From positions 620,001-684,000 of the forward strand of contig NZ_BNEL01000003.1 in NCBI RefSeq assembly GCF_018327685.1: 64,000 nt of DNA. The letters run 5' to 3'. The notes under the pieces were generated by a model. That model was not told the DNA's origin. It saw only the letters and a program-made list of their open reading frames with translations, and did not search any database. How positions within the stretch are numbered: the first letter of the stretch is position 1; the number at the start of each line of letters is the position of its first letter. Of the stretch, positions 1 to 64,000 are shown in pieces. A program made the position numbers and the translations under genes. The stretch is from Streptomyces sp. TS71-3 (GTDB lineage: Bacteria > Actinomycetota > Actinomycetes > Streptomycetales > Streptomycetaceae).

Positions 1-647
1 GCCAGCGACTCGTCCCCGAGGTCCTCATCCGTGTCCAGGCCGTCCAACTCCTCCAGCGGCTGGTTCAGCCGCACGTGCGCGACCAGCGACTGCAGGGCCC
101 GCAGGGCGGCCGACGCGGTGGCACCCCAGTTGGAGAAGTACGAGAACTGCCACCACCACAGGGCCTCGACCGTGCGGCCCGCCCGGTAGTGCGCCATGCC
201 GTGCCGCAGATCCGTGACGACGTCGGCGAGGTCGTCGGAGATCCGGCAGGCCACCGGCGCCTTGCGGGGCTCGTACGGGTCGAAGACCTCGGAGTAGACG
301 TCCACCGGGTCCAGCAGCACCGCGAGCCGCTCGCGCAGCTCCGCGCCGACCTCGGCGTCACGCTCGGGCCCGAGGTCGGGCTCGTAGCGCTCGTCGGGGA
401 CGATGTCCTCGTGGGCGCCCAGCCGGCCGCCGGCCAGCAGCAGCTGGGAGACCTCCAGGAGCAGGAACGGGACGGCGGAGTCCGGCTCGTCGCCCGTGGC
501 GACCTCCTCGACCGCGAGGATGAAGCTCTCGACCTGGTCGGAGATCTGCACGGCGAAGTCGTCCGGGTCGCCCGTGGTGGCGTTCGCCGCCCCACGGCCC
601 TTTCCCCGGCCCTGTGGATGGGTGTCGTGCAGCGTGGTGTCAGACAT
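1..647 (-). CDS. DUF5063 domain protein (C-terminus cut by window edge)
   Basis: The reading frame opens at ATG 647 ([11 protein letters not shown]) and stays open to the left edge, giving at least 215 codons without a stop. The conserved body includes the segments [27 protein letters not shown] and [19 protein letters not shown], with the Trp-rich motif typical of DUF5063 proteins encoded beside recR in Streptomyces. The function of the family is not established. The start overlaps the recR stop (640-642) by 8 bases, so the two genes are probably one transcript with translational coupling. The start is supported by the overlap and by the conserved N-terminus. Confidence 0.85.
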
Positions 648-1239
648 CTAGGAGTCGTCTCCCCTCGAAGGCGCGGCCCAGCGTGACCTCGTCCGCGTAC
701 TCCAGGTCGCCTCCCACGGGGAGGCCGCTGGCCAGGCGGGTGACCTTGAGGCCCATGGGTTTGATCATGCGAGCGAGGTAGGTGGCCGTGGCCTCGCCCT
801 CCAGGTTGGGGTCGGTGGCCAGGATCAGCTCGGTGACGGTGCCGTCCGCGAGACGCGCCAGGAGCTCCCGGATGCGCAGGTCGTCCGGCCCGACGCCCTC
901 GATGGGGCTGATCGCCCCCCCGAGCACGTGGTAACGGCCGCGGAACTCCCGGGTCCGCTCGATCGCCACGACGTCCTTGGGCTCCTCGACCACGCAGATG
1001 ACGGCCAGGTCGCGCCGCGCGTCACGGCAGATGCCGCACTGCTCCTCCTGCGCGACGTTGCCGCAGACCGAGCAGAACCTGACCTTCGCCTTCACTTCCA
1101 GGAGTGCCTGGGCGAGGCGCCGCACGTCGGCCGGCTCGGCCTGGAGGATGTGGAAGGCGATCCGCTGCGCGCTCTTGGGACCGACGCCGGGCAGCCTGCC
1201 CAGTTCGTCGATGAGGTCCTGGACCACGCCTTCGTACAA
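640..1239 (-). CDS. recR: Recombination mediator protein RecR
   Basis: This 199-residue protein has the full RecR layout. A helix-hairpin-helix ([17 protein letters not shown], about 16-32) comes first, then a four-Cys zinc finger (Cys56, 59, 68, 71), then a Toprim domain from about residue 79 with [18 protein letters not shown]. RecR acts with RecF/RecO to load RecA on gapped DNA. The start is set at TTG 1237-1239: it gives the canonical (M)[18 protein letters not shown]-terminus, and a GAAGGG ribosome site lies just upstream. The frame stays open further upstream, but that part is Arg/Thr low-complexity and is not RecR-like. Confidence 0.95.
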
Positions 1240-1695
1240 CGGACTGCCCTTCGTGCGGGTGGTGCGGGTGGCATTCGCCGCCTGCCGGTCCCGGTCCCGG
1301 CCGGTCCTGCCCGGCCGGTCCGCCCGGCCCGGCCTGTGCTGCCCGGTCCGGTCCGTCGGCCGTTCCCGGTCCTGTCCTGCCGGTGGTGCGGTGGCGCGTG
1401 CCTCGGTCTTGTGCGTGTTCTGTCTTGCGCGTGTTCTGTCTTGCGCGTCTTCCGTGTGTCTCACATGTCGTGCGGTCTCGCAGACCTTGCAGGTCGCGAG
1501 GGTGGTGCGGGTGCGGGTTCCGGTACCTCGCCGTACGTCGTGCGGGGCCGGTCGTGCCGGGTTGGTGCCCGGCGGCAACCGTAGTTCGCCGGGGCCGCTT
1601 CGTTGAAGCCCCTCGGAGCCTTGCAGCCGTTCCGTAAGGATGCGGTCAGAACTGCGGGGCGGCCGGGGCCGGGTGGACCCGGGTGGGACCGGGTC
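1240..1695. other. Long low-complexity spacer between recR and ybaB
   Basis: These 456 bases hold no gene I can support. The first part is a run of GGTCC/CCCGG-type units (about 1285-1385). After it comes a short tandem repeat, GCGTGTTCTGTCTTGC, present twice with a third partial copy around 1410-1455. Frames that stay open here read only as Arg/Pro/Thr-rich peptides. In related genomes, as far as I recall, recR and ybaB lie much closer together, so this looks like expanded spacer DNA. Confidence 0.5.
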
Positions 1696-2037
1696 TCAGA
1701 ACGGCAGGCCCGGGATGTTTCCGCCGCCCAGACCCTGCGTGAGCGGGCCGAGCTTCTGCTGCTGGAGCTGCTGGGCGTTCTCGTTCGCCGCCTGGACCGC
1801 CGCGACGACCAGGTCGGCGAGGGTCTCCGTGTCCTCCGGGTCCACCGCCTTGGGGTCGATCTCCAGGCCGCGCAGCTCGCCGGCGCCGGTCACGGTCGCC
1901 CGCACCAGCCCGCCGCCCGCCTGTCCCTCGACCTCGGTCTCGGCCAGCTCCTCCTGCGCACGCGCGAGATCCTGCTGCATCTTCTGCGCCTGCTGGAGCA
2001 GCTCCTGCATGTTGGGCTGCCCGCCACCGGGAATCAC
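1696..2037 (-). CDS. YbaB/EbfC family nucleoid-associated protein
   Basis: This small protein (113 residues) opens with the Streptomyces signature (M)[20 protein letters not shown]. It continues as the YbaB fold: an N-terminal helix with Gln-rich coiled character, then the sheet [20 protein letters not shown], then a C-terminal helix [15 protein letters not shown]. YbaB/EbfC proteins are dimeric DNA-binding proteins whose genes usually sit next to recR. The start is GTG 2035-2037. It is on the same strand as recR but 456 bases away, so co-transcription is plausible but not assured. Confidence 0.92.
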
Positions 2038-2285
2038 GATCGGCTCCTGTCGTCTGCTGTCGGGGTCGTCAAACGGTCCGGGGTCGTCCGTGTGACCCGT
2101 CCCTCATGAGCCTACGTGGTCTCGCGTCCGCCCGCGTCATGCATCCCCGTCCCGGCGCTGGGCACTCGGCCCACGCCCGGACCTGGGCCGCGACGGGCGC
2201 CCACGCCTTCCCGGACGGCGTCCGGCAGGCACGTGTACGGGCTCGGGCGGCGCGGAGAACAGCAGGTGGAGAGGTGGGAGCGATC

Positions 2286-3167
2286 ATGCCCGAACTGCCT
2301 GACGTCGAGGGGTTCCGGGAAGTCCTGGCGTCCTGTGCGCGGGGCGCGCCGATACGGCGGGTCGACGTCTACGACACCGGGGTGCTGCACGGGGTGACCC
2401 CGCGGCGGCTGGCGAGCGAGCTGTCGGGGCGGGCGTTCGCCGAGCCGGAGCGGCACGGGAAGTGGCTGCTGGCGCCCACCGAGGCGGAGGGGAAGGGCGA
2501 CGGCGGCCACGGCGACGGCGGCGGGGGGCCCGAGGTGATGCTGCACTTCGGGATGACGGGGCGGCTGGTGTGCGAGGACGCGGGCGCTGAGCTGCATCCG
2601 CATGACCGGGTGGTGTTCACGGTGGGGGATGGGTCCGGTACCTCCCGTGGGTCCGGCGGGTCCGGCGGGTCCGGCGGGTCCGGGGGTGAAGTGCGGGAGC
2701 TGCGGTATCGGGATCAGCGCAAACTCAAGGGGCTGTGGCTCGTCGAGGAGGGCGAGGCGGGGGCGGTGATGGGCGAGCAGGGGCCCGATGCGGCGGGGGT
2801 GGGAAAGGCCGAGTTCGATGCGGCGCTGCGGGGGCGGCGGGGTGGGCTCAAGGCGGCGCTGACCGATCAGACCGTGATCGCGGGGCTGGGGAACCTGCTC
2901 GCGGACGAGATCCTGTGGCGGGCGCGGCTGCATCCCTCGGTGCCGGTGAACGGGATGTCGCAGGACGAGCGGGGGCGGTTGTACGCGGAGATGCGGAAGA
3001 CCCTGCGGGCGTCGGTGCGGGCGGGGCGGGTGCCGGATCGACCTTCGTGGCTCACGGGGCGGCGGGATGAGCCGGATCCGCACTGTCCGCGGTGCGGGAC
3101 GGCGCTGCGGCGGACGCGGGTTTCCGGGCGGTCGACCGTGTGGTGTCCTCGGGACCAGCGGAAGTGA
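2286..3167 (+). CDS. Fpg/Nei family DNA glycosylase with altered zinc finger
   Basis: The 293-residue product begins MPELPDVEGF, placing Pro2 and Glu3 as in formamidopyrimidine-DNA glycosylase/endonuclease VIII enzymes that excise oxidised bases. The central helix-two-turn-helix segment GLKAALTDQTVIAGLGNLLADEI is well conserved. A Ser/Gly linker (GSGGSGGSGGSGG) interrupts the N-terminal beta domain. The C-terminal finger reads Cys267-x2-Cys270-x16-Cys287-x2-Asp290, so the fourth zinc ligand is Asp instead of Cys. ATG 2286 is chosen because catalytic Pro2 must follow the initiator Met; the in-frame upstream extension (from about 2106) is unlikely. The substrate may differ from 8-oxoguanine. 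Confidence 0.88.
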   Translation: MPELPDVEGFREVLASCARGAPIRRVDVYDTGVLHGVTPRRLASELSGRAFAEPERHGKWLLAPTEAEGKGDGGHGDGGGGPEVMLHFGMTGRLVCEDAGAELHPHDRVVFTVGDGSGTSRGSGGSGGSGGSGGEVRELRYRDQRKLKGLWLVEEGEAGAVMGEQGPDAAGVGKAEFDAALRGRRGGLKAALTDQTVIAGLGNLLADEILWRARLHPSVPVNGMSQDERGRLYAEMRKTLRASVRAGRVPDRPSWLTGRRDEPDPHCPRCGTALRRTRVSGRSTVWCPRDQRK

Positions 3168-3180
3168 GCGTGGCTTTGTT

Positions 3181-3346
3181 CTGCCGGGGCGCCTTCTGTT
3201 CGTTGGGCCACCGTGCTTTGCGGGTGCGGGTTTCGTCGGGCTTCTCGCGCAGTTCCCCGCGCTGCCGGGGCGCCTTCTGTTCGTTGGGCCACCGTGCCTT
3301 GCGGGTGCGGGTTTCGTCGGGCTTCTCGCGCAGTTCCCCGCGCCCC
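3181..3346. repeat. 81-bp direct duplication carrying two dispersed-repeat cores
   Basis: Positions 3181-3261 and 3262-3342 are two nearly identical 81-bp units. Each ends in the dispersed intergenic core GCGCAGTTCCCCGCGC (3247 and 3328). They lie between the convergent glycosylase and tetR genes, where a two-way terminator would be expected. The rest of the 3168-3623 gap holds no gene I can support. Confidence 0.85.
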
Positions 3347-3623
3347 TTTGGGGCGCCTGCTGGTCGGTGCCTGCGGGTGCGTTCGCGAGTGCCGGACTCC
3401 TCTGGCTTGGGCGCCTTCTGTTCTGTCTGGGGCGGGGCCCCGGGCGGATATCCGTCCTCGGTCCGGCGCCCTCCGTTTCCCGGACGGTCACCCTGGGCCT
3501 GGCGCCGGACACTGCGGGCGGACATCCCCCCGTGTCCCCTCTCGTCTCGTGCGCGGCTGCCGGCCGGTTGGGCTGCGGTCACAGCACGCTGAGTGGTCCG
3601 GAACGGCCGGTGCTGGGAGCCGC

Positions 3624-4190
3624 TTACGGACGGAAGCCGTCGATCGCCAGGTCCAGTAGCCGCTGGACCTGGGCCGTGCCCTCGGGGGTGTCCGGGGTGC
3701 GCCACAGGCAGCTCATGAGCATGATGACGTCGGTCGGGTCGAGGCCGGGGCGGACCTCGCCGGCCTGTTCGCAGGCGGCCAGGAGGCGCCCGACGGCTGC
3801 GGTGACCGTGGTGGTGGTCGCGCCGACGATCTCCTGGGCCGCCGCGGTGTTCAGCGCGTCGCCCAGGCCGTGCTTGAGGCGGACGTAGGCGGCGAGGGTC
3901 GTGAACCAGTGCCGTAGCGCGTCCAGCGGTGCGTGGGCGGCCAGGACGTCCGGCACGGAGTCGACGAGGCGGTCCACGTCGTGCCGGTAGACCGCCAGGA
4001 TCAGCGCCTCGCGGGTCGGGAAGTGCCGGTAGAGCGTGCCGGCCCCGACCCCCGCCCGCTTGGCGATCGAGTTGAGCGAGGCGTCCGCGGACTCGGCCAG
4101 CGCGTCATGGGCGACCTGGAGGATCGCCTCCCGGTTCTTCAGCGCGTCGGAACGCTGCGGCGCGCTGGAGCGCTGTGGCGCGTCTGGCAC
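3624..4190 (-). CDS. TetR family transcriptional regulator
   Basis: This 188-residue protein has an N-terminal TetR helix-turn-helix (about residues 18-65: NREAILQVAHDALAES, SIAKRAGVGAGTLYRHFPTR) and a helical ligand-binding C-terminal half. It is divergent from the aldo/keto reductase gene. The shared 128-bp gap contains two copies of the perfect inverted repeat CGGAGA-N2-TCTCCG, which are its likely operators. Predicted role: repressor of itself and of the reductase, released by an unknown small molecule. Confidence 0.92.
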   Translation of the reverse strand: MPDAPQRSSAPQRSDALKNREAILQVAHDALAESADASLNSIAKRAGVGAGTLYRHFPTREALILAVYRHDVDRLVDSVPDVLAAHAPLDALRHWFTTLAAYVRLKHGLGDALNTAAAQEIVGATTTTVTAAVGRLLAACEQAGEVRPGLDPTDVIMLMSCLWRTPDTPEGTAQVQRLLDLAIDGFRP

Positions 4191-4231
4191 GGGTCCTCCT
4201 GGCGTGCGGGCGGTCGTCCGCGGTCATCCGA

Positions 4232-4287
4232 TTGCTATCCGGAGAGTTCTCCGTTAGCGTCGGGAGCATCAAGCGGAGATCTCTCCG
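4232..4287 (+). promoter_or_regulatory. Twin TetR operators CGGAGA-N2-TCTCCG and promoter
   Basis: Two perfect 6-2-6 palindromes occur at 4240-4253 (centre GT) and 4274-4287 (centre TC), 34 bp apart centre to centre. A plausible promoter for the reductase has -35 TTGCTA (4232-4237) and -10 TAGCGT (4255-4260) with a 17-bp spacer, which places the first palindrome exactly in the spacer. The palindromes are seen directly; the promoter and binding are inferred. Confidence 0.75.
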
Positions 4288-4318
4288 GTTTTCCGTTCTC
4301 CATTGTAGGAGCTCCCCT

Positions 4319-5371
4319 GTGCGCTACATCAAGCTCGGCCGCACCGGCCTCGACGTCTCCCCGGTCGCCATCGGCGCCATGAGCTACGGCGAACCCGACC
4401 GCGGCCACCCCGTCTGGTCCCTCGACGAGGAGGCCAGCCGGCCCCTGATCCGGCACGCACTGGAGGCCGGCGTCAACTTCTTCGACACCGCCAACCTGTA
4501 TTCCTACGGCTCCAGCGAGGAGATCCTCGGCCGCGCCCTCAAGGACTTCGCGCGCCGCGACGAGGTCGTCATCACCACCAAGGTGCGCCACACCATGCGC
4601 CCTGGCCCCAACGGCAAGGGGCTGTCCCGCAAGGCGATCATGACCGAGATCGACGGCAGCCTGCGCCGCCTCGGCACCGACCACGTCGACGTCTACATGA
4701 TCCACCGGCTGGACAACGAGACGCCGTTGGAGGAGACCCTGGAGGCCCTGCACGAGGTGGTGAAGTCCGGAAAGGCGCGCTACCTGGGCGCGTCCTCCAT
4801 GCACGCCTGGCAGTTCGCCAAGGTGCTCCACCTCCAGGAGCGGCACGGCTGGGCGCGGTTCGTCACCATGCAGGACCACTACAACCTGCTGGCCCGCGAG
4901 GAGGAGCGGGAGATGCTCCCCCTCTGTGCCGACGAGGGGGTGGCCACCATGGTGTGGAGCCCCCTCGCGCGAGGCCGACTCGCCCGCCCGGCCGACCAGG
5001 CGAACGCCACCCAGCGCGCCGCCAGCGACGGCGCCTACGCCGACCTTCTCTACACCAAGGCCAACGAGGACAGCGACCGCGCCGTCCTGGACGAGGTCGG
5101 GGCCGTCGCCGACGCCCGCGGCGTCACCCGTGCCCAGGTCGCCCTGGCCTGGCTGCGCCGCAACCCCGTCGTCGCGGCCCCCATCGTCGGTGCCCGCACG
5201 GTCCAGCAGATCGACGACGCCGTCGCCTCCCTCGACCTGGACATCACCGACGAGGAGGCCTTCCGCCTGGAAGCCCCCTACACCCCCCGCCACGACCTCC
5301 AGGGCATCTCCGACGAGCGCGAGTTGGAGCGCATCAAGGCCCGCATCCCCGGCTACGCCACCATGGCCTAG
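4319..5371 (+). CDS. Aldo/keto reductase
   Basis: The 350-residue protein is a full-length NADPH-dependent aldo/keto reductase of the YajO/Kv-beta-like branch. The catalytic tetrad is visible: Asp56 and Tyr61 (DTANLYSYG), Lys88 (ITTKV) and His129 (YMIHRLD). A C-terminal cofactor region includes NPVVAAPIVGARTVQQ. The start is GTG 4319-4321, preceded by AGGAG at 4307-4311 with a 7-base gap. The gene is divergent from tetR and probably under its control. The natural carbonyl substrate cannot be told from sequence. Confidence 0.93.
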   Translation: MRYIKLGRTGLDVSPVAIGAMSYGEPDRGHPVWSLDEEASRPLIRHALEAGVNFFDTANLYSYGSSEEILGRALKDFARRDEVVITTKVRHTMRPGPNGKGLSRKAIMTEIDGSLRRLGTDHVDVYMIHRLDNETPLEETLEALHEVVKSGKARYLGASSMHAWQFAKVLHLQERHGWARFVTMQDHYNLLAREEEREMLPLCADEGVATMVWSPLARGRLARPADQANATQRAASDGAYADLLYTKANEDSDRAVLDEVGAVADARGVTRAQVALAWLRRNPVVAAPIVGARTVQQIDDAVASLDLDITDEEAFRLEAPYTPRHDLQGISDERELERIKARIPGYATMA

Positions 5372-5409
5372 CCGGAACGGCCCAGCCGAGACCGACCAGC
5401 CGGGACGGA

Positions 5410-6060
5410 CTAGCTGAAGAGGATCATGGAGCCCTGGGCCAGGCTCCGGGTCGCGGCGGTGTGCAGGCCCAGCCAGACGTGGCGCTCGCGGGCGAAGGGG
5501 CTGGCGTCGGGGGCCGCGGGAGCCGCGGGTTCCTCCAGGGCCGTCGGGGCCTTGGGCGCGGCCGGCGCGGGGGGCGGGCTCATGGGGTCGATGCCGATGG
5601 ACGGCGCCACGTGCTCCAGCTCGCGCAGGAGGGCGTGCGAGGAGCCGAGCGGGCCGCCTCCGGCGAGGAGGTCGTCGTTGGTGAGCGGTTCCGGGAAGTC
5701 CACGGGCACGTACGCCCCGGCGTTGTCGAAGTGCCAGACGAGATGCGACTGCTGGGCCGTCGTCTCGAACATCTCCAGGAGCTGCTCGTAGTCGCCGCCC
5801 AGCTCGTCCACGGGCGTCACCGCGAGCCCGCACACCTTCAGCAGGTACGCGCGCCGCAGGAAGTGCAGCGCGTCGTAGTCGAAACCGGCGACCGGTGCCA
5901 CGTCGCCGGACAGGCCCGGCATGTAGGAGTACACCGGCACCGACGGCAGCCCGGCCTCGTTCAGGGTCCTGTCGTACAGGGCCAGTTCGTCGGCGAACGG
6001 GTTGTCGGGGCTGTGGCACAGCACGTCGACGAGCGGGACCAGCCACAGGTCACAGGCCAA
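5410..6060 (-). CDS. Conserved Streptomyces protein of unknown function
   Basis: The 216-residue product (ACDLWLVPLVDVLCHSPDNP...) matches a protein I associate only with Streptomyces and relatives; I know no function. It is soluble, without signal peptide or membrane segment. It has a conserved N-terminal two-thirds (PVYSYMPGLSGDVAPVAGFDYDAL is split here as PVYSYMPG and AGFDYDALHFLRRAY) and an Ala/Pro-rich linker at about 165-190. TTG 6058-6060 is chosen because GAGGAG lies 6 bases upstream and the conserved MACDLW start follows; the open frame further upstream lacks conservation. It ends 38 bases from the convergent reductase gene. Confidence 0.75.
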   Translation of the reverse strand: MACDLWLVPLVDVLCHSPDNPFADELALYDRTLNEAGLPSVPVYSYMPGLSGDVAPVAGFDYDALHFLRRAYLLKVCGLAVTPVDELGGDYEQLLEMFETTAQQSHLVWHFDNAGAYVPVDFPEPLTNDDLLAGGGPLGSSHALLRELEHVAPSIGIDPMSPPPAPAAPKAPTALEEPAAPAAPDASPFARERHVWLGLHTAATRSLAQGSMILFS

Positions 6061-6239
6061 GGAAGACTCCTCGCATAGCGCGGCACGCGGCTCGGTGCCG
6101 CCGGGGTCCCGTACCCGGGCAGGTACGCGGAGATGCGCAGGGGAACGAAACAAGGACAAAGGGGCGTCGATCTGCCGGTCTCCCGTGCGCCGGCGCATCG
6201 GCGCACCGGCACGTTACGTGGTCAAGGAAGAGTAATCCG

Positions 6240-9062
6240 TCATCGTCCACCGGGCTCCCCCGGTCCCCCGCCGCCGGCGGCCGCACCGACCGGCTGCCAG
6301 ATCCAGACGCCGTCCACCCAGCGGCCCGGCCGCCCCAGCAGTTCGGTGACGGCCTGCCGCAGCGGACCGTCGTTGGGCTGCGGCGCCAGCACGATCAACC
6401 CGGCGTTCCAGTAGGCGAGGTCGGACTGCGCCTGCGTCCGCCAGGCGCTGTCGATCCTCGGCACCCGGCCGGTGTAGCGGACGTCGCGCAGCAGGTTGGA
6501 GGTCCAGCGCGGCGGCGCTCCGTAGATGCCGACGCGGTCGGGGCCGTACGGACCGTTGTAGTAGCCGCCGGGCAGCCGGAAGCCGAGGCCCGCGGCGGTC
6601 TGCCAGTGCAGCGCCTCCGCGTTGCCCGGGTCCGGCAGCGGCACGGGCACGAGGGTCCGGCCGGTGCCGGTGTCTGTACCGGTGCGCGTTCCTCTGCCTG
6701 TTCCTGTGCCGATGGCCGTACTCGCCGTGCTGTTCAGGTACGACGCCCACGTGCCGTCGGCGATGAAGGCCGGCACCGGGGCCCGTTCCACCGCCCTGAG
6801 CGGGGTCGGCACGATCGGCAGCAGCGCGGCGGCCACGGCGGCGAGGCCCAGGACCCGGATCCCGCGGCCGGTACGGGTCGGGGAGGGGTACGGCCGCGGG
6901 ACCGGCCTCGGGCGCCGCACCGGCAGCAGGGCCGCCGTGCCCGCCGCCACGAGCATGCCGAGCACCGGGGCGCAGACCATCGCCACCCGGGACTCGATGA
7001 CCGACTCGAACAGCGGCAGGTGCGCCATGAGCGCCCAGGGGCCCGGGAGCGACGTCTGCGTGAACGGCACCGGGATGCGGTGGCCGAGCGAGAGGACCGC
7101 CGCGGCCACCGCGGTGAAGGCGAGCGCGCGGACCGCGGGCCGCGCCCACAGCCGTACCGTGATCGCGAAGGCGAGGGCGGTCAGCGGCCAGCCGTAGAAC
7201 GCGTTCTGCTCGGTCGGGTTCGGGGCGAGCCGGGTGGCGGCTGCGGTGTCGCCCCCGAGGGAGCGCGCGGCGAAGGAGATCAGCGCGAGGGGGCTGTTGG
7301 CGGCGTCGTCGCCGTGCAGCACGCTGCCGTAGCTGCCCGGACCCGAGAACTGCCAGTACAGCGGGTAGCCCACCAGCGGCACGCAGACCGCGGCGGCGAC
7401 CGGCAGGCCCCGCAGCAGCGGACGCCACGCGGTGCGCGCGGCCCCTGGCCGCACCACCGCGTACGCCACGAGGAAGAGCGTCAGTCCGAGCGCCGTCAGC
7501 AGCAGCGGTTCCTCGCCCAGGAAGACCTGGTACGCGGCGAACAGGCCGAGGACGGCGCCGTTCCGGACGGCGCGCGGCTGCCCTTGCGTGCACAGCCGCA
7601 GCACCCGCTCGACGATCAGCGGGATCATGAAGAGGACGACGAAGTTCGGGTGCGCGTTGGCGTGGCTGACCATCGGCGGCGCGAACGCGGCGAGCGCGGC
7701 GCCCACGGCGGCGGCCGGGCGGTTCGGGGTGAGCCTGCGGACGATCAGGCGGTACCAGGCGGCGGCGGTCACCGCCATCCCCAGCGTCATCACCACGGCG
7801 AGGCTGATCGCCGGGCCGAGCAGCAGGGTCAGCGGCGCGAGGGGCACGGAGAGCCCGAGCATGGCGGTGTTCGCCATCAGGTTCACGCCGTCGGGGAAGC
7901 CCTGGAGCGTGGTGAAGAGCGGATTGTGCAGGTGCTGCACGTTGCCGGCGGTGACCGCGAAGAACCACTCCCACTGGTTCTGGTCGCGCAGCGAGTCGGG
8001 GAGGTAGCGGTCCGCGGGACCGCCGCCGGTCCACCGACCCCAGTGCAGGGCCGTGGCGAGCGCCAGGAAAAGGGCGAGCGCGAGCAGGTCCGCGCGGCGC
8101 AGGCCCCGGACCCTGAGCAGGGCCAGCTCGGCGAGCACCTTCGGGTAGTCGAGCGCCCGGACCTTCGAGCCCTCCTGGTGGGCCCAGCGCACCGGCACCT
8201 CCGCCACCGAGCGGCCGGTGCGCCGCAGGTACCGCAGTATCTCGACGTCGATGCCCCAGCCGGTGAGCCGCGACGCGGCGAACGCCTCCCGGGCCACGTC
8301 GCCGTCGAAGAGCTTGAAGCCGCACTGCGTGTCCCGGATGCCCGGTACCGCCACGGCCCGTATGAGGCGGTTGCCGGTGCGTCCGAGCAGTTCGCGCACC
8401 GGGTGCTGGCGGGTCTCGATGGTGGCGCCGGGCGCCGCGCGCGACCCTATGGCGGCGGCGTGGCCCTCGGCGAGCGCCTTGCCGAGCGCCTCCAGTTCCT
8501 CGATGGGCGCGGCGAGATCGGCGTCCGTGACGAGGACCCGGCGCCCGTACGAGGCCAGGACGCCCTGCCGCAGGGCGTGGCCCTTGCCGTGGTTGCGGCC
8601 GCTGCTGACCACGTGGACGCGGGGGTCGCGGGCGGCAGCGGCGGCGGCTATCTCGCGGGTCCGGTCGCGGGAGCCGTCGTCCACGACGATCAGCTCCCAT
8701 TCGCCCCAGGGGCCCTGCCCGGACGGGAGGCCGGGGGGCGTGGGGGTGGTTGCGGCGGACTCGGAGGGTGTGGGAGTGGTTGCGGCGGACTCGGAGGGTG
8801 TGGGAGTGGTTGCGGCGGACTCGGAGGCGGGAGTGGTTCCGGACGGCTCGGGGGCGGGGACGGTTCCGGCGGGCACGTGTGCGTCGGCGGGCGTCTGCGA
8901 GGGCTTCTCGGCCATGGCGGCGGGCTCGGCGGGCCCTTCCGCGGGGGCGGGGGTGCGCAGGTGGTCGCCGCGGAGGTAGGCGCAGATCAGGTCGAGGGTC
9001 GGCCCCAGCCGCCGTTCCTCGTCGTACGCCGGGACGACCACCGTCAGATCCACACCGCTCAT
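6240..9062 (-). CDS. GT2 glycosyltransferase fused to a polytopic membrane domain
   Basis: This is a 940-residue membrane enzyme. The N-terminal GT2 domain resembles dolichyl-phosphate glucose/mannose synthases: TVVVPAYDEERRLG near residue 7, VVDDGSRDRT, the metal-binding VTDADLAAP, and GIRDTQCGFKLFDGD. It is interrupted by a Pro/Ala/Thr-rich insert of about 100 residues with three SESAATTPTP repeats. The C-terminal two-thirds holds about a dozen hydrophobic segments and a periplasmic-type tail (LPGGYYNGPYGPDR), like GT-C transferases. It probably moves a sugar through a polyprenyl-phosphate intermediate to an outer acceptor; the target is unknown. ATG 9062 overlaps the GntR stop by 4 bases, so translation is coupled. 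Confidence 0.85.
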   Translation of the reverse strand: MSGVDLTVVVPAYDEERRLGPTLDLICAYLRGDHLRTPAPAEGPAEPAAMAEKPSQTPADAHVPAGTVPAPEPSGTTPASESAATTPTPSESAATTPTPSESAATTPTPPGLPSGQGPWGEWELIVVDDGSRDRTREIAAAAAARDPRVHVVSSGRNHGKGHALRQGVLASYGRRVLVTDADLAAPIEELEALGKALAEGHAAAIGSRAAPGATIETRQHPVRELLGRTGNRLIRAVAVPGIRDTQCGFKLFDGDVAREAFAASRLTGWGIDVEILRYLRRTGRSVAEVPVRWAHQEGSKVRALDYPKVLAELALLRVRGLRRADLLALALFLALATALHWGRWTGGGPADRYLPDSLRDQNQWEWFFAVTAGNVQHLHNPLFTTLQGFPDGVNLMANTAMLGLSVPLAPLTLLLGPAISLAVVMTLGMAVTAAAWYRLIVRRLTPNRPAAAVGAALAAFAPPMVSHANAHPNFVVLFMIPLIVERVLRLCTQGQPRAVRNGAVLGLFAAYQVFLGEEPLLLTALGLTLFLVAYAVVRPGAARTAWRPLLRGLPVAAAVCVPLVGYPLYWQFSGPGSYGSVLHGDDAANSPLALISFAARSLGGDTAAATRLAPNPTEQNAFYGWPLTALAFAITVRLWARPAVRALAFTAVAAAVLSLGHRIPVPFTQTSLPGPWALMAHLPLFESVIESRVAMVCAPVLGMLVAAGTAALLPVRRPRPVPRPYPSPTRTGRGIRVLGLAAVAAALLPIVPTPLRAVERAPVPAFIADGTWASYLNSTASTAIGTGTGRGTRTGTDTGTGRTLVPVPLPDPGNAEALHWQTAAGLGFRLPGGYYNGPYGPDRVGIYGAPPRWTSNLLRDVRYTGRVPRIDSAWRTQAQSDLAYWNAGLIVLAPQPNDGPLRQAVTELLGRPGRWVDGVWIWQPVGAAAGGGGPGEPGGR
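8739..8828. repeat. 30-bp tandem repeat inside the glycosyltransferase gene
   Basis: Three near-identical 30-bp units (GTGGGAGTGGTTGCGGCGGA followed by CTCGGAGGGT) encode three copies of the decapeptide SESAATTPTP in the low-complexity insert of the GT2 domain. Copy number is likely variable between strains. Confidence 0.85.
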
Positions 9063-9895
9063 CCAGCGGCCAGCCCTTCGACGAGGGCGAGCGCGTGGGC
9101 GTGGCAGCCGGCGATCACGGCACGGGCGGCGCCCTGGTCGCAGCGGAGCAGGGCGTCGACGAGTTCGGTGTGGCCGGCCCACAGCCGGCCCTTCAGGTCG
9201 CCGGCGCTGCGCAGCAGCGGCACCGCGCAGGCCCAGCACTGCACGCGCAGCCGGTGCATGAAGTCGGCGAGGTAGGGGTTGCCGAAGAGGGAGTTCAGCT
9301 CGCGCCAGAAGCGCAGGTCGTAGCCGATGAGGACGTTCAGGTCGCCGGAGCGTGCGGCGCGCTCGGCCTCCTCGCCGCGGCGGCGGACCGCCAGGAGGGC
9401 ACGTTCGGCGCCGACCCGGAGCGGCGGCAGCTTCCCGGCCGCGTCCGCTTCGGCGGGTTCGGCGGCTTCGGCGGGTGCGGCGGGTGCGGCGGGTTCGGCG
9501 GGTTCGGCGGCTGCCTCGGCTCCGCCCGTTCTGTCTGTTCTGTCGGCTCTCGCGGGTCTGTCGGTGGGAACGGGTCCGTAGAGCGAGCCGTGCCGGGCGA
9601 GGTCGCTGAAGATGCCGTCGGCGACGAGGTCGCGGGCCTCGATCATGCCCCGGTAGTCGCTGAACGAGTACTCGTGGACGCGGAAGCCGCGGTGCTGGAC
9701 GGCGTCCAGCAGGCCCTGCGCGGAGAGGTCGACCAGCGCCTCGCGGACCGGCGTGGCGGAGACGCCGTACTGCTCGGCGATCTCCTTCACCGTGAACTCC
9801 TGCCCCGGGAACAGGCGCCCGGCCAGCACCTCGTCGCGGAGCGCGTCCGCGATCTGCTGGCGCAGCGTGCTGCGGGTGACGGCAGGGCCGCGCAT
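9059..9895 (-). CDS. GntR family regulator (FCD/FadR type)
   Basis: The 278-residue protein has a winged helix (TLRQQIADALRDEVLAGRL, VKEIAEQYGVSATPVREAL) and a C-terminal all-helical FCD effector domain (RDLVADGIFSDL, YDLRFWRELNSLFGN, CHAHALALVEGL). An Ala/Glu/Pro-rich insert of about 45 residues splits the FCD domain and is unusual for the family. Its stop overlaps the glycosyltransferase start (ATGA), so the two form an operon. A CATACG-N5-CGTATG palindrome upstream is its probable own operator. Confidence 0.9.
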   Translation of the reverse strand: MRGPAVTRSTLRQQIADALRDEVLAGRLFPGQEFTVKEIAEQYGVSATPVREALVDLSAQGLLDAVQHRGFRVHEYSFSDYRGMIEARDLVADGIFSDLARHGSLYGPVPTDRPARADRTDRTGGAEAAAEPAEPAAPAAPAEAAEPAEADAAGKLPPLRVGAERALLAVRRRGEEAERAARSGDLNVLIGYDLRFWRELNSLFGNPYLADFMHRLRVQCWACAVPLLRSAGDLKGRLWAGHTELVDALLRCDQGAARAVIAGCHAHALALVEGLAAG

Positions 9896-9933
9896 CGTGG
9901 GCGTGCCTCCCGGTGGACGTGAACTCGGACGGA

Positions 9934-9950
9934 CATACGACAGACGTATG
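9934..9950 (-). promoter_or_regulatory. Palindrome CATACG-N5-CGTATG upstream of gntR
   Basis: A perfect 6-5-6 inverted repeat lies 39 bases before the gntR start codon, in the divergent gap (9896-10283) shared with the kinase-like gene. FCD-type GntR proteins usually bind short palindromes of this kind near their own promoter. The rest of this 388-bp gap shows no gene and no other clear site. Confidence 0.6.
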
Positions 9951-10283
9951 ACGGGGCAACCCTACGCGGCGGCTCCCGCGCCCCACTCCGACGCACGCCG
10001 TGAGCCCTCCCTCAGCCCTTCCGAAGCCCGCACTCCGCCCTTTCGGGGCCTCTCCGGGCTCGCGGACAGAGCCGACCGGGCGGACGATCCCGAACCAACC
10101 GGAACCCCCGCCCGGAGGGCAGCCCCCCGGAAAGGGGCCACCTCCCCTGGGGGGAAGCCACCCCACCCGCTCCCTCACGGCACGATGGTGACCGTCAGTA
10201 CGACAGCGGCCGAGACCGGGCGGAAGCCCGGACTACCCTGGTGCCGTTGCCTGTTGGCATCCGACAGGGAGGGCTGCCCACCG

Positions 10284-12932
10284 ATGGAGAAACTGGGGCC
10301 GGGCGATCCGCGGCAGATCGGCCCATACCGCGTGCTGGCCCGCCTGGGCGCCGGAGGCGTGGGCAGGGTCTTCCTGGCCCGCTCCGACCGGGGCCGGACG
10401 GCGGCGGTGAAGCTGGTCAAGCCCGAGCTCGCCGAACGGGAGGAGTTCCGGGCCACGCTCCGGCAGGACGTCCAGGCGGCCCGGCGGATCGGCGGCCCGT
10501 GGACCGCCCCGGTGCTGGACGCCGACACCGACGCCGCCACGCCCTGGGTGGCCACCGGCTACGTGCCCGGCCCCTCGCTGCACGACATCGTGGGCCGCGA
10601 GCACGGCGCCCTTCCGGAACGCTCCGTGCACATCCTCGCCGCCGGCCTCGCGCACGCCCTGGGCGACATCCACGCCGCGGGCCTGGTGCACCGCGCCCTG
10701 CGGCCGTCCAACGTCCTGGTCACCGCCGACGGCCCGCGCGTGGTAGACGCCGGTCTCGCCCGCGCGGTGGACGCCGCGGGCGGCGCCCTCGCGCACACCA
10801 CCCGTTCCAGCGGGGCGTCCGCCTCCGCGGCCTTCCATGCGCCCGAACAGGTCCGCGGCGAGCTGGTCACCCCCGCGTGCGACGTGTTCTGCCTCGGCTC
10901 GGTGCTGGCGTACGCGGCGACGGGCAGGAGGCCGTTCGGGGAGGCGTCGAGCGGCCTGCACGCGCTGCTGTTCCGCATCGCCGAGGTGGAACCGGACCTG
11001 ACGGGCCTGCCGGAGAGCCTGTCCGAGCTGGTCTCCGACTGCCTCCGCAAGGATCCGGCGGCCCGGCCCGGCGTCCCGGAGGTCCTGGCCCGCACCGGCG
11101 CCCGCAACGCGCGCGCGGACGGCCGGATGCCCGAGCACTGGCTGCCCGCCTCCCTCGTCGCCCACCTCGGCGGCAGCCGGTGGAAGGCCCCCGCGCAGCC
11201 CACGTTCATGGACGGCCGGGACGCCACCGAGCGCCCGGCCGGGGCCGGGCCGACCACCGAATCCGGGCCCACCGCCGGGCCCGAGAGCGCCCCCGCGGCC
11301 GAGCCCGCACCCGAGCCCGAGCGCGCACCGGCGTCCGGGCACACCGCCGGGTCCGAGCGCGGGACGGCCCCGGGTGCCGGTGCGGGCGGCCGCGGTCCGG
11401 CGCCGTCCGGTCCGCAGCCGACCGTGATCTCCAAGGGCACGTCGGCGGCCCCGTCGAGCCCGTTCGTGACGCCCTCGCCGACGGGTCCGTTCGCTCCTTC
11501 CGGCCCTCAGGCATCGCCGGGTACGTCCGCTGGTTCGTCCCCCGGTACGCCCGCTGGTTCGCCCCCGGGTACGTCCCCGGGCCGGGCCGCTCCCGCCGGT
11601 CCACCGGCACCCGGACGTGCCGCACCGCCCGGTGCGGCGGCGGCTCCCGGACAGCCCGCACCCCCCGGTCCGCCGCGCCCCGGCGGTCCGGGCCGCCCCG
11701 CCCCGGCGACCGCCTCCGGCACGCCGAACGGCACGGCCGCCTGGCCCCCGGTCACGCACGGTTCGGCCGCGCCCCGGCCCGACGCGAACGGGCCTGCGCT
11801 CCGGCCCGACCCGAACCGACCTGCGCCCCGGCCCGAAGCGAACCGGCCTGCGCCGCGCCCCGGACCCGGAGCATCAGGGCCGATGCCCACCCCCGGAGCC
11901 GGAGCCGGAGCCCCGGGACCCATGCCCCGCCCGGGAGCCGCCGGACAGGCGCCCCACCCCGGAGTCCCCGGAGCCCCCGGCCCCACGGACCACTCCAGCC
12001 ACTCCAGCACTTCGGAGACGGCACCGCTGCCCCGCACCTCGGGCACGGCACCCCTGCCCCGCGTCCACCCCGGGCCGCGGTCGGCCGGAAGGCCCGCCGG
12101 AACCGGAACACCCGCGGGAAGGCCCCCCGGAGCCCCCGCCGCCCCGGCGAACGGCCGCAACGGCCTGCACGCCAACGGCCACCCCGGCCCCCTCCCGCCC
12201 ACCGCTCACGGCTTCCCGCACCGGGCGCCCGCCCCGGCACCCGGCGCACCCGCACCGGGACCGGGTCCCCGTCCCGGGCCGGCTTCCCGTCCCGGTCAAG
12301 GTCCCCACCCCGCCCAGGTCCCCGCTCCCGCCGAGGTCCCCCCGGCACCGTCCACCAACCGCCGCAGGTCCACCGTCGCCCTCATCGTCGCCGCGCTGAT
12401 CGTCGTCACCGGCGCGGGCGCGTCCGTCTACGCCCTGATGCACGGAAACGACGGCGGGGCGCGCACCGCACCCACCGCGTCCCCGTCGCGCGGGGGCGGC
12501 CAGGGCGCCGGCGCGAAGGACGGGCGTTCCCAGCCCCCGGCCCCCGTCCGGACCTCCCGGTCGCCGCAGGGCCCCGGCCTCGTGCCGGCGCGCTACCTGG
12601 GCACCTGGAACGGCAGCATCAACACCTCGTCGGGCCACAGCAGCCGCCGGCTGGTGATCACGCAGGGCGAGGTCGGCGACACGGTGCTCTCGCTCACCGC
12701 CGACGGGCCCGCCGCCGACGGCGGCTACCACTGCGTCTTCAAGGCACCGCTCCAGTCCGAGCCCACCGCGAAGGGCCCGCTGCGGATCGGCCCGTCCGTC
12801 GTCACCGAGGGCGAACCGGCCACCTCCTGCTCGCCGGGCGCCCCCACCACCGTCACGGTCCTGCCCGACGGCAGGCTCCAGCGCACCAACACGGACACGG
12901 GCGAGAAGCTGACCTACGCGAAGGGCCGCTGA
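10284..12932 (+). CDS. Membrane Ser/Thr protein kinase homologue lacking the catalytic Asp
   Basis: This 882-residue protein has an N-terminal PknB-type kinase fold (about 12-275): glycine loop LGAGGVGRVF (21-30) and ATP-binding Lys43. The catalytic loop reads HRALRPSN, so the HRD aspartate is Ala138 and the following Lys is Arg; the DFG motif is DAG (Asp155 kept). A Pro/Ala-rich linker of about 400 residues leads to one transmembrane helix (about 697-720, VALIVAALIVVTGAGASVYAL) and an outer domain of about 160 residues. ATG 10284 is chosen for its kinase-like N-terminus (MEKLGPGDPRQIGPY). It is probably a pseudokinase or a very weak kinase, with a sensory or scaffold role. Confidence 0.85.
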   Translation: MEKLGPGDPRQIGPYRVLARLGAGGVGRVFLARSDRGRTAAVKLVKPELAEREEFRATLRQDVQAARRIGGPWTAPVLDADTDAATPWVATGYVPGPSLHDIVGREHGALPERSVHILAAGLAHALGDIHAAGLVHRALRPSNVLVTADGPRVVDAGLARAVDAAGGALAHTTRSSGASASAAFHAPEQVRGELVTPACDVFCLGSVLAYAATGRRPFGEASSGLHALLFRIAEVEPDLTGLPESLSELVSDCLRKDPAARPGVPEVLARTGARNARADGRMPEHWLPASLVAHLGGSRWKAPAQPTFMDGRDATERPAGAGPTTESGPTAGPESAPAAEPAPEPERAPASGHTAGSERGTAPGAGAGGRGPAPSGPQPTVISKGTSAAPSSPFVTPSPTGPFAPSGPQASPGTSAGSSPGTPAGSPPGTSPGRAAPAGPPAPGRAAPPGAAAAPGQPAPPGPPRPGGPGRPAPATASGTPNGTAAWPPVTHGSAAPRPDANGPALRPDPNRPAPRPEANRPAPRPGPGASGPMPTPGAGAGAPGPMPRPGAAGQAPHPGVPGAPGPTDHSSHSSTSETAPLPRTSGTAPLPRVHPGPRSAGRPAGTGTPAGRPPGAPAAPANGRNGLHANGHPGPLPPTAHGFPHRAPAPAPGAPAPGPGPRPGPASRPGQGPHPAQVPAPAEVPPAPSTNRRRSTVALIVAALIVVTGAGASVYALMHGNDGGARTAPTASPSRGGGQGAGAKDGRSQPPAPVRTSRSPQGPGLVPARYLGTWNGSINTSSGHSSRRLVITQGEVGDTVLSLTADGPAADGGYHCVFKAPLQSEPTAKGPLRIGPSVVTEGEPATSCSPGAPTTVTVLPDGRLQRTNTDTGEKLTYAKGR

Positions 12933-13002
12933 GCGGCCGCTGAGCCCCGGTCCCTTGCGGTGCTCTGTGTGTGATGGTGCGGCCTCACTGTGGTGGCTGT
13001 TT

Positions 13003-13181
13003 GCGCAGTTCCCCGCGCCCCTTGGGGGGTGCCGTAAGCCGCCGGGCCACCCTGGCGCCCAAGGGGCGCGGGGAACTGCGCGAGCAACCCACCACCAGCC
13101 GGTGGTCCGGTCTGACGCCCCATACCCACCCGATGCCGGGGCCGGGGCGCAGCCCCGATGAAGGGGCGCGGGGAACTGCGC
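13003..13181. repeat. Dispersed intergenic repeat, three cores
   Basis: The gap between the convergent kinase-like and epoxide hydrolase genes (12933-13257) carries one forward core (GCGCAGTTCCCCGCGCCCC, 13003-13021) and two reverse cores (13063-13081, 13163-13181). Forward and reverse copies can pair as a long stem, which fits a bidirectional terminator. A duplicated ~100-bp segment with CGATGCCGGGGCCGGG-like text links the two reverse cores. Confidence 0.85.
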
Positions 13182-13257
13182 GAACAAGCCCCACCAGCGG
13201 GTGGTCCGGACTGATACCCCGTGCCCACCCAATGCCGGGGCCGGGGCACAGCCCCGA

Positions 13258-14466
13258 TCAGGGGCGCCCGCCCCCCTCCTCCCGCAGCCGCCGGAAGAAC
13301 ACCCTGATGTCGCCGACGAGCAGATCCGGCTGCTCCAGAGCCGGAAAGTGGCCGCCCCGCTCGTACTCCGTCCACTGCACGAGCACGTTCGTGCGCTCCG
13401 CGATGTGCCGCAACGGGACGAAGTTGTCGTACGGGAAGACGGCGAGGGCGGTCGGCGCGGTGGACGGCTCCGGGCCGGAACCCCAGTAGTCGGCGTGCGC
13501 CCGTTCGTAGTAGATGCGGGCGCTGGAGCCGGCCGTGCCGGTCAGCCAGAACAGCATCACGTCGGTGAGCATCCTGTCCCGGTCGACGGCGTCCTCCGGA
13601 CGCTCCCCGCTGTCCGTCCACTCCTTGAACTTCTCGACGATCCAGGCGAGCTGGCCGACGGGCGAGTCGGTCAGGCCGTACGAGAGCGTCTGCGGCCGGG
13701 TGGCCTGGATGTCGGCGTACCCCTGCCGGTCCCGGCGCCAGGCCACGAGCCGTTCCCAGGAGGCGACCGTGCGGGCGCGTTCCGCTGGGTCGAGCGCGGC
13801 CAGCTCGTCCGGGGTGGGTTCGGTGGTCTGACCCGAGTCGGGCAGCAGGTTCAGGTGGACGCCGATGACGAGGTCGCCACGGGTGCGGCCCAGCTCGCGG
13901 GAGATCGCCGCACCCCAGTCGCCGCCCTGCACCCCGTACCGCTCGTAGCCGAGGCGCGCCATCAGCTCCGCGAACGCCGCCGCCACCCGCCGGAACTCCC
14001 ACCCGGGCTCCCGCGTCGGCCCGGAGAAGCCGAACCCGGGGATGCTCGGCAGCACGAGGTGGAACGCGTCGGCCGGGTCGCCGCCGTGCGCACGCGGGTC
14101 CGTGAGCGGGCCCGCGACGTCGGCGAACTCGGCGAACGAGCCGGGCCACCCGTGCGTCATGAGCAGCGGGGTCGCGTCGGGCTCGGGCGAGCGCAGATGG
14201 GCGAAGTGGACCGTCGCGCCGTCGATCTCGGTGGTGAACTGCGGCCAGCGGTTCAGCTCGGCCTCCGCCGCCCGCCAGTCGTACACGTGCCGCCAGTGGT
14301 GCGCGAGTTCCTTCAGATAGCCGAGCGGAACGCCGTACTCCCAGCCCACGCCGGGCAGCTCGTCGGGCCACCGGGTCCGGTCCAGCCGCTCGTGGAGATC
14401 GTCCAGCGCGCTCTGGGGCACGTCGATGCAGAAGGGGTGGATCACTTCTCGGGCTTCGCCTGTCAC
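13258..14466 (-). CDS. Epoxide hydrolase (EHN-type alpha/beta hydrolase)
   Basis: The 402-residue protein has the N-terminal EHN extension ([22 protein letters not shown]) and an alpha/beta-hydrolase core with oxyanion motif HGWPGS (105-110), nucleophile Asp183 in QGGDWGA, and a terminal His in GGHFPALE. These are the expected elements of microsomal-type epoxide hydrolases, which open epoxides to vicinal diols. GTG 14464-14466 is the best start ([14 protein letters not shown]). It is divergent from the glyoxalase-like gene, with 121 bp between. Its substrate is unknown. Confidence 0.9.
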
Positions 14467-14587
14467 GGGCGGATGCTAATGCGCCCCTATGGCCGCCGCA
14501 CCCGAAAAAGTCGCCCGCCCGGCGGGAGCCGTCCCCCATGCGGTGCGGCCCCGCCCGGGTGAGACTGGCCCCATGCAGCAGGGACCC

Positions 14588-15034
14588 ATGGAACAGCGCG
14601 TCAGCCTGATCACGCTCGGCGTCGCGGACGTGAACCGCGCCCGCCGCTTCTACGAGGAGCTGGGCTGGCGGGGCCAGCAGATGCAGGAGACCGTCTTCTT
14701 CCAGGCGGGCGGCCTCGCCCTGGTGCTCTGGTCCCGCGCGAAGCTCGCCGAGGACAGCGGCATCCCGGACGCCGGCACGCCGGGCGCGTTCGGCGGCATC
14801 GTCCTCGCGCACAACGTCCGCTCGACCGCGGAGGTGGACGCCCTCGTCGGCGCCGCCGAACGCGCCGGCGCGAACGTCACCCGCGCCCCCGCCACCACGT
14901 TCTACGGCGGCTACGCGGGCGCCTTCACCGACCCCGACGGCCACACGTGGGAGATCGCCCACAACCCCGGCTTCGCCCTCGCCGAGGACGGTTCGCTGGT
15001 GCTGCCGGACTTCGGGGCGGCGGGCCCGGAGTGA
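14588..15034 (+). CDS. VOC superfamily (glyoxalase-like) protein
   Basis: This is a single-module VOC protein of 148 residues: RVSLITLGVADVNRARRFYEELGW, the strand FFQAGGLALVLW, and YAGAFTDPDGHTWEIAHNP at the metal-site end. VOC proteins include glyoxalases, dioxygenases and resistance proteins, and sequence alone does not fix the reaction. ATG 14588 matches the family start (MEQRVSLITLG); an in-frame ATG at 14573 is also possible and would add five residues. It converges on the PIN-domain gene with a 22-base gap. Confidence 0.85.
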   Translation: MEQRVSLITLGVADVNRARRFYEELGWRGQQMQETVFFQAGGLALVLWSRAKLAEDSGIPDAGTPGAFGGIVLAHNVRSTAEVDALVGAAERAGANVTRAPATTFYGGYAGAFTDPDGHTWEIAHNPGFALAEDGSLVLPDFGAAGPE

Positions 15035-15056
15035 GTCCGCTCCGGGCCCGCCCCGC

Positions 15057-15509
15057 TCACTCCTCGATGCGGATGGCACGGACGCCCGTGCCGCGGTAAC
15101 GGTGGGGAGTCCTGGTCAGGACGGGACGCCCCCGGGGCCATTCCACCGAGGGCAGAGCCATATGCACGGCGTGCGCGCGGCTCCAGTCCTCCAACCCGCG
15201 GTCGGTGTCGATGCGTACCCGCTTGCCCGCTGCGGTGGCCGCCGCGAAGTCCAGCTCCGTGATGTCGACGGACGGCAGCGAGCCGACGTGCTCGGCCACG
15301 CCCGCGCGGTCGCGTTCGGCGACTGCGAGGGAGAGCGCGGGAACGTAGACCCGCAGGCTCGGGTCCTTCTCCGCCTCGACGACCAGCCGGGACGCCATCC
15401 GGTTGCCCGCGCCCAGCGCGAGAGCGGCCGTATCGTCGAACACGACGGCACGCGGCGGCGCGTACTTCCGCTCTCCGGACTCCTGCTCTCCGGACTCCCG
15501 CTCCGTCAC
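15057..15509 (-). CDS. PIN-domain (VapC-like) toxin
   Basis: This 150-residue protein has a PIN-like layout: an acidic first strand RAVVFDDTAALALGAG, a middle Glu in VAERDR, a conserved IDTDRGLEDW helix region, and a C-terminal PVLTRTPHRYRG as in PIN nucleases. Such proteins usually cleave RNA and are held in check by the upstream antitoxin. GTG 15507-15509 overlaps the antitoxin stop by 4 bases (GTGA), the usual toxin-antitoxin arrangement. Activity is inferred. Confidence 0.72.
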   Translation of the reverse strand: MTERESGEQESGERKYAPPRAVVFDDTAALALGAGNRMASRLVVEAEKDPSLRVYVPALSLAVAERDRAGVAEHVGSLPSVDITELDFAAATAAGKRVRIDTDRGLEDWSRAHAVHMALPSVEWPRGRPVLTRTPHRYRGTGVRAIRIEE

Positions 15510-15772
15510 TGGACCTCCCCGATGCGTCCCGCCACCACGTCGGCCCAGAGCTTCTCGCCGGCCTTCTCGTCCTCTTCCGTGTACGGCCTGCCGAGGAAGT
15601 GCTCCTCGACGTACGCCTTGGTCGCCTCGTACCGCTGCCGCAGCTCCTCCTGGGTGGGAGTGGCCTCGGCCAGCTGCGCGACGAGGTCCCGCATGGTCAT
15701 CCCGCGTTCCCGGGCCAATTCCAGGAGACGGTCCCGGACGGCGGGGTCGACCTTGATCGTGGTGTCAGCCAT
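15506..15772 (-). CDS. VapB-like antitoxin (ribbon-helix-helix type)
   Basis: The 88-residue protein starts MADTTIKVDPAVRDRLLELA, a ribbon-helix-helix strand and helix, followed by MTMRDLVAQLAE and a charged tail that would wrap the toxin. It is translationally coupled to the downstream PIN gene. A 7-3-7 palindrome 8 bases upstream of the start is a likely autoregulatory operator. TATACT six bases before ATG suggests a leaderless transcript. Confidence 0.8.
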   Translation of the reverse strand: MADTTIKVDPAVRDRLLELARERGMTMRDLVAQLAEATPTQEELRQRYEATKAYVEEHFLGRPYTEEDEKAGEKLWADVVAGRIGEVQ

Positions 15773-15778
15773 GGCGCG

Positions 15779-15840
15779 AGTATACCCGTGGTATACCACC
15801 GCTGGACGCACCTCTGGGCGTTCGAGTGTGACGGTCACAC
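15779..15840 (-). promoter_or_regulatory. Toxin-antitoxin promoter-operator with two palindromes
   Basis: GTATACC-N3-GGTATAC (15780-15796) is a perfect inverted repeat overlapping the likely -10 element TATACT (complement of 15779-15784). A 6-base gap separates that -10 from ATG 15772, as in leaderless actinobacterial promoters. A second perfect palindrome, GTGTGAC-N1-GTCACAC (15826-15840), lies 30 bp upstream. Confidence 0.65.
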
Positions 15841-15897
15841 CTGTTCTCTTTCTCTCGATTCCCCGACCCCTTTTCCGGGCCCGAAGTCTTGATTGCG

Positions 15898-16320
15898 CTA
15901 TGCGCTCAGCGCGGTGTGCAGCAGCAGCGTGTGCACGAGGCGGCCGTCGGCGGCCGGCCGGTAGCGCCAGGCCAGGGGCCACGTCCAACCCTCCAGGGCC
16001 GGAACGGGGACGTACGCGATGCGTCCCGGCCCCGCGGTCAGCCGGACCACCCCTTCCGGCCAGGCCCGGAACGCCGTGCTGCCGACCCCGACCAGGAAGT
16101 AGACGTACCGGTTCCCGTTCGCCTCCTCGACGACCGGCCCCGGGTCCCCACCCGTCATCCGCGCCAGCACATCGGCCAGCGCACGCCCCCTGTCCCCGCC
16201 CACCCGCACGGCGTCGAACCGCACCCCCGCCTTGCTGAGCCGGAACCCGGTCGCGGGCAGCCAGGACAGGGGATCCACGTCCACGGGCCGGAGATTCACC
16301 TCGCGGCTTTCTGCGTTCAT
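15898..16320 (-). CDS. Small protein of unknown function next to an XRE regulator
   Basis: The 140-residue product starts at ATG 16320 (MNAESREVNLRPVDVDPLSWLP). Visible segments are VRFDAVRVGGDRGRALADVL, GPVVEEANGNRYVYFLVGVG, YVPVPALEGWTWPLAW and LVHTLLLHTALSA. The order FDAVRV, GPVV, YFLV, VPVP resembles small Streptomyces proteins often named after the bifunctional primase/polymerase N-terminal domain, but I cannot confirm this. It is divergent from the XRE regulator, and such proteins often accompany XRE-DUF397 pairs. There is no membrane segment or signal. Confidence 0.6.
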   Translation of the reverse strand: MNAESREVNLRPVDVDPLSWLPATGFRLSKAGVRFDAVRVGGDRGRALADVLARMTGGDPGPVVEEANGNRYVYFLVGVGSTAFRAWPEGVVRLTAGPGRIAYVPVPALEGWTWPLAWRYRPAADGRLVHTLLLHTALSA

Positions 16321-16378
16321 GAGTCCAGTCAACTGACTCCCGGTTAGCTTTTCCATAACTCTGTGTCGACCAGCAAAA

Positions 16379-16427
16379 CGGTTGAGAATCGGCACTGTTC
16401 GGTTGAGACCGGTTGAGTCCGGTTGAG
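16379..16427 (+). promoter_or_regulatory. Four CGGTTGAG direct repeats in helical phase
   Basis: CGGTTGAG occurs at 16379-16386, 16400-16407, 16410-16417 and 16420-16427: spacings 21, 10 and 10 bp, or two, one and one helical turns. The last copy ends 3 bases before the XRE start. The sites would therefore lie on one face of the DNA, suggesting cooperative binding, probably by the adjacent XRE protein. Confidence 0.65.
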
Positions 16428-16429
16428 GC

Positions 16430-17281
16430 GTGGTGGTGATCGCAATAGCGCGAAGTGAGAACAAGGAAGTCGCCGGAGCCGTGACACGTTTCGTCGCCGA
16501 CCTGGTGAAGGCCATGCGGGAGCAACGCGGGCTCTCGCAGGTGGAGTTGGGCGAGATGATCGGCTACAGCGGCGCGGCCATCAGCGCGGTGGAGACGTGC
16601 GCGCAGCCGCCGAGCGACGAGATGCTCGTGAAGCTGGAGGAGGCGATCGGGGGCGGGCTGGGGCTTTTCGAGAGGGCCCGGGAGTACATCCTCAACGACA
16701 AGTACCCGCCGCAGTTCAAGGACTTCGCCCTGATGGAGGCGAAGGCGGTGACGCTGTCGTCGTACCAGACATTCGTGGTCGACGGCCTGTTCCAGACGGA
16801 GGACTACGCGCGGGCACTGATCGGGGGCGGCTATCCGAAGCTGCCGGAGGCCAAGGTGGAGGAGCTGGTCCAGGCGCGGATGGCACGGAAGAAGCTCTTC
16901 GACCGTGATCCGACACCGATGATCGAGCTGATCCTCGAAGAGGACGCGCTGCGGCGCCCGTTCGGGAGCTGGGAGGTGTTGCGCGGGCAGTTGCACTCAC
17001 TCGCCAAGGACGCCACCCGCCCCAATGTCACCGTTCAAGTTCTCCCGTTGGAGCGCGGGTTGCGCGGGGACCACGCAGGGGCTGCAGGTTCCATGGTCTT
17101 GGTGGAGACCGAAGAACATCACCACGTTGTCTACTTGGAGGTCGAATACCAGAGCCTCCTCGTGAGCAAGCCTGCCGAGGTCGCCCAACTGTCGCACCGC
17201 TATGCGAAAATCCGCGCACAGGCTCTCAGCCCCGACGACTCCCTGAGCCTGATCGAGCGGTTGGCAGGAGAAGAGCGATGA
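16430..17281 (+). CDS. XRE family regulator with DUF5753 domain (WhiJ-like)
   Basis: The 283-residue protein has an N-terminal Cro/C1 helix-turn-helix (FVADLVKAMREQRGLSQVEL, MIGYSGAAISAVE) and a C-terminal DUF5753 domain (FVVDGLFQTEDYARALI, RPNVTVQVLPLERG, VYLEVEYQS). This is the architecture of the WhiJ-like regulators that are numerous in Streptomyces and act with small DUF397 partners in development. GTG 16430 is taken as start; GTG 16433 and 16436 are equally possible. The stop overlaps the DUF397 start (ATGA). Confidence 0.9.
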   Translation: MVVIAIARSENKEVAGAVTRFVADLVKAMREQRGLSQVELGEMIGYSGAAISAVETCAQPPSDEMLVKLEEAIGGGLGLFERAREYILNDKYPPQFKDFALMEAKAVTLSSYQTFVVDGLFQTEDYARALIGGGYPKLPEAKVEELVQARMARKKLFDRDPTPMIELILEEDALRRPFGSWEVLRGQLHSLAKDATRPNVTVQVLPLERGLRGDHAGAAGSMVLVETEEHHHVVYLEVEYQSLLVSKPAEVAQLSHRYAKIRAQALSPDDSLSLIERLAGEER

Positions 17282-17541
17282 ACACCACCCTTCGATGGTT
17301 CAAGTCCAGCTACAGCGACAGCAGCGGAGGCCAGTGCCTCGAAGTCGCCCACGACTGGCACAAGTCCACATACAGCAACGACACTGGCGGTCAGTGCGTC
17401 GAGATATCCACCTGCCCCCACACCACCCCCACCGTCCACATCCGCGACTCCAAAACGGTGGGGGCCGCGGGCCCGGCCCACCCCCGCCTCGCGGTCTCCG
17501 CGGACGCGTGGTCCGCGTTCCTGGGCTGGGCCGGCGCGTGA
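17278..17541 (+). CDS. DUF397 protein with duplicated N-terminal motif
   Basis: This DUF397 protein (87 residues) is coupled by a 4-base overlap to the XRE gene. DUF397 members normally open with one W-x-KSSYSx-GGxC-VEVA module. Here the module is present twice: WFKSSYSDSSGGQCLEVA (about 7-24) and WHKSTYSNDTGGQCVEIS (about 27-44), followed by the usual VHIRDSKTVG and WSAFL end. DUF397 proteins are small partners of DUF5753 regulators. The duplication is seen directly. Confidence 0.9.
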   Translation: MNTTLRWFKSSYSDSSGGQCLEVAHDWHKSTYSNDTGGQCVEISTCPHTTPTVHIRDSKTVGAAGPAHPRLAVSADAWSAFLGWAGA

Positions 17542-17563
17542 CGCGGGTCGCCCCGCGCCGCCG

Positions 17564-18577
17564 CTAGGCCATCGGCTCGACCAGCTCCGCGCTGCGCAGG
17601 GCCGCCGCGAGCGCCCGCTCGTCGCCGACGTCGAGGGCCGTGTCGGTCAGCTTGATGACGTGCTCGTCGCCGTGCGCCAGGGCCCGTTGGAAGACCTCTT
17701 CGGGGGCGAACGTGCCCGCGGGGGTGTACGCGACCGGGGCGGGGGACGCGTACATCGCGGTCACCGCGGCGGACGCCGACCAGGCGGCCCGCAGGCTCTC
17801 GGCCCACAGGGTGCGCGGGAGCGCGGGCAGGGTGCGCAGGACGGCGTTGGGGGCCGTGGCCGAGTGGACCAGCATCACCGCGTCGCCGTGGCCGTGGGCG
17901 GCGTACCGGTGGGTGGCGGCCCGTACCAGTTCGGTGAGGCGGCGGTGCGCCTCGTCCGGGTCCGTGATCGCGGCCGCCCACGTCGGCAGGGCCGTGACGC
18001 GGTCGAGCCGGTCGGTGTAGCCGCCGCCCTGCCCGTCGATGGGCGCCACCGTGTCGAGGGCGGCGGCCGCGCTGCCGGTGGCGGGCAGCGGGGCGAGGTC
18101 CGCGACGGGGTGGTAGCGGGCGGCCCAGTAGCCGAGGGCGTGGGCGAGTTCGGTGAGGCGCGGGCCGGTGCTCTCGGTGGCGAGGAGGGTGCGCACGGCG
18201 TGGCCGACGCGGATCACCGGGTGCGTGGCGCCGCCGTACACGCCGGGCAGCAGGCGGGGCCACCACTCGGCCAGCACGTCGCGCCAGGGGCGCTCGGCGA
18301 TCTCGCGGCCGAAGTAGCCGATCCAGTCCGCGGCGCGGCGCATGTCCCCCAGCGCCGGGCGCCAGTTGTCCGCCGTGACGGGTTCCACGGCGGACGGGAA
18401 CTCCTCAAGCTTGTCCCGGTACAGATCGAGCCACCGGTGCACCGAGCCCGCCTGACCGTGCGCGGCCAGGGCCTCGACGGCCATCGGCGCGTGGTTGCTG
18501 AGCCACCCGAGTCGCTCGGGCCCGGTGACGTGCAGTCGTTGGAGCGCTTCGTCGAGCGTGCCGGTCGTCGTGTCCAT
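17564..18577 (-). CDS. Questin oxidase-like (DUF4243) protein
   Basis: The 337-residue product has the questin oxidase family features: LSNHAPMAVEALAAHGQ near residue 27, a long helical body with WWPRLLPGVYGGATHPVIRVGHA, and a late segment HGDEHVIKLTDTAL. Fungal relatives perform Baeyer-Villiger-type cleavage of anthraquinones, but bacterial members are uncharacterised. ATG 18577 starts MDTTTGTLDEALQRL. The nearest neighbours do not form a biosynthetic cluster. Confidence 0.82.
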   Translation of the reverse strand: MDTTTGTLDEALQRLHVTGPERLGWLSNHAPMAVEALAAHGQAGSVHRWLDLYRDKLEEFPSAVEPVTADNWRPALGDMRRAADWIGYFGREIAERPWRDVLAEWWPRLLPGVYGGATHPVIRVGHAVRTLLATESTGPRLTELAHALGYWAARYHPVADLAPLPATGSAAAALDTVAPIDGQGGGYTDRLDRVTALPTWAAAITDPDEAHRRLTELVRAATHRYAAHGHGDAVMLVHSATAPNAVLRTLPALPRTLWAESLRAAWSASAAVTAMYASPAPVAYTPAGTFAPEEVFQRALAHGDEHVIKLTDTALDVGDERALAAALRSAELVEPMA

Positions 18578-18669
18578 GCGAGGACGGTAGGCGCGGCGGC
18601 ACGGAAGCGTAACGGGCGAAAGCCCTAGGACCGGGCTTGGATCGGATCGGTCCGGACGTACGCCTCCGC

Positions 18670-18963
18670 TCAGCCCATGGTCTTGGCGCCGTCCAGGGAC
18701 TCGCGGATGATGTCGGCGTGGCCGGCGTGCTGGGCGGTCTCGGCGATGATGTGCATCAGCACCCGGCGAACCGACCACTGCGCACCGGGCTCGATCCAGG
18801 GGGCCTTCGGCAGCGGCCACGTCGCGTCGAGGTCGGGCAGGGTGGCGACCACGTCGTCGGTCCGGCGGGCGACTTCGGCGTAGTCGGCCAGCACGCCGGC
18901 CAGCGTCTCACCGGGCAGCAGCCGGAAGTCGTCGGCCCGCTTGGCCCAGTCGGCCTCGGTCAT
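18670..18963 (-). pseudogene. DinB/DUF664-like gene lacking its N-terminal half
   Basis: Only 97 codons remain: the C-terminal half of a DinB-superfamily (DUF664) protein, with the typical end QWSVRRVLMHIIAETAQHAGHADIIRE. Full members have about 170-190 residues and an N-terminal metal-binding helix that is missing here. The coherent frame ends at the Met codon 18961-18963, exactly where an unrelated broken gene begins on the other strand, suggesting a deletion scar. A short product could still be made. Confidence 0.65.
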
Positions 18964-18965
18964 AG

Positions 18966-19728
18966 GGGCGCGGCCGCACCGACGACGACCCGTGGCCCGG
19001 CGCGACATGGCGCGAGGCGCTGCGGCTGGCCGAGGACGGCTGGACCACCGTGCTCCCCGAGGTGGACGCCGAGGTGGCGGAGGTGCGCGAGCGGGTCGCC
19101 GAGGAGGTGGTCACGACGAAGCTGGTGCCCGCGTGGGACGTCACCGGCAGCGAGGTGGACATCGGCGCCTACCTGAGCGGCGAGCCGGAGTGCATGGTGG
19201 ACGCGGTACCGCAGCGCATCTCGGCACGCGGCCGTGTGGTGACGTTCCTGGTGCCGGCCGGCTTCATCAACACCACGTCGCACGAGGCGGTGCACCACCG
19301 CGGGGTGGCGCTGGCCGCGCTCTGCTCGTCCATCGTCGCGGCCGGGCACAGCGTCGAGGTGTGGTCGGGCTTCTGCACCTACGTGAGCGCGACGGACCGG
19401 TTCGCCTCGGTGGCACGGGTGATCTCGGCGGCGGAAGCCGCTGGACATGGGGCGCCTGATGTTCGTGATGGCCCACCCGGCGATGTTCCGCCGCCTGTGG
19501 TTCTCGGTCTGGGACAGCGCGCCGGGGGCGGTGGCCCGCCGCATGCACGACGAGCTGTACGGCAGGGAGCCGAACGGCTGCTACGCGGAGGACCTGCCGG
19601 CCGCCATCACCGACCCGTACGTGCTGCCGTTCCTCTCGCCGGACGATCCGCAGTGGGCTACGGCGGACTCGGCGCTGGCGTGGTGCCGGGGGATGTTCAC
19701 GAGTCTGGGGCTGCTGCGGGGGCCCTGA
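18966..19728 (+). pseudogene. Decayed gene of unknown family: no start, one frameshift
   Basis: A coherent frame runs from 18966 directly after a stop, without a usable start: DDDPWPGATWREALRLAEDGW, AYLSGEPECMVDAVPQRISA, FINTTSHEAVHHRGVALAAL, AGHSVEVWSGFCTYV. At about 19435-19440 it shifts frame and resumes as KPLDMGRLMFVMAHPAMFRR to the stop at 19728 (ALAWCRGMFTSLGL). I associate such sequences with plasmid- or phage-borne actinobacterial proteins of unknown function (possibly DUF7192), but cannot confirm that. The N-terminal loss and the frameshift mark it as a relic. Confidence 0.7.
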
Positions 19729-19759
19729 GGGCAGGTCTGAGGGCGGGCTCCCCGGCACC

Positions 19760-19801
19760 CTGGTCCGGCCGCGTCCGGTTGGTCCCGGCGGGCCGGACCA
19801 G
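19760..19801. terminator. Bidirectional hairpin between pseudogene and MerR-clamp gene
   Basis: A perfect 11-bp inverted repeat, CTGGTCCGGCC (19760-19770) and GGCCGGACCAG (19791-19801), with a 20-base loop lies between convergent genes. Confidence 0.7.
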
Positions 19802-19814
19802 CGTGAACGTGCGG

Positions 19815-20882
19815 TCAGTCCTCCAGGCGGACCGGCATCAGGAGCGAGAAGGCGCTCTCGTCGTCGGGCCGGCGGATCGCGATCGGTGCCGTGGGGGCGC
19901 CGAGCTCCAGGATCAGCCGGTCACGGGCCCCGGCGGTCAGCGCGTCCAGCAGGAACCCGCGGTTGACGGCGACACGGTTCGGATCTCCGGCACCCTCGGT
20001 GCAGAGAGCCACCGCGCCACCGTCCTCCACCCTGAGCACGCTGACGTCGTGCGCTCCGGCTTCCGCGGAACGGACAGGGCCGGTCTTCAGCGTTTTCACG
20101 AAGGCCGCCACCTCGACGACGGTGCGGCGCCCCGCGGCCTGGGGAAGGAGACGGCGGTAGTCGGGGAAGTCGTGGTCGAGACAGTGACCGGCTGCCTGCC
20201 TGTCCCCGGCCTCCAGCGCCACGCGGTCACCGTCGACGGAGATCCGCACGGGTCCCTTGCCGTCCAGGAGCGCCCGCATCGCGTCGGCGAGCGAGGTGGG
20301 CACGATGACCTGCACCCGGCTCCCGTCGTGCCCGGCGATACCGGCCCGCGCGACAGCCATCCGGTACCGGTCGGTGGTCACGACGTGGAGGCTCTCGCCC
20401 TCGATGTCGAACAGGACCCCGCCGAGCATCGGCAGCTCCGGGTCGGTGCTCGCCGCGAAACGAACCGTGTCCAGCGCGGCTGCCAGCTCCGGCGCGGCGA
20501 CGGACAGCCGGACGGAGGCACTGCGGAGCGACGTCATGGCATTCTCCCTGTGATCGAGTAGGGCTCGGAGTGCGGAGAACTCGCCACGGGCAGCGGACAG
20601 TCCCTGTTCGAGGCGGCGCAGGTGCGCCTTCAGCAGCTTCCGGACCAGATCGGTGTCCGCGCCGGACCAGCCGGCCAGCACGAGCCGGATGTCCGCCAGC
20701 GCCATCCCGGCCCGGCGCAAGCGGGCCAGCAGCCGGGCCTCTTCGAGCTGCCCAGGTTCGTACCAGCGGTAGCCGCTCGCCGGATCCACCCAGGCCGGGA
20801 CCAGCACACCGGCACGGTCGTAGAACCGCAGGGCGCTCACACCCAGACCGCTGTCGCGGGCCATCTCGCCGATGCTGCGCAT
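19815..20882 (-). CDS. MerR regulator fused to a two-domain DNA sliding-clamp module
   Basis: This 355-residue protein joins two unrelated parts. Residues 1-115 are a MerR DNA-binding region (RSIGEMARDSGLGVSALRFYDRAG, SGYRWYEPGQ) with a coiled linker. Residues about 118-355 look like the second and third domains of DNA polymerase III beta (DnaN): LGGVLFDIEGESLHVVTTDRYRM is given here in parts as LGGVLFDIEGE and VVTTDRYRMAVARA, plus FPDYRRLLP (239-247) and the end LLMPVRL (347-353). Domain I of a true clamp is absent. ATG 20882 has GGAG upstream. The clamp part may serve as dimerisation or sensor domain. The gene lies between two relics of one decayed gene. Confidence 0.85.
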   Translation of the reverse strand: MRSIGEMARDSGLGVSALRFYDRAGVLVPAWVDPASGYRWYEPGQLEEARLLARLRRAGMALADIRLVLAGWSGADTDLVRKLLKAHLRRLEQGLSAARGEFSALRALLDHRENAMTSLRSASVRLSVAAPELAAALDTVRFAASTDPELPMLGGVLFDIEGESLHVVTTDRYRMAVARAGIAGHDGSRVQVIVPTSLADAMRALLDGKGPVRISVDGDRVALEAGDRQAAGHCLDHDFPDYRRLLPQAAGRRTVVEVAAFVKTLKTGPVRSAEAGAHDVSVLRVEDGGAVALCTEGAGDPNRVAVNRGFLLDALTAGARDRLILELGAPTAPIAIRRPDDESAFSLLMPVRLED

Positions 20883-20901
20883 GTCGTTCTCCACACCCGG
20901 C

Positions 20902-20932
20902 ACTCTCGGCCCTGCACAAGGTCGAGGGTCAA
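20902..20932 (-). promoter_or_regulatory. MerR-type promoter with 19-bp spacer
   Basis: On the minus strand, -35 TTGACC (complement of 20927-20932) and -10 GAGAGT (complement of 20902-20907) are separated by 19 bp, the lengthened spacer typical of MerR-activated promoters. The spacer contains the imperfect dyad CCCTCGAC-N3-GTGCAGGG. It lies directly upstream of the MerR-clamp gene, so autoregulation is likely. Confidence 0.7.
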
Positions 20933-20938
20933 CCCGGC

Positions 20939-21075
20939 CCAACACCACGCACGAGGCGGTGCACCACCGCGGGCGCACCCCGCTCGTCCGTCGTCGCACC
21001 CGGGCACGGCGTCGAGGCCACCGTGGGCGACCGCAAGGCTCCGCGCTCGCGTGGTGCCGGGAGACGGTCGGGGGC
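20939..21075 (+). pseudogene. Second, internally deleted relic of the decayed gene
   Basis: The stretch from CAACACCACG (about 20939) to about 21012 aligns base by base with 19268-19360 of the first relic (CACGAGGCGGTGCACCACCG is identical in both). After a jump, 21015-21065 resembles 19655-19695 (GCGTGGTGCCGGG shared). The middle is missing and the frame is not kept. Confidence 0.65.
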
Positions 21076-21090
21076 ACCCCCGGTTGCGGA

Positions 21091-21124
21091 CGTTTCCCAC
21101 GCGGGCGTCCCCACGTGGGAAACG
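21091..21124 (-). terminator. purA terminator hairpin
   Basis: A perfect 11-bp stem, CGTTTCCCACG (21091-21101) and CGTGGGAAACG (21114-21124), with a 12-base loop lies 4 bases beyond the purA stop codon. Confidence 0.8.
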
Positions 21125-21128
21125 AACC

Positions 21129-22412
21129 TCACAGGAACGAGTTGATCTGTACCGTCTCGTCCCGCCCCGGCCCCACGCCGATCGCGGAGATCTGCGCGCC
21201 CGACATCTCCTCCAGCGCCCGCACGTACCCCTGCGCGTTCTTCGGCAGGTCGGAGAACGAGCGGGCCCCCGTGATGTCCTCCGACCAGCCCGGCAGCGTC
21301 TCGTAGACCGGCTTCGCGTGGTGGAAGTCCGTCTGCGAGTACGGGAGTTCCTCGACGCGCTTGCCGTCGATCTCGTAGGCCACGCAGACCGGGATCTGCT
21401 CCCAGCCGGTGAGGACGTCGAGCTTGGTGAGGAAGAAGTCGGTCAGGCCGTTGACCCGGGTGGCGTACCGGGCGATCACCGCGTCGAACCAGCCGCAGCG
21501 GCGGTCGCGGCCGGTGGTCACACCGCGCTCGCCGCCGATCCGGCGCAGCGCCTCGCCGTCCGCGTCCAGCAGCTCGGTCGGGAACGGGCCCGCGCCGACC
21601 CGGGTGGTGTACGCCTTCAGGATGCCGATCACGCGGCTGATCTTCGTGGGCCCGATGCCCGAGCCCGTGCAGGCGCCGCCCGCCGTCGGGTTGGACGAGG
21701 TCACGAAGGGGTACGTGCCGTGGTCGATGTCCAGCAGGGTGCCCTGGCCGCCCTCCAGGAGGACCACCCTGTCGTGGTCGAGGGCGTCGCCCAGGATCAG
21801 TGTGGTGTCCGCGACGTACGGCTGGAGGCGGTCCGCGTAGCCGAGCAGTTCCTCCACCACCTGGCCGACCGCGATGGCCCGGCGGTTGTACATCTTGGTG
21901 AGCATCTGGTTCTTGATGTCGAGGGCCGCTTCGACCTTCTGCGTCAGGATCGACTCGTCGTAGAGGTCCTGGACGCGGATGCCGACACGGTTGATCTTGT
22001 CGGCGTAGGTGGGTCCGATGCCGCGTCCCGTGGTGCCGATCTTCCGGCTGCCGAGGAATCGTTCGGTCACCTTGTCCACCGTGACGTTGTACGGCGTGAT
22101 GATGTGCGCGTTTCCGCTGATCAGAAGCTTGGACGTGTCGACGCCGCGCTCGTTCAGACCGCTCAGCTCGGAGAGCAGGACCGACGGGTCGACGACGACG
22201 CCGTTGCCGATGACCGGGACACATCCGGGGGTGAGGATCCCGGAAGGGAGCAGGTGCAGGGCGTATGTCTGGTCACCCACCACCACCGTGTGGCCGGCGT
22301 TGTTGCCGCCCTGGTAGCGCACCACGTAGTCGACGGAGCCACCGAGCAGATCCGTGGCCTTTCCCTTGCCCTCGTCACCCCACTGAGCACCGAGCAGCAC
22401 AAGTGCGGGCAC
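21129..22412 (-). CDS. purA: Adenylosuccinate synthetase
   Basis: The 427-residue enzyme joins IMP and aspartate, using GTP, to form adenylosuccinate in AMP synthesis. It starts (M)[20 protein letters not shown] with the P-loop-like GDEGKGK and continues with NNAGHTVV, the IMP-binding [14 protein letters not shown], and the C-terminal [10 protein letters not shown]. The length is that of the usual bacterial enzyme. GTG 22410-22412 gives the canonical start; the in-frame upstream part is not PurA-like. It is monocistronic: a hairpin terminates it and the upstream gene is divergent. Confidence 0.97.
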
Positions 22413-22547
22413 AGGCGTACACCCCTTCCGGGCGGGGCATGTCCAAAGTCTGGGGGGAGTGAAGGGGGACAGGGAGTACGTGTCACGCGTGCCCCACGTA
22501 CCCTCGTCGGCCGCCAAACCGTCGGACCGGTGCCCCGGAATAGACGA

Positions 22548-22575
22548 AGCCCCTGGCGCAATAGCGCAAGGGGCT
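22548..22575. promoter_or_regulatory. Hairpin in the purA upstream region
   Basis: AGCCCCTGGCGC (22548-22559) and GCGCAAGGGGCT (22564-22575) form a 12-bp stem with one mismatch around the loop AATA. It lies in the divergent gap between purA and the DAG-kinase-like gene, so it is either a leader hairpin (attenuator) or part of a promoter. Its role is unclear. Confidence 0.5.
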
Positions 22576-22617
22576 CTTGCACAAAGATGCTACCCGAGGA
22601 AGCGAGGCAGGACAGAA

Positions 22618-24099
22618 GTGTCGGCTTCCGATCACTTGCTGGTGGTCGTCGACCCGGTTGCCCGGCGCAGTGACGGGGAGTCGGTGCGGATCGCGAAAGA
22701 CGTGCTCAGCGCACGTGCGGCCACGAAGGTGTGCCTGCCCGAGGGCGCCGAGGAATTCGCCCGGGTGCTGTCCAGACGGGGGACGCGGCGTCTGGTGGTG
22801 GTGGGCGACGACAACGCGCTGCTGCGCGCCGTCACGCTGCTGCACCGCGCCCGCCAGCTGGACTCCTGCGCCCTCTCCCTGGTCCCGGTGGGAACACCCG
22901 TCACACTGGCCCGCTCGCTCGGGGTACCCACCGGCGCGGTGGCCGCGTCGCGCGCGGTGCTGGCCGGGAAGGTGCGCCGGCTCGACCTGCTGGTGGACGA
23001 CGCCGACGGTGTGGTCCTCGGCGACCTGCACATACTGTCCCGGCGCAGCGGGCTCCTGCGGCGCATGCCCGGGGGCGGGCCGGCCGGCGGGGGCGGTGCG
23101 GACGGTTCCACTCCGGCGCGGGGGACGGGCGCGGAGCGCGGGGACGGTGCGGCGCGCCCGGCACCTGGGGGCGGTGCGGGGCGCCCGGACGCGGGCGGGG
23201 GTGCGGGTGGTGCCGGGGGCGCGACGGGGGTGGTGGGCGACCTCGGCGGTTCGGGGATTCCCGGGACCTCGGGCGGGTTCGACGGCTCGGGTGGCTTCGG
23301 CGGCTCGGGCGGCTTCGATGGCTCGGGTGGGTTCGATGCCTTTGGTACTTCCGGTGATTCCGGTGCCTTCGGTGGCTCCGGTGCTTCCGGTGACGGGGGT
23401 GTGGACGCCGCCGGGTCGCGCGGCCCGCGCGGGCGCGGGGGCTCCGGGCGGGGGCCCGGGAACGGGCGGCCGGGCGGCGGCAGACCGGGCCGGGCCGGAT
23501 CCCGGCAGGACAGGATCGACGGCGACGGTGCGGGGTACGGGACCGCTGCCGGTGAGGGGGCTGTAGGGGGCGTGCCCCACGGCGCCGGCTCCTTCGGCGG
23601 TGGCATCGACGGTGCCGGTGGTGCGGGCGGCGACGCGCTCGGTGCCGGCGGGCCGCTGGACGACGGTGCGGACCGGCGGGGCGAGGGGCCGGGGTGGTTG
23701 CGGCACTACCAGTCGCTGGTGCGCACGCTCGCGGCGCGGCGCGGCCCGGTGGGCGTGGTCCCCTCGATGCCGTCGCCCCGGCGGTGGGGTGCGGCTCTCG
23801 GGGCGCCGGTGCCGGGGCCCGCGCGGTTGCGGGTGGAGGCGGACGGCGTGACGCTCGTCGACCTCGACCAGCCCGTCGACGCGGTCCGGGTGACCCCGGC
23901 CGCGCACGGCCTCGCACACATCGACATCCACCCGGCGGCCCGCGGCCACACCACCACCTGGATGCACGCCGAGGCCCGGACGGTCACCATCTCCGGGGCG
24001 GACTTCCGCTACCGGGCGGACACGCTGATCAGCGGGCCGGTGCGCACGCGGACGTGGACGGTGAGCGAGGGGGCTTGGGGGCTGATGCTTCCGGTCTGA
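22618..24099 (+). CDS. Diacylglycerol kinase-like protein with Gly-rich insert
   Basis: The 493-residue product has an N-terminal part resembling a DAGK catalytic N-lobe (DHLLVVVDPVARRSDGESVR, VVVGDDNALLRAVTLLHR) and a C-terminal part like the DAGK/YegS beta domain (ADGVTLVDLDQPVDAVRV, TVTISGADFRYRADTLI). Between them about 230 residues are Gly/Ser/Ala-rich, with repeated SGGFGGSGGFDG-type units. The GGDGT signature of active lipid kinases is not visible (the N-lobe has GDDNALL), so catalysis is doubtful. GTG 22618 is chosen from the conserved start SASDHLLVVVD. Divergent from purA. Confidence 0.7.
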   Translation: MSASDHLLVVVDPVARRSDGESVRIAKDVLSARAATKVCLPEGAEEFARVLSRRGTRRLVVVGDDNALLRAVTLLHRARQLDSCALSLVPVGTPVTLARSLGVPTGAVAASRAVLAGKVRRLDLLVDDADGVVLGDLHILSRRSGLLRRMPGGGPAGGGGADGSTPARGTGAERGDGAARPAPGGGAGRPDAGGGAGGAGGATGVVGDLGGSGIPGTSGGFDGSGGFGGSGGFDGSGGFDAFGTSGDSGAFGGSGASGDGGVDAAGSRGPRGRGGSGRGPGNGRPGGGRPGRAGSRQDRIDGDGAGYGTAAGEGAVGGVPHGAGSFGGGIDGAGGAGGDALGAGGPLDDGADRRGEGPGWLRHYQSLVRTLAARRGPVGVVPSMPSPRRWGAALGAPVPGPARLRVEADGVTLVDLDQPVDAVRVTPAAHGLAHIDIHPAARGHTTTWMHAEARTVTISGADFRYRADTLISGPVRTRTWTVSEGAWGLMLPV

Positions 24100-24181
24100 A
24101 CCGCGCGGCCCTGCGGGTCGCGGCCCGTCCGAAGGGGGCGGTTGCGGTTGTCGCCGGACCATCGGTCGGTGGTGGTTGCGC

Positions 24182-24338
24182 GCGCAGTTCCCCGCGCCCC
24201 TTGGCAGCGGGGCTGCGCCCGGTCGCGTGCCTGCGGCGGAAGCCGCTCGTCAGGGCGAAGCCCGTCCCGAGGGGGCGGTCACGGTCGTGTCCGGACCACC
24301 GGCCGGTAGGTGGTTGCTCGCGCAGTTCCCCGCGCCCC
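24182..24338. repeat. Dispersed intergenic repeat, two forward cores
   Basis: Forward cores at 24182-24200 and 24320-24338 sit in a 138-bp near-repeat. Each is preceded by the extended text GGACCA-CGG-CGGT-GGTGGTTG that also precedes copies elsewhere. The gap follows the 3' end of the DAGK-like gene and precedes the P450 gene on the same strand, so it may insulate the two. Confidence 0.8.
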
Positions 24339-24384
24339 TGGGTGGGCCGGGGCGAGAGGAAGCCGATTGGGTTACCGTCCGGGG

Positions 24385-25587
24385 ATGGCTGCCTTCGACC
24401 CGTGGGCCCCGGAGTTCCAGGCCGACCCCTACCCCGCCTACGCCGAGCTGCGCGAGGCCGGCCGCGTGCACTACTTCGGCGCGTCGGACCAGTACCTGAT
24501 CCCGCACCACGCCGACGTCTCCGCCCTGCTCCGCGACCGCCGTCTCGGCCGCACCTACCGGCACCGCTTCAGCCACGAGGAGTTCGGGCGGTCCGCCCCG
24601 CCGCCGGAGCAGGAACCGTTCCACACGCTCAACGACCACGGGCTGCTGGACCTGGAGCCGCCCGCGCACACCAGGATCAGGCGGCTCGTGTCGAAGGCGT
24701 TCACCCCGCGGACCGTCGAACGGCTGCGGCCCTACGTGCGGGCGCTGGCGGACGACCTGGTCGACGGGCTGCTCGCCGACGGCGGTGGCGACCTGGTCGC
24801 GGCCCTCGCGGAACCCCTCCCCGTGGCCGTGATCGCCGAGATGCTGGGGGTGCCCGAGAGCGACCGGCCGCTGCTGCGTCCCTGGTCCGCGGCGATCGTC
24901 GGGATGTACGAGCTGAACCCGACCGCGGAGGCGGCCGCCCGCGCGGTGCGGGCCGCCGAGGAGTTCTCCGGATACCTGGCCGGCCTGATCGCCGAGCGGC
25001 GCGCCCGGCCCGGCGACGACCTGGTGTCCGCGCTGATCGCGGCCCACGACGACGAGGACAGGCTCAGCGAACTGGAGATGGTCTCCACCTGCGCGCTGCT
25101 GCTCAACGCCGGCCACGAGGCCACCGTGCACACGACCTCCGGCGGCTGGTGGACCCTCTTCCGGCACCCGGACCAGCTCGCCGCGCTCCGCGCCGACCCC
25201 TCCCTGCTGCCCACGGCGGTGGAGGAGCTGATGCGCTACGACACCCCGCTCCAGCTCTTCGAGCGCTGGGTGCTCCAGGACATCGAGGTGGCGGGCGTGC
25301 GGATACCGCGCGGCAGCGAGGTCGCGTGCCTCTTCGGCTCCGCCAACCGAGACCCCGCCGCCTTCGCGGAGCCCGACCGGCTGGACCTCGCCCGCGCCGA
25401 CAACCCGCACATCAGCTTCGGTGCCGGCATCCACTACTGCCTCGGCGCGCCGCTGGCCCGCATCGAGCTCACCGCGTCCTTCGCCGCCCTGCTCCGCAAG
25501 GCCCCGGCGCTCCGCCTCGCCGCGGAGCCCGTCCGGGGGCCGGGCACCGTCATCAGGGGGTTGACGGAACTCCTGGTGGAGGTCTGA
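24385..25587 (+). CDS. Cytochrome P450
   Basis: The 400-residue soluble P450 is complete. It shows the I-helix LLNAGHEATVH (acid-alcohol pair with Ala at the usual Thr position and Thr next to it, as in many actinobacterial P450s), the ExxR motif EELMR, and the heme-binding loop FGAGIHYCLG with Cys352. It resembles the CYP107/CYP105-type enzymes. No ferredoxin gene adjoins, so electrons must come from elsewhere. ATG 24385 follows GGGG with a poor ribosome site. No biosynthetic cluster surrounds it; the substrate is unknown. Confidence 0.93.
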   Translation: MAAFDPWAPEFQADPYPAYAELREAGRVHYFGASDQYLIPHHADVSALLRDRRLGRTYRHRFSHEEFGRSAPPPEQEPFHTLNDHGLLDLEPPAHTRIRRLVSKAFTPRTVERLRPYVRALADDLVDGLLADGGGDLVAALAEPLPVAVIAEMLGVPESDRPLLRPWSAAIVGMYELNPTAEAAARAVRAAEEFSGYLAGLIAERRARPGDDLVSALIAAHDDEDRLSELEMVSTCALLLNAGHEATVHTTSGGWWTLFRHPDQLAALRADPSLLPTAVEELMRYDTPLQLFERWVLQDIEVAGVRIPRGSEVACLFGSANRDPAAFAEPDRLDLARADNPHISFGAGIHYCLGAPLARIELTASFAALLRKAPALRLAAEPVRGPGTVIRGLTELLVEV

Positions 25588-25627
25588 GGAGCAACGCCTG
25601 CCTCACATCACCGTCCTGACCGGTGAG

Positions 25628-25657
25628 CGGACCCCGCCTCCCCTCGGGGGCGGGGTC
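25628..25657. terminator. Bidirectional hairpin between P450 and ABC permease genes
   Basis: GGACCCCGCC (25628-25637) pairs with GGCGGGGTCC (25648-25657) around a 10-base loop. It lies in the gap between convergent genes. Confidence 0.75.
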
Positions 25658-25702
25658 CACGGTCACGGGTCCACGGTGGCGAGGTGCCGGCGCGAGGGTG
25701 GA

Positions 25703-27367
25703 TCAGGTACTCAGGTCCCGGCGCCGCAGGGCCATCAGGGACGCCGCGACCAGCGCCACCGCGAGAACCGTGAGCGCGATCACCGGAGGCCACTGCATCG
25801 CCGGTCCCGGCAGCTTGGGCAGGTGGGTGAAGGGCGAGACGTCCATCACCCCTTGCGGCAGGTTCAGCGCGGGGCCGATCCAGCCGATGGCCAGGCAGAT
25901 CCCCGCCACCGCCCAGCCGGCCTGCGCCGCCTTCGCGCTCACCGCGTACAGCAGCAGCGCGACGCCGGTGAGCGTCCACACCGCCGGGAGCTGGACCAGC
26001 GCGGCACCGAGGATGCCCGGCGCCCGGTGCCCGTAGCCGAGGGCGAGGCCCGCGCCGCCCAGCAGCATCACCAGGGCCGAGCCGCCGTAGGCGATGACGA
26101 GGTGGCCCGCGGCCCAGCGGACCCGGCTGACGGCGTTCGCGAGGATCGGCTCGGCGCGGCCCCCGGTCTCCTCGCCGTGCAGCCGCAGCACCGAGGAGAC
26201 CCCGTACAGCGCCACGACCATGCCCAGCATGCCGAGCATCGCGGAGAGGAACGCGTCGGTCAGGCCGCTCTGGCCGCCCATCCGCTGGAAGATCTCCTTG
26301 GCCTGCTCGTTGTCCCCGACCAGGTCCGCGGCGCCCTTCGTCATCCCCCCGAAGATCACGCCGCTGATCAGGAAACCGAGGCTCCAGCCGAGCAGGCCGC
26401 CGCGCTGCAACCGCCATGCCAGCGCGCCCGCGGTGCCCAGCCTGCCGTCCGCCGGGCCCGGCCGGGTCGGGAAGAAGCTCATGCCGACGTCGCGGCGGCC
26501 GGCCAGCGTGTACGCCACCACGGCCTGGACGGCGATCGCCGCGACGAACAGCAGCAGCACCCACCACCGTTCACCCGGCGCGCGGACGATGCTGCCGGCC
26601 GAGGCGAAGGCGCGCATGTTCTCGGCCCACCCGATCGGCGACAGCCACGTCAGCACCGAGCTGCCGTCGTCCGTCGCCGCGTCGCCCGCGGAGTGCAGGA
26701 CGAACGCGGCGCCGATCACCGCCGTCGTCAGGCCCCGTGCGAGCCGGGCGCTCTCGGTGAGCTGGGCGACGATCGCCGCGGCCGTCGCGAAGAGCATGCC
26801 GCAGGCGCCGATGGACAGCCCGAGCGCGAGCGCGCCCGCGCCGCCCTCGGGGGACAGCCCGGCGGCGACGATCAGCGCGGTGCCGACGTTGGCGATCAGC
26901 GCGGTCAGCAGCGCGGCGGTGAGCGGCGCGCGGCGGCCCACCATCGCGGAGGACAGCATCTCCTGGCGGCCCGTCTCCTCCTCGTCCCTGGTGTGCCGGA
27001 TGACGATGAGCAGGCTCATCACGCCCGCGAGCGCCGCGCCGAAGACGGCGTAGCGCCAGGCGACGATGCCGCCGAGCGAGTCCGAGAACACCGGCCCGTA
27101 CAGCGACCGCATCGAGCTGTTCGCGGTCATCGACTGCGCCAGTTGGGCGCGCTTGGCCGTGGTGTCGTAGAGGGTCTCGAAGGCGCCGGAGCCGGTGGCG
27201 ATGACGCCGCCGAGGATCAGCGCCCAGGCCGGCACCATCACCCGGTCGCGGCGGAGCGCGAGCCTGAGCAGGATGCCGGTGCCGGCGAGCTGGCGTGAGC
27301 CGCCGGAGTTGCTGGATCCGCCCGCACGGCCGGTGCGGCCGGCGGCCGGCGCGGCGACGGAGGTCAT
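25703..27367 (-). CDS. ABC transporter permease (drug-exporter type)
   Basis: The 554-residue integral membrane protein has about 12 hydrophobic segments in two similar halves, for example [17 protein letters not shown] and [19 protein letters not shown]. It matches the large polyketide/multidrug exporter permeases found beside DrrA-type ATPases. An N-terminal Gly/Ser-rich cytoplasmic stretch precedes the first helix. Its start overlaps the ATPase stop by 4 bases (ATGA), so the two are translated together and form one exporter. Confidence 0.88.
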
Positions 27368-28314
27368 CGCGTCATCGCCTCTTCCGCGCGCTCGCCGCCG
27401 GGCCGCGTGCCGGACGCGCCGCCGTCTGCCGCGTCGCCCTGGTAGTGGCGGAGGAACAGCTCCTCCAGGGTGGGCGGGGTGGAGGTGAGGGTGCGCACGC
27501 CCGAGTCGGTCAGCGAGCGGAGCACCGCGTCCATCTTGTCGCTGTCCACCTGGAGCCGGACCCGCCTGCCCTGCACGTCGAGGTCGTGCACGCCGGGCAG
27601 CCCGTCGAGCGCGCCCGGATCGCCCGCCAGCTCGGCGGTGATGCTGGTACGGGTCAGGTGCCGCAGGTCGGCCAGCGAGCCCGTCTCCACCGTCTGCCCG
27701 TTACGGATGATGCTGACCCGGTCGCAGAGGGTCTCCACCTCGCTGAGGATGTGCGACGACAGCAGCACGGTCCGGCCGCGGTCGCGCTCCTCCTCCACGC
27801 AGGCCTGGAACGCCTCCTCCATCAGCGGGTCGAGCCCGGAGGTCGGTTCGTCGAGGATCAGCACGTCGACGTCGGACGCGAACGCGGCGACGAGGGCGAC
27901 CTTCTGGCGGTTGCCCTTGGAGTACGTGCGACCCTTCTTGGTCGGGTCCAGCTCGAAACGGTCGGTCAGCGTGGCGCGCCGGGACTTGTCCAGTCCCCCG
28001 CGCAACCGTCCGTAGAGGTCGATGACCTCGCCCCCGCTGAGGTTGCGCCACAGCGTGACATCCCCCGGCACATACGCGACCCGCCGGTGCAGCTCCACGG
28101 CGTCCCGCCACGGGTCCCGGCCGAGGAGCTGCGCGGCACCGGCGTCGGCGCGCAGCAGCCCGAGGAGGACCCGGATGGCGGTGGACTTGCCGGCACCGTT
28201 GGGCCCCAGGAACCCGTGCACCTCACCCGTCTCGACCGCCAGGTCGAGGCCGTCCAGCGCATGCGTCCGCCCGAAGGACTTGTGGAGTCCCGAGGCGGTG
28301 ATTGCCTTTGTCAT
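27364..28314 (-). CDS. ABC transporter ATP-binding protein (DrrA-like)
   Basis: The 316-residue ATPase has Walker [10 protein letters not shown], signature YSKGNRQKV (a variant of LSGGQ usual in this exporter group), Walker [14 protein letters not shown] and the H-loop [11 protein letters not shown]-terminal extension of about 90 residues ([12 protein letters not shown]) is typical of DrrA-type partners. It pairs with the downstream permease in a putative efflux pump. The palindrome just upstream of ATG 28314 suggests control by the divergent MarR/GbsR-like gene. Confidence 0.93.
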
Positions 28315-28318
28315 GGTT

Positions 28319-28339
28319 CTGAACGTACGCTTCGTTCAG
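28319..28339 (-). promoter_or_regulatory. Operator-like palindrome CTGAACG-N7-CGTTCAG
   Basis: A perfect 7-7-7 inverted repeat ends 4 bases before the ATPase start codon. It is in the divergent gap shared with the GbsR-type gene and is probably its operator. The same gap also has two direct copies of GCGGTTCACA (about 28408-28430). Confidence 0.65.
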
Positions 28340-28555
28340 AAATTTGTGAAGTTAAGGAAGCGTATAAACTCGTTGGTGCAGGTGGCCGGGGTGGAACCGG
28401 CGGTGCGCGGCGGTTCACAGCGGTTCACAGCGCTACACAGTGCTTCGCCTGTGTGGCGGCACATTGGGACGGCACCGGCACGGTGGGGGCGGGACCTGCG
28501 GGAACGCGGTCCGGGCCGGGGCCCTGAGGAGGGGGGAGTGGGAGATGATCGTGGG

Positions 28556-29092
28556 ATGACGGAGACGAACGGTACGGCGGACGGGAGCGTGACGGAGAAC
28601 GGCGCCGGCAGGCCGCCGGCCGACCCCGAGGGGGTGTCGAGGTTCGTGGAGGGCTTCGCCTCCCAGCTCGTCTCGGCCGGGATGCTGCGGATGCCGGCCC
28701 GCGTGTTCGCCGCGCTGCTCGCCTCCGAGGACGGCGTCCTCACCTCCGGCGAGCTGGGCAAGCAGCTCCAGGTGAGCCCCGCGGCCGTCTCCGGCGCGAT
28801 CCGCTACCTCGACGGCGTCACCATGGTCACCCGCGAGCGCGAGCCCGGCTCGCGGCGGGAGCGGTACCGGATCTCCCGCGACCAGTGGTACGAGATCCTC
28901 ACCGACCGCGAGGTGATGCTGCGGCGCTGGGAGCAGACGTTGCGGGAGGGCATCGCCACGATGGGGGCCGACAGCAAGCCGGGGCGGCGGATCGCCGAGA
29001 CCCTGGAGTTCTTCAGCTTCGTCCACACGGAGTTCAGTGCGGTGATGGATCGCTGGCGCAAGCATCGGGATGAGATGTTCGGGGAGGACTAG
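28556..29092 (+). CDS. GbsR/MarR family transcriptional regulator
   Basis: The 178-residue protein has a MarR-like winged helix (MPARVFAALLASEDGVLTSGEL, QVSPAAVSGAIRYLDGV, REREPGSRRERYRIS) and a long C-terminal dimerisation helix (EFFSFVHTEFSAVMDRWRKHRD). Genes of this type commonly stand divergent from DrrAB-like exporters and repress them. ATG 28556 is in frame with the conserved body; the preceding GGGAG is only a moderate ribosome site. The likely target is the palindrome at 28319-28339. Confidence 0.88.
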   Translation: MTETNGTADGSVTENGAGRPPADPEGVSRFVEGFASQLVSAGMLRMPARVFAALLASEDGVLTSGELGKQLQVSPAAVSGAIRYLDGVTMVTREREPGSRRERYRISRDQWYEILTDREVMLRRWEQTLREGIATMGADSKPGRRIAETLEFFSFVHTEFSAVMDRWRKHRDEMFGED

Positions 29093-29146
29093 GCGCTCGG
29101 GCGAAGCGGATCGGGGCGAAGCCCCGTCCTGGGCCCCGGCCTACTC

Positions 29147-29192
29147 AGGGGCGCGGGGCTGTGTCGATATGCGGCTCCGCCGCGTGGGCGCG
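29147..29192. repeat. Second-type dispersed repeat (GGGGCGCGGGGCTGTGTCGA form)
   Basis: A 46-bp stretch (AGGGGCGCGGGGCTGTGTCG then ATATGCGGCTCCGCCGCGTG and GGCGCG) recurs inverted, with three or four differences, at 54117-54162. It shares only its first ten bases with the common core and is a distinct family. Confidence 0.75.
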
Positions 29193-29243
29193 AGCGACCA
29201 CCACCGGCCGGTGGTCCGGAGACGACAGCGACTGCCCCTCGGG

Positions 29244-29560
29244 GCGGTGACGACCTGACAGTGGCGCCGTGGCTGGTCGCGCAGTTCCCCGCGCCCCTGG
29301 GCAGGCCGAAGCTACGCCCCGACAAGGGGCGCGGGGAACTGCGCGAACAACCACACACCCACCGACGGTCCGAAGACGACAGCAACCGCCCCCTCGCGGC
29401 GGTGACGACCTGACAGTGGCGCCGTGGCTGGTCGCGCAGTTCCCCGCGCCCCTGGGCAGGCCGAAGCTACGCCCCGACAAGGGGCGCGGGGAACTGCGCG
29501 AACAACCACACACCCACCGATGGTCCGAAGACGACAGCAACCGCCCCCTCGCGGCGGTGA
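29244..29560. repeat. 155-bp tandem duplication between convergent genes
   Basis: Units 29244-29398 and 29399-29553 are nearly identical (ACGG against ATGG is the main difference), and the start of a third unit follows at 29554. Each unit holds an inverted pair of the dispersed core: forward at 29279 and 29434, reverse at 29326 and 29481. The gap between the GbsR-type gene and the sigma factor gene (29093-29567) holds no gene. Confidence 0.9.
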
Positions 29561-29567
29561 TCCGGGG

Positions 29568-30989
29568 CTACCGCCCACCGCCAGGCGGCCCCGGTTCCGG
29601 GGGACGGGGATCCGTCATCTCCTTGAGGCGGCGTTTCATGTAGCGGCGCTCCGCCTCCGTCGCGCCCAGCGACAGGGCCTCGCGGTAGGCCTCCGCAGCC
29701 TCCGGGCGGCGGTCGAGTCGGCGGAGGAGGTCCGCGCGGGTGGCGGGGAGCTGGCGGTAGCCGGCGAGGGACCCCTCACGGTCGAGCGCGTCCACCAGCG
29801 CGAGACCGGCCGCGGGGCCCTCCGCCATCGCGACGGCCACCGCGCGGTTCAGCTCGACCACCGGGCTCGGCGCCATCTTCGCCAGCTCCGCGTAGAGCAG
29901 CGCGATCTGCGGCCAGTCGGTGGCCGCGGGCTCGGCCGCGGTGGCGTGGCAGGCCGCGATGGCCGCCTGCACCTGGTAGGGACCGGGACGGTGCCGGTGC
30001 AGCGCGCGGTCGAGCACCGCGAGGCCCTCGCCGATGCGGTCCCGGTCCCAGGCCGCCCGATCCTGCTGCTCCAGCGGCACGAGCGCCCCGTCCGGACCGG
30101 TACGCGCGTCCCTGCGCGCGTCGTGCAGCAGCATCAGCGCGAGCAGCCCCTCCGCCTCGGCCCGCGTGCGGACCCCGGCGTCGTCCGCCTTCTGCGGTAG
30201 CAGCCGCACGACCAGCCGGGCCAGCCGGATGGCCTCCTCGGCCGGTTCCCGGCGCGTCAGGGCCTCACCGCGGGTCGCCGCATACCCCTCGTTGAAGATC
30301 AGGTAGAGCACGGCGAGGACGCCCGCGGTGCGTTCCGGCAGGAGGTGCGCCGGCGGCACGCGGAACGGGATGCCGGCGTTGCGGATCTTGTTCTTGGCCC
30401 GCACCAGGCGCTGCGCCATGGTCGGCTCCGGCACCAGGAACGCCCGCGCGATCTCCGCCGTGCTCAGCCCCGCGAGGCTCCGCAACGTGAGCGCCACCCG
30501 GGCCGGCAGGGGCAGGGCCGGGTGGCAGCAGGTGTAGATCAGTTCGAGGCGGTCGTCGAGGAAGGGGTCGCCGGGGACGGGGGCGCCGGGAACGGGGGCG
30601 TCTGCCGTGCCGCCGGGACGCCCGTCGGACGAGGCGTCCACGGCGGCACCCGCAGCCCCGGCCCCCGCGGCCCCCTCGGCCGTCGTGCGCAGCTCTCCCG
30701 CCAGCGCCCGGAGCCCCCGGCTCTCCGTGGCGGCGCGGCGCAACCGGTCCACGGCGGCGTTCCTGGCCGTCGTGGTCAGCCACGCGCCCGGGGTGCGCGG
30801 CACGCCCGAGTCCGGCCACCGTTCCACCGCCTTGGCGAACGCGTCCTGCGCGCACTCCTCGGCCAGGTCCCAGTCCCCGGTGAACCGGATGAGGGCGGCC
30901 ACGATCCGCCCCCACTCGGCCTCGTACGCGGCGGCGACGGCGTCCGAAACGACCTCGCGCTCAGCACCCGGCCGGCCCTGTGCCGTCAT
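29568..30989 (-). CDS. ECF sigma factor of the ECF42 type, with TPR-like C-terminal extension
   Basis: At 473 residues this is much longer than a normal ECF factor. Region 2 is clear ([55 protein letters not shown]), as is region 4 ([29 protein letters not shown]). An Ala/Gly-rich insert lies between them. The remaining 250 residues are helical repeats ([42 protein letters not shown]), the ECF42 hallmark. ECF42 genes sit beside DGPF/YCII genes, as here. No anti-sigma factor is visible; the extension may control activity. Confidence 0.93.
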
Positions 30990-31146
30990 GTCCTGTCATA
31001 TCCCGTCACTCCGAACTCCGTCGCCACCGTCGTAACCGTCGTGACCGTCGTGACCGTTACGAGAGCACCACCGTCACCGCGGTCCCGCCGTCACCGCGGC
31101 CCCCGTCACCGCGATCCGCGACCGTCCGTTCAGGACCGCCGTCGCG

Positions 31147-31476
31147 TCAGTGCTCCCAGAAGGGCCGTACCTCGACCATGCCCAGCCGGGCCATGGGGTG
31201 CTTGGCGGCGACCTCCACCGCCTCGTCCAGGTCGGCGCACTCGATGACGTCGAAGCCCGCCATCTGCTCCTTGGTCTCGGCGAACGGGCCGTCGGTGACG
31301 AGCAGTTCGCCGTCCCGCACCCGCACGGTCGTCGCGTTCTCGGCAGGCCGCACCCGGCTGCCGAACTTCCGCACGCCGCGGCCCTCCATCTCCGTCACCC
31401 AGCCCATGGCGTCGGCCTCTCCGGGCCCGGCGTGGACCGGCTCCGCTTCTTCGCAGATCAGCAGCAAGTACTTCAT
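31147..31476 (-). CDS. DGPF/YCII family protein
   Basis: This 109-residue protein starts MKYLLLICEE and contains the name-giving segment LLVTDGPFAETKEQMAGF and the end KHPMARLGMVEVRPFWE. YCII-fold proteins of this kind are the constant genomic partners and usual targets of ECF42 sigma factors; their biochemical role is not established. It precedes the sigma gene on the same strand, with a 157-bp gap rich in CCGTCGTGAC-type repeats (31027-31060). Confidence 0.92.
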   Translation of the reverse strand: MKYLLLICEEAEPVHAGPGEADAMGWVTEMEGRGVRKFGSRVRPAENATTVRVRDGELLVTDGPFAETKEQMAGFDVIECADLDEAVEVAAKHPMARLGMVEVRPFWEH

Positions 31477-31520
31477 GGTGTCCGTCCGTCCTCGTGGGTC
31501 CTGGGGGTCGCCGCTCGGCC

Positions 31521-31568
31521 GGCCGATCGTTCAGCCGGCCGATCGTTCAGCCGGCCGATCGCTCAGAC
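31521..31568. repeat. 16-bp tandem repeat (GGCCGATCGTTCAGCC)
   Basis: Two perfect units (31521-31536, 31537-31552) and one variant unit (31553-31568) run into the stop codon of the SRPBCC gene. Confidence 0.85.
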
Positions 31569-32132
31569 GGCCGCGGCGGCCATCGCGGTCAGTGTGCGCG
31601 ACATGTGGTCGTGGAGCTGCCCCAGACGCTCCTGGAACGTCTCCGGGCTGCGCCGTGCGCCCGTGTCGCCGGGGCCGTGCTCGAAGGTGTGCCGCACCAG
31701 CGTGGTCCCGGGCGCGCTGCCAGGCCGCAGTTCGTAGCGCCACACCGAACCCGGGGCGGCGGGGTCACCGGACCGGTCGAGCACCGCCCAGGCGAACACG
31801 GCCGACCGCTCGGCCTCCGTCACGACGCAGGGCACCTCCACCGTGTGACCGTCCGCGAAGCGGTTGGTGGCACGGAAGGACGCGCCCTGACGCGGGCCGG
31901 GCGCCGCTTCGTCCAGCCAGGAGGCGCCGACGCATTCGGGGCTGAACTCGCCGATCCGGGACACGTCCGAGATCACGTCCCAGAAGCGGTGCGCCCCGGC
32001 GGCCACCTCCAACTCGACGGTGACCCGCGCCCCGGTGACACCGTCCGGGTGCGGGGCCTGCGTGATTCCGCTCCCGCCGGCCGCCCCGGCACGCTCCGTC
32101 ACGGCACCGTTTCGTACGTCCACCACGTCCAT
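31563..32132 (-). CDS. SRPBCC (polyketide cyclase/START-like) protein
   Basis: The 189-residue product carries an SRPBCC fold: VTVELEVAAGAHRFWDVISDVSRIGEFSPE, here in parts ELEVAAGAHRFWDVISD and GEFSPECVGASW, plus RFADGHTVEVPCVVTEAERS and WRYELRPGSAPGTTLVRHTF. Such proteins bind hydrophobic ligands in a helix-grip cavity. ATG 32132 (MDVVDVRNG) follows GGCGGGA. It is on the same strand as the DGPF and sigma genes and may belong to the same regulon. Confidence 0.85.
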   Translation of the reverse strand: MDVVDVRNGAVTERAGAAGGSGITQAPHPDGVTGARVTVELEVAAGAHRFWDVISDVSRIGEFSPECVGASWLDEAAPGPRQGASFRATNRFADGHTVEVPCVVTEAERSAVFAWAVLDRSGDPAAPGSVWRYELRPGSAPGTTLVRHTFEHGPGDTGARRSPETFQERLGQLHDHMSRTLTAMAAAAV

Positions 32133-32148
32133 GGTCCATCCCGCCTTC

Positions 32149-32186
32149 CAGAGGGGGAACCTCCCACGCCTTCCGGCAGTGGGGCG
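32149..32186. repeat. Dispersed repeat of the CCTCCCACGCCTT family
   Basis: AACCTCCCACGCCTTCCGGC followed by AGTGGGGC matches, in reverse, the duplicated element at 34830-34902 and another copy at 46089-46124. It forms a short stem (CCCAC/GTGGG). Confidence 0.7.
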
Positions 32187-32364
32187 GGCCGGCCGCTCCG
32201 GCCCGTACACCCTCACGACGGATGGACCCCCACCTCATCGACACCCCGCCGGAAAAAACTTCGGCGGGATCCGGCGGTCGGGCGATCCGCTCCCTTCCGG
32301 CGGTCCGGCGGTCCGGCGGGACGATCGGGTCGCGCTCGGCCCGGTCCGACTCGGCCCGGCCCCC

Positions 32365-33030
32365 TCAGCCCGGCACCACCAACCGCGCCTCGTACGCGAA
32401 GACCGCCGCCTGCGTGCGGTCCCGGAGCCCCAGCTTGACCAGGATCCGGCTGACGTGGGTCTTGATCGTGGACTCGGCGACCACCAGCCGTTCCGCGATC
32501 TCGCTGTTGGACAGGCCCTGCGCGATCAGCACCAGCACCTCGGTCTCCCGGTCGGTCAGCTCCCCGTACGCGCCCTGCCCGGTGACCGGCAGCCGCGGCG
32601 CCTCGGTGAGGCGGGAGAACTCGCTGATCAGCCGACGTGTCACGCTCGGCGCGAGCAGCGCCTCGCCGGACGCCACGACCCGCACCCCGTCGGCGAGCTG
32701 CTGCGCCGAGGCGTCCTTCAGCAGGAAGCCGGACGCGCCCGCGCGCAGCGCCTGGTAGACGTACTCGTCCAGGTCGAAGGTGGTCAGCACGAGCACCTTC
32801 GCCTCGGCGTTCGCCGCGACGATCTCGCGGGTGGCCTCTATGCCGTTCAGCTCGGGCATCCGGATGTCCATCAGCACGACGTCCGGTTCGAGGGTGCGCA
32901 CCCGCTCCACGGCCTCGCGGCCGTTCACCGCCTCGCCGGCGACCTCGATGTCCGGCATGGCGTTCAGGAGGACCGAGAAGCCCTCGCGGACCATCATCTG
33001 GTCGTCGGCGATCAGCACCCGGATGGTCAC
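32365..33030 (-). CDS. NarL/FixJ-type response regulator
   Basis: This 221-residue regulator has a receiver domain with the acidic pair DD (9-10), phospho-acceptor Asp55 (VVLMDIRMP) and the conserved Lys (FLLKDA). The LuxR-type DNA-binding domain follows (LTDRETEVLVLIAQGLSNSE, IKTHVSRILVKL). GTG 33028-33030 overlaps the kinase stop by 4 bases, so kinase and regulator are coupled. The target genes are unknown. Confidence 0.95.
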   Translation of the reverse strand: MTIRVLIADDQMMVREGFSVLLNAMPDIEVAGEAVNGREAVERVRTLEPDVVLMDIRMPELNGIEATREIVAANAEAKVLVLTTFDLDEYVYQALRAGASGFLLKDASAQQLADGVRVVASGEALLAPSVTRRLISEFSRLTEAPRLPVTGQGAYGELTDRETEVLVLIAQGLSNSEIAERLVVAESTIKTHVSRILVKLGLRDRTQAAVFAYEARLVVPG

Positions 33031-34610
33031 GCCGGCTCCCCTTCCGCGCCCGTGCCGGTGCCGGGGCCGGGGCCGGGGCGCCTGACCGTGCCCAGGTCCT
33101 TCGTCGCACCCGCGTCCTTCACCAACCCCACGCTCTTCCCCGTCCCCATCCCGGTCGCCGTCCCCATCCCTGCACCCGAACCCGTAGCCGCGACCGGTGC
33201 GCCACCGGCCTCGTGGACCGGCTCCACCGGCAGGAACGCCGCCACCTCGTACCCTCCGTCGGCCGTCGGCCCCGCCGTCATCTCGCCGCCGAGCATCGTC
33301 ACGCGCTCGCGCATCCCGGTGACGCCGTGCCCTGCGCCGTGCGACGGCTTGGCCGGCTCGGTGGCCGGACCGTTCACGATCCGCAGACCCAGCCCGCCCA
33401 GCACATGGCCGATCTCCACCGACGCCCTCGCCCCGGGGGCGTGCCGCAGCACGTTGCTGAGCGCCTCCTGCACGAACCGGTACGCCGACAGCTCGACCCC
33501 CGGCGGCAGCTCGCGGACCGCGCCGGTCACCGTCTTCGTCACGTCGAGACCGGCCTCGCGGACGTTGGCGAGCAGCGTGTCCAGATCGGCGAGCGTGGGC
33601 TGAGGGGCGTCCGGCGCCTGGTAGTCCTCGGCGCGCACCACGCCCAGCAGGCGGCGCAGCTCGGTGAGCGCGGCGACCGCGTTCTCCCGGATGGTCGAGA
33701 ACGCCTGCGTGAGCTCCGGCGGCGGGTTCTCCACCCGGTACGGGGCGGCCTCCGCCTGGATCGCCACGACGGACATGTGGTGGGCGACCACGTCGTGCAG
33801 TTCGCGGGCGATGGTGGTGCGCTCCTCCAGCAGCGTGCGGCGGGACCGCTCGGCGGCGCTCACGTGGCGTTCCGCCGTGACCTCCTGCTGTGCGGCGCGG
33901 CGGATGTGCCGCACGGCGACGCAGAGCAGCACGACCGCCGAGACCACCAGCATCGCCGGGGCGTCGGAGCCCATCCCCTGGTCCAGCACGACCGAGCCCA
34001 GCACCCCGTACACCGCGGTCAGCGCCCACATCCAGCCGGCGGCCCGCGGCCCCGTGCGCAGCGCCACCACCGTGAGCACGACGAGGTGGCCCGCGAACCC
34101 GCCGGGCAGCCAGGGTGCGTCGCTCGCGCCGCCCCAGCCCGTGACCAGCACGCAGAGCACCGGGGACGAGGCGAGCGAGACCCAGAAGGCGGCCACCGGA
34201 CGTATCAGGGTGAGCAGCACGGCCGCCATCGGAACGAGGCCGTCCAGCACGCCGAGGGCGTCGGCGCCGCCGTACGGGGTGGTGCCGGTGGCGTACCCGA
34301 TGAGCAGCACGATCAGCGCCGCGGCCACCACCACGGCGTGCCGCGCCCACACCATCCGGCTCCGCAGCCGTCCGGGCAGCCACCGCATCCGTCGTCGCCC
34401 GCCTTTCGCGGGCGGCAGCGGCCGGTAGGCCCCGGCGTCCTCCACCAGGTCCTGCCGCAGCCCGCGCAGGGCCTGCACGGCGAACCGGTACTCGGGAGTG
34501 TGGGGCAGTCGGGACCCGGGCGGCGCACCGGCGCCCGCCTCGCCGTGCGGCGTACGGCGCGGGTCCGGGCGCGTGGGGTCCGCCGGGTGCGGTGCGTGGC
34601 TCTCGCTCAT
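33027..34610 (-). CDS. Sensor histidine kinase (HisKA_3 type)
   Basis: The 527-residue kinase has about five to six membrane helices in its first half (HAVVVAAALIVLLIGYATG, VVLTVVALRTG), then the HisKA_3 dimerisation site with the phospho-acceptor in ARELHDVVAHHMSVV, an N-box (RFVQEALSNVLRHAPG) and a G-box (GHGVTGMRERVTMLGG). A Gly/Thr-rich tail of about 60 residues is unusual. ATG 34610 (MSESHAPHPAD) is chosen for its position before the conserved body. It forms a two-component system with the downstream regulator. Confidence 0.93.
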   Translation of the reverse strand: MSESHAPHPADPTRPDPRRTPHGEAGAGAPPGSRLPHTPEYRFAVQALRGLRQDLVEDAGAYRPLPPAKGGRRRMRWLPGRLRSRMVWARHAVVVAAALIVLLIGYATGTTPYGGADALGVLDGLVPMAAVLLTLIRPVAAFWVSLASSPVLCVLVTGWGGASDAPWLPGGFAGHLVVLTVVALRTGPRAAGWMWALTAVYGVLGSVVLDQGMGSDAPAMLVVSAVVLLCVAVRHIRRAAQQEVTAERHVSAAERSRRTLLEERTTIARELHDVVAHHMSVVAIQAEAAPYRVENPPPELTQAFSTIRENAVAALTELRRLLGVVRAEDYQAPDAPQPTLADLDTLLANVREAGLDVTKTVTGAVRELPPGVELSAYRFVQEALSNVLRHAPGARASVEIGHVLGGLGLRIVNGPATEPAKPSHGAGHGVTGMRERVTMLGGEMTAGPTADGGYEVAAFLPVEPVHEAGGAPVAATGSGAGMGTATGMGTGKSVGLVKDAGATKDLGTVRRPGPGPGTGTGAEGEPA

Positions 34611-34752
34611 GTACGGCACAGTAGGCGCGGGTGGCGGTCGTGGTCGTCCCCTCGCAGGAGGGTTGCCCGGGGTCCGTCTCAAGTACTACGGGGTGCGGTT
34701 CCCTACGGGGTGCGGCCGGCAGTACCCGGGGTTGCTCCAGCCCCTCGGGGGG

Positions 34753-34781
34753 CTCCCTACCGGGGGCCCTCCGGTAGGGAG
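34753..34781 (-). terminator. Strong hairpin downstream of the DJ-1 gene
   Basis: A perfect 11-bp stem, CTCCCTACCGG (34753-34763) and CCGGTAGGGAG (34771-34781), has a 7-base loop. It lies between the DJ-1-like stop (34960) and the kinase start (34610), both on the minus strand, so it probably separates the two transcripts. Confidence 0.75.
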
Positions 34782-34829
34782 GATTCTGATTGTTGCGGGA
34801 TCGTCCGCCGGTGGGGCTTCCCGCTCCCC

Positions 34830-34902
34830 CACTGCCTTGAAGGCGTGGGAGGTACCCCCATCCCCCTGCCTTGAAGGCGTGGGAGGTACCCCCATCCCCG
34901 CG
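34830..34902. repeat. 36-bp direct duplication, CCTCCCACGCCTT family
   Basis: The text CTGCCTTGAAGGCGTGGGAG followed by GTACCCCCATCCCC appears twice in succession (about 34832-34866 and 34868-34902). Each unit has an inner stem (GCCTTGAAGGC). No gene is seen in the surrounding 34611-34959 gap. Confidence 0.85.
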
Positions 34903-34959
34903 CCCCTTCCGAGGCACCCCTGTGTTCCAGCCATCCGAGGCGAACGGCCCTACCCCCGT

Positions 34960-35526
34960 TCAGGAGGCCGGCGCCACCTTCCGCAGCACGTCGACGAACG
35001 CCCGCATCCAGCCCGGGTGGTCCGGCCAGGCCCGGGCGGACACCAGCATGCCGTCGACCACGGCGTCACCGTCCTCGAACTGCGCGCCGGCGATCCGCAC
35101 GTCCGGTTCGAGCGCGGGGTAGGCGGACGTCCGGCGGCCCGAGAGCACTCCGGCCGCCGCGGTGATCTGCGGGCCGTGGCAGATCTGGGCGACGGGCTTG
35201 CCCGCGGTGAAGAAGTGCTCGACGATCCGCTTGAGGTTCGCGTCGCCCCGCAGGTACTCCGGGGCCCGGCCGCCCGGGATGACCAGGGCCGCGTACTCCT
35301 CGGGATCGACCTCCTCGAAGGCCGCGTCGGCCGGCCAGGTGTAGCCGGGCTTCTCCGTGTACGTGTCGAAGCCGTCCTCGAAGTCGTGCACCACGAACCG
35401 GAGTTTCTTACGGGCCGGCGCCGCGATCACCACCTCGTAGCCCTCCTCGGACAGCCGCTGGTAGGGGTACATCACTTCCAGGGACTCGGCCGCGTCCCCG
35501 GTCACCAGAAGGATCTTCACGGTCAT
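34960..35526 (-). CDS. DJ-1/PfpI family protein
   Basis: The 188-residue product is a compact DJ-1/PfpI protein: KILLVTGDAAESLEVMYPYQ at the start, LVIPGGRAPEYLR, and the nucleophile Cys116 in the elbow AQICHGPQ. Members act as proteases, glyoxalase/deglycase-like enzymes or stress proteins. The acidic residue near Cys needed for nucleophilicity is plausible (Glu17/Glu18 region). ATG 35526 starts MTVKILLVTG. The next upstream gene is divergent. Confidence 0.93.
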   Translation of the reverse strand: MTVKILLVTGDAAESLEVMYPYQRLSEEGYEVVIAAPARKKLRFVVHDFEDGFDTYTEKPGYTWPADAAFEEVDPEEYAALVIPGGRAPEYLRGDANLKRIVEHFFTAGKPVAQICHGPQITAAAGVLSGRRTSAYPALEPDVRIAGAQFEDGDAVVDGMLVSARAWPDHPGWMRAFVDVLRKVAPAS

Positions 35527-35854
35527 CGCCACACTCCCGTCGTCGTCGCCGTCGGCCGGGCATCCGCGGACATCGGATCCGGGGTCCGGGTCCTGGATCC
35601 GGCCCGGCGGTTCGGGATCCGGGGGGATCCGGGCCGCGCACGGCCCACGTTGTCCACGGTGCCCCGTTCGGCGCCCGCCCACGCAGCCCCGGCACCTCTC
35701 ACCCCTGCACGGCGTCCCGCCCCCGGCGCCGGGTAATCGCGCCGTGCGCGGGTAACCCCTCCACGGCGCGCGGCCGGCGCCCCTCCCGTCACATCACCCC
35801 CAGACATCAACCCCAGTGCCACCGCCCACCGGTCATGACCCAGCAGGAGGACAA

Positions 35855-36559
35855 GTGAGACACCTCAGAACCGCCCTCAGATCCGCACTCCCCGGATCCG
35901 CACTCCCCGGATCCGCACTCCCCGGATCCAGATTCCTCAGATCCACGTTCCTCAAATCCACGTTCCTCAAATCCGCACTCGCCGCACTCGGGGCCGCCGG
36001 CCTCGCGCTCACCGTGCTCGCGCCGGCCGGTCCGGCGCACGCCACCGGAACCGCCGGGGTGGTGACGGCCCAGGACGCCTACCTGCGGCCGTACCCGCAG
36101 AGCTGGTTCATCGGCACGCTGCTCAAGGGCGACCACTTCGACGTCCAGGGCGAGCAGAGCGGCTACTACTGGGGTTACGCCCAGGGCGACTACAACGGCT
36201 GCGCGTGGATCGTGGCGAGCTCCGTGGACCGGGGCACCAGCGCGTCCGGCGCGCCCGACTGCGGCGCACCGCAGCGGCTCGCGCTCCCCGATTCCGCGCA
36301 CGCGCCGGCCGACGGCTACGACACCAACGGGGACGGCACCCCGGACCGGCTCACGCTCGAATACAAGGTGATCTGCCAGGACGCCGGCATGTACGGCAAC
36401 TACCGCGGCGGCCACCACCTCACCCACCGCGTCGACCTGCCGAACGGCACCCCGGTGGGCTGGCGCTGGACCACCTCCGACGGGCAGTCCGCGGTGGTCC
36501 GCTGGGACGCGGGCGACCTGTGGGCGTTCATACCCCGGGAGTGCGTCGGCCCCCGTTGA
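35855..36559 (+). CDS. Secreted SH3-like protein with repetitive signal-peptide region
   Basis: The 234-residue protein is exported. Its signal peptide has an unusually long n-region made of pentapeptide repeats (ALPGS three times, then RFLRS, TFLKS, TFLKS), followed by the hydrophobic core ALAALGAAGLALTVLAP and cleavage after AHA. The mature part has a bacterial SH3-like stretch (AYLRPYPQSWFIGTLLKGDH, YYWGYAQGDYNGCAWI), an Asp-rich loop (TNGDGTPDRLT) that might bind calcium, and a C-terminal domain with Cys pairs. GTG 35855 follows AGGAGG (35845-35850). Role unknown, outside the cell. Confidence 0.82.
   Translation: MRHLRTALRSALPGSALPGSALPGSRFLRSTFLKSTFLKSALAALGAAGLALTVLAPAGPAHATGTAGVVTAQDAYLRPYPQSWFIGTLLKGDHFDVQGEQSGYYWGYAQGDYNGCAWIVASSVDRGTSASGAPDCGAPQRLALPDSAHAPADGYDTNGDGTPDRLTLEYKVICQDAGMYGNYRGGHHLTHRVDLPNGTPVGWRWTTSDGQSAVVRWDAGDLWAFIPRECVGPR
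35883..35972. repeat. Six 15-bp tandem units coding the signal-peptide n-region
   Basis: Three units of CCGCACTCCCCGGAT (35883, 35898, 35913) are followed by one CCAGATTCCTCAGAT and two CCACGTTCCTCAAAT. All keep frame, so copy number changes lengthen or shorten the signal peptide without frameshift. Confidence 0.92.
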
Positions 36560-36628
36560 GACCGGGGTTCCGCTGAGACGGCACATCCGTTGAGACGGGG
36601 CATCCGCTGACACCGGACTCCCGCTGAG
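36555..36628. repeat. 17-bp degenerate tandem repeats after the SH3-like gene
   Basis: Four to five units of the type CCGCTGAGACGGCACAT lie between the SH3-like gene and the convergent hydrolase gene. A CCCGTT hexamer run follows (about 36705-36747). No gene is seen here. Confidence 0.7.
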
Positions 36629-36764
36629 GCCGCGCTTCCCTGACGGCCCATCCGGTGTTCCCGCCGGGGCCCGGGCCGGCGCTCCCGCCGCGCTCGGCGC
36701 CCCGGCCCCGTTCCCGTCCCGCTCTCGCTCCCGTTCCCGTTCCCGTGGGATGTGCCGTACCGGG

Positions 36765-37691
36765 TCACCAGGCGAGCTGTGCGATCTCCTCCGCCACCAC
36801 CGCGCACGCGTCCGCGGCCGGGTCGATCAGCGGGTAGTGGCCCACGTCCTCCAGGACCGTCAGCCCGACCAGTTCGCCGGCCAGGGCTGCGGCCTCCGCG
36901 TACGACTCGGCGAGCTCCGCCGGCACGACGTCGTCCGCGCGGCCCTGCACCACCGTGGTGGCGATGCCGGTGGGCAGCAACGTGACCGGATCCGCGTACG
37001 CCAGCCGTTCCGCGGCGAGTGCCGGGCCGCCGAGGAACTGTTCCGCGGCGCCCGAGCAGACCCCGAGCCGGCCCGCAAGCTCGAAGTCCGCGATCGGCGC
37101 GAGCGCGACCACGCCACGGAACTGCGCGGGCTCGTCGGTACGCCAGAGTGCGTCCTTCGGCAGCACATGGCGGGCGGCGGCCCACAACGCGAGCTGGCCG
37201 CCCGCGGAGTGGCCGGTGACGACGGTGCGCCGCGGGCCGGCGGCCGGCAGTGCCTGCTCGGCCAGCGCCGGCAGCGCGTCGAGGGCGGCGGCGACGTCGT
37301 CGAACGTGTCCGGCCAGCGCCCCGCGGGCGCGAGACCGTCGCCTCCGGCACCGTCCTGCCCGGGACCGTCCGCGCCGCGCCGGTACTCGACGTTGGCCAC
37401 CGCGAAACCGCGCTGCGCGAGGAAGTCGGCGAACGGCGAGAGGTGCGTGCGGTCGTACGACGCGCGCCAGGAGCCGCCGTGCAGCACCACGACGAGCGGC
37501 GCGGGCCCGCTATCGCTCCGGGCGCCCTCGCGGGGCGCGTAGAAGTCGATGATCTGGTCGGGATGGTCGCCGTACGCGGCGGTGCTGTCCGGGGGCACGG
37601 CCGCGTGCGCGAAGGCCGACTCTTCCTCGGCCGCGCGGCGGGAGGTGCCCTCGGGGGCACCGGTGTCGGGAGCGACGGCGTCGTCCGGCAT
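36765..37691 (-). CDS. Alpha/beta hydrolase, probable N-formylkynurenine formamidase
   Basis: The 308-residue protein has the features of alpha/beta-hydrolase kynurenine formamidases: oxyanion motif LHGGSWR, nucleophile Ser in TGHSAGGQ, an Asp in GRADDVVP and His in VGHYPLID. It lies downstream of kynureninase and tryptophan 2,3-dioxygenase on the same strand, so hydrolysis of N-formylkynurenine to kynurenine is the natural role, although this is inferred from context. ATG 37691 starts MPDDAVAPD; a Glu/Ala-rich N-terminal 40 residues are not conserved. A repeat-filled gap of 475 bp separates it from kynU. Confidence 0.82.
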   Translation of the reverse strand: MPDDAVAPDTGAPEGTSRRAAEEESAFAHAAVPPDSTAAYGDHPDQIIDFYAPREGARSDSGPAPLVVVLHGGSWRASYDRTHLSPFADFLAQRGFAVANVEYRRGADGPGQDGAGGDGLAPAGRWPDTFDDVAAALDALPALAEQALPAAGPRRTVVTGHSAGGQLALWAAARHVLPKDALWRTDEPAQFRGVVALAPIADFELAGRLGVCSGAAEQFLGGPALAAERLAYADPVTLLPTGIATTVVQGRADDVVPAELAESYAEAAALAGELVGLTVLEDVGHYPLIDPAADACAVVAEEIAQLAW

Positions 37692-37914
37692 GCCTCTAGA
37701 CCTCTCAGCGATGGGGCACCTCCCGGCAGGAGCGGCTCGGCTCCGTGCCGCCGGAGGGCGTGCGAACCACGGCCCGAACATGGGTGGTTCGCGGTACTGC
37801 TCAGCGGGACGGTACCAGGGGTAGGGCGCACAGGGGTGCGGGCGGTTGGCTGGTGCGGGGGGCGTTGCGTGACGGGACGGCCGGGCGCCCGCGCATGGGG
37901 CGCGTTCCGGGTAC

Positions 37915-38010
37915 GGGTACGGGCACGGGTATGGGCACGGGTATGGGCACGGGTATGGGCACGGGTATGGGCACGGGTATGGGCACGGGTATGGGCACGG
38001 GTATGGGCAC
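37915..38010. repeat. 12-bp minisatellite inside the kynurenine operon
   Basis: One unit GGGTACGGGCAC and seven perfect units GGGTATGGGCAC run without interruption. They lie in the gap 37692-38166 between kynU and the hydrolase gene. A second low-complexity run of GGGACC/GGATCGGGACC units follows at about 38060-38158. No gene is supported in the gap. Confidence 0.95.
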
Positions 38011-38166
38011 GGGCCCCGGCGGTGCTCGGAGGGAGCTCCGCCGGGGCCCGTCGGCCGCTGGGACCGGGATCGGGACTGTGACCGGACCGGGATCGGGACC
38101 GGACCGGGAGATCGGGACCGGGAACGGGACCGGGACCGGAACTCGGACCGGGACTGGCTGTGGTCG

Positions 38167-39531
38167 CTACCCGCCCGACTCCCCCGCCAGCTCCTCCGCC
38201 ACGACGGCCGCCGCGGCCTCCGTCTCCGTGTAGCCGATGTACAGCGGGGTGAAGCCGAAGCGGAGCACGTCCGGTGTGCGGAAGTCGCCGACGACACCGC
38301 GGGCGATCAGCCGCTCCATGACCGGCCCCGCGTCCGAGCAGCGCAGCGCGACCTGGCTGCCGCGCTCGGCGTGCGGCAGCGGAGTGACCACCTCCACCCG
38401 GCCCGGCGGGACGTACGCCGCCACGCACTCCAGGAAGAAGTCCGTCAGCGCCAGCGACTTGGCCCGCACCTGGGCGACGGAGACGCCGTCCCAGACGTCG
38501 AGCGCCGCCTCCAGGGCCAGCAGGGAGAGGATGTCTGGCGTTCCGACACGGCCGCGCACCACACCCTGGGCGGGGGAGTAGTCGTCGCGCATGCCGAAGG
38601 GCTCCTCGTGGGAGTTCCAGCCGGGCAGCGGGGAGTCGAAGCGGTCCTGAAGCCCCTCGCGGACGTACAGGAACGCGGGTGCGCCCGGCCCGCCGTTGAG
38701 GAACTTGTACGTGCAGCCCACCGCCAGGTCCACGCCGTGCGCGTCGAGCCCGACCGGCAGCGCGCCCGCGCTGTGGCACAGGTCCCACACCGCGTACGCG
38801 CCCGCCTGGTGCACGGCGGCGGTCAGCCCCGGCAGGTCGTGCAGGCGGCCGGTGCGGAAGTCGACGTGGTTGAGGAGGACGGCCGCGGTACGGGGGCCGA
38901 GCGCGTCCGGCACGTCCGCGGGGAGTACCGCGCGCAGGGTGGCTCCGGTCATCCGGGCGGCCGAGCGTGCGATGTAGCCGTCGGTGGGGAAGGTGGTGGC
39001 GTCGACGAGGAGCTCGTCGCGCCCGTCGCCGGCCATCCGGACCGCGGCGACCAGCGCCTTGAAGACGTTGACGCTGGTCGAGTCGCCCACCACGACCTGC
39101 CCGGGCGCGGCCCCGACGAGGGGCGCGATCCGCTCGCCCACCCGCTCCGGCGCCGTCCACCAGCCGCTCTCGCGCCAGGACCTGATCCGCAGCGCACCCC
39201 ACTCGCGCCGCACCACGTCCGCCAGGCGGTCGGGCACGGCGCGCGGCAGGGCGCCGAGGGAGTTGCCGTCCAGGTAGGCGACGGTGGGGGTGGCCGGGGC
39301 TGCCGGGGCGGCGGTGGGGCCGCTCGCCGCGGGACCGGTCGCCGCAGGACCGCTCGCCGCAGGACCGGCCGCCGCGGGGCCGGCCGGGGAGCCGCCAGCC
39401 GGGGCGGTGTCCGGGCCGTCCAGCACGAAACGGTCCCTGACGTGGGCCAGCGGATCCGCGGCGTCCAGCTCCGCGGCCTTGGCCCTGAGCACGGCGGAGT
39501 CCCCGGCCGGCCGGGGTCGCGTCTCAGACAT
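38167..39531 (-). CDS. kynU: Kynureninase
   Basis: The 454-residue PLP enzyme cleaves kynurenine to anthranilate and alanine. The PLP lysine is in CTYKFLNGGPGAPAF. Other conserved parts are VAYLDGNSLGALP, VVVGDSTSVNVFK, WDLCHSAGALPV and LRFGFTPLYIGYTE. An Ala/Gly/Pro insert of about 40 residues (about 42-82) makes it longer than usual (about 415). It starts at ATG 39531, overlapping the dioxygenase gene end by 8 bases, so it is translated in one operon with it. Confidence 0.95.
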   Translation of the reverse strand: MSETRPRPAGDSAVLRAKAAELDAADPLAHVRDRFVLDGPDTAPAGGSPAGPAAAGPAASGPAATGPAASGPTAAPAAPATPTVAYLDGNSLGALPRAVPDRLADVVRREWGALRIRSWRESGWWTAPERVGERIAPLVGAAPGQVVVGDSTSVNVFKALVAAVRMAGDGRDELLVDATTFPTDGYIARSAARMTGATLRAVLPADVPDALGPRTAAVLLNHVDFRTGRLHDLPGLTAAVHQAGAYAVWDLCHSAGALPVGLDAHGVDLAVGCTYKFLNGGPGAPAFLYVREGLQDRFDSPLPGWNSHEEPFGMRDDYSPAQGVVRGRVGTPDILSLLALEAALDVWDGVSVAQVRAKSLALTDFFLECVAAYVPPGRVEVVTPLPHAERGSQVALRCSDAGPVMERLIARGVVGDFRTPDVLRFGFTPLYIGYTETEAAAAVVAEELAGESGG

Positions 39532-40390
39532 GGCTGCGCGCCGTCCACAGCTCGGGGAAGACGGTCTTCGCGGCCCGCTTCTCCAGCCAGGCCACCCCGG
39601 CGGAACCTCCGGTTCCCTGCTTGCCGCCCATGGCCCTGCGGGTGGCGGCCAGGTGGTCGTTGCGCCAGCGCCAGACCAGCTCGGCGACGTCGGTCAGCAG
39701 CTCCCCGAGGCGGACCAGCTCGGCGTCCTGGTCCCCCGCGTAGAGGTCCGCCCACACGGCCTCCACCTCGGGCGACGGCTCGTAGCGCGCGGACAGGTCA
39801 CGTTCCAGGACGGCGCCGGGCACCGGGTGGCCGCGGCGCGCCAGCAGCCGCAGCACCTCGTCGTAGAGGCTCGGCTCGTGCAGCGCCTTCGCCAGCTCGT
39901 CGTGCACGCGCGGGGCGCCGCGGTGCGGGGCCAGCATCGACGTGGACTTCTCGCCGAGCAGGAACTCAAGCCGCCGGTACATCGCCGACTGGAAGCCCGA
40001 GCCGTCGCCGAGGACCGCCCGGTAGGAGTTGAACTGCGCGGGCGTCAGACCGGCCAGCGGCGTCCAGGACGCGTTCAGCGCGGTGAGCTCCCGCAGGCTC
40101 CGCTTCAGGGCCGCGGTCGCGGTCGGCAGGTCGTCGTCGCGCAGCGCCCGTGCCGCGGTCTCCCACTCGTGCACGAGGACGGTGAACCACAGCTCCATCA
40201 CCTGGGTGGTGACCAGGAAGACCAGCTCCCCGGGATCGTCGGAGAGCGGCTTCTGGAGGTGGGTGAGGACGTCGGCCCTGACGTAGTCCTCGTACGGGGT
40301 CGTGCCCGTGAAGTCGAGATTCGGTTCGGCGTCTTCCTGCGTCTCGACGGGCCTCTGCGCGTGCGCGCCCTGCGGCACCTCGTGGGACAT
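39524..40390 (-). CDS. Tryptophan 2,3-dioxygenase
   Basis: The 288-residue heme enzyme opens the indole ring of tryptophan to N-formylkynurenine. Conserved features are FLVTTQVMELWF near residue 62, the region AQFNSYRAVLGDGSGFQSAM, and the heme-ligand segment WRWRNDHLAATRRAMGGKQG followed by TGGSAG. ATG 40390 (MSHEVPQGAHAQ) starts the conserved frame after GGAGACAGAG-type sequence. It is first in the operon with kynU and the formamidase-like gene, giving tryptophan to anthranilate. Confidence 0.95.
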   Translation of the reverse strand: MSHEVPQGAHAQRPVETQEDAEPNLDFTGTTPYEDYVRADVLTHLQKPLSDDPGELVFLVTTQVMELWFTVLVHEWETAARALRDDDLPTATAALKRSLRELTALNASWTPLAGLTPAQFNSYRAVLGDGSGFQSAMYRRLEFLLGEKSTSMLAPHRGAPRVHDELAKALHEPSLYDEVLRLLARRGHPVPGAVLERDLSARYEPSPEVEAVWADLYAGDQDAELVRLGELLTDVAELVWRWRNDHLAATRRAMGGKQGTGGSAGVAWLEKRAAKTVFPELWTARSHV

Positions 40391-40568
40391 CTCTGTCTCC
40401 TGGTACGACTCCGGGTAGCGGTCCGCCCCTGCCGTGACGGCACGGGGGCCCCGGTCCCCATCCGCATCTTGCGCACCAGCAGCGCGGACGGCAAGAAGGA
40501 AATGGGGCTTTCGCCGTTTTGCGGGCACCCGCGCGGGGACGTGCGCGCTCCGGTGACAGACTTCGGTC

Positions 40569-40997
40569 ATGGACACCCACAAGAACCTGCTGGACGGACC
40601 CGAGCCGACGCGGCTGCCCGAGACTCCCGACACGCAGGCCGCCACCCGCCTGCTCGACGAGGGGACGCCCGCCGTCGACGTAGCCACGCGGTACCCGGCC
40701 TTCTCACTGGCCTGGGCGGTCCTCGCGGAGGAGGCGTTCGCCGCCGGGCGGGTGGTCGAGTCGTACGCGTACGCGCGCACCGGCTACCACCGGGGCCTGG
40801 ACGCCCTGCGCCGCGCGGGCTGGCGGGGCCACGGCCCCATCCCCTACGACCACCGCCCGAACCACGGCTTCCTCCGCTGCCTGGCCGCCCTCTCGCGGGC
40901 GGCTTCGGCGATCGAGGAGACGGAAGAGGCGACGCGGTGCGGCGATTTCCTCAGGGACAGCAGCACGGAGGCCCACGACGCCCTACTCAAGGAGTAG
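40569..40997 (+). CDS. DUF3151 protein
   Basis: This DUF3151 protein has 142 residues: NLLDGPEPTRLP, VAWA-type helix FSLAWAVLAEEAFAAGRVVE, AYARTGYHRGLDALRRAGWRG and VPYDHRPNHGFLR-type PIPYDHRPNHGFLRCLAALS. It is regularly found next to class II aldolase genes in Streptomyces; its function is unknown. It converges on fba across a 714-bp repeat array. The divergent neighbour is the dioxygenase operon. Confidence 0.93.
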   Translation: MDTHKNLLDGPEPTRLPETPDTQAATRLLDEGTPAVDVATRYPAFSLAWAVLAEEAFAAGRVVESYAYARTGYHRGLDALRRAGWRGHGPIPYDHRPNHGFLRCLAALSRAASAIEETEEATRCGDFLRDSSTEAHDALLKE

Positions 40998-41112
40998 CCC
41001 CGGGGTCCGCACACCCCGGCCCCCTCTCCGGCCCCTGCGGCCCGCCGGCGGGACACCGTCCGGAGGGGTGGGACCTGTACACCCTCGGATCGTCCCAGGC
41101 CGGGGCCTTCTC

Positions 41113-41209
41113 GCGCAGTTCCCCGCGCCCCTGACAGGGACCCAGCCCCTCACGGCCGCAGGTCGCCCATCGGTTCGTTTGTGGTTGCTCGCGCAGTTCC
41201 CCGCGCCCC
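41113..41209. repeat. Dispersed repeat, two forward cores
   Basis: Forward cores at 41113-41131 and 41191-41209 precede the reverse array at 41234, so the gap holds six cores facing one another between the convergent DUF3151 and fba genes. Confidence 0.85.
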
Positions 41210-41233
41210 TGGAAGACGGGGCTACTCCCCGAA

Positions 41234-41620
41234 AGGGGCGCGGGGAACTGCGCGACCAGCCACAACGAACCCGCAGACCGCCACCACCCAGCGGGGCAGA
41301 CGCAACCGCGCTTGGCCGAAGGCCAATAAAGGGGCGCGGGGAACTGCGCGACCAACCACAACGAACCCGCAGACCGCCACCACCCCGAAGAGGCAGACAC
41401 AACCGGGCCTGGCCGAAGGCCAAAAAAAGGGGCGCGGGGAACTGCGCGACCAACCACAACGAACCCGCAGACCGCCACCACCCCGAAGAGGCACACGCAA
41501 CCGGGCCTGGCCGAAGGCCAAAAAAAGGGGCGCGGGGAACTGCGCGACCAACCACAACGAACCCGCAGACCGCCACCGCCCCGAAGAGGAACCCCCTACC
41601 GCATCCGGCCGAAGGCCGAA
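41234..41620. repeat. Four ~98-bp tandem units with reverse dispersed cores
   Basis: Units begin at 41234, 41330, 41428 and 41526 (spacing 96, 98, 98). Each starts with the reverse core GGGGCGCGGGGAACTGCGC, continues with GACCAACCACAACGAACCCG, and ends with the small hairpin GGCC-GAA-GGCC and an A-run. The fourth unit is partial. Between DUF3151 and fba; nothing coding. Confidence 0.93.
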
Positions 41621-41711
41621 AAGACGAGTCCGGAAACCGGAAACCCGGGGGAACCCAAGGGCCGGCGGGGGCGGCGGAAGCCGCAATCGCACCCCACCGA
41701 CCCGGGGCGGG

Positions 41712-42734
41712 TCACTTGATCCGGGCCCCCGCGGACCGCAGGTGCGCACAGGCCTCGCCCACCCGCGCAGCCATGCCCGCCTCCGCCGCCTTCCCCCAGC
41801 TCCGCGGGTCGTACACCTTCTTGTTGCCGACCTCGCCGTCGACCTTGAGCACGCCGTCGTAGTTCTTGAACATGTGGTCCGCCACGGGCCGCGTGAACGC
41901 GTACTGCGTGTCCGTGTCGAGGTTCATCTTCACGACACCGTTCTCCAGCGCCGTGAGGATCTCCTCCCGAGTGGAACCGGAACCGCCGTGGAAGACGAAG
42001 TCGAACGGCGTCTGCTTGCCGTACTTCGCCCCCACACCCTCCTGGAGGTCCTTCAGCAGCTCGGGCCGGAGCACGACGTTGCCCGGCTTGTACACACCGT
42101 GCACGTTCCCGAACGACGCGGCCAGCAGGTAGCGGCCCTTGTCGCCGAGGCCGAGCGCCTCCGCCGTGCGGATCGCGTCGTCGACGGTCGTGTACAGGCT
42201 GTCGTTGATCTCGTGGGAGACGCCGTCCTCCTCACCGCCGGTCGGGGTGATCTCCACCTCCAGGATGATCTTCGCGGCGGCGGCCTTGGCCAGCAGCTCC
42301 TGCGCGATCTCCAGGTTGTGGGCGAGGGTCTCCGCGGAGCCGTCCCACATGTGGGACTGGAAGAGCGGGTTGCCGCCGCCGCGGACCCGCTCGGCGGAGA
42401 CCTCCAGCAGCGGGCGGACGTAGCCGTCCAGCTTGTCCTTCGGGCAGTGGTCGGTGTGCAGGGCGACGGTCACGGGGTACTTCTCGGCGACGACGTGGGC
42501 GAACTCGGCGAGCGCCACCGCGCCGGTGACCATGTCCTTCTTGTACTGCCCGCCCAGGAACTCCGCGCCGCCGGTGGAGATCTGGATGATGCCGTCGCTC
42601 TCCGCCTCGGCGAAGCCGCGCAGGGCGGCGTGCAGCGTCTGGGATGAGGTGACGTTGATGGCCGGGTAGGCGAACTTGCCTGCCTTCGCCCGGTCGAGCA
42701 TCTCGTTGTAGACCTCGGGGGTCGCGATGGGCAT
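41712..42734 (-). CDS. fbaA: Class II fructose-bisphosphate aldolase
   Basis: This zinc enzyme (340 residues) splits fructose 1,6-bisphosphate in glycolysis. Metal-binding and catalytic motifs are visible: VALHTDHCPKDKLD, LFQSHMWDGSAETL, LEVEITPTGGEEDG, FGNVHGVYKPG and FVFHGGSGSTREEI. The C-terminal half keeps KMNLDTDTQYAFTRPV. The length and all motifs agree with the E. coli-type class IIA enzyme. It appears monocistronic, with a repeat-rich spacer on each side. Confidence 0.98.
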   Translation of the reverse strand: MPIATPEVYNEMLDRAKAGKFAYPAINVTSSQTLHAALRGFAEAESDGIIQISTGGAEFLGGQYKKDMVTGAVALAEFAHVVAEKYPVTVALHTDHCPKDKLDGYVRPLLEVSAERVRGGGNPLFQSHMWDGSAETLAHNLEIAQELLAKAAAAKIILEVEITPTGGEEDGVSHEINDSLYTTVDDAIRTAEALGLGDKGRYLLAASFGNVHGVYKPGNVVLRPELLKDLQEGVGAKYGKQTPFDFVFHGGSGSTREEILTALENGVVKMNLDTDTQYAFTRPVADHMFKNYDGVLKVDGEVGNKKVYDPRSWGKAAEAGMAARVGEACAHLRSAGARIK

Positions 42735-42934
42735 CTGTCCGCTCCTCGTCGATGTGCGGGTGAGTGCTGTGCACGGGGTCGACGTCGTCGTCGGCGCCCC
42801 ATCTTTCCAGACTCCGCCTGCGGCGTCCGCGATGCGAAGCCCGCGCCGCCGAGGCGCCCGCGGGCACCACGACGGCGCTCACGGTGGGCGCCCCGGAGGC
42901 GTACGCCGGCGCCCGGACGCCGCTCGCCCGGGGC

Positions 42935-43092
42935 GGTCAGTCCAAGCGACCGCAGCCCAGGCGATCAGCCCAGGTGATCGGCCCGAGCGATCCGCCCAAG
43001 CCGAGAAGATCACCCCAGACCGAGGCGATCAGTCCAGGCCAAGGCGATCAGGGCAAGCCGAGGCGAACCGTCCAGGCCGAGGCGATCAGTCC
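42935..43092. repeat. Degenerate tandem repeats between fba and pyrE
   Basis: About ten imperfect units of 11-24 bp built on GGCGATCAGTCCAGGCCGA fill the last half of the 42735-43085 gap and run into the pyrE stop. No gene is seen in the gap. Upstream of fba only ordinary leader sequence is visible. Confidence 0.75.
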
Positions 43093-43637
43093 AGACCGAG
43101 GTCGTCCTTGGAGTAGGCGAACCGGTACGGCACCCCGGCCCCCGCCTCGATCTTCTCCGCGGCTCCCGTGGCCCGGTCCACGATGGTGGCCACCGCCACC
43201 ACCTCCGCGCCCGCCTCGCGCACGGCCTCGACGGCGGTCAGCGGCGAGCCGCCGGTCGTCGACGTGTCCTCCACGACGAGCACCCTGCGGCCCGCGATGT
43301 CGGGGCCCTCCACCCGGCGCTGCAACCCGTGCTCCTTGGCCGCCTTGCGCACCACGAACGCGTCCAGAATCCGGCCCCGCGCCGCCGCCGCGTGCAGCAT
43401 CGAGGCCGCCACCGGGTCCGCCCCCATGGTGAGCCCGCCGACGGCGTCGAACTCCAGGTCCGCGGTCAGGTCGAGCAGCACCCGGCCGACCAGCGGGGCC
43501 GCTGCTCCGTCCAGGGTGATCCGGCGCAGGTCGACGTAGTAGTCGGCCTCGATGCCCGAGGAGAGCGTCACCCTGCCGTGCACCACGGCCTTGTCCTTGA
43601 TCTGCTGCAGCAGCGTGCCGCGTGCGTCGTCCGTCAT
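43086..43637 (-). CDS. pyrE: Orotate phosphoribosyltransferase
   Basis: The 183-residue enzyme transfers phosphoribose from PRPP to orotate in pyrimidine synthesis. The PRPP loop VLVVEDTSTTGGSPLTAV, the flexible loop VVRKAAKEHG and GGLTMGADPVAASMLH are conserved, and HGRVTLSSGIEADYYVDL opens the fold. ATG 43637 (MTDDARGTLL) gives the normal length; an ATG 12 bases further upstream is possible. It is on the same strand as fba but separated by the repeat spacer. Confidence 0.96.
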   Translation of the reverse strand: MTDDARGTLLQQIKDKAVVHGRVTLSSGIEADYYVDLRRITLDGAAAPLVGRVLLDLTADLEFDAVGGLTMGADPVAASMLHAAAARGRILDAFVVRKAAKEHGLQRRVEGPDIAGRRVLVVEDTSTTGGSPLTAVEAVREAGAEVVAVATIVDRATGAAEKIEAGAGVPYRFAYSKDDLGLD

Positions 43638-43833
43638 GTCTGCCAGCATAAGAGCCGGGCGCCGCTCGGCCGGTCGAGGTAGGTTCCTCCCGCACACCCG
43701 TTCACGGCGGGCCCGCGACCGCGCGCGGCCCCCGGAAGACCGACGGTCCCTGTCACGAAGACCGGGAGACCGGAGGACCGGGAGACCGGGAGTGCGTGCC
43801 AGGAGGACGGGGACGGGCCATGAGGGGAAGGCC

Positions 43834-44868
43834 ATGAGGGGGACGGGGACAGCCATGCGAGACGATCACGGGCGGCGGCGGTCCGGCCGGAACCGTCCGG
43901 GAGCCGCGCCGTCGTCGCTGCTCTCGCCGCTGCTCCGGGGCGTGCTCGGGGTGATCGGCGGCGGCTCCTTCGGCACGGGCGTCTGCGCGGTCTTCCTCAC
44001 GACGAACGGCACCGGCACCGGCGTGCTGCTCGCCATCGGCGCCGTGCTGCTGGTCTTCGCGCTGCTCGGCAACCGGATAGAGAGCTTCGAGGTGGGCGGC
44101 GCCAGCCTGCGCCTGCGGGCCGCCGCCGCCGAGCGGTACCAGCTCGCGGACGCCTCCGAGCTGGCCGGCGACCAGGACACCGCCGACGCCCTGCGCGCCG
44201 AGGCCCGCTCGCTGCTGGAGTTCGCGGGGCCGATAGCGGCGGAGTACGGCGCGATCCGCCGGTCGATGCGCGGCGGGGCGGACCGCACGGCGGCCATGTC
44301 CGGCGTGGTCGACGACGTCCGCCGGCTCGCCGCGCAGCGGGACTTCCAGCCCTCCGCCGTACGCGAGTGGCTGCGCGGCGGCACCGACGGGGAGCGGGTC
44401 GTCGCGCTGGGGATGATGCAGACCCGTCCCGAGCTGCGGGACTTCGACGCGGTCCTGGCCGCGGTGTCCCGGCCGCGCAGCCCGTTCGAGCAGTACCTCG
44501 GGCTGGTCCTCATCTCGAAGATGGTCGACGACCTCGGCCCCGCGGAACTGCACCGGCTCACCGGCACCGTCGCCGCCCAGTGGGACAGCGGCATGCGCCG
44601 CGGCACCGACCGCCGCGCCCTGGCCGACGACATCATCCACCGCGCGTCCGAACGGATCACCGCCTGGCGCACCGAGTCCGGGTCCGGATCCGGGGCTACG
44701 GCCGGGACCGGGGCCGGGGCCGACGGCGCGGAGGCGCCGGGCACCACGCCGGGCCCCTCGGACACGCCCCGCGCTCCCCACGAGCCCCACGCATCGAGCG
44801 CCTCGGAGACCGCGGACGCCAGGGGCCAGGGCCCGGCGGACGACGGGGCCGGCACGGACGCCCCATGA
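43834..44868 (+). CDS. Membrane protein of unknown function
   Basis: The 344-residue product has two adjacent membrane helices (LGVIGGGSFGTGVCAVFLTT and VLLAIGAVLLVFALLG) followed by a cytoplasmic part of about 180 residues (FEVGGASLRLRAAAAERYQL, WLRGGTDGERVVALGMMQTR) and an Ala/Gly/Pro-rich tail. I do not recognise a family. ATG 43834 is preceded by GGGGAAGG; ATG 43855 (MRDDHGRRR) is an alternative. It is divergent from pyrE and converges on the epimerase-like gene. Confidence 0.72.
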   Translation: MRGTGTAMRDDHGRRRSGRNRPGAAPSSLLSPLLRGVLGVIGGGSFGTGVCAVFLTTNGTGTGVLLAIGAVLLVFALLGNRIESFEVGGASLRLRAAAAERYQLADASELAGDQDTADALRAEARSLLEFAGPIAAEYGAIRRSMRGGADRTAAMSGVVDDVRRLAAQRDFQPSAVREWLRGGTDGERVVALGMMQTRPELRDFDAVLAAVSRPRSPFEQYLGLVLISKMVDDLGPAELHRLTGTVAAQWDSGMRRGTDRRALADDIIHRASERITAWRTESGSGSGATAGTGAGADGAEAPGTTPGPSDTPRAPHEPHASSASETADARGQGPADDGAGTDAP

Positions 44869-44946
44869 GGCGGTGGACGCCCTGTGAGCCGGCCTACCGC
44901 TTGGACCTGCTTCCCGGGCCTACCGAATTGGCGTCCCGCGGACACC

Positions 44947-45762
44947 TCAGAGCCGCTGCCAGCTGAAGGTGGCCGTGGTCTCCAGCGGTTCGATCGGGGT
45001 GACCAGCCGCGGCTGTGTGTTCAGGCCGTTGGGCGGGCCGGTCTGCGGTTCCACGCAGACGGCGGCCTCCTGCTCGTCGTAGACGACGACCCACTCCTCG
45101 CGTGAGGCGACCTTCATCCGGAGCCTGCCCGGCCAGGTCAGGGTGACGTCGACGCCGCCGGGCATGCCGAAGCAGTCGTCCCACGGCCCCGGCAGTGGCT
45201 CGATGCGCTCGCCGGTCGGCAGCAGGTCGTCGCCCTTGCGCTCCTGCCAGGCGGGCGCGAAGTCGATCCGCACCTCGTCGTCACCGCCGGCGGCCTGGGC
45301 ACCGCCGTCGCCGAGCCGCCGCAGGAACCACGGGTGCCAGCCCGCCTGCGCCGGGAACGACGAGTCGTACGTCTCGACGGACATCGTCAGCGTCAGGCTG
45401 TCCCCGGTGAGCCGCACCAGTTGCGTGACGCGTCCGGAGTACGGCCAGGGGTCGGCGAGGTCGTAGGTGAAGACCGCCTCGTCGGCGTCGGCGCGGGCGG
45501 TGCGCCAGGCCGTGTCGCGGCCCGTGCCGTGGATGGCGTGCGGGGGGGAGTTGAGCGGCATCTGGTGGACGGCGCCGCCGTCCCTGAACTGGCCGCTCCC
45601 GATCCGGCCGCAGAACGGCACCATCGGGAAGCAGCCGTACCGGTCGCCCTGGCGCAGCAGCTCGGTGCCGGCGATCCTGAGACTCGCGATCCGGCAGCCG
45701 TTGCCCGGCCGCACCGTCGCCTCCGCGTCGCCAGCGGTCAGCGTGACGTCATCACTACTCAC
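44947..45762 (-). CDS. Aldose 1-epimerase family protein
   Basis: This 271-residue galactose-mutarotase fold protein has the catalytic-type residues of the family: His in PPHAIHGTGRD, the second His in QAGWHPWFLRR, and Glu in CVEPQTGPPNG. It fits the group of bacterial aldose 1-epimerases acting on free sugars or sugar phosphates. The start is GTG 45760-45762 (MSSDDVTL). The strand matches the CoxG-like gene upstream, but a 729-bp gap intervenes. Confidence 0.9.
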   Translation of the reverse strand: MSSDDVTLTAGDAEATVRPGNGCRIASLRIAGTELLRQGDRYGCFPMVPFCGRIGSGQFRDGGAVHQMPLNSPPHAIHGTGRDTAWRTARADADEAVFTYDLADPWPYSGRVTQLVRLTGDSLTLTMSVETYDSSFPAQAGWHPWFLRRLGDGGAQAAGGDDEVRIDFAPAWQERKGDDLLPTGERIEPLPGPWDDCFGMPGGVDVTLTWPGRLRMKVASREEWVVVYDEQEAAVCVEPQTGPPNGLNTQPRLVTPIEPLETTATFSWQRL

Positions 45763-45878
45763 GCAGCGACCCTACGGGTCGCGATGACCCGAAGCACATC
45801 AGCCCACCCCTACGCGCACACACCGCCCCCATCGAGCCCATGCGTCCCGTGCCGACCGCCGGCCGGTGGCACCCACCC

Positions 45879-46389
45879 GCGCAGTTCCCCGCGCCCCTGA
45901 TCGGGGCCCAGCCCCTTACGGACGCCGGTCGACCACCAGTCCGTCGCGGTCACTCGCGCGGTTCCCCGCGCCCCTGATCAAGAGCCAGCCCCCTGCGGCC
46001 ACCGGTCGACCACCGGCCCGTCACGGTCCCCCGCGCAGTTGCGCCCCCCTAGAGGACAGGGCTACGCCCCGAAAGGGGCGCGGGGGTGGGGGGGTACCTC
46101 CCACGCCCTTATGGCAGGGGGGAGCCGCCAGCCTCATCAAGCCCGCAGCAACTCAACAAGGCCAAGCCCCACCACCAAAGGGGTGCGGGGAACTGCGCAA
46201 CAAACCACGACACACCCGCAGCGAACCACCGAACGAAACCCACCCCACACCAGCTCGGGGCGCAGCCCCGACCTATAAGGGGCGCGGGGAACTGCGCGAG
46301 CAACCACGACGCACGGGAAGCAGACCACCGAACAGAACCCACCACCCCCGGCCAGGGGACAGCCCACCAAGGGGCGCGGGGAACTGCGC
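45879..46389. repeat. Dispersed-repeat cluster in a 729-bp gap
   Basis: Forward cores lie at 45879-45897 and 45956-45974 (a GCGCGGTT variant), with a degenerate copy at about 46030. Reverse cores lie at 46180-46198, 46279-46297 and 46371-46389, and a truncated reverse copy at 46075 is fused to the CCTCCCACGCC family (46089-46124). Downstream of the CoxG-like gene; 45763-46491 contains no supported gene. Confidence 0.88.
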
Positions 46390-46491
46390 AAAAACCACGA
46401 CGCACCGGAACCGGACCACCGCGCCAACCCCTACGCGGCCACCCGTACGTATGCCTCACGAACCCGGGGCGGACCGCGCCCTCCGGGCGCC

Positions 46492-47430
46492 TCAGCGGCG
46501 CCGCCGCAACGCCCGCCCGATCACGATGGCGGAGGCCAACGCCACAGCGGCCGCAGGCGCGGCCCACCGCAGGGCAATCGAGGCCGGCGTGCTCTCGGGC
46601 GCCGGCACCGGCGCGTACCGCCCGCGCGGCGGCGCGTGATCGACCTCTTCCGCGCTCCGCCCGATCATCGTGCGCCGAGCGTGCGCGGCCTCGGCGGGCG
46701 GCTGGTTGTCCACCTCGAAGACGGCACGGGTCTCACCGGCGAGCGCCGCGTCGACGGCGTCCGGGAGCGGCACCCCGAGCTCGTCACGGCGCGCCTCCTG
46801 CTCACCGTCTTCGTCATGCTCATCGAGCGGGCCTTGCTCGGGGCTCTCGCCCTGAGCCTCCTCACGGCCCCGCTCATCCGCCTCACCGCGCCCCTCGCCG
46901 GAGGCACCCTCACCGGAGGCACCCTCACCGGAGCCCGAGCCTCCCTCACCGGAGGCACCCGCCTCGGAGGCACCCACGCCAGGGGCACCCTCACCGTTCG
47001 CGCCCCCGCCCGCGCTCTCCGCCAGCAGCCCGCCGATCTTGTTGAACAGCCGCCGGCCCGCCGTCTCCGCAACATCGGTGTCGAGGTCGGCGAAACGGCC
47101 GCCGCCCGTGGCGTGGCCCGTGAAGGCGAGGGTCGTGCCGCCGTCCGCGGCGGTCAGGCGGAGCGTCAGCGCGACGGTGACCGTGCCGCCGCCGCGGGCC
47201 TCCGCGGCATCGCCCTCGACGAGGTAGCTGCCGTCGTCGCGCTCGGTGATCCGCAGCGCCCCGCGGTAGGTGATGGAGGTGCCGCCGACGCGCACCTTGA
47301 GCCGCCCGGACACGGGCGGCCCGCCCGCGTCCTGCTGGAGCCCCGGCACCGCCGCGGCGACCCGCCCGGGGTCGGCCAGCAGGCGCCGCAGAGGCTCTAC
47401 CGCAACCGGAACGAACACCTCATGCTCCAT
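46492..47430 (-). CDS. CoxG-like SRPBCC protein with C-terminal membrane anchor
   Basis: The 312-residue protein opens with the CoxG/SRPBCC domain (MEHEVFVPVAVEPLRRLLAD, VAAAVPGL, GRLKVRVGGTSITYRGAL, GGTTLAFTGHATGGGRFADL), continues with a Gly/Glu/Ala-rich linker with repeated ASGEG units, and ends in a membrane helix (AAPAAAVALASAIVIGRAL) and Arg tail. CoxG proteins help anchor carbon monoxide dehydrogenase to the membrane. No CO dehydrogenase gene is nearby, so the role here is unknown. ATG 47430. Confidence 0.85.
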   Translation of the reverse strand: MEHEVFVPVAVEPLRRLLADPGRVAAAVPGLQQDAGGPPVSGRLKVRVGGTSITYRGALRITERDDGSYLVEGDAAEARGGGTVTVALTLRLTAADGGTTLAFTGHATGGGRFADLDTDVAETAGRRLFNKIGGLLAESAGGGANGEGAPGVGASEAGASGEGGSGSGEGASGEGASGEGRGEADERGREEAQGESPEQGPLDEHDEDGEQEARRDELGVPLPDAVDAALAGETRAVFEVDNQPPAEAAHARRTMIGRSAEEVDHAPPRGRYAPVPAPESTPASIALRWAAPAAAVALASAIVIGRALRRRR

Positions 47431-47487
47431 GTCTACCGAGCCTACCCATGCGGGGCGCCCGAACTAAGCCTCCGTACCTCGGATAAC

Positions 47488-49047
47488 TCAGCCCCCGTAC
47501 CTCGGATGAACCAGAGTGGACGGCGACACCCCCAGGGGCCGGGATCCGGTCACCGGCTGTCCTCCGGGTACCGCCTCCGCGACGCCGCCGGCGCGTGACG
47601 GAGCCGCGACGCCCGCGCCGTCCCCGGCCAGCAGGAAGTCCCACGGCCCCACCCGGTACGGCCGGGTGGCGAGCCCGGCGGCGCGCAGGGTGGCGTCCAC
47701 CGTCCAGAACTGCCGGTCCGGTGCGCCCGAGCGCCCCGCGTGCACCACGAAGCTCCCGCCGGGGGCGAGGGCGCGGTGGACGAGCCCGTAGAACTCCTGC
47801 GAGTAGTACTTGGTGCTGGCGGTCCTGGTGGGGTCGGGGAGGTCGGAGACGACGAGGTCGTAGCCGCGGCGCAGGTGGCGCAGCCGGCCGAACGGGTCAC
47901 CGGTGACGACGTGCACCCGCGGGTCGCGGAACGCCTGCCCGCCCAGCGCGCTCAGTGCCGGATCGGTGCGGGCCAGCCGGACCACCCCGGCGTCGAGCGC
48001 GAGGACGTCGACCCTGCGCACCCCGGGCCGGCGCAGCGCGGCCCCGGCCGCGAGGCCGTCGTCGCCGCCGAGCACCAGCACCCGCGCCAGGGGGGCGTGC
48101 GCGGCCGGCGCGACCAGCGCGCGGTGGTAGCGCGGCTCATCCCGGGCGCGTACGCGCAGGCGTCCGTCGAGATACAGCTTCAGCGGCTCGTGGGGTCCAC
48201 CGGTGAGCACCACTTCCGATACGTCCGTGCGCAGGGCGGCGCGTATCCCGTCGCCGTAGACGGCTCGGTGGGCGGCGCGCTCGAAGTCGTCCGCGAGGGC
48301 CGCGGCCGTCGCGAGCAGCGCGAGGACGAGGAGGCTCGCCGCGAGCAGCACCCGGCGGCCGCGGGGGCTCATGTGGTGGCGGAACAGCCCGAGCGCGAGC
48401 GCGCCGCCCGCCAGGGCGTTCACCGCGCCGGTGAGCAGCGCCCCGGTGAGCTGCCCGAGCAGCGGCAGCAGCAGGAACGGGAAGGCGAGCCCGCCGACCA
48501 GCGCGCCCACGTAGTCCGCGGCGAACAGGTCGGCGACCGCCACCCCGGCGTCCTGGCGCCGCACCCGCTGGATGAGCACCATCAGCAGCGGCACCTCGGC
48601 GCCTATGAGGAGGCCGATGGCGAGCGTGCAGAGCACCAGCAGCCAGCGGGGGCCGTTCTCCCAGCCGCAGTCGGCGCCCCAGGCGAAGGCCGCGTAGAGG
48701 CCCATGCCGCTGCACCCGCCGATCAGCGCGAGGGCCGCCTCCACCGCGCCGAAGCCGGCCACCGCGTAGGACCGCAGGCTCTTGGCGGCCAGCGATCCGG
48801 CGCCCATCGCGAAGACCATCAGGGCGAGCACCACGGAGGTCTGTGTGACGGAGTCGCCCAGCAGGTACGAGGCGAGCGCGACGAGCTCCAGCTCGTAGAC
48901 CAGGCCGCAGGCGGCGCAGACGAACACGCCGGCCAGCACCAGGATGCGGCCCGTGCGGGGCCGCACGGGCAGCCGCGGCACGGCCTGCTGACCGGGCCCG
49001 GACACCGCGGGCGCGGGCGGCGAGACGGACGCAGGCTGCTCGATCAC
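47488..49047 (-). CDS. Membrane spermidine-synthase-like protein
   Basis: This 519-residue protein has about seven membrane helices ([40 protein letters not shown]) and a C-terminal SAM/polyamine-type domain. Its cofactor loop reads [16 protein letters not shown], where the family normally has GGGDG and a following RE pair; the catalytic-type Asp in VVSDLPDPT is kept. It lies upstream of no polyamine gene but next to DUF2617. The start is GTG 49045-49047 ([10 protein letters not shown]). Polyamine synthesis is doubtful because of the altered loop. Confidence 0.85.
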
Positions 49048-49119
49048 GTTCCGAACGCTACGTCACGTGGCAGATCCGCTCCGTCACCCACACGTGTGGA
49101 ACCGAGGCGACGGCGCACG

Positions 49120-49650
49120 TCAGCAGCCCGCGAGCAGCAGGCTGGGCACGCGCGCGCCCACACGTGTGCGAGTGGTCACCAGCTCGCCGTCCTGCGGGTA
49201 GGCGTGCCAGGTGCGCCAGTGCACGTGCCCGTCGTGCCGCTGCGCCAGCAGGGCGGTGAAGGCGTACGGGCTGCCGGGGAAGATGCCGACGAGGCCGTGG
49301 GGATGGTCCGACACCAGCGCGATGAGCTCCCGGGCCCGCCCGGCGAACTGGCCGGGCGCCAGGGTCTCCACGCAGGCCGCGAACTCGTACTCCCACTCGC
49401 CGAGCCGCTTGGCGACGCCGAGCGGCAGGGAGGTGCTGGTGCCCGGCAGGCAGGCGACGGTCTCCGAGCAGGTGCCCCGCTCCTCTTCGAGGATCACCTG
49501 GTGGGACGCGCCGAGGAGGCGCAGTTCGATTTTGGCGCCGGTCAGTTCGAGGTCGAGGGTGGCGAGCGCCGGCAACGGTTCGCGCCCGAGCACCCACGCG
49601 AGGTCAGCCGCGCGCGTGTCGGTGTAGGAGGTGGTCAGGGTCCTGAGCAT
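49120..49650 (-). CDS. DUF2617 protein
   Basis: The 176-residue product is a DUF2617 member (MLRTLTTSYTDTRAADLAWV, ELRLLGASHQVILEEERGTC, EYEFAACVETL, GIFPGSPYAFTAL). It is constantly paired with the membrane spermidine-synthase-like gene in Streptomyces, here 72 bases upstream of it on the same strand. The pairing suggests joint function, but neither protein has a known role. ATG 49650. Confidence 0.92.
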   Translation of the reverse strand: MLRTLTTSYTDTRAADLAWVLGREPLPALATLDLELTGAKIELRLLGASHQVILEEERGTCSETVACLPGTSTSLPLGVAKRLGEWEYEFAACVETLAPGQFAGRARELIALVSDHPHGLVGIFPGSPYAFTALLAQRHDGHVHWRTWHAYPQDGELVTTRTRVGARVPSLLLAGC

Positions 49651-50131
49651 GGGTCCGCTCCGCTAGCACGCAATGAGGTCAGGCCGACGCGTCCGTCGGG
49701 ACGCCGGGGACAGGGCCGGCCGCTCACCGGTGATCGAAGGTGAGATCCGTCCGGTCACGCGCCGGGAACCCCGAATGCCGACTCGTGCCCACGAGGATGC
49801 CCGTGGGCCGCATTAACGGATAAGAGGGAATCATGAGGAGAGGTGTCGCCACAGCGGTTTTACCCAAGTTGGTCGGGTTTCCTTCGCGCGGGCAGACCAG
49901 CGTCCAACTGTTCAAGCGTGGAATACCTTCCGCTATCCGGACGCGCCGGCCGGTTCCGCACGGTGAGCGGACTACCCGTCAGGACGGCGGGAACGCCCGC
50001 CGCGAGGACGGCGGAGGCGCCCGTCAGGACAGCGGGGCCGCCTGCCGGGACAGCGGGATCGCATGCCGCGACCGCGGGATCGCCTGCCGGGACTGCGAGG
50101 CCGCCCGGCAGGACGGGCTCGGCACGGCGAA
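49651..50131. other. Intergenic region with degenerate GC-rich repeats, no supported gene
   Basis: The first 170 bases are comparatively AT-rich (AACGGATAAGAGGGAATC, 49814-49831) and could hold a promoter. From about 49970 to 50120 imperfect 15-18 bp units of the type CGGGACAGCGGGATCGC follow. Several frames are open, including one with GAGGGAATC before an ATG at 49833, but the translations are repetitive and Arg/Asp-rich; I do not call them. Confidence 0.5.
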
Positions 50132-50162
50132 GTGCCCGCCGGGTCGGTCTCCCGGCGGGCAC
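50132..50162 (-). terminator. Perfect 12-bp hairpin terminator
   Basis: GTGCCCGCCGGG (50132-50143) and CCCGGCGGGCAC (50151-50162) pair perfectly around a 7-base loop, 86 bases beyond the stop of the small membrane protein gene on the minus strand. Confidence 0.85.
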
Positions 50163-50247
50163 CTCCTTTCGGGACGGACGGTCCGGAGTCGTTCCCCCAG
50201 CGGCCCCGGTCCGCGCGGATCAGCTGCCCCGTGTCAGCCGTTCCGCC

Positions 50248-50574
50248 TCAGCCGCCCCCGCCACCGCAGCCCCCTCCGCCGCCGCACGAGGAGCCGCCGC
50301 CACACGACGACCCCGCGCCGCAGGAGTGGCCGCCGTGCGAACCGCCGTGTGAACCACCGTGCGAGGAACCCCCGCTGTCCGCCACACCGCCCGCGACGCC
50401 GCCGGCCCACCAGCTGGAGGAGGCGCCGCTGCCGTTCGAGCCCCTGCGCCCGCGCTGGGACTTCGGCCTCTTCACCTTCTTCGCGTGCGGGGCCAGCGGA
50501 TCCCTTCTGCGGCCGCCCATGATCAGGATCGCCGCGAGTACCACCAGCACCACCAGGATGACGATCATCTTCAT
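50248..50574 (-). CDS. Small membrane protein with Gly/His/Cys-rich tail
   Basis: This 108-residue protein starts MKMIVILVVLVVLAAILIMG (one membrane helix), followed by a basic segment (KKVKRPKSQRGRR) and a tail of Gly, Ser, His and Cys: repeated SHGG units, then SCGAGSSCGGGSSCGGGGGC. I do not recognise a family. ATG 50574 has a strong ribosome site (GGAAGGAGG, seven bases upstream), which supports real translation. The tail looks suited to metal binding. A perfect hairpin follows. Confidence 0.75.
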   Translation of the reverse strand: MKMIVILVVLVVLAAILIMGGRRRDPLAPHAKKVKRPKSQRGRRGSNGSGASSSWWAGGVAGGVADSGGSSHGGSHGGSHGGHSCGAGSSCGGGSSCGGGGGCGGGGG

Positions 50575-50858
50575 CGCCTTCCTCCTTCCGTTCTCCCCCG
50601 TAGCGGCCTCCCCCAGCCGCTTCCCGTACACGCGCTGAGCGCTCCTGTGCGCTGTTCTCCGTACGTCCTCGCGCTCGTGCGTCCACCGCGCACCGGATCT
50701 TCCGGAGGCGGTCTTCCGCCGTCCCGCGCAGACCTGTTCCCGTCTGCGCCGGGCGGTCGCCTTCTCGCTCACCATCAGCGTGACAGGGGGATGCCCGCAG
50801 GGCTCCGGGGCCAAAGCAGAGTTGAGGAAGTCCAGAGGTTCGGCCCAGGATGGCGGCC

Positions 50859-52127
50859 ATGACATCCACAGCCTCCGCAGCCGGCCCCGGGCCCCGTCCT
50901 CTGCTCAACCGCAGGCTGGCCGAGTTCGGCACCACGATCTTCGCCGAGATGTCCGCGCTGGCCCTGCGCACCGGATCCATCAACCTGGGCCAGGGCTTCC
51001 CGGACACCGACGGCCCCGAAGCGGTCCGGGAGGCCGCGGTGCGCGCCCTGCGCGACGGCCGCGGCAACCAGTACCCGCCCGGCCCCGGCATCCCCGAGCT
51101 GCGCACCGCGGTCGCGGACCACCAGCGGCGCCGCTACGGCCTGGAGTGCGATCCGGACACGGAGGTGCTGGTCACCGCCGGCGCGACGGAGGCGATCGCG
51201 GCGGCGCTGCTGGCGCTGGTCGAGCCGGGCGACGAGGTGATCGCCCTGGAGCCGTACTACGACTCGTACGCCGCGTGCATCGCCATGGCGGGCGGTACGC
51301 GGGTGCCCGTCACGCTCCGGCCCGCGCCGCGGCCGGACGGCGCCGCCCCGGACGGCGCCGCCCCGGGCGACGCGGACGGCGCCGCCGCGCCCCGCGGCTT
51401 CCGGCTGGACCTGGACGAGCTGCGGGACGCCGTCACGAAGCGGACCAGGCTGCTCCTGCTGAACACCCCGCACAACCCGACCGGCACCGTCCTCACCCAC
51501 GCCGAGCTCGCGGAGATCGCCCGCCTCGCCGTCGAGCACGACCTGCTCGTGGTCACCGACGAGGTCTACGAGCACCTGGTCTACGACGGCGCGCGGCACA
51601 TCCCGCTGGCCACCTTCCCGGGCATGCGGGAGCGCACGGTCACGATCAGCTCGGCGGGCAAGACGTTCTCGTTCACGGGATGGAAGGTCGGGTGGGTGAC
51701 CGCGGCCGCCGAGCTGGTGACGGCGGTGCGGTCCGCCAAGCAGTTCCTGACGTACGTGTCCTCGGGGCCGTTCCAGTACGCGGCCGCGGAGGCGCTGGCG
51801 CTGCCCGACAGCTACTTCGACGGCCTGCGCCGGGACCTCCAGGCCGGCCGCGACCTGCTCTCCGCGGGCCTTTCGGAGGCCGGCTTCGAGGTCTACCGCC
51901 CGTCCGCCACGTACTTCATCACCACGGACATCCGCCCCCTCGGCGAGAGCGACGGCTTCGCCTTCTGCCGCGCCCTCCCGGAGCGCATCGGGGTCGTCGC
52001 CATTCCGAACGCGGTCTTCTACGACCACCGCCACGAGGGCGCGCCGTTCGTGCGGTTCGCCTTCTGCAAGCGGCCGGAGGTGTTGCGGGAGGCGGCGGAG
52101 CGGTTGCTCAAGCTGCGCAACGGGTAG
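50859..52127 (+). CDS. PLP-dependent aminotransferase (class I/II)
   Basis: The fold-type I aminotransferase (422 residues) shows NLGQGFPDTDGPEAV, a Tyr in EPYYDSYAACI, LNTPHNPTGTV, DEVYEHLVYDG and the PLP lysine in SSAGKTFSFTGWKVGW. It resembles kynurenine/glutamine transaminase and DapC-like enzymes, and an insert with GAAPDGAAPGD is extra. ATG 50859 has AGGA at 50847-50850; ATG 50850 would add three residues. The substrate cannot be fixed from sequence, so it is not assigned to the tryptophan pathway. Confidence 0.92.
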   Translation: MTSTASAAGPGPRPLLNRRLAEFGTTIFAEMSALALRTGSINLGQGFPDTDGPEAVREAAVRALRDGRGNQYPPGPGIPELRTAVADHQRRRYGLECDPDTEVLVTAGATEAIAAALLALVEPGDEVIALEPYYDSYAACIAMAGGTRVPVTLRPAPRPDGAAPDGAAPGDADGAAAPRGFRLDLDELRDAVTKRTRLLLLNTPHNPTGTVLTHAELAEIARLAVEHDLLVVTDEVYEHLVYDGARHIPLATFPGMRERTVTISSAGKTFSFTGWKVGWVTAAAELVTAVRSAKQFLTYVSSGPFQYAAAEALALPDSYFDGLRRDLQAGRDLLSAGLSEAGFEVYRPSATYFITTDIRPLGESDGFAFCRALPERIGVVAIPNAVFYDHRHEGAPFVRFAFCKRPEVLREAAERLLKLRNG

Positions 52128-52157
52128 GGCGTGAGCGCGTCCCGTGCCGCCCGGATG

Positions 52158-52997
52158 TCAGGCCGCGTCGACGGTGAAGGTCTGGCCGGGCTCAGCGGGC
52201 TCACTGGAGCAGTCCTGTAGGGACGCCTCGGCGCCGGTCGACGCCACGTCTTCGATGCCGAGGCACTGGCCGCCGTCGGCCGCGACGAAGCGGTAGCGGC
52301 GGTCGGGGCCTGGGGGCTTCACCGTCTCGACGGTGAACCGTGTCGCGCTGTCGCATGCTTCGACCGGTTGCAGCAGGCCGTTGGCCTTGGGGTGCGCCTG
52401 GTCTCCCTCGATCACGTCCAGGCAACCGGTCCCTTGGCCCGCCTTCTCCCAGATGATCTGGTACGCACGGTCGCCGGCCGGTTCGACGGTGACCTTCGGC
52501 AGGGCCTTCCCGTCGCAGGGGGCCTGTACGGCGACCGCTCCGTCGTAGCTGTATTTGCCGTGCTCTCGGGTGTGGCCCTCCGTCAGGCACAGGTTCGCGA
52601 CCCCGGCCGGGTGGATGTGCACCGGCATGTTCAGCGGGACTCCCGGGGCGTCCTTGTCGCCGGTGGGAGATCCGGGTGAGGGGAGCCCTGTCGGATCGGA
52701 CGTCGGGGCCGGGGAGACGGAGGAAGGCGAGCCCGCGCCGGCGGGGTCGGAGTTCCCGCCGCCGTCGATCCTGGCCGCCCAGAGCGAGAAGATCCCGGTG
52801 ACGAGGGCGGCGAGCACGGCGGCCGCGGCTCCCCAGCGCGCGGCGCGGAGGGCCGCGTCGCGGCCCGTCGACGATCTGTCGGCGCGCTCCGGATCTGGCG
52901 CAAACCTGTCCCCGCCCGCCTGGGAGCCGTCCGGGTCCGTCCAGGGCCCGTCGCGGCCTGTCGTCGAGTCCCGTTCCACCCCGTCGGGCTCTGCCAC
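52158..52997 (-). CDS. Membrane-anchored ricin-type (beta-trefoil) protein
   Basis: The 279-residue protein has a short cytoplasmic part, one membrane helix (ARWGAAAAVLAALVTGIFSLW), a Ser/Pro-rich stalk and an outer domain of two or three beta-trefoil-like repeats (GKYSYDGAVAVQAPCDG, GTGCLDVIEG, GGQCLGIEDV) with paired Cys. A ricin-like carbohydrate-binding role at the cell surface is plausible but unproven. The start is GTG 52995-52997. Confidence 0.75.
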   Translation of the reverse strand: MAEPDGVERDSTTGRDGPWTDPDGSQAGGDRFAPDPERADRSSTGRDAALRAARWGAAAAVLAALVTGIFSLWAARIDGGGNSDPAGAGSPSSVSPAPTSDPTGLPSPGSPTGDKDAPGVPLNMPVHIHPAGVANLCLTEGHTREHGKYSYDGAVAVQAPCDGKALPKVTVEPAGDRAYQIIWEKAGQGTGCLDVIEGDQAHPKANGLLQPVEACDSATRFTVETVKPPGPDRRYRFVAADGGQCLGIEDVASTGAEASLQDCSSEPAEPGQTFTVDAA

Positions 52998-53221
52998 CCG
53001 GTCACCACCCTCGGCTCACGACGCTCGTCCAGACGTTCGTGCGGCTCTCAGCATGTGGCAGAGCTGAGCCCGTGCCTAGGTGGGCTTTTGGTCAGGCTGT
53101 GCTCCGGGTGCCCTTCCGGGCACGGAAAGCACTTCCGGGACGCGAGGAAGCCAGGCATCCGGCCACGGTCGGTGCCGATGCGGCCGGACGCGGCTCCCCG
53201 CGCCCCGGATGAGGGTGCTTC

Positions 53222-53755
53222 TCAGTTCTCGTCGTCCGGCTTGTCGTCCGACGCGGAGTCGACGTCCTTCTCCAGGCCGAACTGCTCCACGAGCCAGCGG
53301 TCGAACTCGATCGCGGCCCGCACCCAGCTGACCGTGGACGACACGAAGTGCTCCAGGCTGACGCCCGTGCCGATCAGCATCTGGGCCTCGCCGATGAAGC
53401 GGACCGTGCCGTCGTCGTGCGTGTGGCTGTAGACCTTGGGCCACAGAGTGCGGCGGTTCCAGTCGTCGACCGCTTCCAGGAGCTGGGGCTTGTCCTCGAT
53501 CTTGTGCGGCCGGTCGTAGAACGTCCGGACCGAGAAGACCTGCTGCTCCTCCTCGCCGCGGAACATGAAGTACGTACGGAACTTCTCCCACGGCGCGGCG
53601 AGGTCGCCCTCCTCGTCGACGACGTACTTCAGCTCCATCTGGTCCAGGAGCTGCTTCACCAGGTCCTGATCCGGGATGACGGGCCCCGCCGGCCCCTGGG
53701 GCTGCGGCTCGGGCTTGCCCCCGAAGTTCGGAATCGAGGACGGGTCGATGGTCAC
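53222..53755 (-). CDS. YbjN domain protein
   Basis: The 177-residue product has a YbjN-like fold: DLVKQLLDQMELKYVVDEEG, WEKFRTYFMFRGEEEQQ, VDDWNRRTLWPKVYSHTHDD and VSSTVSWVRAAIEFDRWLVE. These proteins are thought to act as chaperone-like helpers in bacteria, without firm function. GTG 53753-53755 follows GAAGGGA and gives (V)TIDPSSIPNF; an ATG at 53794 in frame would add 13 residues. It lies upstream of clpB on the same strand. Confidence 0.85.
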   Translation of the reverse strand: MTIDPSSIPNFGGKPEPQPQGPAGPVIPDQDLVKQLLDQMELKYVVDEEGDLAAPWEKFRTYFMFRGEEEQQVFSVRTFYDRPHKIEDKPQLLEAVDDWNRRTLWPKVYSHTHDDGTVRFIGEAQMLIGTGVSLEHFVSSTVSWVRAAIEFDRWLVEQFGLEKDVDSASDDKPDDEN

Positions 53756-54060
53756 CGTGATTGTCCCTTCGTAGGTTCCGCCATCCTCCCCCATACGCGC
53801 CGGGTGCCCGCAACCCCCGCCCCCGGAACCGCCCGCGGTTCAGCTTTCAGCACAGGGCGCTGCGCTGCGCCGGCCACGTGACGGCGCGGCCCCGGCACCG
53901 CACACAGTAGGCGTCCGGCCACAGACCGTCCGAGGGGCCCCTCGGAAGGGGCGCGGGCGCCCCTGGCGGGGCGGGTGGGCCGGACACGGCAAGGGGTCGT
54001 CACCGTCCGAAGGGGGCAGATGCGATCGCATCCGGACCACCGGCCGGTGGATGGTTGCTC

Positions 54061-54079
54061 GCGCAGTTCCCCGCGCCCC
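54061..54079. repeat. Dispersed repeat, one forward core
   Basis: The core GCGCAGTTCCCCGCGCCCC is preceded by GGACCACCGGCCGGTGG. It lies downstream of the clpB 3' end in a 479-bp gap (53756-54234) that otherwise holds only a second-type repeat (54117-54162) and no gene. Confidence 0.85.
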
Positions 54080-54116
54080 TGAGAAGCCGGGGCTGCGCCC
54101 CGATCAGGGACCTGGT

Positions 54117-54162
54117 CACGCCCACGCGGCGGAGCCGCACATCGACACAGCTCCGCGCCCCT
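54117..54162. repeat. Second-type dispersed repeat, inverted copy
   Basis: This is the reverse of the 46-bp text at 29147-29192, with a few substitutions (CACGCCCACGCGGCGGAGCC, then GCACATCGACACAGCTCCGC, then GCCCCT). Confidence 0.75.
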
Positions 54163-54234
54163 CAAGTGGACCGGGGCGCAGCCCCGGGAGACACGCACCC
54201 CGGCGGGGACGCCGGGGCAAGGGAGACAGAGGGG

Positions 54235-56856
54235 TTACCCCTCTTTTCGGAGGCTCGTCCGCTCCCCCTTCTCGTACGCCCGCCCCACGAGCAGCCCGTC
54301 CCCGAACGCGTCGACCCTGACCGTGTCGCCGTCCTTGACCTCGCCGGACAGGATCTCCTTGGCGAGCCGGTCGCCGATGGCGGTCTGCACGAGGCGGCGC
54401 AGCGGGCGTGCGCCGTACGCCGGGTCGTTGCCCTCGTCGGCGAGCCAGACCAGCGCCTGGGGGGTGACCTCCAGCGTGAGGCGCCGCTCGGCGAGGCGTG
54501 CCGTGAGGCGGTCGATCTGGAGCTGGGCGATCCGGCCCAGCTCGTCCTTGTCGAGCGCCGAGAAGACCACCAGCTCGTCGAGCCGGTTGATGAACTCGGG
54601 CTTGAAGGACGCCCTGACGACCTCCAGGACCTGCTGCTTCTTCTCCTCCTCGCCGATCAACGGGTCCACCAGGAACTGGCTGCCGAGGTTGGAGGTGAGC
54701 ACCAGGATGGTGTTCCGGAAGTCGACCGTGCGGCCCTGGCCGTCGGTGAGCCGGCCGTCGTCGAGCACCTGGAGGAGGATGTCGAAGACCTCCGCGTGGG
54801 CCTTCTCCACCTCGTCCAGCAGGATGACCGAGTACGGCCGCCTGCGCACCGCCTCCGTGAGCTGGCCGCCCTCCTCGTAGCCGACGTATCCGGGCGGGGC
54901 GCCGACCAGGCGGGCGACGCTGTGCTTCTCGCTGTACTCGCTCATGTCGATGCGGACCATGGCCCGCTCGTCGTCGAAGAGGAAGTCCGCGAGGGCCTTC
55001 GCCAGCTCGGTCTTGCCGACGCCCGTCGGGCCGAGGAACAGGAACGATCCGGTGGGGCGGTCCGGGTCGGCGATGCCCGCGCGCGTGCGGCGCACCGCGT
55101 CGGAGACGGCGCGCACGGCCTCGCTCTGGCCGATCAGCCGCTTGCCGATCTCCTCCTCCATGCGCAGCAGCTTCTGCGTCTCGCCCTCCAGGAGGCGCCC
55201 CGCGGGGATGCCGGTCCAGGAGCCGACGACGTCCGCGATGTCGTCCGGGCCGACCTCCTCCTTGACCATCGTGTCGCGGGCGGCCTCCTCCTCGGCCTCG
55301 GACGCGGCCTCCAGGTCGCGCTCCAGGGTGGGGATCTCGCCGTACAGCAGCTTGGACGCCGTGTCGAAGTCGCCGTCGCGCTGGGCGCGCTCCGCCTGGC
55401 CGCGCAGCTCGTCGAGCTTCTCCTTGAGCTCGCCCACGCGGTTCAGGGACTGCTTCTCCTTCTCCCAACGGGCGGTCAGGTGCCGCAGCTCCTCCTCCTT
55501 GTCGGCGAGGTCGCGGCGGAGCCGCTCCAGGCGCTCCCGGCTGGCGGCGTCGGTGTCCTTGCCGATCGCCATCTCCTCCATGCGCAGCCGGTCGACGGCG
55601 CGCTGCAACTCGTCGATCTCGACGGGTGAGGAGTCGATCTCCATGCGGAGCCGGGACGCGGCCTCGTCCACCAGGTCGATGGCCTTGTCGGGCAGGAAGC
55701 GGGAGGTGATGTAGCGGTCGGAGAGGGTCGCGGAGGCCACCAGGGCGCTGTCCGCGATCTGCACCTTGTGGTGCGCCTCGTAGCGGCCCTTGAGGCCGCG
55801 CAGGATGGCGATGGTGTCGGCGACGGTCGGCTCGGCGACCAGCACCTGCTGGAAACGGCGCTCCAGGGCGGCGTCCTTCTCGATGCGCTCCCGGTACTCG
55901 TCCAGCGTGGTGGCGCCGACCATGCGCAGCTCTCCGCGGGCCAGCATGGGCTTGAGCATGTTCCCCGCGTCCATGGCGGAGTCGCCGCCCGCGCCCGCCC
56001 CGACGACCGTGTGCAGCTCGTCGATGAAGGTGATGATGCGGCCGTCGCTGTCCTTGATCTCGGCGAGCACGGCCTTCAGGCGCTCCTCGAACTCACCGCG
56101 GTACTTGGCGCCCGCGACCATCGCGCCCAGGTCCAGCGAGACCAGCCGCTTGTTCTTCAGCGACTCCGGCACGTCGCCCTTGACGATGCGCTGCGCGAGG
56201 CCCTCGACGACGGCGGTCTTGCCGACGCCGGGCTCGCCGATGAGCACCGGGTTGTTCTTGGTGCGCCGCGACAGCACCTGGACCACGCGGCGGATCTCCT
56301 GGTCACGGCCGATGACCGGGTCGAGCTTGCCCTCGCGGGCCGCGGCCGTGAAGTCCGTGCCGAACTTCTCCAGGGCCTTGTACTGACCCTCCGGGTCGGG
56401 TGTGGTCACCCGGCGTCCTCCCCTGTTGCGCTGGAACGCGTCCAGCAGCTTCTCCGCGCTGCCGCCGTGCCGGCGCAGTACGTCCCCCGCCTGGCCGCCC
56501 TTGGCGGCGATGCCGATGAGCAGGTGCTCCGTCGACAGGTAGTCGTCATCGAGCTCCTTGGCGCGCTCCGCCGCGTCGGCGATGACCGCCAGCATCTCGC
56601 GGTTCGGCTGCGGGGGCGCGACGGTGGAACCCGTGACGCTGGGCAGCGCGGCGAGGGCGCGCTCGGCGGCGGACCGCACGGCCGCGCGGTCCGCCTCGAC
56701 CGCGGCGAGCAGGTCGGTGACGTTCTCGTTGTCCTGGCCCTCCAGGAGGGCCAGCAGGAGGTGCACGGGAGTCAGGTCCGGGTGCCCGTCCGTGACGGCG
56801 CGCTGGGTGGCCGCACTGATCGCGTCCCGGCTTCTGTTCGTCAGCTCGGCGTCCAC
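54235..56856 (-). CDS. clpB: ATP-dependent chaperone ClpB
   Basis: The 873-residue disaggregase is complete: N-terminal repeat domain (1-145), first AAA+ module with Walker [10 protein letters not shown] and Walker B FIDELHTV, coiled middle domain (about 400-520, [20 protein letters not shown]), second AAA+ module with GPTGVGKTE and LLDEVEKAH, and the end [13 protein letters not shown]. It unfolds aggregates with DnaK. The start is GTG 56854-56856 after GAAGGAA. It is under HAIR-box control about 290 bp upstream. Confidence 0.97.
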
Positions 56857-57146
56857 GTCTGGTGTTCCTTCCTCGCTTCTGACTCGGTCTTCTCGGTGTG
56901 ATCGGTGAGCTCTGCGTGCCCGGTGAGCTCGGTGCGCTCGGTTCTCTGGATGTGCTTGGCGTTTCCGGTCTCGTCGCCCGCTGGTGTCACTCTTGGTCGT
57001 CCTACTGGTCACTCTCGCGGCCGACGCCGCCCTCGGCACCCCCGGCGCCGCCGGATCATGTCACCGCGGCACCCGCTGCTCCGGCGGCCCCGGGCCGGCC
57101 CCCCGGCCACCCCTGCCGACTTTCTGACTCGCATAGCGTACACAAA

Positions 57147-57167
57147 GTTGAGTCTATTCCACTCAAG
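57147..57167 (-). promoter_or_regulatory. HAIR box (HspR operator) of clpB
   Basis: On the minus strand the site reads CTTGAGT-N7-ACTCAAC against the consensus CTTGAGT-N7-ACTCAAG. It lies 290 bp upstream of clpB, near the start of the divergent PPOX gene. The hspR gene lies at the right end of this window, so the regulator is encoded here too. The long clpB leader (56857-57140) has no other visible element. Confidence 0.88.
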
Positions 57168-57226
57168 AGTGTGAGAGGAGGGGGCGGCGCCCAGTCCGTG
57201 CACATCTGTGGATAACTTTCCGGAGC

Positions 57227-57655
57227 ATGGCTTCCCACCGGCGCGACCCGCGCGCCCCCTCGGCGCCGTACCTCGCCTTCTGGCGCGAACGGCGCTTGTG
57301 CACCCTGACGACCCTGCGCCCCGACGGCACCCCCCATGTAGTGCCCGTCGGAGCGACGTACGACCCCGAGGCGGGCCTGGCCCGGGTGATCGCCTCCGGG
57401 GACAGCGCGAAAGTACGGCACGTGCGCGCGTGGGCGGAACGCGAGGACGGCGGCGGTGGCGCGGCGGTCGCCGTCTGCCAGTTCCAGGGGCGGCTGTGGG
57501 CCACCCTGGAGGGCCTCGCGGTGGTCCGTACGGAACCGGAGCTGATCGCCGACGCGGAGCGGCGCTACGAGGAGCGGTACGGCCGCACCCCGCGCCCGAA
57601 CCCGCGCCGCGTCCTCATCGAGATCAGCCTCACGACGGCCCTGGGCAACACCTGA
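57227..57655 (+). CDS. PPOX/F420-type flavin-binding split-barrel protein
   Basis: This 142-residue split-barrel protein starts MASHRRDPRAPSAPYLAFWRERRL and continues with LTTLRPDGTPHVVPVGATYD, AVCQFQGRLWATLEGLAVV and EERYGRTPRPNPRRVLIEI. It fits the pyridoxamine-5'-phosphate-oxidase-like group that often binds F420 in actinobacteria. Substrate and cofactor are not decided. It is divergent from clpB, sharing the HAIR region, so heat-shock control is possible. Confidence 0.85.
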   Translation: MASHRRDPRAPSAPYLAFWRERRLCTLTTLRPDGTPHVVPVGATYDPEAGLARVIASGDSAKVRHVRAWAEREDGGGGAAVAVCQFQGRLWATLEGLAVVRTEPELIADAERRYEERYGRTPRPNPRRVLIEISLTTALGNT

Positions 57656-57780
57656 CCGCCCCCCGGCCGGGGCGCTACCGGCGTCGGCGTCCGGCAACCA
57701 CCCACCTGCCGGTGGTCCGGACACGGCAGAGGCTGCCCCTTTCGGAGAGTGGCGATCTGACGCTGTCGTCGTGGTTGCTC

Positions 57781-57890
57781 GCGCGGTTCCCCGCGCCGCC
57801 TTAAATGCGGGGCTAAGCCCCGTTCTGCGGCTTCGCCGCATGGGCTGTCGGGGCGCAGCCCCGCTTCTTAAGGGGCGCGGGGAACCGCGC
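57781..57890. repeat. Inverted pair of variant dispersed cores
   Basis: A forward variant core (57781-57799, GCGCGGTTCCCCGCGCCGCC) and a reverse variant (57872-57890, GGGGCGCGGGGAACCGCGC) face each other between the convergent PPOX and Rieske-like genes. The pair shares the A-to-G change in the core, which suggests co-evolution of the two arms. The gap 57656-58114 holds no gene. Confidence 0.85.
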
Positions 57891-58114
57891 GAGCAACCAC
57901 CCACGACCGGATGGTCCGGACACGGCAGAACCACCCCTCCGAGACGGCCCCACGGCCCGAAGGGCAGACGGACGCACCCCGAACAACCCGCACCCCTCCC
58001 CGGCCCGCCAAGCCGCCAGGCAAAACTGCAGCGGCGCCACCGTGTCTCAGGTCCACGGTGACGCCGCTGCGGGGGGGAAGTGCCTGCGCGATCTGTTACG
58101 ACGGGGGAACCGCG

Positions 58115-58453
58115 TCAGGCACTGCGGGGGGTGGCGGAGATGGTCTTGGGTACTCCAGCTGCCTCGGGGTCGATGGGCTGGCGGTCACGCTGGTCGAGAT
58201 TGACGAAGATCATTCCGTAGCGGACAGCGCACCGCACGGGCTTCGGCGCCCCGCGCGGGCGGCGCAGGCACCTGTAGGCCCTTATGTCGTCGTCACCGTC
58301 ACGGGCCACGACGACCGGTTCACCGAACAACGTCACCATCAGCGAGTCGCCAGGGTGGGGGATGGCCGTGACGAGGTCGATGAAGTGCCATCCGGAGCGG
58401 TAGGCCGTCGCCATCTCGCGCCGGAAGGAACGGTCGTCGGGAGGGGTGGTCAT
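58115..58453 (-). CDS. Rieske-like protein lacking iron-sulfur ligands
   Basis: The 112-residue product follows the N-terminal fold of Rieske oxygenase domains (AYRSGWHFIDLVTAIPHPGD, SLMVTLFGEPVVVARDGDDD, YGMIFVNLDQRD). The part that should carry the Cys-His / Cys-His cluster ligands is shortened to RCLRRPRGAPKPVRCAVR: only two Cys remain and there is no His. It cannot bind a normal [2Fe-2S] cluster. ATG 58453 overlaps the stop of the repeat-peptide gene by 4 bases (ATGA), so the two products are made together. Confidence 0.72.
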   Translation of the reverse strand: MTTPPDDRSFRREMATAYRSGWHFIDLVTAIPHPGDSLMVTLFGEPVVVARDGDDDIRAYRCLRRPRGAPKPVRCAVRYGMIFVNLDQRDRQPIDPEAAGVPKTISATPRSA

Positions 58454-58788
58454 GCCTTCACCGAGCCAACGGAGTTGCCCCAACCCGTGTCCGCAGGGGT
58501 CGCCATGCGGTTACCCCAGCCCGTGTCGGCCGGGACCGCCCGGACGAGCGTGCCCCAACCGGTATCAGCGGGGACGGCACCGCGCTGAGCGACACCCCAG
58601 CCCGTGTCACCGGAACCACCCTGCACAGACGAACCCCAGCCGGTGTCGCCGGCCACCGTCCGCTCCATGCCCACGGTGTCCTGCGCCGGGGACTCGACCT
58701 GGGCCGCAACCACACCACTGAGTGCTCCAAAAGCCACGACCGTGGAGAAAGCGGTCGCAAGTACTCCGCGAAGCAATCTCGTGTACAT
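58450..58788 (-). CDS. Secreted peptide with five DTGWG repeats
   Basis: This 112-residue protein has a signal peptide (MYTRLLR, hydrophobic GVLATAFSTVVAFGALSGVV, cleavage near Ala29-Gln30). The mature part carries five exact DTGWG motifs at residues 48-52, 61-65, 75-79, 88-92 and 100-104, spaced 12-14 residues. Each is preceded by Gly or Ala and followed by S, V, T or N. I know no family. It is coupled to the Rieske-like gene and divergent from a LuxR-type regulator. It could be a multi-core peptide precursor, a surface repeat peptide, or a signal; these are inferences. ATG 58788 gives a good signal peptide. Confidence 0.8.
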   Translation of the reverse strand: MYTRLLRGVLATAFSTVVAFGALSGVVAAQVESPAQDTVGMERTVAGDTGWGSSVQGGSGDTGWGVAQRGAVPADTGWGTLVRAVPADTGWGNRMATPADTGWGNSVGSVKA

Positions 58789-58803
58789 AGTCGGCTTCGT
58801 CCT

Positions 58804-58817
58804 CACTTGATGAAGTG
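58804..58817. promoter_or_regulatory. Palindrome CACTT-N4-AAGTG in the divergent gap
   Basis: A 5-4-5 inverted repeat lies 16 bases upstream of the repeat-peptide start, in the gap shared with the first LuxR-type regulator. A second, shorter palindrome GATGCATC is at 58875-58882. Either may be a regulator site. Confidence 0.45.
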
Positions 58818-58919
58818 TTCTCCCCCGGTGCAACAAGACGATGGCTCATTCAGGCACGTCAATGCCACAGGAGCGATGCATCATGTTCTTGCACGTTCAG
58901 GACCCTGGGGGGTGGAGAA

Positions 58920-59903
58920 TTGCCTATTACTTCCACAAAGCCGACACATCCCCACTCGCTGGCCGAACTGTGCGACGAGGGGGCGCAGCTCTACGCGAGC
59001 GCGCTCAGTGCCGGTCGCATCGCGAGGGCGGAGGTGACGGCCACGCCGTGCCTCCTTGACTTCGCCCTGCTGCAACCGGACCCTGACGACCCGAACTGGC
59101 TGCGGCCCGTCCCGCCTTCGGTGGCCCTGGCCCAGCGGCTCCACCCCCTGGAACGGGAGATCCTCGACAAGCGACGGCTGTCCATCGAACTGACCGAATC
59201 ATTCGAGCCATTTATGGCTCTGAGTGCCCAGACCCCCGCCCCCACCCACTCGATCACCGTCCTGGAGGGTCTGGACCGCATAAACGCTGCTCTGAACCTG
59301 GCCACCGCGGAGTGCCGCACGGAGGTGCTCACCGTGCAGCCCGGAGGCCGCCGCTCCGAGCACATACTGAATCAGGCCCTCGAGCGCGACCGCCCCTTGA
59401 CCAACCGCGGCGTCCGCATCCGCACGCTCTACCAGCACACTGTCCGGCACAGCCAGGGCACGATGGCCTACGTCGACCAGATGGCGGACGGCCTGGTGCA
59501 GATACGCACCCTGGAAGAGCTCATAGAGCGCCTGATCGTCTGCGATGAGACCGTGGCCTTCATCCCGGCGGGCGACCAGCCGGACTTCGCGCTGGAACTC
59601 CGCCACCCCGGCCTCGTCAGATACCTGGTCAAGGTCTTCGAGCAACTGTGGCGCCGCGGCGTCCCCCTCCTGGAGGAAGTCCCGTACGATCCCACGCCGG
59701 ACGGCATCACCGGCGTTCAGCGGACGATCGCCAAGCTCCTCATCGAGGGACACGTCGACGAGGCCATCGCCCGGCGCCTCGGCATGAACGTACGCACCTG
59801 CCGGGCGCACATAGCGAAGCTCGCGGCCGCCCTCGGCAGCGGCAGCCGGGCCCAGCTCGGATACCTCATCGCGCGATCGGGAATCCTGGAGACCGACCAG
59901 TGA
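58920..59903 (+). CDS. LuxR-type regulator with PLD-like sensor domain (paralogue 1)
   Basis: The 327-residue regulator is divergent from the repeat-peptide operon. It has an N-terminal region (LAELCDEGAQLYASALSAGR), a central fold shared with paralogue 2 (LTVQPGGRRSEHILNQALER, VRIRTLYQHTVRHSQGTMAY, LIVCDETVAFIPAG) and a C-terminal LuxR-type helix-turn-helix (AIARRLGMNVRTCRAHIAKL). TTG 58920 is chosen because it aligns with paralogue 2; its ribosome site GGAG is close (2 bases), so the start is uncertain. It probably controls the repeat-peptide genes. Confidence 0.78.
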   Translation: MPITSTKPTHPHSLAELCDEGAQLYASALSAGRIARAEVTATPCLLDFALLQPDPDDPNWLRPVPPSVALAQRLHPLEREILDKRRLSIELTESFEPFMALSAQTPAPTHSITVLEGLDRINAALNLATAECRTEVLTVQPGGRRSEHILNQALERDRPLTNRGVRIRTLYQHTVRHSQGTMAYVDQMADGLVQIRTLEELIERLIVCDETVAFIPAGDQPDFALELRHPGLVRYLVKVFEQLWRRGVPLLEEVPYDPTPDGITGVQRTIAKLLIEGHVDEAIARRLGMNVRTCRAHIAKLAAALGSGSRAQLGYLIARSGILETDQ

Positions 59904-60012
59904 TCCGGTGACCCTGGGCCGTTCGCGACCATCAGCACCTCGAAGGGACCGGAGAGGCGGCCCCGTACAGGACCGGCGACCGGCCCGTGGACTTCCGGCA
60001 GGAGGGCGGTCT

Positions 60013-60993
60013 GTGAGCCAGGAGAGCCATCCACACGCCGCGGACGAGCAGGTGTGCGCGGCTGGCATGGACCTCTATCGGCGCGCGCTCCGTGAGGGCC
60101 GTGTACCGCTCGTGGACGCCGGCGCCGCCCCCTGTGCCGTCGGCCTCGGCCTGCTCTACCCGGACGGCGAGGACACGCAGTGGCTGCGCCCCGTCGCCCC
60201 CTCCCTCGCCCTGCCCCGCCTGCTGCACACCGTCGAGGCCGACATCGAGCGCCGGCGGCGCGGCGAGGTCGCGCTCGCCGAGGCGTTTCAGCCACTCATG
60301 ACGATGCGCACCGAACACGCCCTCACGCAGGACCACGCCGTGATCAGCATCCTGCGGGGACACCAGCCGATCAACGAGGCGATCGACGAGGCCCGCTCCG
60401 AGTCGTCCGAGGAACTGCTCACCGTGCAGCCCGGCGGCCGGCGCCCGCCCACCCTGCTGAGATGGGTGCTCCCCACCGAACAGGCCCTGCTCGACCGCGG
60501 CGCCCGGATGCGCACCCTCTACCAGCACACCTCCCGGCACGCCCCAGCCGTCCTCGACCACTACGAGCAGCTCCACGGCGACGTGCAGGTGCGCACGCTG
60601 AACGAGGTCACCCAGCGGCTGGTGATGCTGGACCGCCGGGTGGCCTTCGTGCCCGCCAACTCCGACGGCACTGCCGCCTTCGTGATCCGCCATCCGGCGC
60701 TGATCTCGTTCCTGGCCACCACCTTCGAGCGCTTATGGGACCTCGCTACCCCCATGTGGCCCCGCCCCGCCCCGGAGGTCCCCGACGCGGGCGGCTTCAC
60801 CCGCCGGCAGCGCGCCATCGCCGCCCTGCTGATCGAGGGCCTCACGGACGACAAGATCGCCCTGCGTCTCGCGATGAACGTCCGCACCGTCCGCGTGCAC
60901 ATCGCCAAGCTCGCCGACATCCTCGGCACGTCGAGCCGGGCCCAACTCGGCTACCGGATCGGGCAGTCCGGAATCCTGGAGCAGGACGCGTAG
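60013..60993 (+). CDS. LuxR-type regulator with PLD-like sensor domain (paralogue 2)
   Basis: The 326-residue protein shares its whole length with the preceding regulator (CAAGMDLYRRALREGRVPLV, LTVQPGGRRPPTLLRWVLP, MRTLYQHTSRHAPAVLDHYE, VTQRLVMLDRRVAFVPAN, KIALRLAMNVRTVRVHIAKL). GTG 60013 follows AGGAGGG with 7-8 bases, a good ribosome site. It lies 109 bp after paralogue 1 on the same strand. Tandem regulators of the same type suggest a duplicated signal pathway, perhaps one for each signal. Confidence 0.85.
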   Translation: MSQESHPHAADEQVCAAGMDLYRRALREGRVPLVDAGAAPCAVGLGLLYPDGEDTQWLRPVAPSLALPRLLHTVEADIERRRRGEVALAEAFQPLMTMRTEHALTQDHAVISILRGHQPINEAIDEARSESSEELLTVQPGGRRPPTLLRWVLPTEQALLDRGARMRTLYQHTSRHAPAVLDHYEQLHGDVQVRTLNEVTQRLVMLDRRVAFVPANSDGTAAFVIRHPALISFLATTFERLWDLATPMWPRPAPEVPDAGGFTRRQRAIAALLIEGLTDDKIALRLAMNVRTVRVHIAKLADILGTSSRAQLGYRIGQSGILEQDA

Positions 60994-61487
60994 TGGTCCT
61001 GCGGTACACGCGAGCGGTACACGGGACCCCCGGTGTGCCGGAGTCACCCGATGCAGTGGCAACTGCGAAGACCCGTGGCGCACCCGCCCGTTCAGGCACT
61101 CCGGCCCCTCCCCGGCCGCGCCGGGCAGCCGCGTCCCGGGGCCGCGCCTTTCCGGTCCGCCCCCGGCCTCTCCGTGCAGGCAGGAGGCGGATGTTCCGGT
61201 TGTGCCGCCTGGGTCGACGAGTTGTGTACCGCGAGAGACCGCGCCTCCACTGCCGTGCACACCTTCCAGCTTCCCGGCCTGTCGGGCAGTGGGGCAAACG
61301 ACGACGTGGCAGGGTGTCGCCCGGCGTGGCGCGGTGCCCGGCCCACCGTCCACGCCGGGGGGTGGATTTCCGGTCCGACACCGAGGCGCATCCGGCGGCG
61401 TTTATTTTGTGCACGCCGTTTACACGGATCGGTGGACGGACTCCCCCGCCCCCGGGAAAACTCTGATCGACGGACAAGGAGTACCCC
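60994..61487. other. Intergenic region with AT-rich promoter-like stretch
   Basis: No gene is supported. GGTACACGCGAGCGGTACAC (61009-61028) is a direct repeat of GGTACACG-type units directly after the regulator. At 61397-61430 a low-GC stretch (GCGTTTATTTTGTGCACGCC) is likely the promoter region of the next XRE gene, whose ribosome site is AAGGAG before 61488. Confidence 0.5.
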
Positions 61488-62369
61488 GTGGGATTGCGCA
61501 GCACCATCAGCGAGCGCCAGCGACGTCTTGGTTTCGAGCTGAAACATCTACGTGAACAGGCCGGGTTGAGCGCCGCGGAGGCGTCGGAGCGGATCGGCAT
61601 GGGCCGCGCCCAGCTCAGCCAGATCGAAACGGCGAAGACCACGATCCTGACCGAGCGGCTCAGGGCCCTCTGCGAACTTTACGGTTGCACAGATAAGTCC
61701 TACGTGGATGCGCTGGTGGCGCTCTCGGAAGCCTCGGGTAAGGGCTGGTGGAGCGCGTACAAACGCTCCATGGTGACGGACGCCCTGAGCCTTGCCGAAC
61801 TGGAAGCAGACGCCCTGGAAGTGCGAATGCACCAGTCGCTCTTCATTCCCGGGCTCTTCCAGACGGCCGGGTACGCCCGGGCCATTTTCAACAGTCCGGG
61901 ACTCGGTTTCGACAATTTCGAGGCGCCTTTGCGGTTCCGTATGGAACGGCAGCGGATTCTCACCGACGAGAATGCGCCGCTGGTACGGGCCGTCATCCAC
62001 GAGGCCGCGCTACGGATACGGTTCGGCGGTGCGCAGGTGGTGCGCGAGCAACTCCTGCGGCTGGTCGAGCTCTCGAAGTTGCCGAACGTGACGATCCAGG
62101 TCTATCCGTTCAGCGCCCAGGCGTACGCGGCGATCAGTGGGAATTTCCTGCACATCATTCCCGGCAACGAGCGGCTGAGCACCGTGGCCCTGGAGCAGGC
62201 CATCGGTTACCAGTACCTCAGCGAGACGTTCCACCTCGAACGCTACAGCGCGATGTTCGATTTGCTGACCGAGAACGCCCTCGCCCCGATCAACGCGTCG
62301 TCGGCACCCGAGGCGCATTCGGCGAAGGACTCGCTCGCCCTTATCCAACACCTGCTTTACACGTTGTAG
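61488..62369 (+). CDS. XRE family regulator with DUF5753 domain (second locus)
   Basis: This 293-residue protein has a Cro/C1 helix-turn-helix (LGFELKHLREQAGLSAAEAS, GMGRAQLSQIETAK) and a DUF5753 domain (HQSLFIPGLFQTAGYARAIF, LPNVTIQVYPFSAQAYAAIS, YQYLSETFHLERY). It is the second WhiJ-like regulator of the window. GTG 61488 follows AAGGAG. The DUF397 gene starts 10 bases after its stop, so they are one operon. Confidence 0.92.
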   Translation: MGLRSTISERQRRLGFELKHLREQAGLSAAEASERIGMGRAQLSQIETAKTTILTERLRALCELYGCTDKSYVDALVALSEASGKGWWSAYKRSMVTDALSLAELEADALEVRMHQSLFIPGLFQTAGYARAIFNSPGLGFDNFEAPLRFRMERQRILTDENAPLVRAVIHEAALRIRFGGAQVVREQLLRLVELSKLPNVTIQVYPFSAQAYAAISGNFLHIIPGNERLSTVALEQAIGYQYLSETFHLERYSAMFDLLTENALAPINASSAPEAHSAKDSLALIQHLLYTL

Positions 62370-62379
62370 GAAGGACCAG

Positions 62380-62568
62380 ATGCCCGAACTCCATTGGCAG
62401 AAGTCGACGTTCAGCAGCGGCCCGCAGGGCGAGTGCCTGAACGTCGCCGTCGCTCCTGACGGAACGATACGCCTTCGCGAAAGCGATGCTCCCCGGACCG
62501 TGCTGATCGCCACGCCGCACGGGCTGGCGGCCCTCCTGGAGGACATCAAGGGCGGCGCGCCCCGCTGA
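62380..62568 (+). CDS. DUF397 protein (second locus)
   Basis: This DUF397 protein (62 residues) has a single N-terminal module (HWQKSTFSSGPQGECLNVAV) followed by IRLRESDAPRT. It is short for the family but not truncated, and begins with GGAAGGA as ribosome site. Unlike the copy at 17278 it has no duplicated module. It is the likely partner of the preceding XRE protein. Confidence 0.92.
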   Translation: MPELHWQKSTFSSGPQGECLNVAVAPDGTIRLRESDAPRTVLIATPHGLAALLEDIKGGAPR

Positions 62569-62711
62569 GGCGCGTTCCGCGCCGCCCAGCCGACAACCGT
62601 CCCCTGGGGGTTGTTCCGGTCGCGTCCGGACCAGCGGCGTGTGCCCCGCGCCCCCATCGGGTCCAGCCCCTTGCGGTCGTCCGTTGGCTGCGGGCTCTGT
62701 CGTGGCCGGTC

Positions 62712-62794
62712 GCGCAGTTCCCCGCGCCCCTTTGGGGCGCATCGCTGCACCTCGACGACCAGGGCGCCCCCAGAAGGGGCGCGGGGAACTGCGC
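62712..62794. repeat. Inverted pair of dispersed cores
   Basis: A forward core (62712-62730) and a reverse core (62776-62794) form a long stem between the convergent DUF397 and hspR genes. The surrounding gap (62569-62988) holds no gene; GAACCCGGGG units near 62930-62970 are low-complexity. Confidence 0.88.
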
Positions 62795-62988
62795 GAGCAA
62801 CCACGACGAGCCCGCACATGGTCAGGCGCCGAAAGGGGCAGCCCGGCCCCACCGTGCCACCGGCAGAAGAGCGTGCACGCCCAGCCGGAGCACCGACCGG
62901 CGGAGCCGGAAGAACCGAGCGAACTCGCGGGAACCCGGGGGAACCCGAGCAAACCCGGGGGACCCCGGGGGAAGCCGAACCCGGGAGG

Positions 62989-63441
62989 TTACTCCGGCTT
63001 CTTCGGTCGCCAGACCACCAACGCACTGGTCTGCTGGACCTCCTGGTACGGCACCAGATCGCGCCGGTACGAGGCGTGCACCGCCGCCTCCCGCTGCCGC
63101 ATGGCAGCCGCCGCACCGTCGACCGCGGCCTGGAGTTCGGCGACGCGCGCCTGGAGAGCCGCGACCTGGTTCTCCAGTTCGATGATCCGCTTGATGCCGG
63201 CGAGGTTGATGCCCTCGTCCTGCGACAGCTGCTGCACCTGGCGGAGCAGCTCGATGTCACGGGCGGAGTACCGGCGCCCCCGGCCCGCGGTGCGGTCCGG
63301 GGAGACCAGTCCCAGGCGGTCGTACTGCCGCAGGGTCTGCGGGTGCAGCCCGCTGAGCTGAGCAGCCACGGAGATGACGTAGACCGGTGTCTCCTCGGTC
63401 AGCTCGTACGGGTTCCGGCTGCGTCCTGGTCGGCTGTCCAT
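62989..63441 (-). CDS. hspR: Heat-shock repressor HspR
   Basis: The 150-residue MerR-type repressor has the conserved N-terminus (PVYVISVAAQLSGLHPQTLR, QYDRLGLVSPDRTAGRGRRY) and a C-terminal coiled dimerisation helix. It represses the dnaK operon and clpB through HAIR boxes, such as the one at 57147-57167. The gene follows dnaJ with a 4-base gap; its ribosome site GGGAG lies inside the dnaJ end, so it is the last gene of the dnaK-grpE-dnaJ-hspR operon. Confidence 0.96.
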   Translation of the reverse strand: MDSRPGRSRNPYELTEETPVYVISVAAQLSGLHPQTLRQYDRLGLVSPDRTAGRGRRYSARDIELLRQVQQLSQDEGINLAGIKRIIELENQVAALQARVAELQAAVDGAAAAMRQREAAVHASYRRDLVPYQEVQQTSALVVWRPKKPE

Positions 63442-63445
63442 ACCG

Positions 63446-64000
63446 TCAAGCTCCCTTCGCGGCCTGGAATAGCTCCGCCCGCGGGTCCTCTCCCACGGTG
63501 GCCTCGCGATACGCCTCCAGCGCGTCGCGCGCCTTGCCTGTCACGTCCTTCGGTACCACGACCTCCACGGTGACGAGAAGGTCGCCGCGGGTGCCGTCCT
63601 TGCGAACGGCGCCCTTGCCGCGGGCGCGCATCGTGCGCCCGTTGGGGGTGCCCTCCGGGAGTTTCAGGGTGACCGGGGGACCGCCCAGGGTGGGCACCTT
63701 GACCTCGCCGCCGAGCGCCGCCTCCGAGAAGGTGACCGGGACGGTGACGGTGAGGTTGTCGCCCCGGCGGCCGAAGACCGGGTGCGCGTCGACGTGCACC
63801 ACGACATAGAGGTCGCCGGCCGGGCCGCCGCGCTCGCCCGGCGTGCCCTTGCCGCGCAGCCTGATCCGCTGCCCGTCGCTCACGCCGGCCGGGATGCGGA
63901 CCTGCATCGTGCGCGAGGACTTCGCACGGCCCGAGCCCTTGCAGACCTCGCAGGGGTTCTCGGCGATCAGGCCGCGGCCCTTGCAGTCGACGCACGGGTC
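63446..64000 (-). CDS. dnaJ: Chaperone DnaJ (N-terminal part cut by window edge)
   Basis: The last 184 codons of DnaJ are present. The end of the zinc-finger region (DCKGRGLIAENPCEVCKGSG) is followed by the C-terminal peptide-binding domains (RIPAGVSDGQRIRLRGKG, PVFGRRGDNLTVTVPV, LGGEVKVPTLGG). It is the co-chaperone of DnaK. The gene is on the same strand as and upstream of hspR. The J domain lies beyond the right edge. Confidence 0.96.
   Translation of the reverse strand, partial: DPCVDCKGRGLIAENPCEVCKGSGRAKSSRTMQVRIPAGVSDGQRIRLRGKGTPGERGGPAGDLYVVVHVDAHPVFGRRGDNLTVTVPVTFSEAALGGEVKVPTLGGPPVTLKLPEGTPNGRTMRARGKGAVRKDGTRGDLLVTVEVVVPKDVTGKARDALEAYREATVGEDPRAELFQAAKGA

Follow-up and report, generated by a model that had tools for sequence, protein, structure and literature searches.

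A candidate tetrapeptide signal in Streptomyces, encoded beside a putative TrmB/PLD-like LuxR-type receptor

Peptide communication of the RRNPP kind is characterized by a short gene for an exported pro-peptide placed beside the gene for a cytoplasmic regulator: the peptide is re-imported by an oligopeptide permease and is bound by a TPR receptor. The RRNPP peptide pheromone systems described in Firmicutes include Rap-Phr, PlcR-PapR and Rgg-SHP (PMC10075063, PMC12998947), while in Streptomyces coelicolor an extracellular oligopeptide signal is described as being imported by the BldK oligopeptide permease (PMC11303876, PMC5650626). We found no description of a system coupling a tetrapeptide to a TrmB-PLD-LuxR regulator in the open-licence PMC literature. 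The locus reported here from Streptomyces sp. TS71-3 is likely to encode a peptide-signalling pair of this kind, in which an exported tetrapeptide pheromone would be read by a TrmB/PLD-LuxR receptor. It resembles the RRNPP systems in that the pro-peptide gene lies next to the receptor gene (138 of 138 loci with the regulator LuxR1, with secretion judged from sequence) and in that the pairs are strain-specific. The peptide and LuxR1 look like signal and receptor because one LuxR1 residue changes in step with the short word that is repeated in the peptide.

In the window (the whole stretch of DNA that was analysed, 64 kb in length), the minus strand at 58788-58450 translates into a 112-residue protein with a signal-peptide-like N-terminus (MYTRLLRGVLATAFSTVVAFGALSG...), in which DTGWG occurs five times, starting after residues 47, 60, 74, 87 and 99 (spacings 13, 14, 13 and 12). 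Its stop codon overlaps the start of a Rieske-like gene on the same strand in the form ATGA (58453..58118); on the other side 131 bases separate it from the divergent LuxR1 gene, which is followed by LuxR2 (Table 1). A sequence-only reading of this DNA had proposed just these elements, namely a signal-peptide protein of 112 residues with five DTGWG motifs at 12-14 residue spacing, the ATGA overlap and two divergent LuxR-type genes, and all of them are borne out, as is its remark that no RiPP-modifying enzyme is adjacent: the neighbours recognised by Pfam are, apart from the Rieske-like gene and the two LuxR-type genes, ClpB and a PPOX-type gene on one flank and an HTH_31-DUF5753 regulator, a MerR-type gene and DnaJ (Pfam: DnaJ_C) on the other. 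The MerR-type gene is, by its position, presumably HspR. The peptide family is absent from Pfam and NCBIfam, and Rfam at its gathering threshold returns zero matches in 57600-61600. As a separate observation, a GGGGAACCGCGCGAGCAA-like element is present at 57775-57896 and at 14 other places in the window, partly as inverted pairs, with 16 matches (at most two mismatches) in the 64 kb against 0.02 expected. Residue numbers of LuxR1 are counted from window position 58917, one codon before the TTG.

Table 1. Features of the peptide-LuxR1 locus, in window positions
Feature	Positions	Strand	Basis
Pro-peptide gene, 112 aa, with signal-peptide-like N-terminus and five DTGW(G); proposed precursor of a tetrapeptide signal	58450..58788	-	translation; family; within-peptide uniformity
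Rieske-like protein, 112 aa, start overlapping the peptide stop (ATGA), without CxH/CxxH cluster motifs	58118..58453	-	
Divergent promoter region between peptide and LuxR1	58789..58919	.	extracted pieces
Candidate operator of LuxR1; the conserved GCATCATGTTCYTG is the first half of an imperfect inverted repeat	58878..58891	+	
LuxR1, 327 aa (TTG start inferred), TrmB/PLD-like sensor domain and C-terminal GerE helix-turn-helix; proposed receptor	58920..59903	+	
Residue 137 of LuxR1 (here Val), specificity residue that varies with position 2 of the tetrapeptide (here Thr)	59325..59327	+	covariation
Residues 146-147 of LuxR1 (here Arg-Ser), more weakly associated with positions 3 and 1 of the tetrapeptide and without significance once corrected	59352..59357	+	
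LuxR2, LuxR1 paralogue (46% identical), no tetrapeptide covariation	about 60010..60993; start codon uncertain (ORF open from 59908)	+	

Of 392 genomes of the genus, 327 have a match to the Rieske-like gene (E<=1e-8), and this count includes at least two full-length frames of oxygenase size (G048, G336); LuxR-PLD relatives are still present in 16 of 20 genomes without it. Our set of 141 extracted loci consists of the window, the 80 best of at least 519 loci in named genomes, and 60 stretches from more divergent genomes, these being 57 main loci and three second copies; neither the oxygenase hits nor the main copy of G023 are part of it. LuxR1 is present in 138 of the 141, its sequences being all distinct and 56-92% identical to that of the window, and in all 138 a small divergent peptide gene lies directly upstream of the Rieske-like gene. 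The peptide frame was chosen by its signal-peptide score, under a simple hydrophobicity rule, and not by motif; nevertheless, [DEN]xxW is present in 138 of 138 picks, and so is a signal-peptide-like N-terminus (weakest in L150 and L206). The three loci without LuxR1 are second Rieske-like copies (L224, L225, L226; about 65% identity to the window's) and have no peptide either. Hence the homologues with conserved repeats that the sequence-only reading had suggested searching for do exist; as for the co-occurrence it had suggested checking, this is strict for LuxR1 and the Rieske-like gene at the main locus (138/138), but the Rieske-like gene does not always accompany the paralogous pairs described below. 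A database search with a single peptide, one that ends one residue after its last word, returned 186 relatives (E<=0.01): the names among the 120 listed are mostly 'hypothetical protein', with two (P0057, P0069) labelled 5'-nucleotidase in UniRef, which is very likely a wrong name.

The repeated word takes the general form [D/E/N]-x-x-W across strains, DTGWG being only its local version. It includes DTGW, DSTW, DSSW, DVGW, DIAW, DLGW, EPSW, DPGW, NTSW, DSKW and DTRW; there are 41 kinds over the 138 loci, and two random loci share a word with a probability of 0.042. Within a peptide the word is uniform: 101 of the 108 peptides with two or more motifs use one word only, the seven exceptions including DSRW with DSIW in L104 and L114. 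Identity between copies is 1.00, 0.99, 0.95 and 1.00 at word positions 1-4 (the first and last being favoured by the search pattern) and 0.82 at the residue after the Trp, with 0.15-0.31 at the other flanking positions save one spacer position at 0.48. Silent DNA differences separate identical copies in 90 of the 104 loci that have at least two such copies, and the DTGWG copies of the window likewise differ by silent codon changes. Since the copies are identical in residues, silently different in DNA and set in divergent flanks, selection appears to hold the words constant and to let the spacers, which are rich in Pro and Ala, drift. The possibility of a tandem-duplication artefact is ruled out by these silent differences together with the receptor covariation. 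The main word is present as a single copy in 34 loci and in as many as 18 copies in 2 loci, 30 of the 138 loci have a single motif altogether, and in 37 of the 138 peptides the last word ends one residue before the C-terminus. A DNA-level pattern for DTGWG gives four overlapping motif pairs, 15-45 nt apart, in the genome of the window, and at least one pair in 13 of 199 genus genomes, this one included, at least two of which (G071, G103) are apparently unrelated; a reversed control pattern matches in 4 of the 199, so that the motif pairs exceed chance.

LuxR1 possesses the PLD-like sensor domain by which regulators of the TrmB type are recognised: in a profile search residues 46-250 align with TrmBL2 (E 2.8e-8), and by fold the sensor region matches the sugar-binding domain of TrmB. 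With regard to the N-terminal winged helix, the fold match between LuxR1 and 5box spans residues 17-252 (rmsd 9.9), the profile match begins only at 46, and Pfam finds TrmB in 1 of 46 aligned members. At the C-terminus a GerE helix-turn-helix is found in 43 of these 46 members (Pfam, E<=0.01), with the LuxR1 of the window scoring under the Pfam cut-off (17.1 vs 23.5 bits). No TPR family is among the Pfam matches of LuxR1 (E<=1) or of the 46 aligned members (E<=0.01), nor is any autoinducer-binding domain among those of LuxR1, LuxR2 and the 46 members; TrmBL2 and PLD matches span the sensor region instead. In some genomes LuxR-PLD genes have expanded in tandem beside LuxR1, with up to four in a row and a convergent one (G292:C7:228973-233896, G425:C5:477211-481302, G428:C34:314757-319700); this suggests several receptors for one peptide, or a diversification of receptors.

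The relationship between LuxR1 and the word was studied on a LuxR1 alignment and tree, whereby each LuxR1 column was scored for changes on the same branches as the word. Residue 137, which lies inside the TrmB/PLD-like sensor domain, is the top column for word position 2 (z 8.4). With a second tree built without LuxR1 residues 125-195 and a branch-length null (197 columns against three word positions), 18 of the 23 changes at 137 fall on branches where position 2 changes as well, against 3.6 expected (P=5e-11); the next-best column for this position is 127 (P 9e-4). The coinciding events include ten of Ser-to-Thr with Met-to-Val, plus three reversals, and such repeated origin of the same paired states would not be expected from linkage alone. 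Over the 138 loci the pairings of position 2 with residue 137 are the following: Ser-Met 58/58, Thr-Val 35/36, Pro-Leu 18/18 and Ile-Val 8/8; among the rarer ones, Val goes with Val (5) or Ile (1), Leu with Val (7), Ile (2) or Ala (2), and Phe with Ala (1). There are counter-cases on the tree: 11 of 29 changes at position 2 (two Ser-to-Thr among them) come without a change at 137, and 5 changes at 137 stand alone on their branches. In 39 further loci, those left of 69 additional ones after removal of 30 whose peptide repeated one already seen, all 39 conform to the rule in an alignment-based reading (28 Ser-Met, 10 Thr-Val, 1 Val-Val); for 29 of the 69 the peptide, though not the receptor residue, was known before the rule was found. 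As they share their clades with the first set, these loci represent a check of the reading and not fully independent evolution. At the level of sequence, then, the comparison shows a strictly linked pair, uniform words within each peptide and a matching of word and receptor that extends to single residues.

Other candidate contacts fared less well. Position 3 against residue 146 is striking in a cross-table and not significant on the tree, while position 1 against residue 147 (4 of 4 changes, P 3e-4) is lost on correction for 197 columns. Neither the Rieske-like protein (34 columns, largest z 2.7) nor LuxR2 (73 sequences, 250 columns, largest z 4.6, from two events) has a column covarying with the word in a comparable manner, and both were dropped as specificity partners.

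The promoter shared by the two genes is compact: the extracted pieces, which begin at the start codon of the peptide gene and take in three codons of LuxR1, measure 120-142 nt in most of the 138 loci. Within them GCATCATGTTCYTG is almost invariant and has an inverted partner near the LuxR1 start, the repeat being perfect in L198 (CATGTTCCTG-N5-CAGGAACATG). Genome searches find GCATCATGTTCYTG in 26 of 41 genomes (23 of 25 Streptomyces and 3 of 16 others), and in 21 of the 23 Streptomyces its position matches that of the Rieske-like gene. The element was also considered as a key to a regulon and was rejected as such: no wider regulon was found, and none of the six off-locus matches checked, the three outside Streptomyces included, has a LuxR-PLD gene nearby.

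Taken together, these features point to the following mechanism: the small protein would be exported, and its repeated words (DTGW here) would be released as short linear peptides, perhaps trimmed to tetra- or pentapeptides; the peptide would probably be re-imported into the cytoplasm, where LuxR1 would bind it in the cleft of the TrmB/PLD-like domain; binding would then alter the action on DNA of the LuxR-type helix-turn-helix, the conserved site in the shared promoter included, with autoregulation and control of target genes as the predicted outcome. Because the words differ from one Streptomyces to another, the pairs resemble pherotypes.

Pairs of this kind are not confined to the main locus. 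From the DTGWG pairs of the pattern search, LuxR-PLD genes were located at other sites (L041, L042, L235): in L041 the peptide gene is divergent from the LuxR-PLD gene with an MbtH gene behind (L041 1663-1881), and in L235 (1-954) a gene with a glutamine-amidotransferase domain, asparagine-synthetase-like by eye, adjoins the pair. The L041 and L235 pairs lie near what are likely biosynthetic clusters. For a broader survey 40 LuxR-PLD loci were taken by score, after exclusion of hits adjoining a LuxR1 and of a single hit at the end of a contig. Under a stringent filter 10 of the 40 have an adjacent secreted [DEN]xxW peptide and 30 do not, against 0-1 of 40 for each of five control motifs and 0 in 74 control segments; a looser filter flags 18, of which 14 of the 40 were judged peptide-like. 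The looser filter gives a convincing peptide in 5 of 30 loci from genomes without the Rieske-like gene and in 0 of 5 of the other LuxR-PLD hits in the genome of the window. Given that only 14/40, 5/30 and 0/5 have a convincing peptide, many LuxR-PLD regulators have no local ligand. A scan of 20 loci outside Streptomyces gave two (L374, L375; both family f24) with a secreted peptide near a LuxR-PLD gene, the words being DTSW (two copies) and DTGW. A set of 21 paralogous pairs, 28-39% identical to the LuxR1 of the window, was chosen by eye from the LuxR-PLD loci surveyed (leaving out weaker candidate ORFs at nine loci, namely the second ORF of L301 and those of L302, L311, L319, L321, L234, L245, L252 and L263, and, again by eye, tail-motif ORFs such as those of L298, L312 and L241). 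In this set the pairing is Thr-Val in 11 of 12, Ser-Met in 3 of 5 and Pro-Leu in 0 of 1, with Ile facing Val twice; five pairs are off the rule, with Ala (L308) and Leu (L299) facing Ser, Ile facing Thr (L235, scored on its DTGW, a DRGW being also present), Val facing Pro (L310) and Leu facing Asp (L301). A further group of LuxR-PLD paralogues has Leu at 137 and no convincing [DEN]xxW peptide nearby (L295-L298, L300, L302, L319, L323, L325); these are possible orphan receptors.

Several alternative readings of the locus have to be weighed. In the first, which we hold to be unlikely, LuxR1 contacts the whole or unexported pro-peptide as a titrating partner inside the cell, the signal peptide being incidental or for disposal. 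The covariation shows recognition of the word and not its place, and no importer or protease was recognised among the neighbours of the pair, both of which would suit such a partner; but the signal-peptide-like N-termini persist in all 138 peptides while the rest diverges, and the many peptides that stop one residue after the last word are shaped as would be expected of a processed C-terminal signal. It is quite unlikely that the gene encodes the precursor of a multi-core RiPP or of an antimicrobial, with LuxR1 sensing the product for autoinduction and signalling being secondary to killing or metal-binding. The multi-copy layout with spacers, and the MbtH gene and glutamine-amidotransferase-domain protein adjoining paralogous pairs, are in keeping with it, against which stand the want of a recognised RiPP-modifying enzyme in the locus, the 30 loci with a single motif, and the presence of the Rieske-like marker in 327 of 392 genus genomes, a spread that suits a core function better than an antibiotic cluster of scattered occurrence. 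Of the multi-core precursor suggested by the sequence-only reading, the repeated, active-looking short word stands; the locus does not look like the usual RiPP cluster.

The third alternative concerns the Rieske-like protein. By profile it aligns with oxygenase alpha subunits (9jp5 residues 45-108, E 1.3e-5); a second 9jp5 stretch, 172-184 (GMIFxNxD), is not significant alone, and the arrangement suggests that the cluster-binding part between the two is missing. Neither of the [2Fe-2S] ligand motifs CxH and CxxH is present in an alignment of 38 extracted proteins. For its structure model (pLDDT 72.6) the closest PDB entry is naphthalene dioxygenase at 7e-3, and none reaches E<=0.001. Hence it shares a partial alignment with Rieske oxygenase alpha subunits, but has no CxH/CxxH and no catalytic domain and is too short for the intervening loops: the name Rieske-like was right as to remote homology, but the motifs of the cluster ligands are missing. 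As it is well conserved (median identity to the window's 83% over the 138 loci, range 39-87% besides itself), the protein is probably functional; our guess is a regulatory or scaffolding role in the same response. That it is instead the direct partner of the peptide, in processing, modification or immunity, with LuxR1 merely regulating the operon, appears very unlikely: the coupled stop and start, this conservation and its place after the peptide gene in 138 of 138 loci would fit, but none of its residues co-varies with the word, the L041 and L042 pairs show no such gene by eye, and its three extra copies have no peptide. The coupling first noticed is therefore real at the clpB-side locus of Streptomyces and does not extend to all paralogous LuxR-peptide pairs; since these occur without the Rieske-like gene, LuxR1 is the essential partner. 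Finally, a repeat surface or cell-wall peptide, homogenised by recombination and unrelated to the regulator, is scarcely credible despite its up to 18 copies and Pro/Ala-rich spacers, as it is contradicted by silent differences between residue-identical copies, by single-motif versions and by repeated matched switches with residue 137 of the neighbouring regulator, and this suggestion of the sequence-only reading falls.

What the putative signal controls may be indicated by S. coelicolor. Gene order was compared over six loci of named species or strains, some of which we take to be related to S. coelicolor. Five of them show three genes, LuxR1, LuxR2 and a third that is convergent, with an extra fragment in one case; L168 has two. 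Insertion mutants of SCO3664 are tabulated among those with actinorhodin up more than 50-fold (PMC6585502), and SCO3665 and SCO3666 are given as LuxR-type (PMC3282765). From gene order and the tables of these two papers we infer that SCO3664 is the LuxR1 of S. coelicolor. On that identification by gene order, the tabulated phenotype would suit repression of antibiotic genes by LuxR1, and because the mutants overproduce actinorhodin the pathway may control antibiotic output.

We consider it probable that the secreted tetrapeptide-repeat precursor and its TrmB/PLD-LuxR receptor represent a new class of peptide communication: a core trait of Streptomyces with paralogous pairs, some beside biosynthetic genes and two in another actinobacterial family, and with a partly readable code of Met-Ser, Val-Thr and Leu-Pro. 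If true, one group of LuxR-type regulators would have a ribosomally encoded, strain-specific and apparently plain linear signal, the specificity rule would be testable with four-residue synthetic peptides, and some of the actinobacterial LuxR-type regulators now lacking a ligand would gain one.

Among the known systems, the archaeal TrmB and TrmBL2 regulators have a like sensor region, while LuxR1 has in addition a C-terminal GerE and, as proposed here, a peptide ligand in place of a sugar. With the quorum-sensing regulators of the LuxR type (LuxR, VqmA) the GerE helix-turn-helix is shared, but by Pfam the locus has no autoinducer-binding domain and it carries a peptide gene in place of a synthase. 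The oligopeptide signal imported by BldK is likewise extracellular and from Streptomyces, and nothing links BldK to this locus either way. The difference from RRNPP systems lies in the receptor, which is TrmB/PLD-like with GerE as opposed to TPR, and in the word, which is of four residues ending in Trp and mostly repeated (2-18 motifs), as well as in the host, Streptomyces. By its predicted working, the system is like RRNPP signalling but has neither an RRNPP-type receptor nor an AHL-type LuxR. Because it would work as RRNPP systems do, because no TPR domain was found in LuxR1 by Pfam, and because LuxR1 is not of the AHL type, we rate it as a variant form of peptide quorum sensing.
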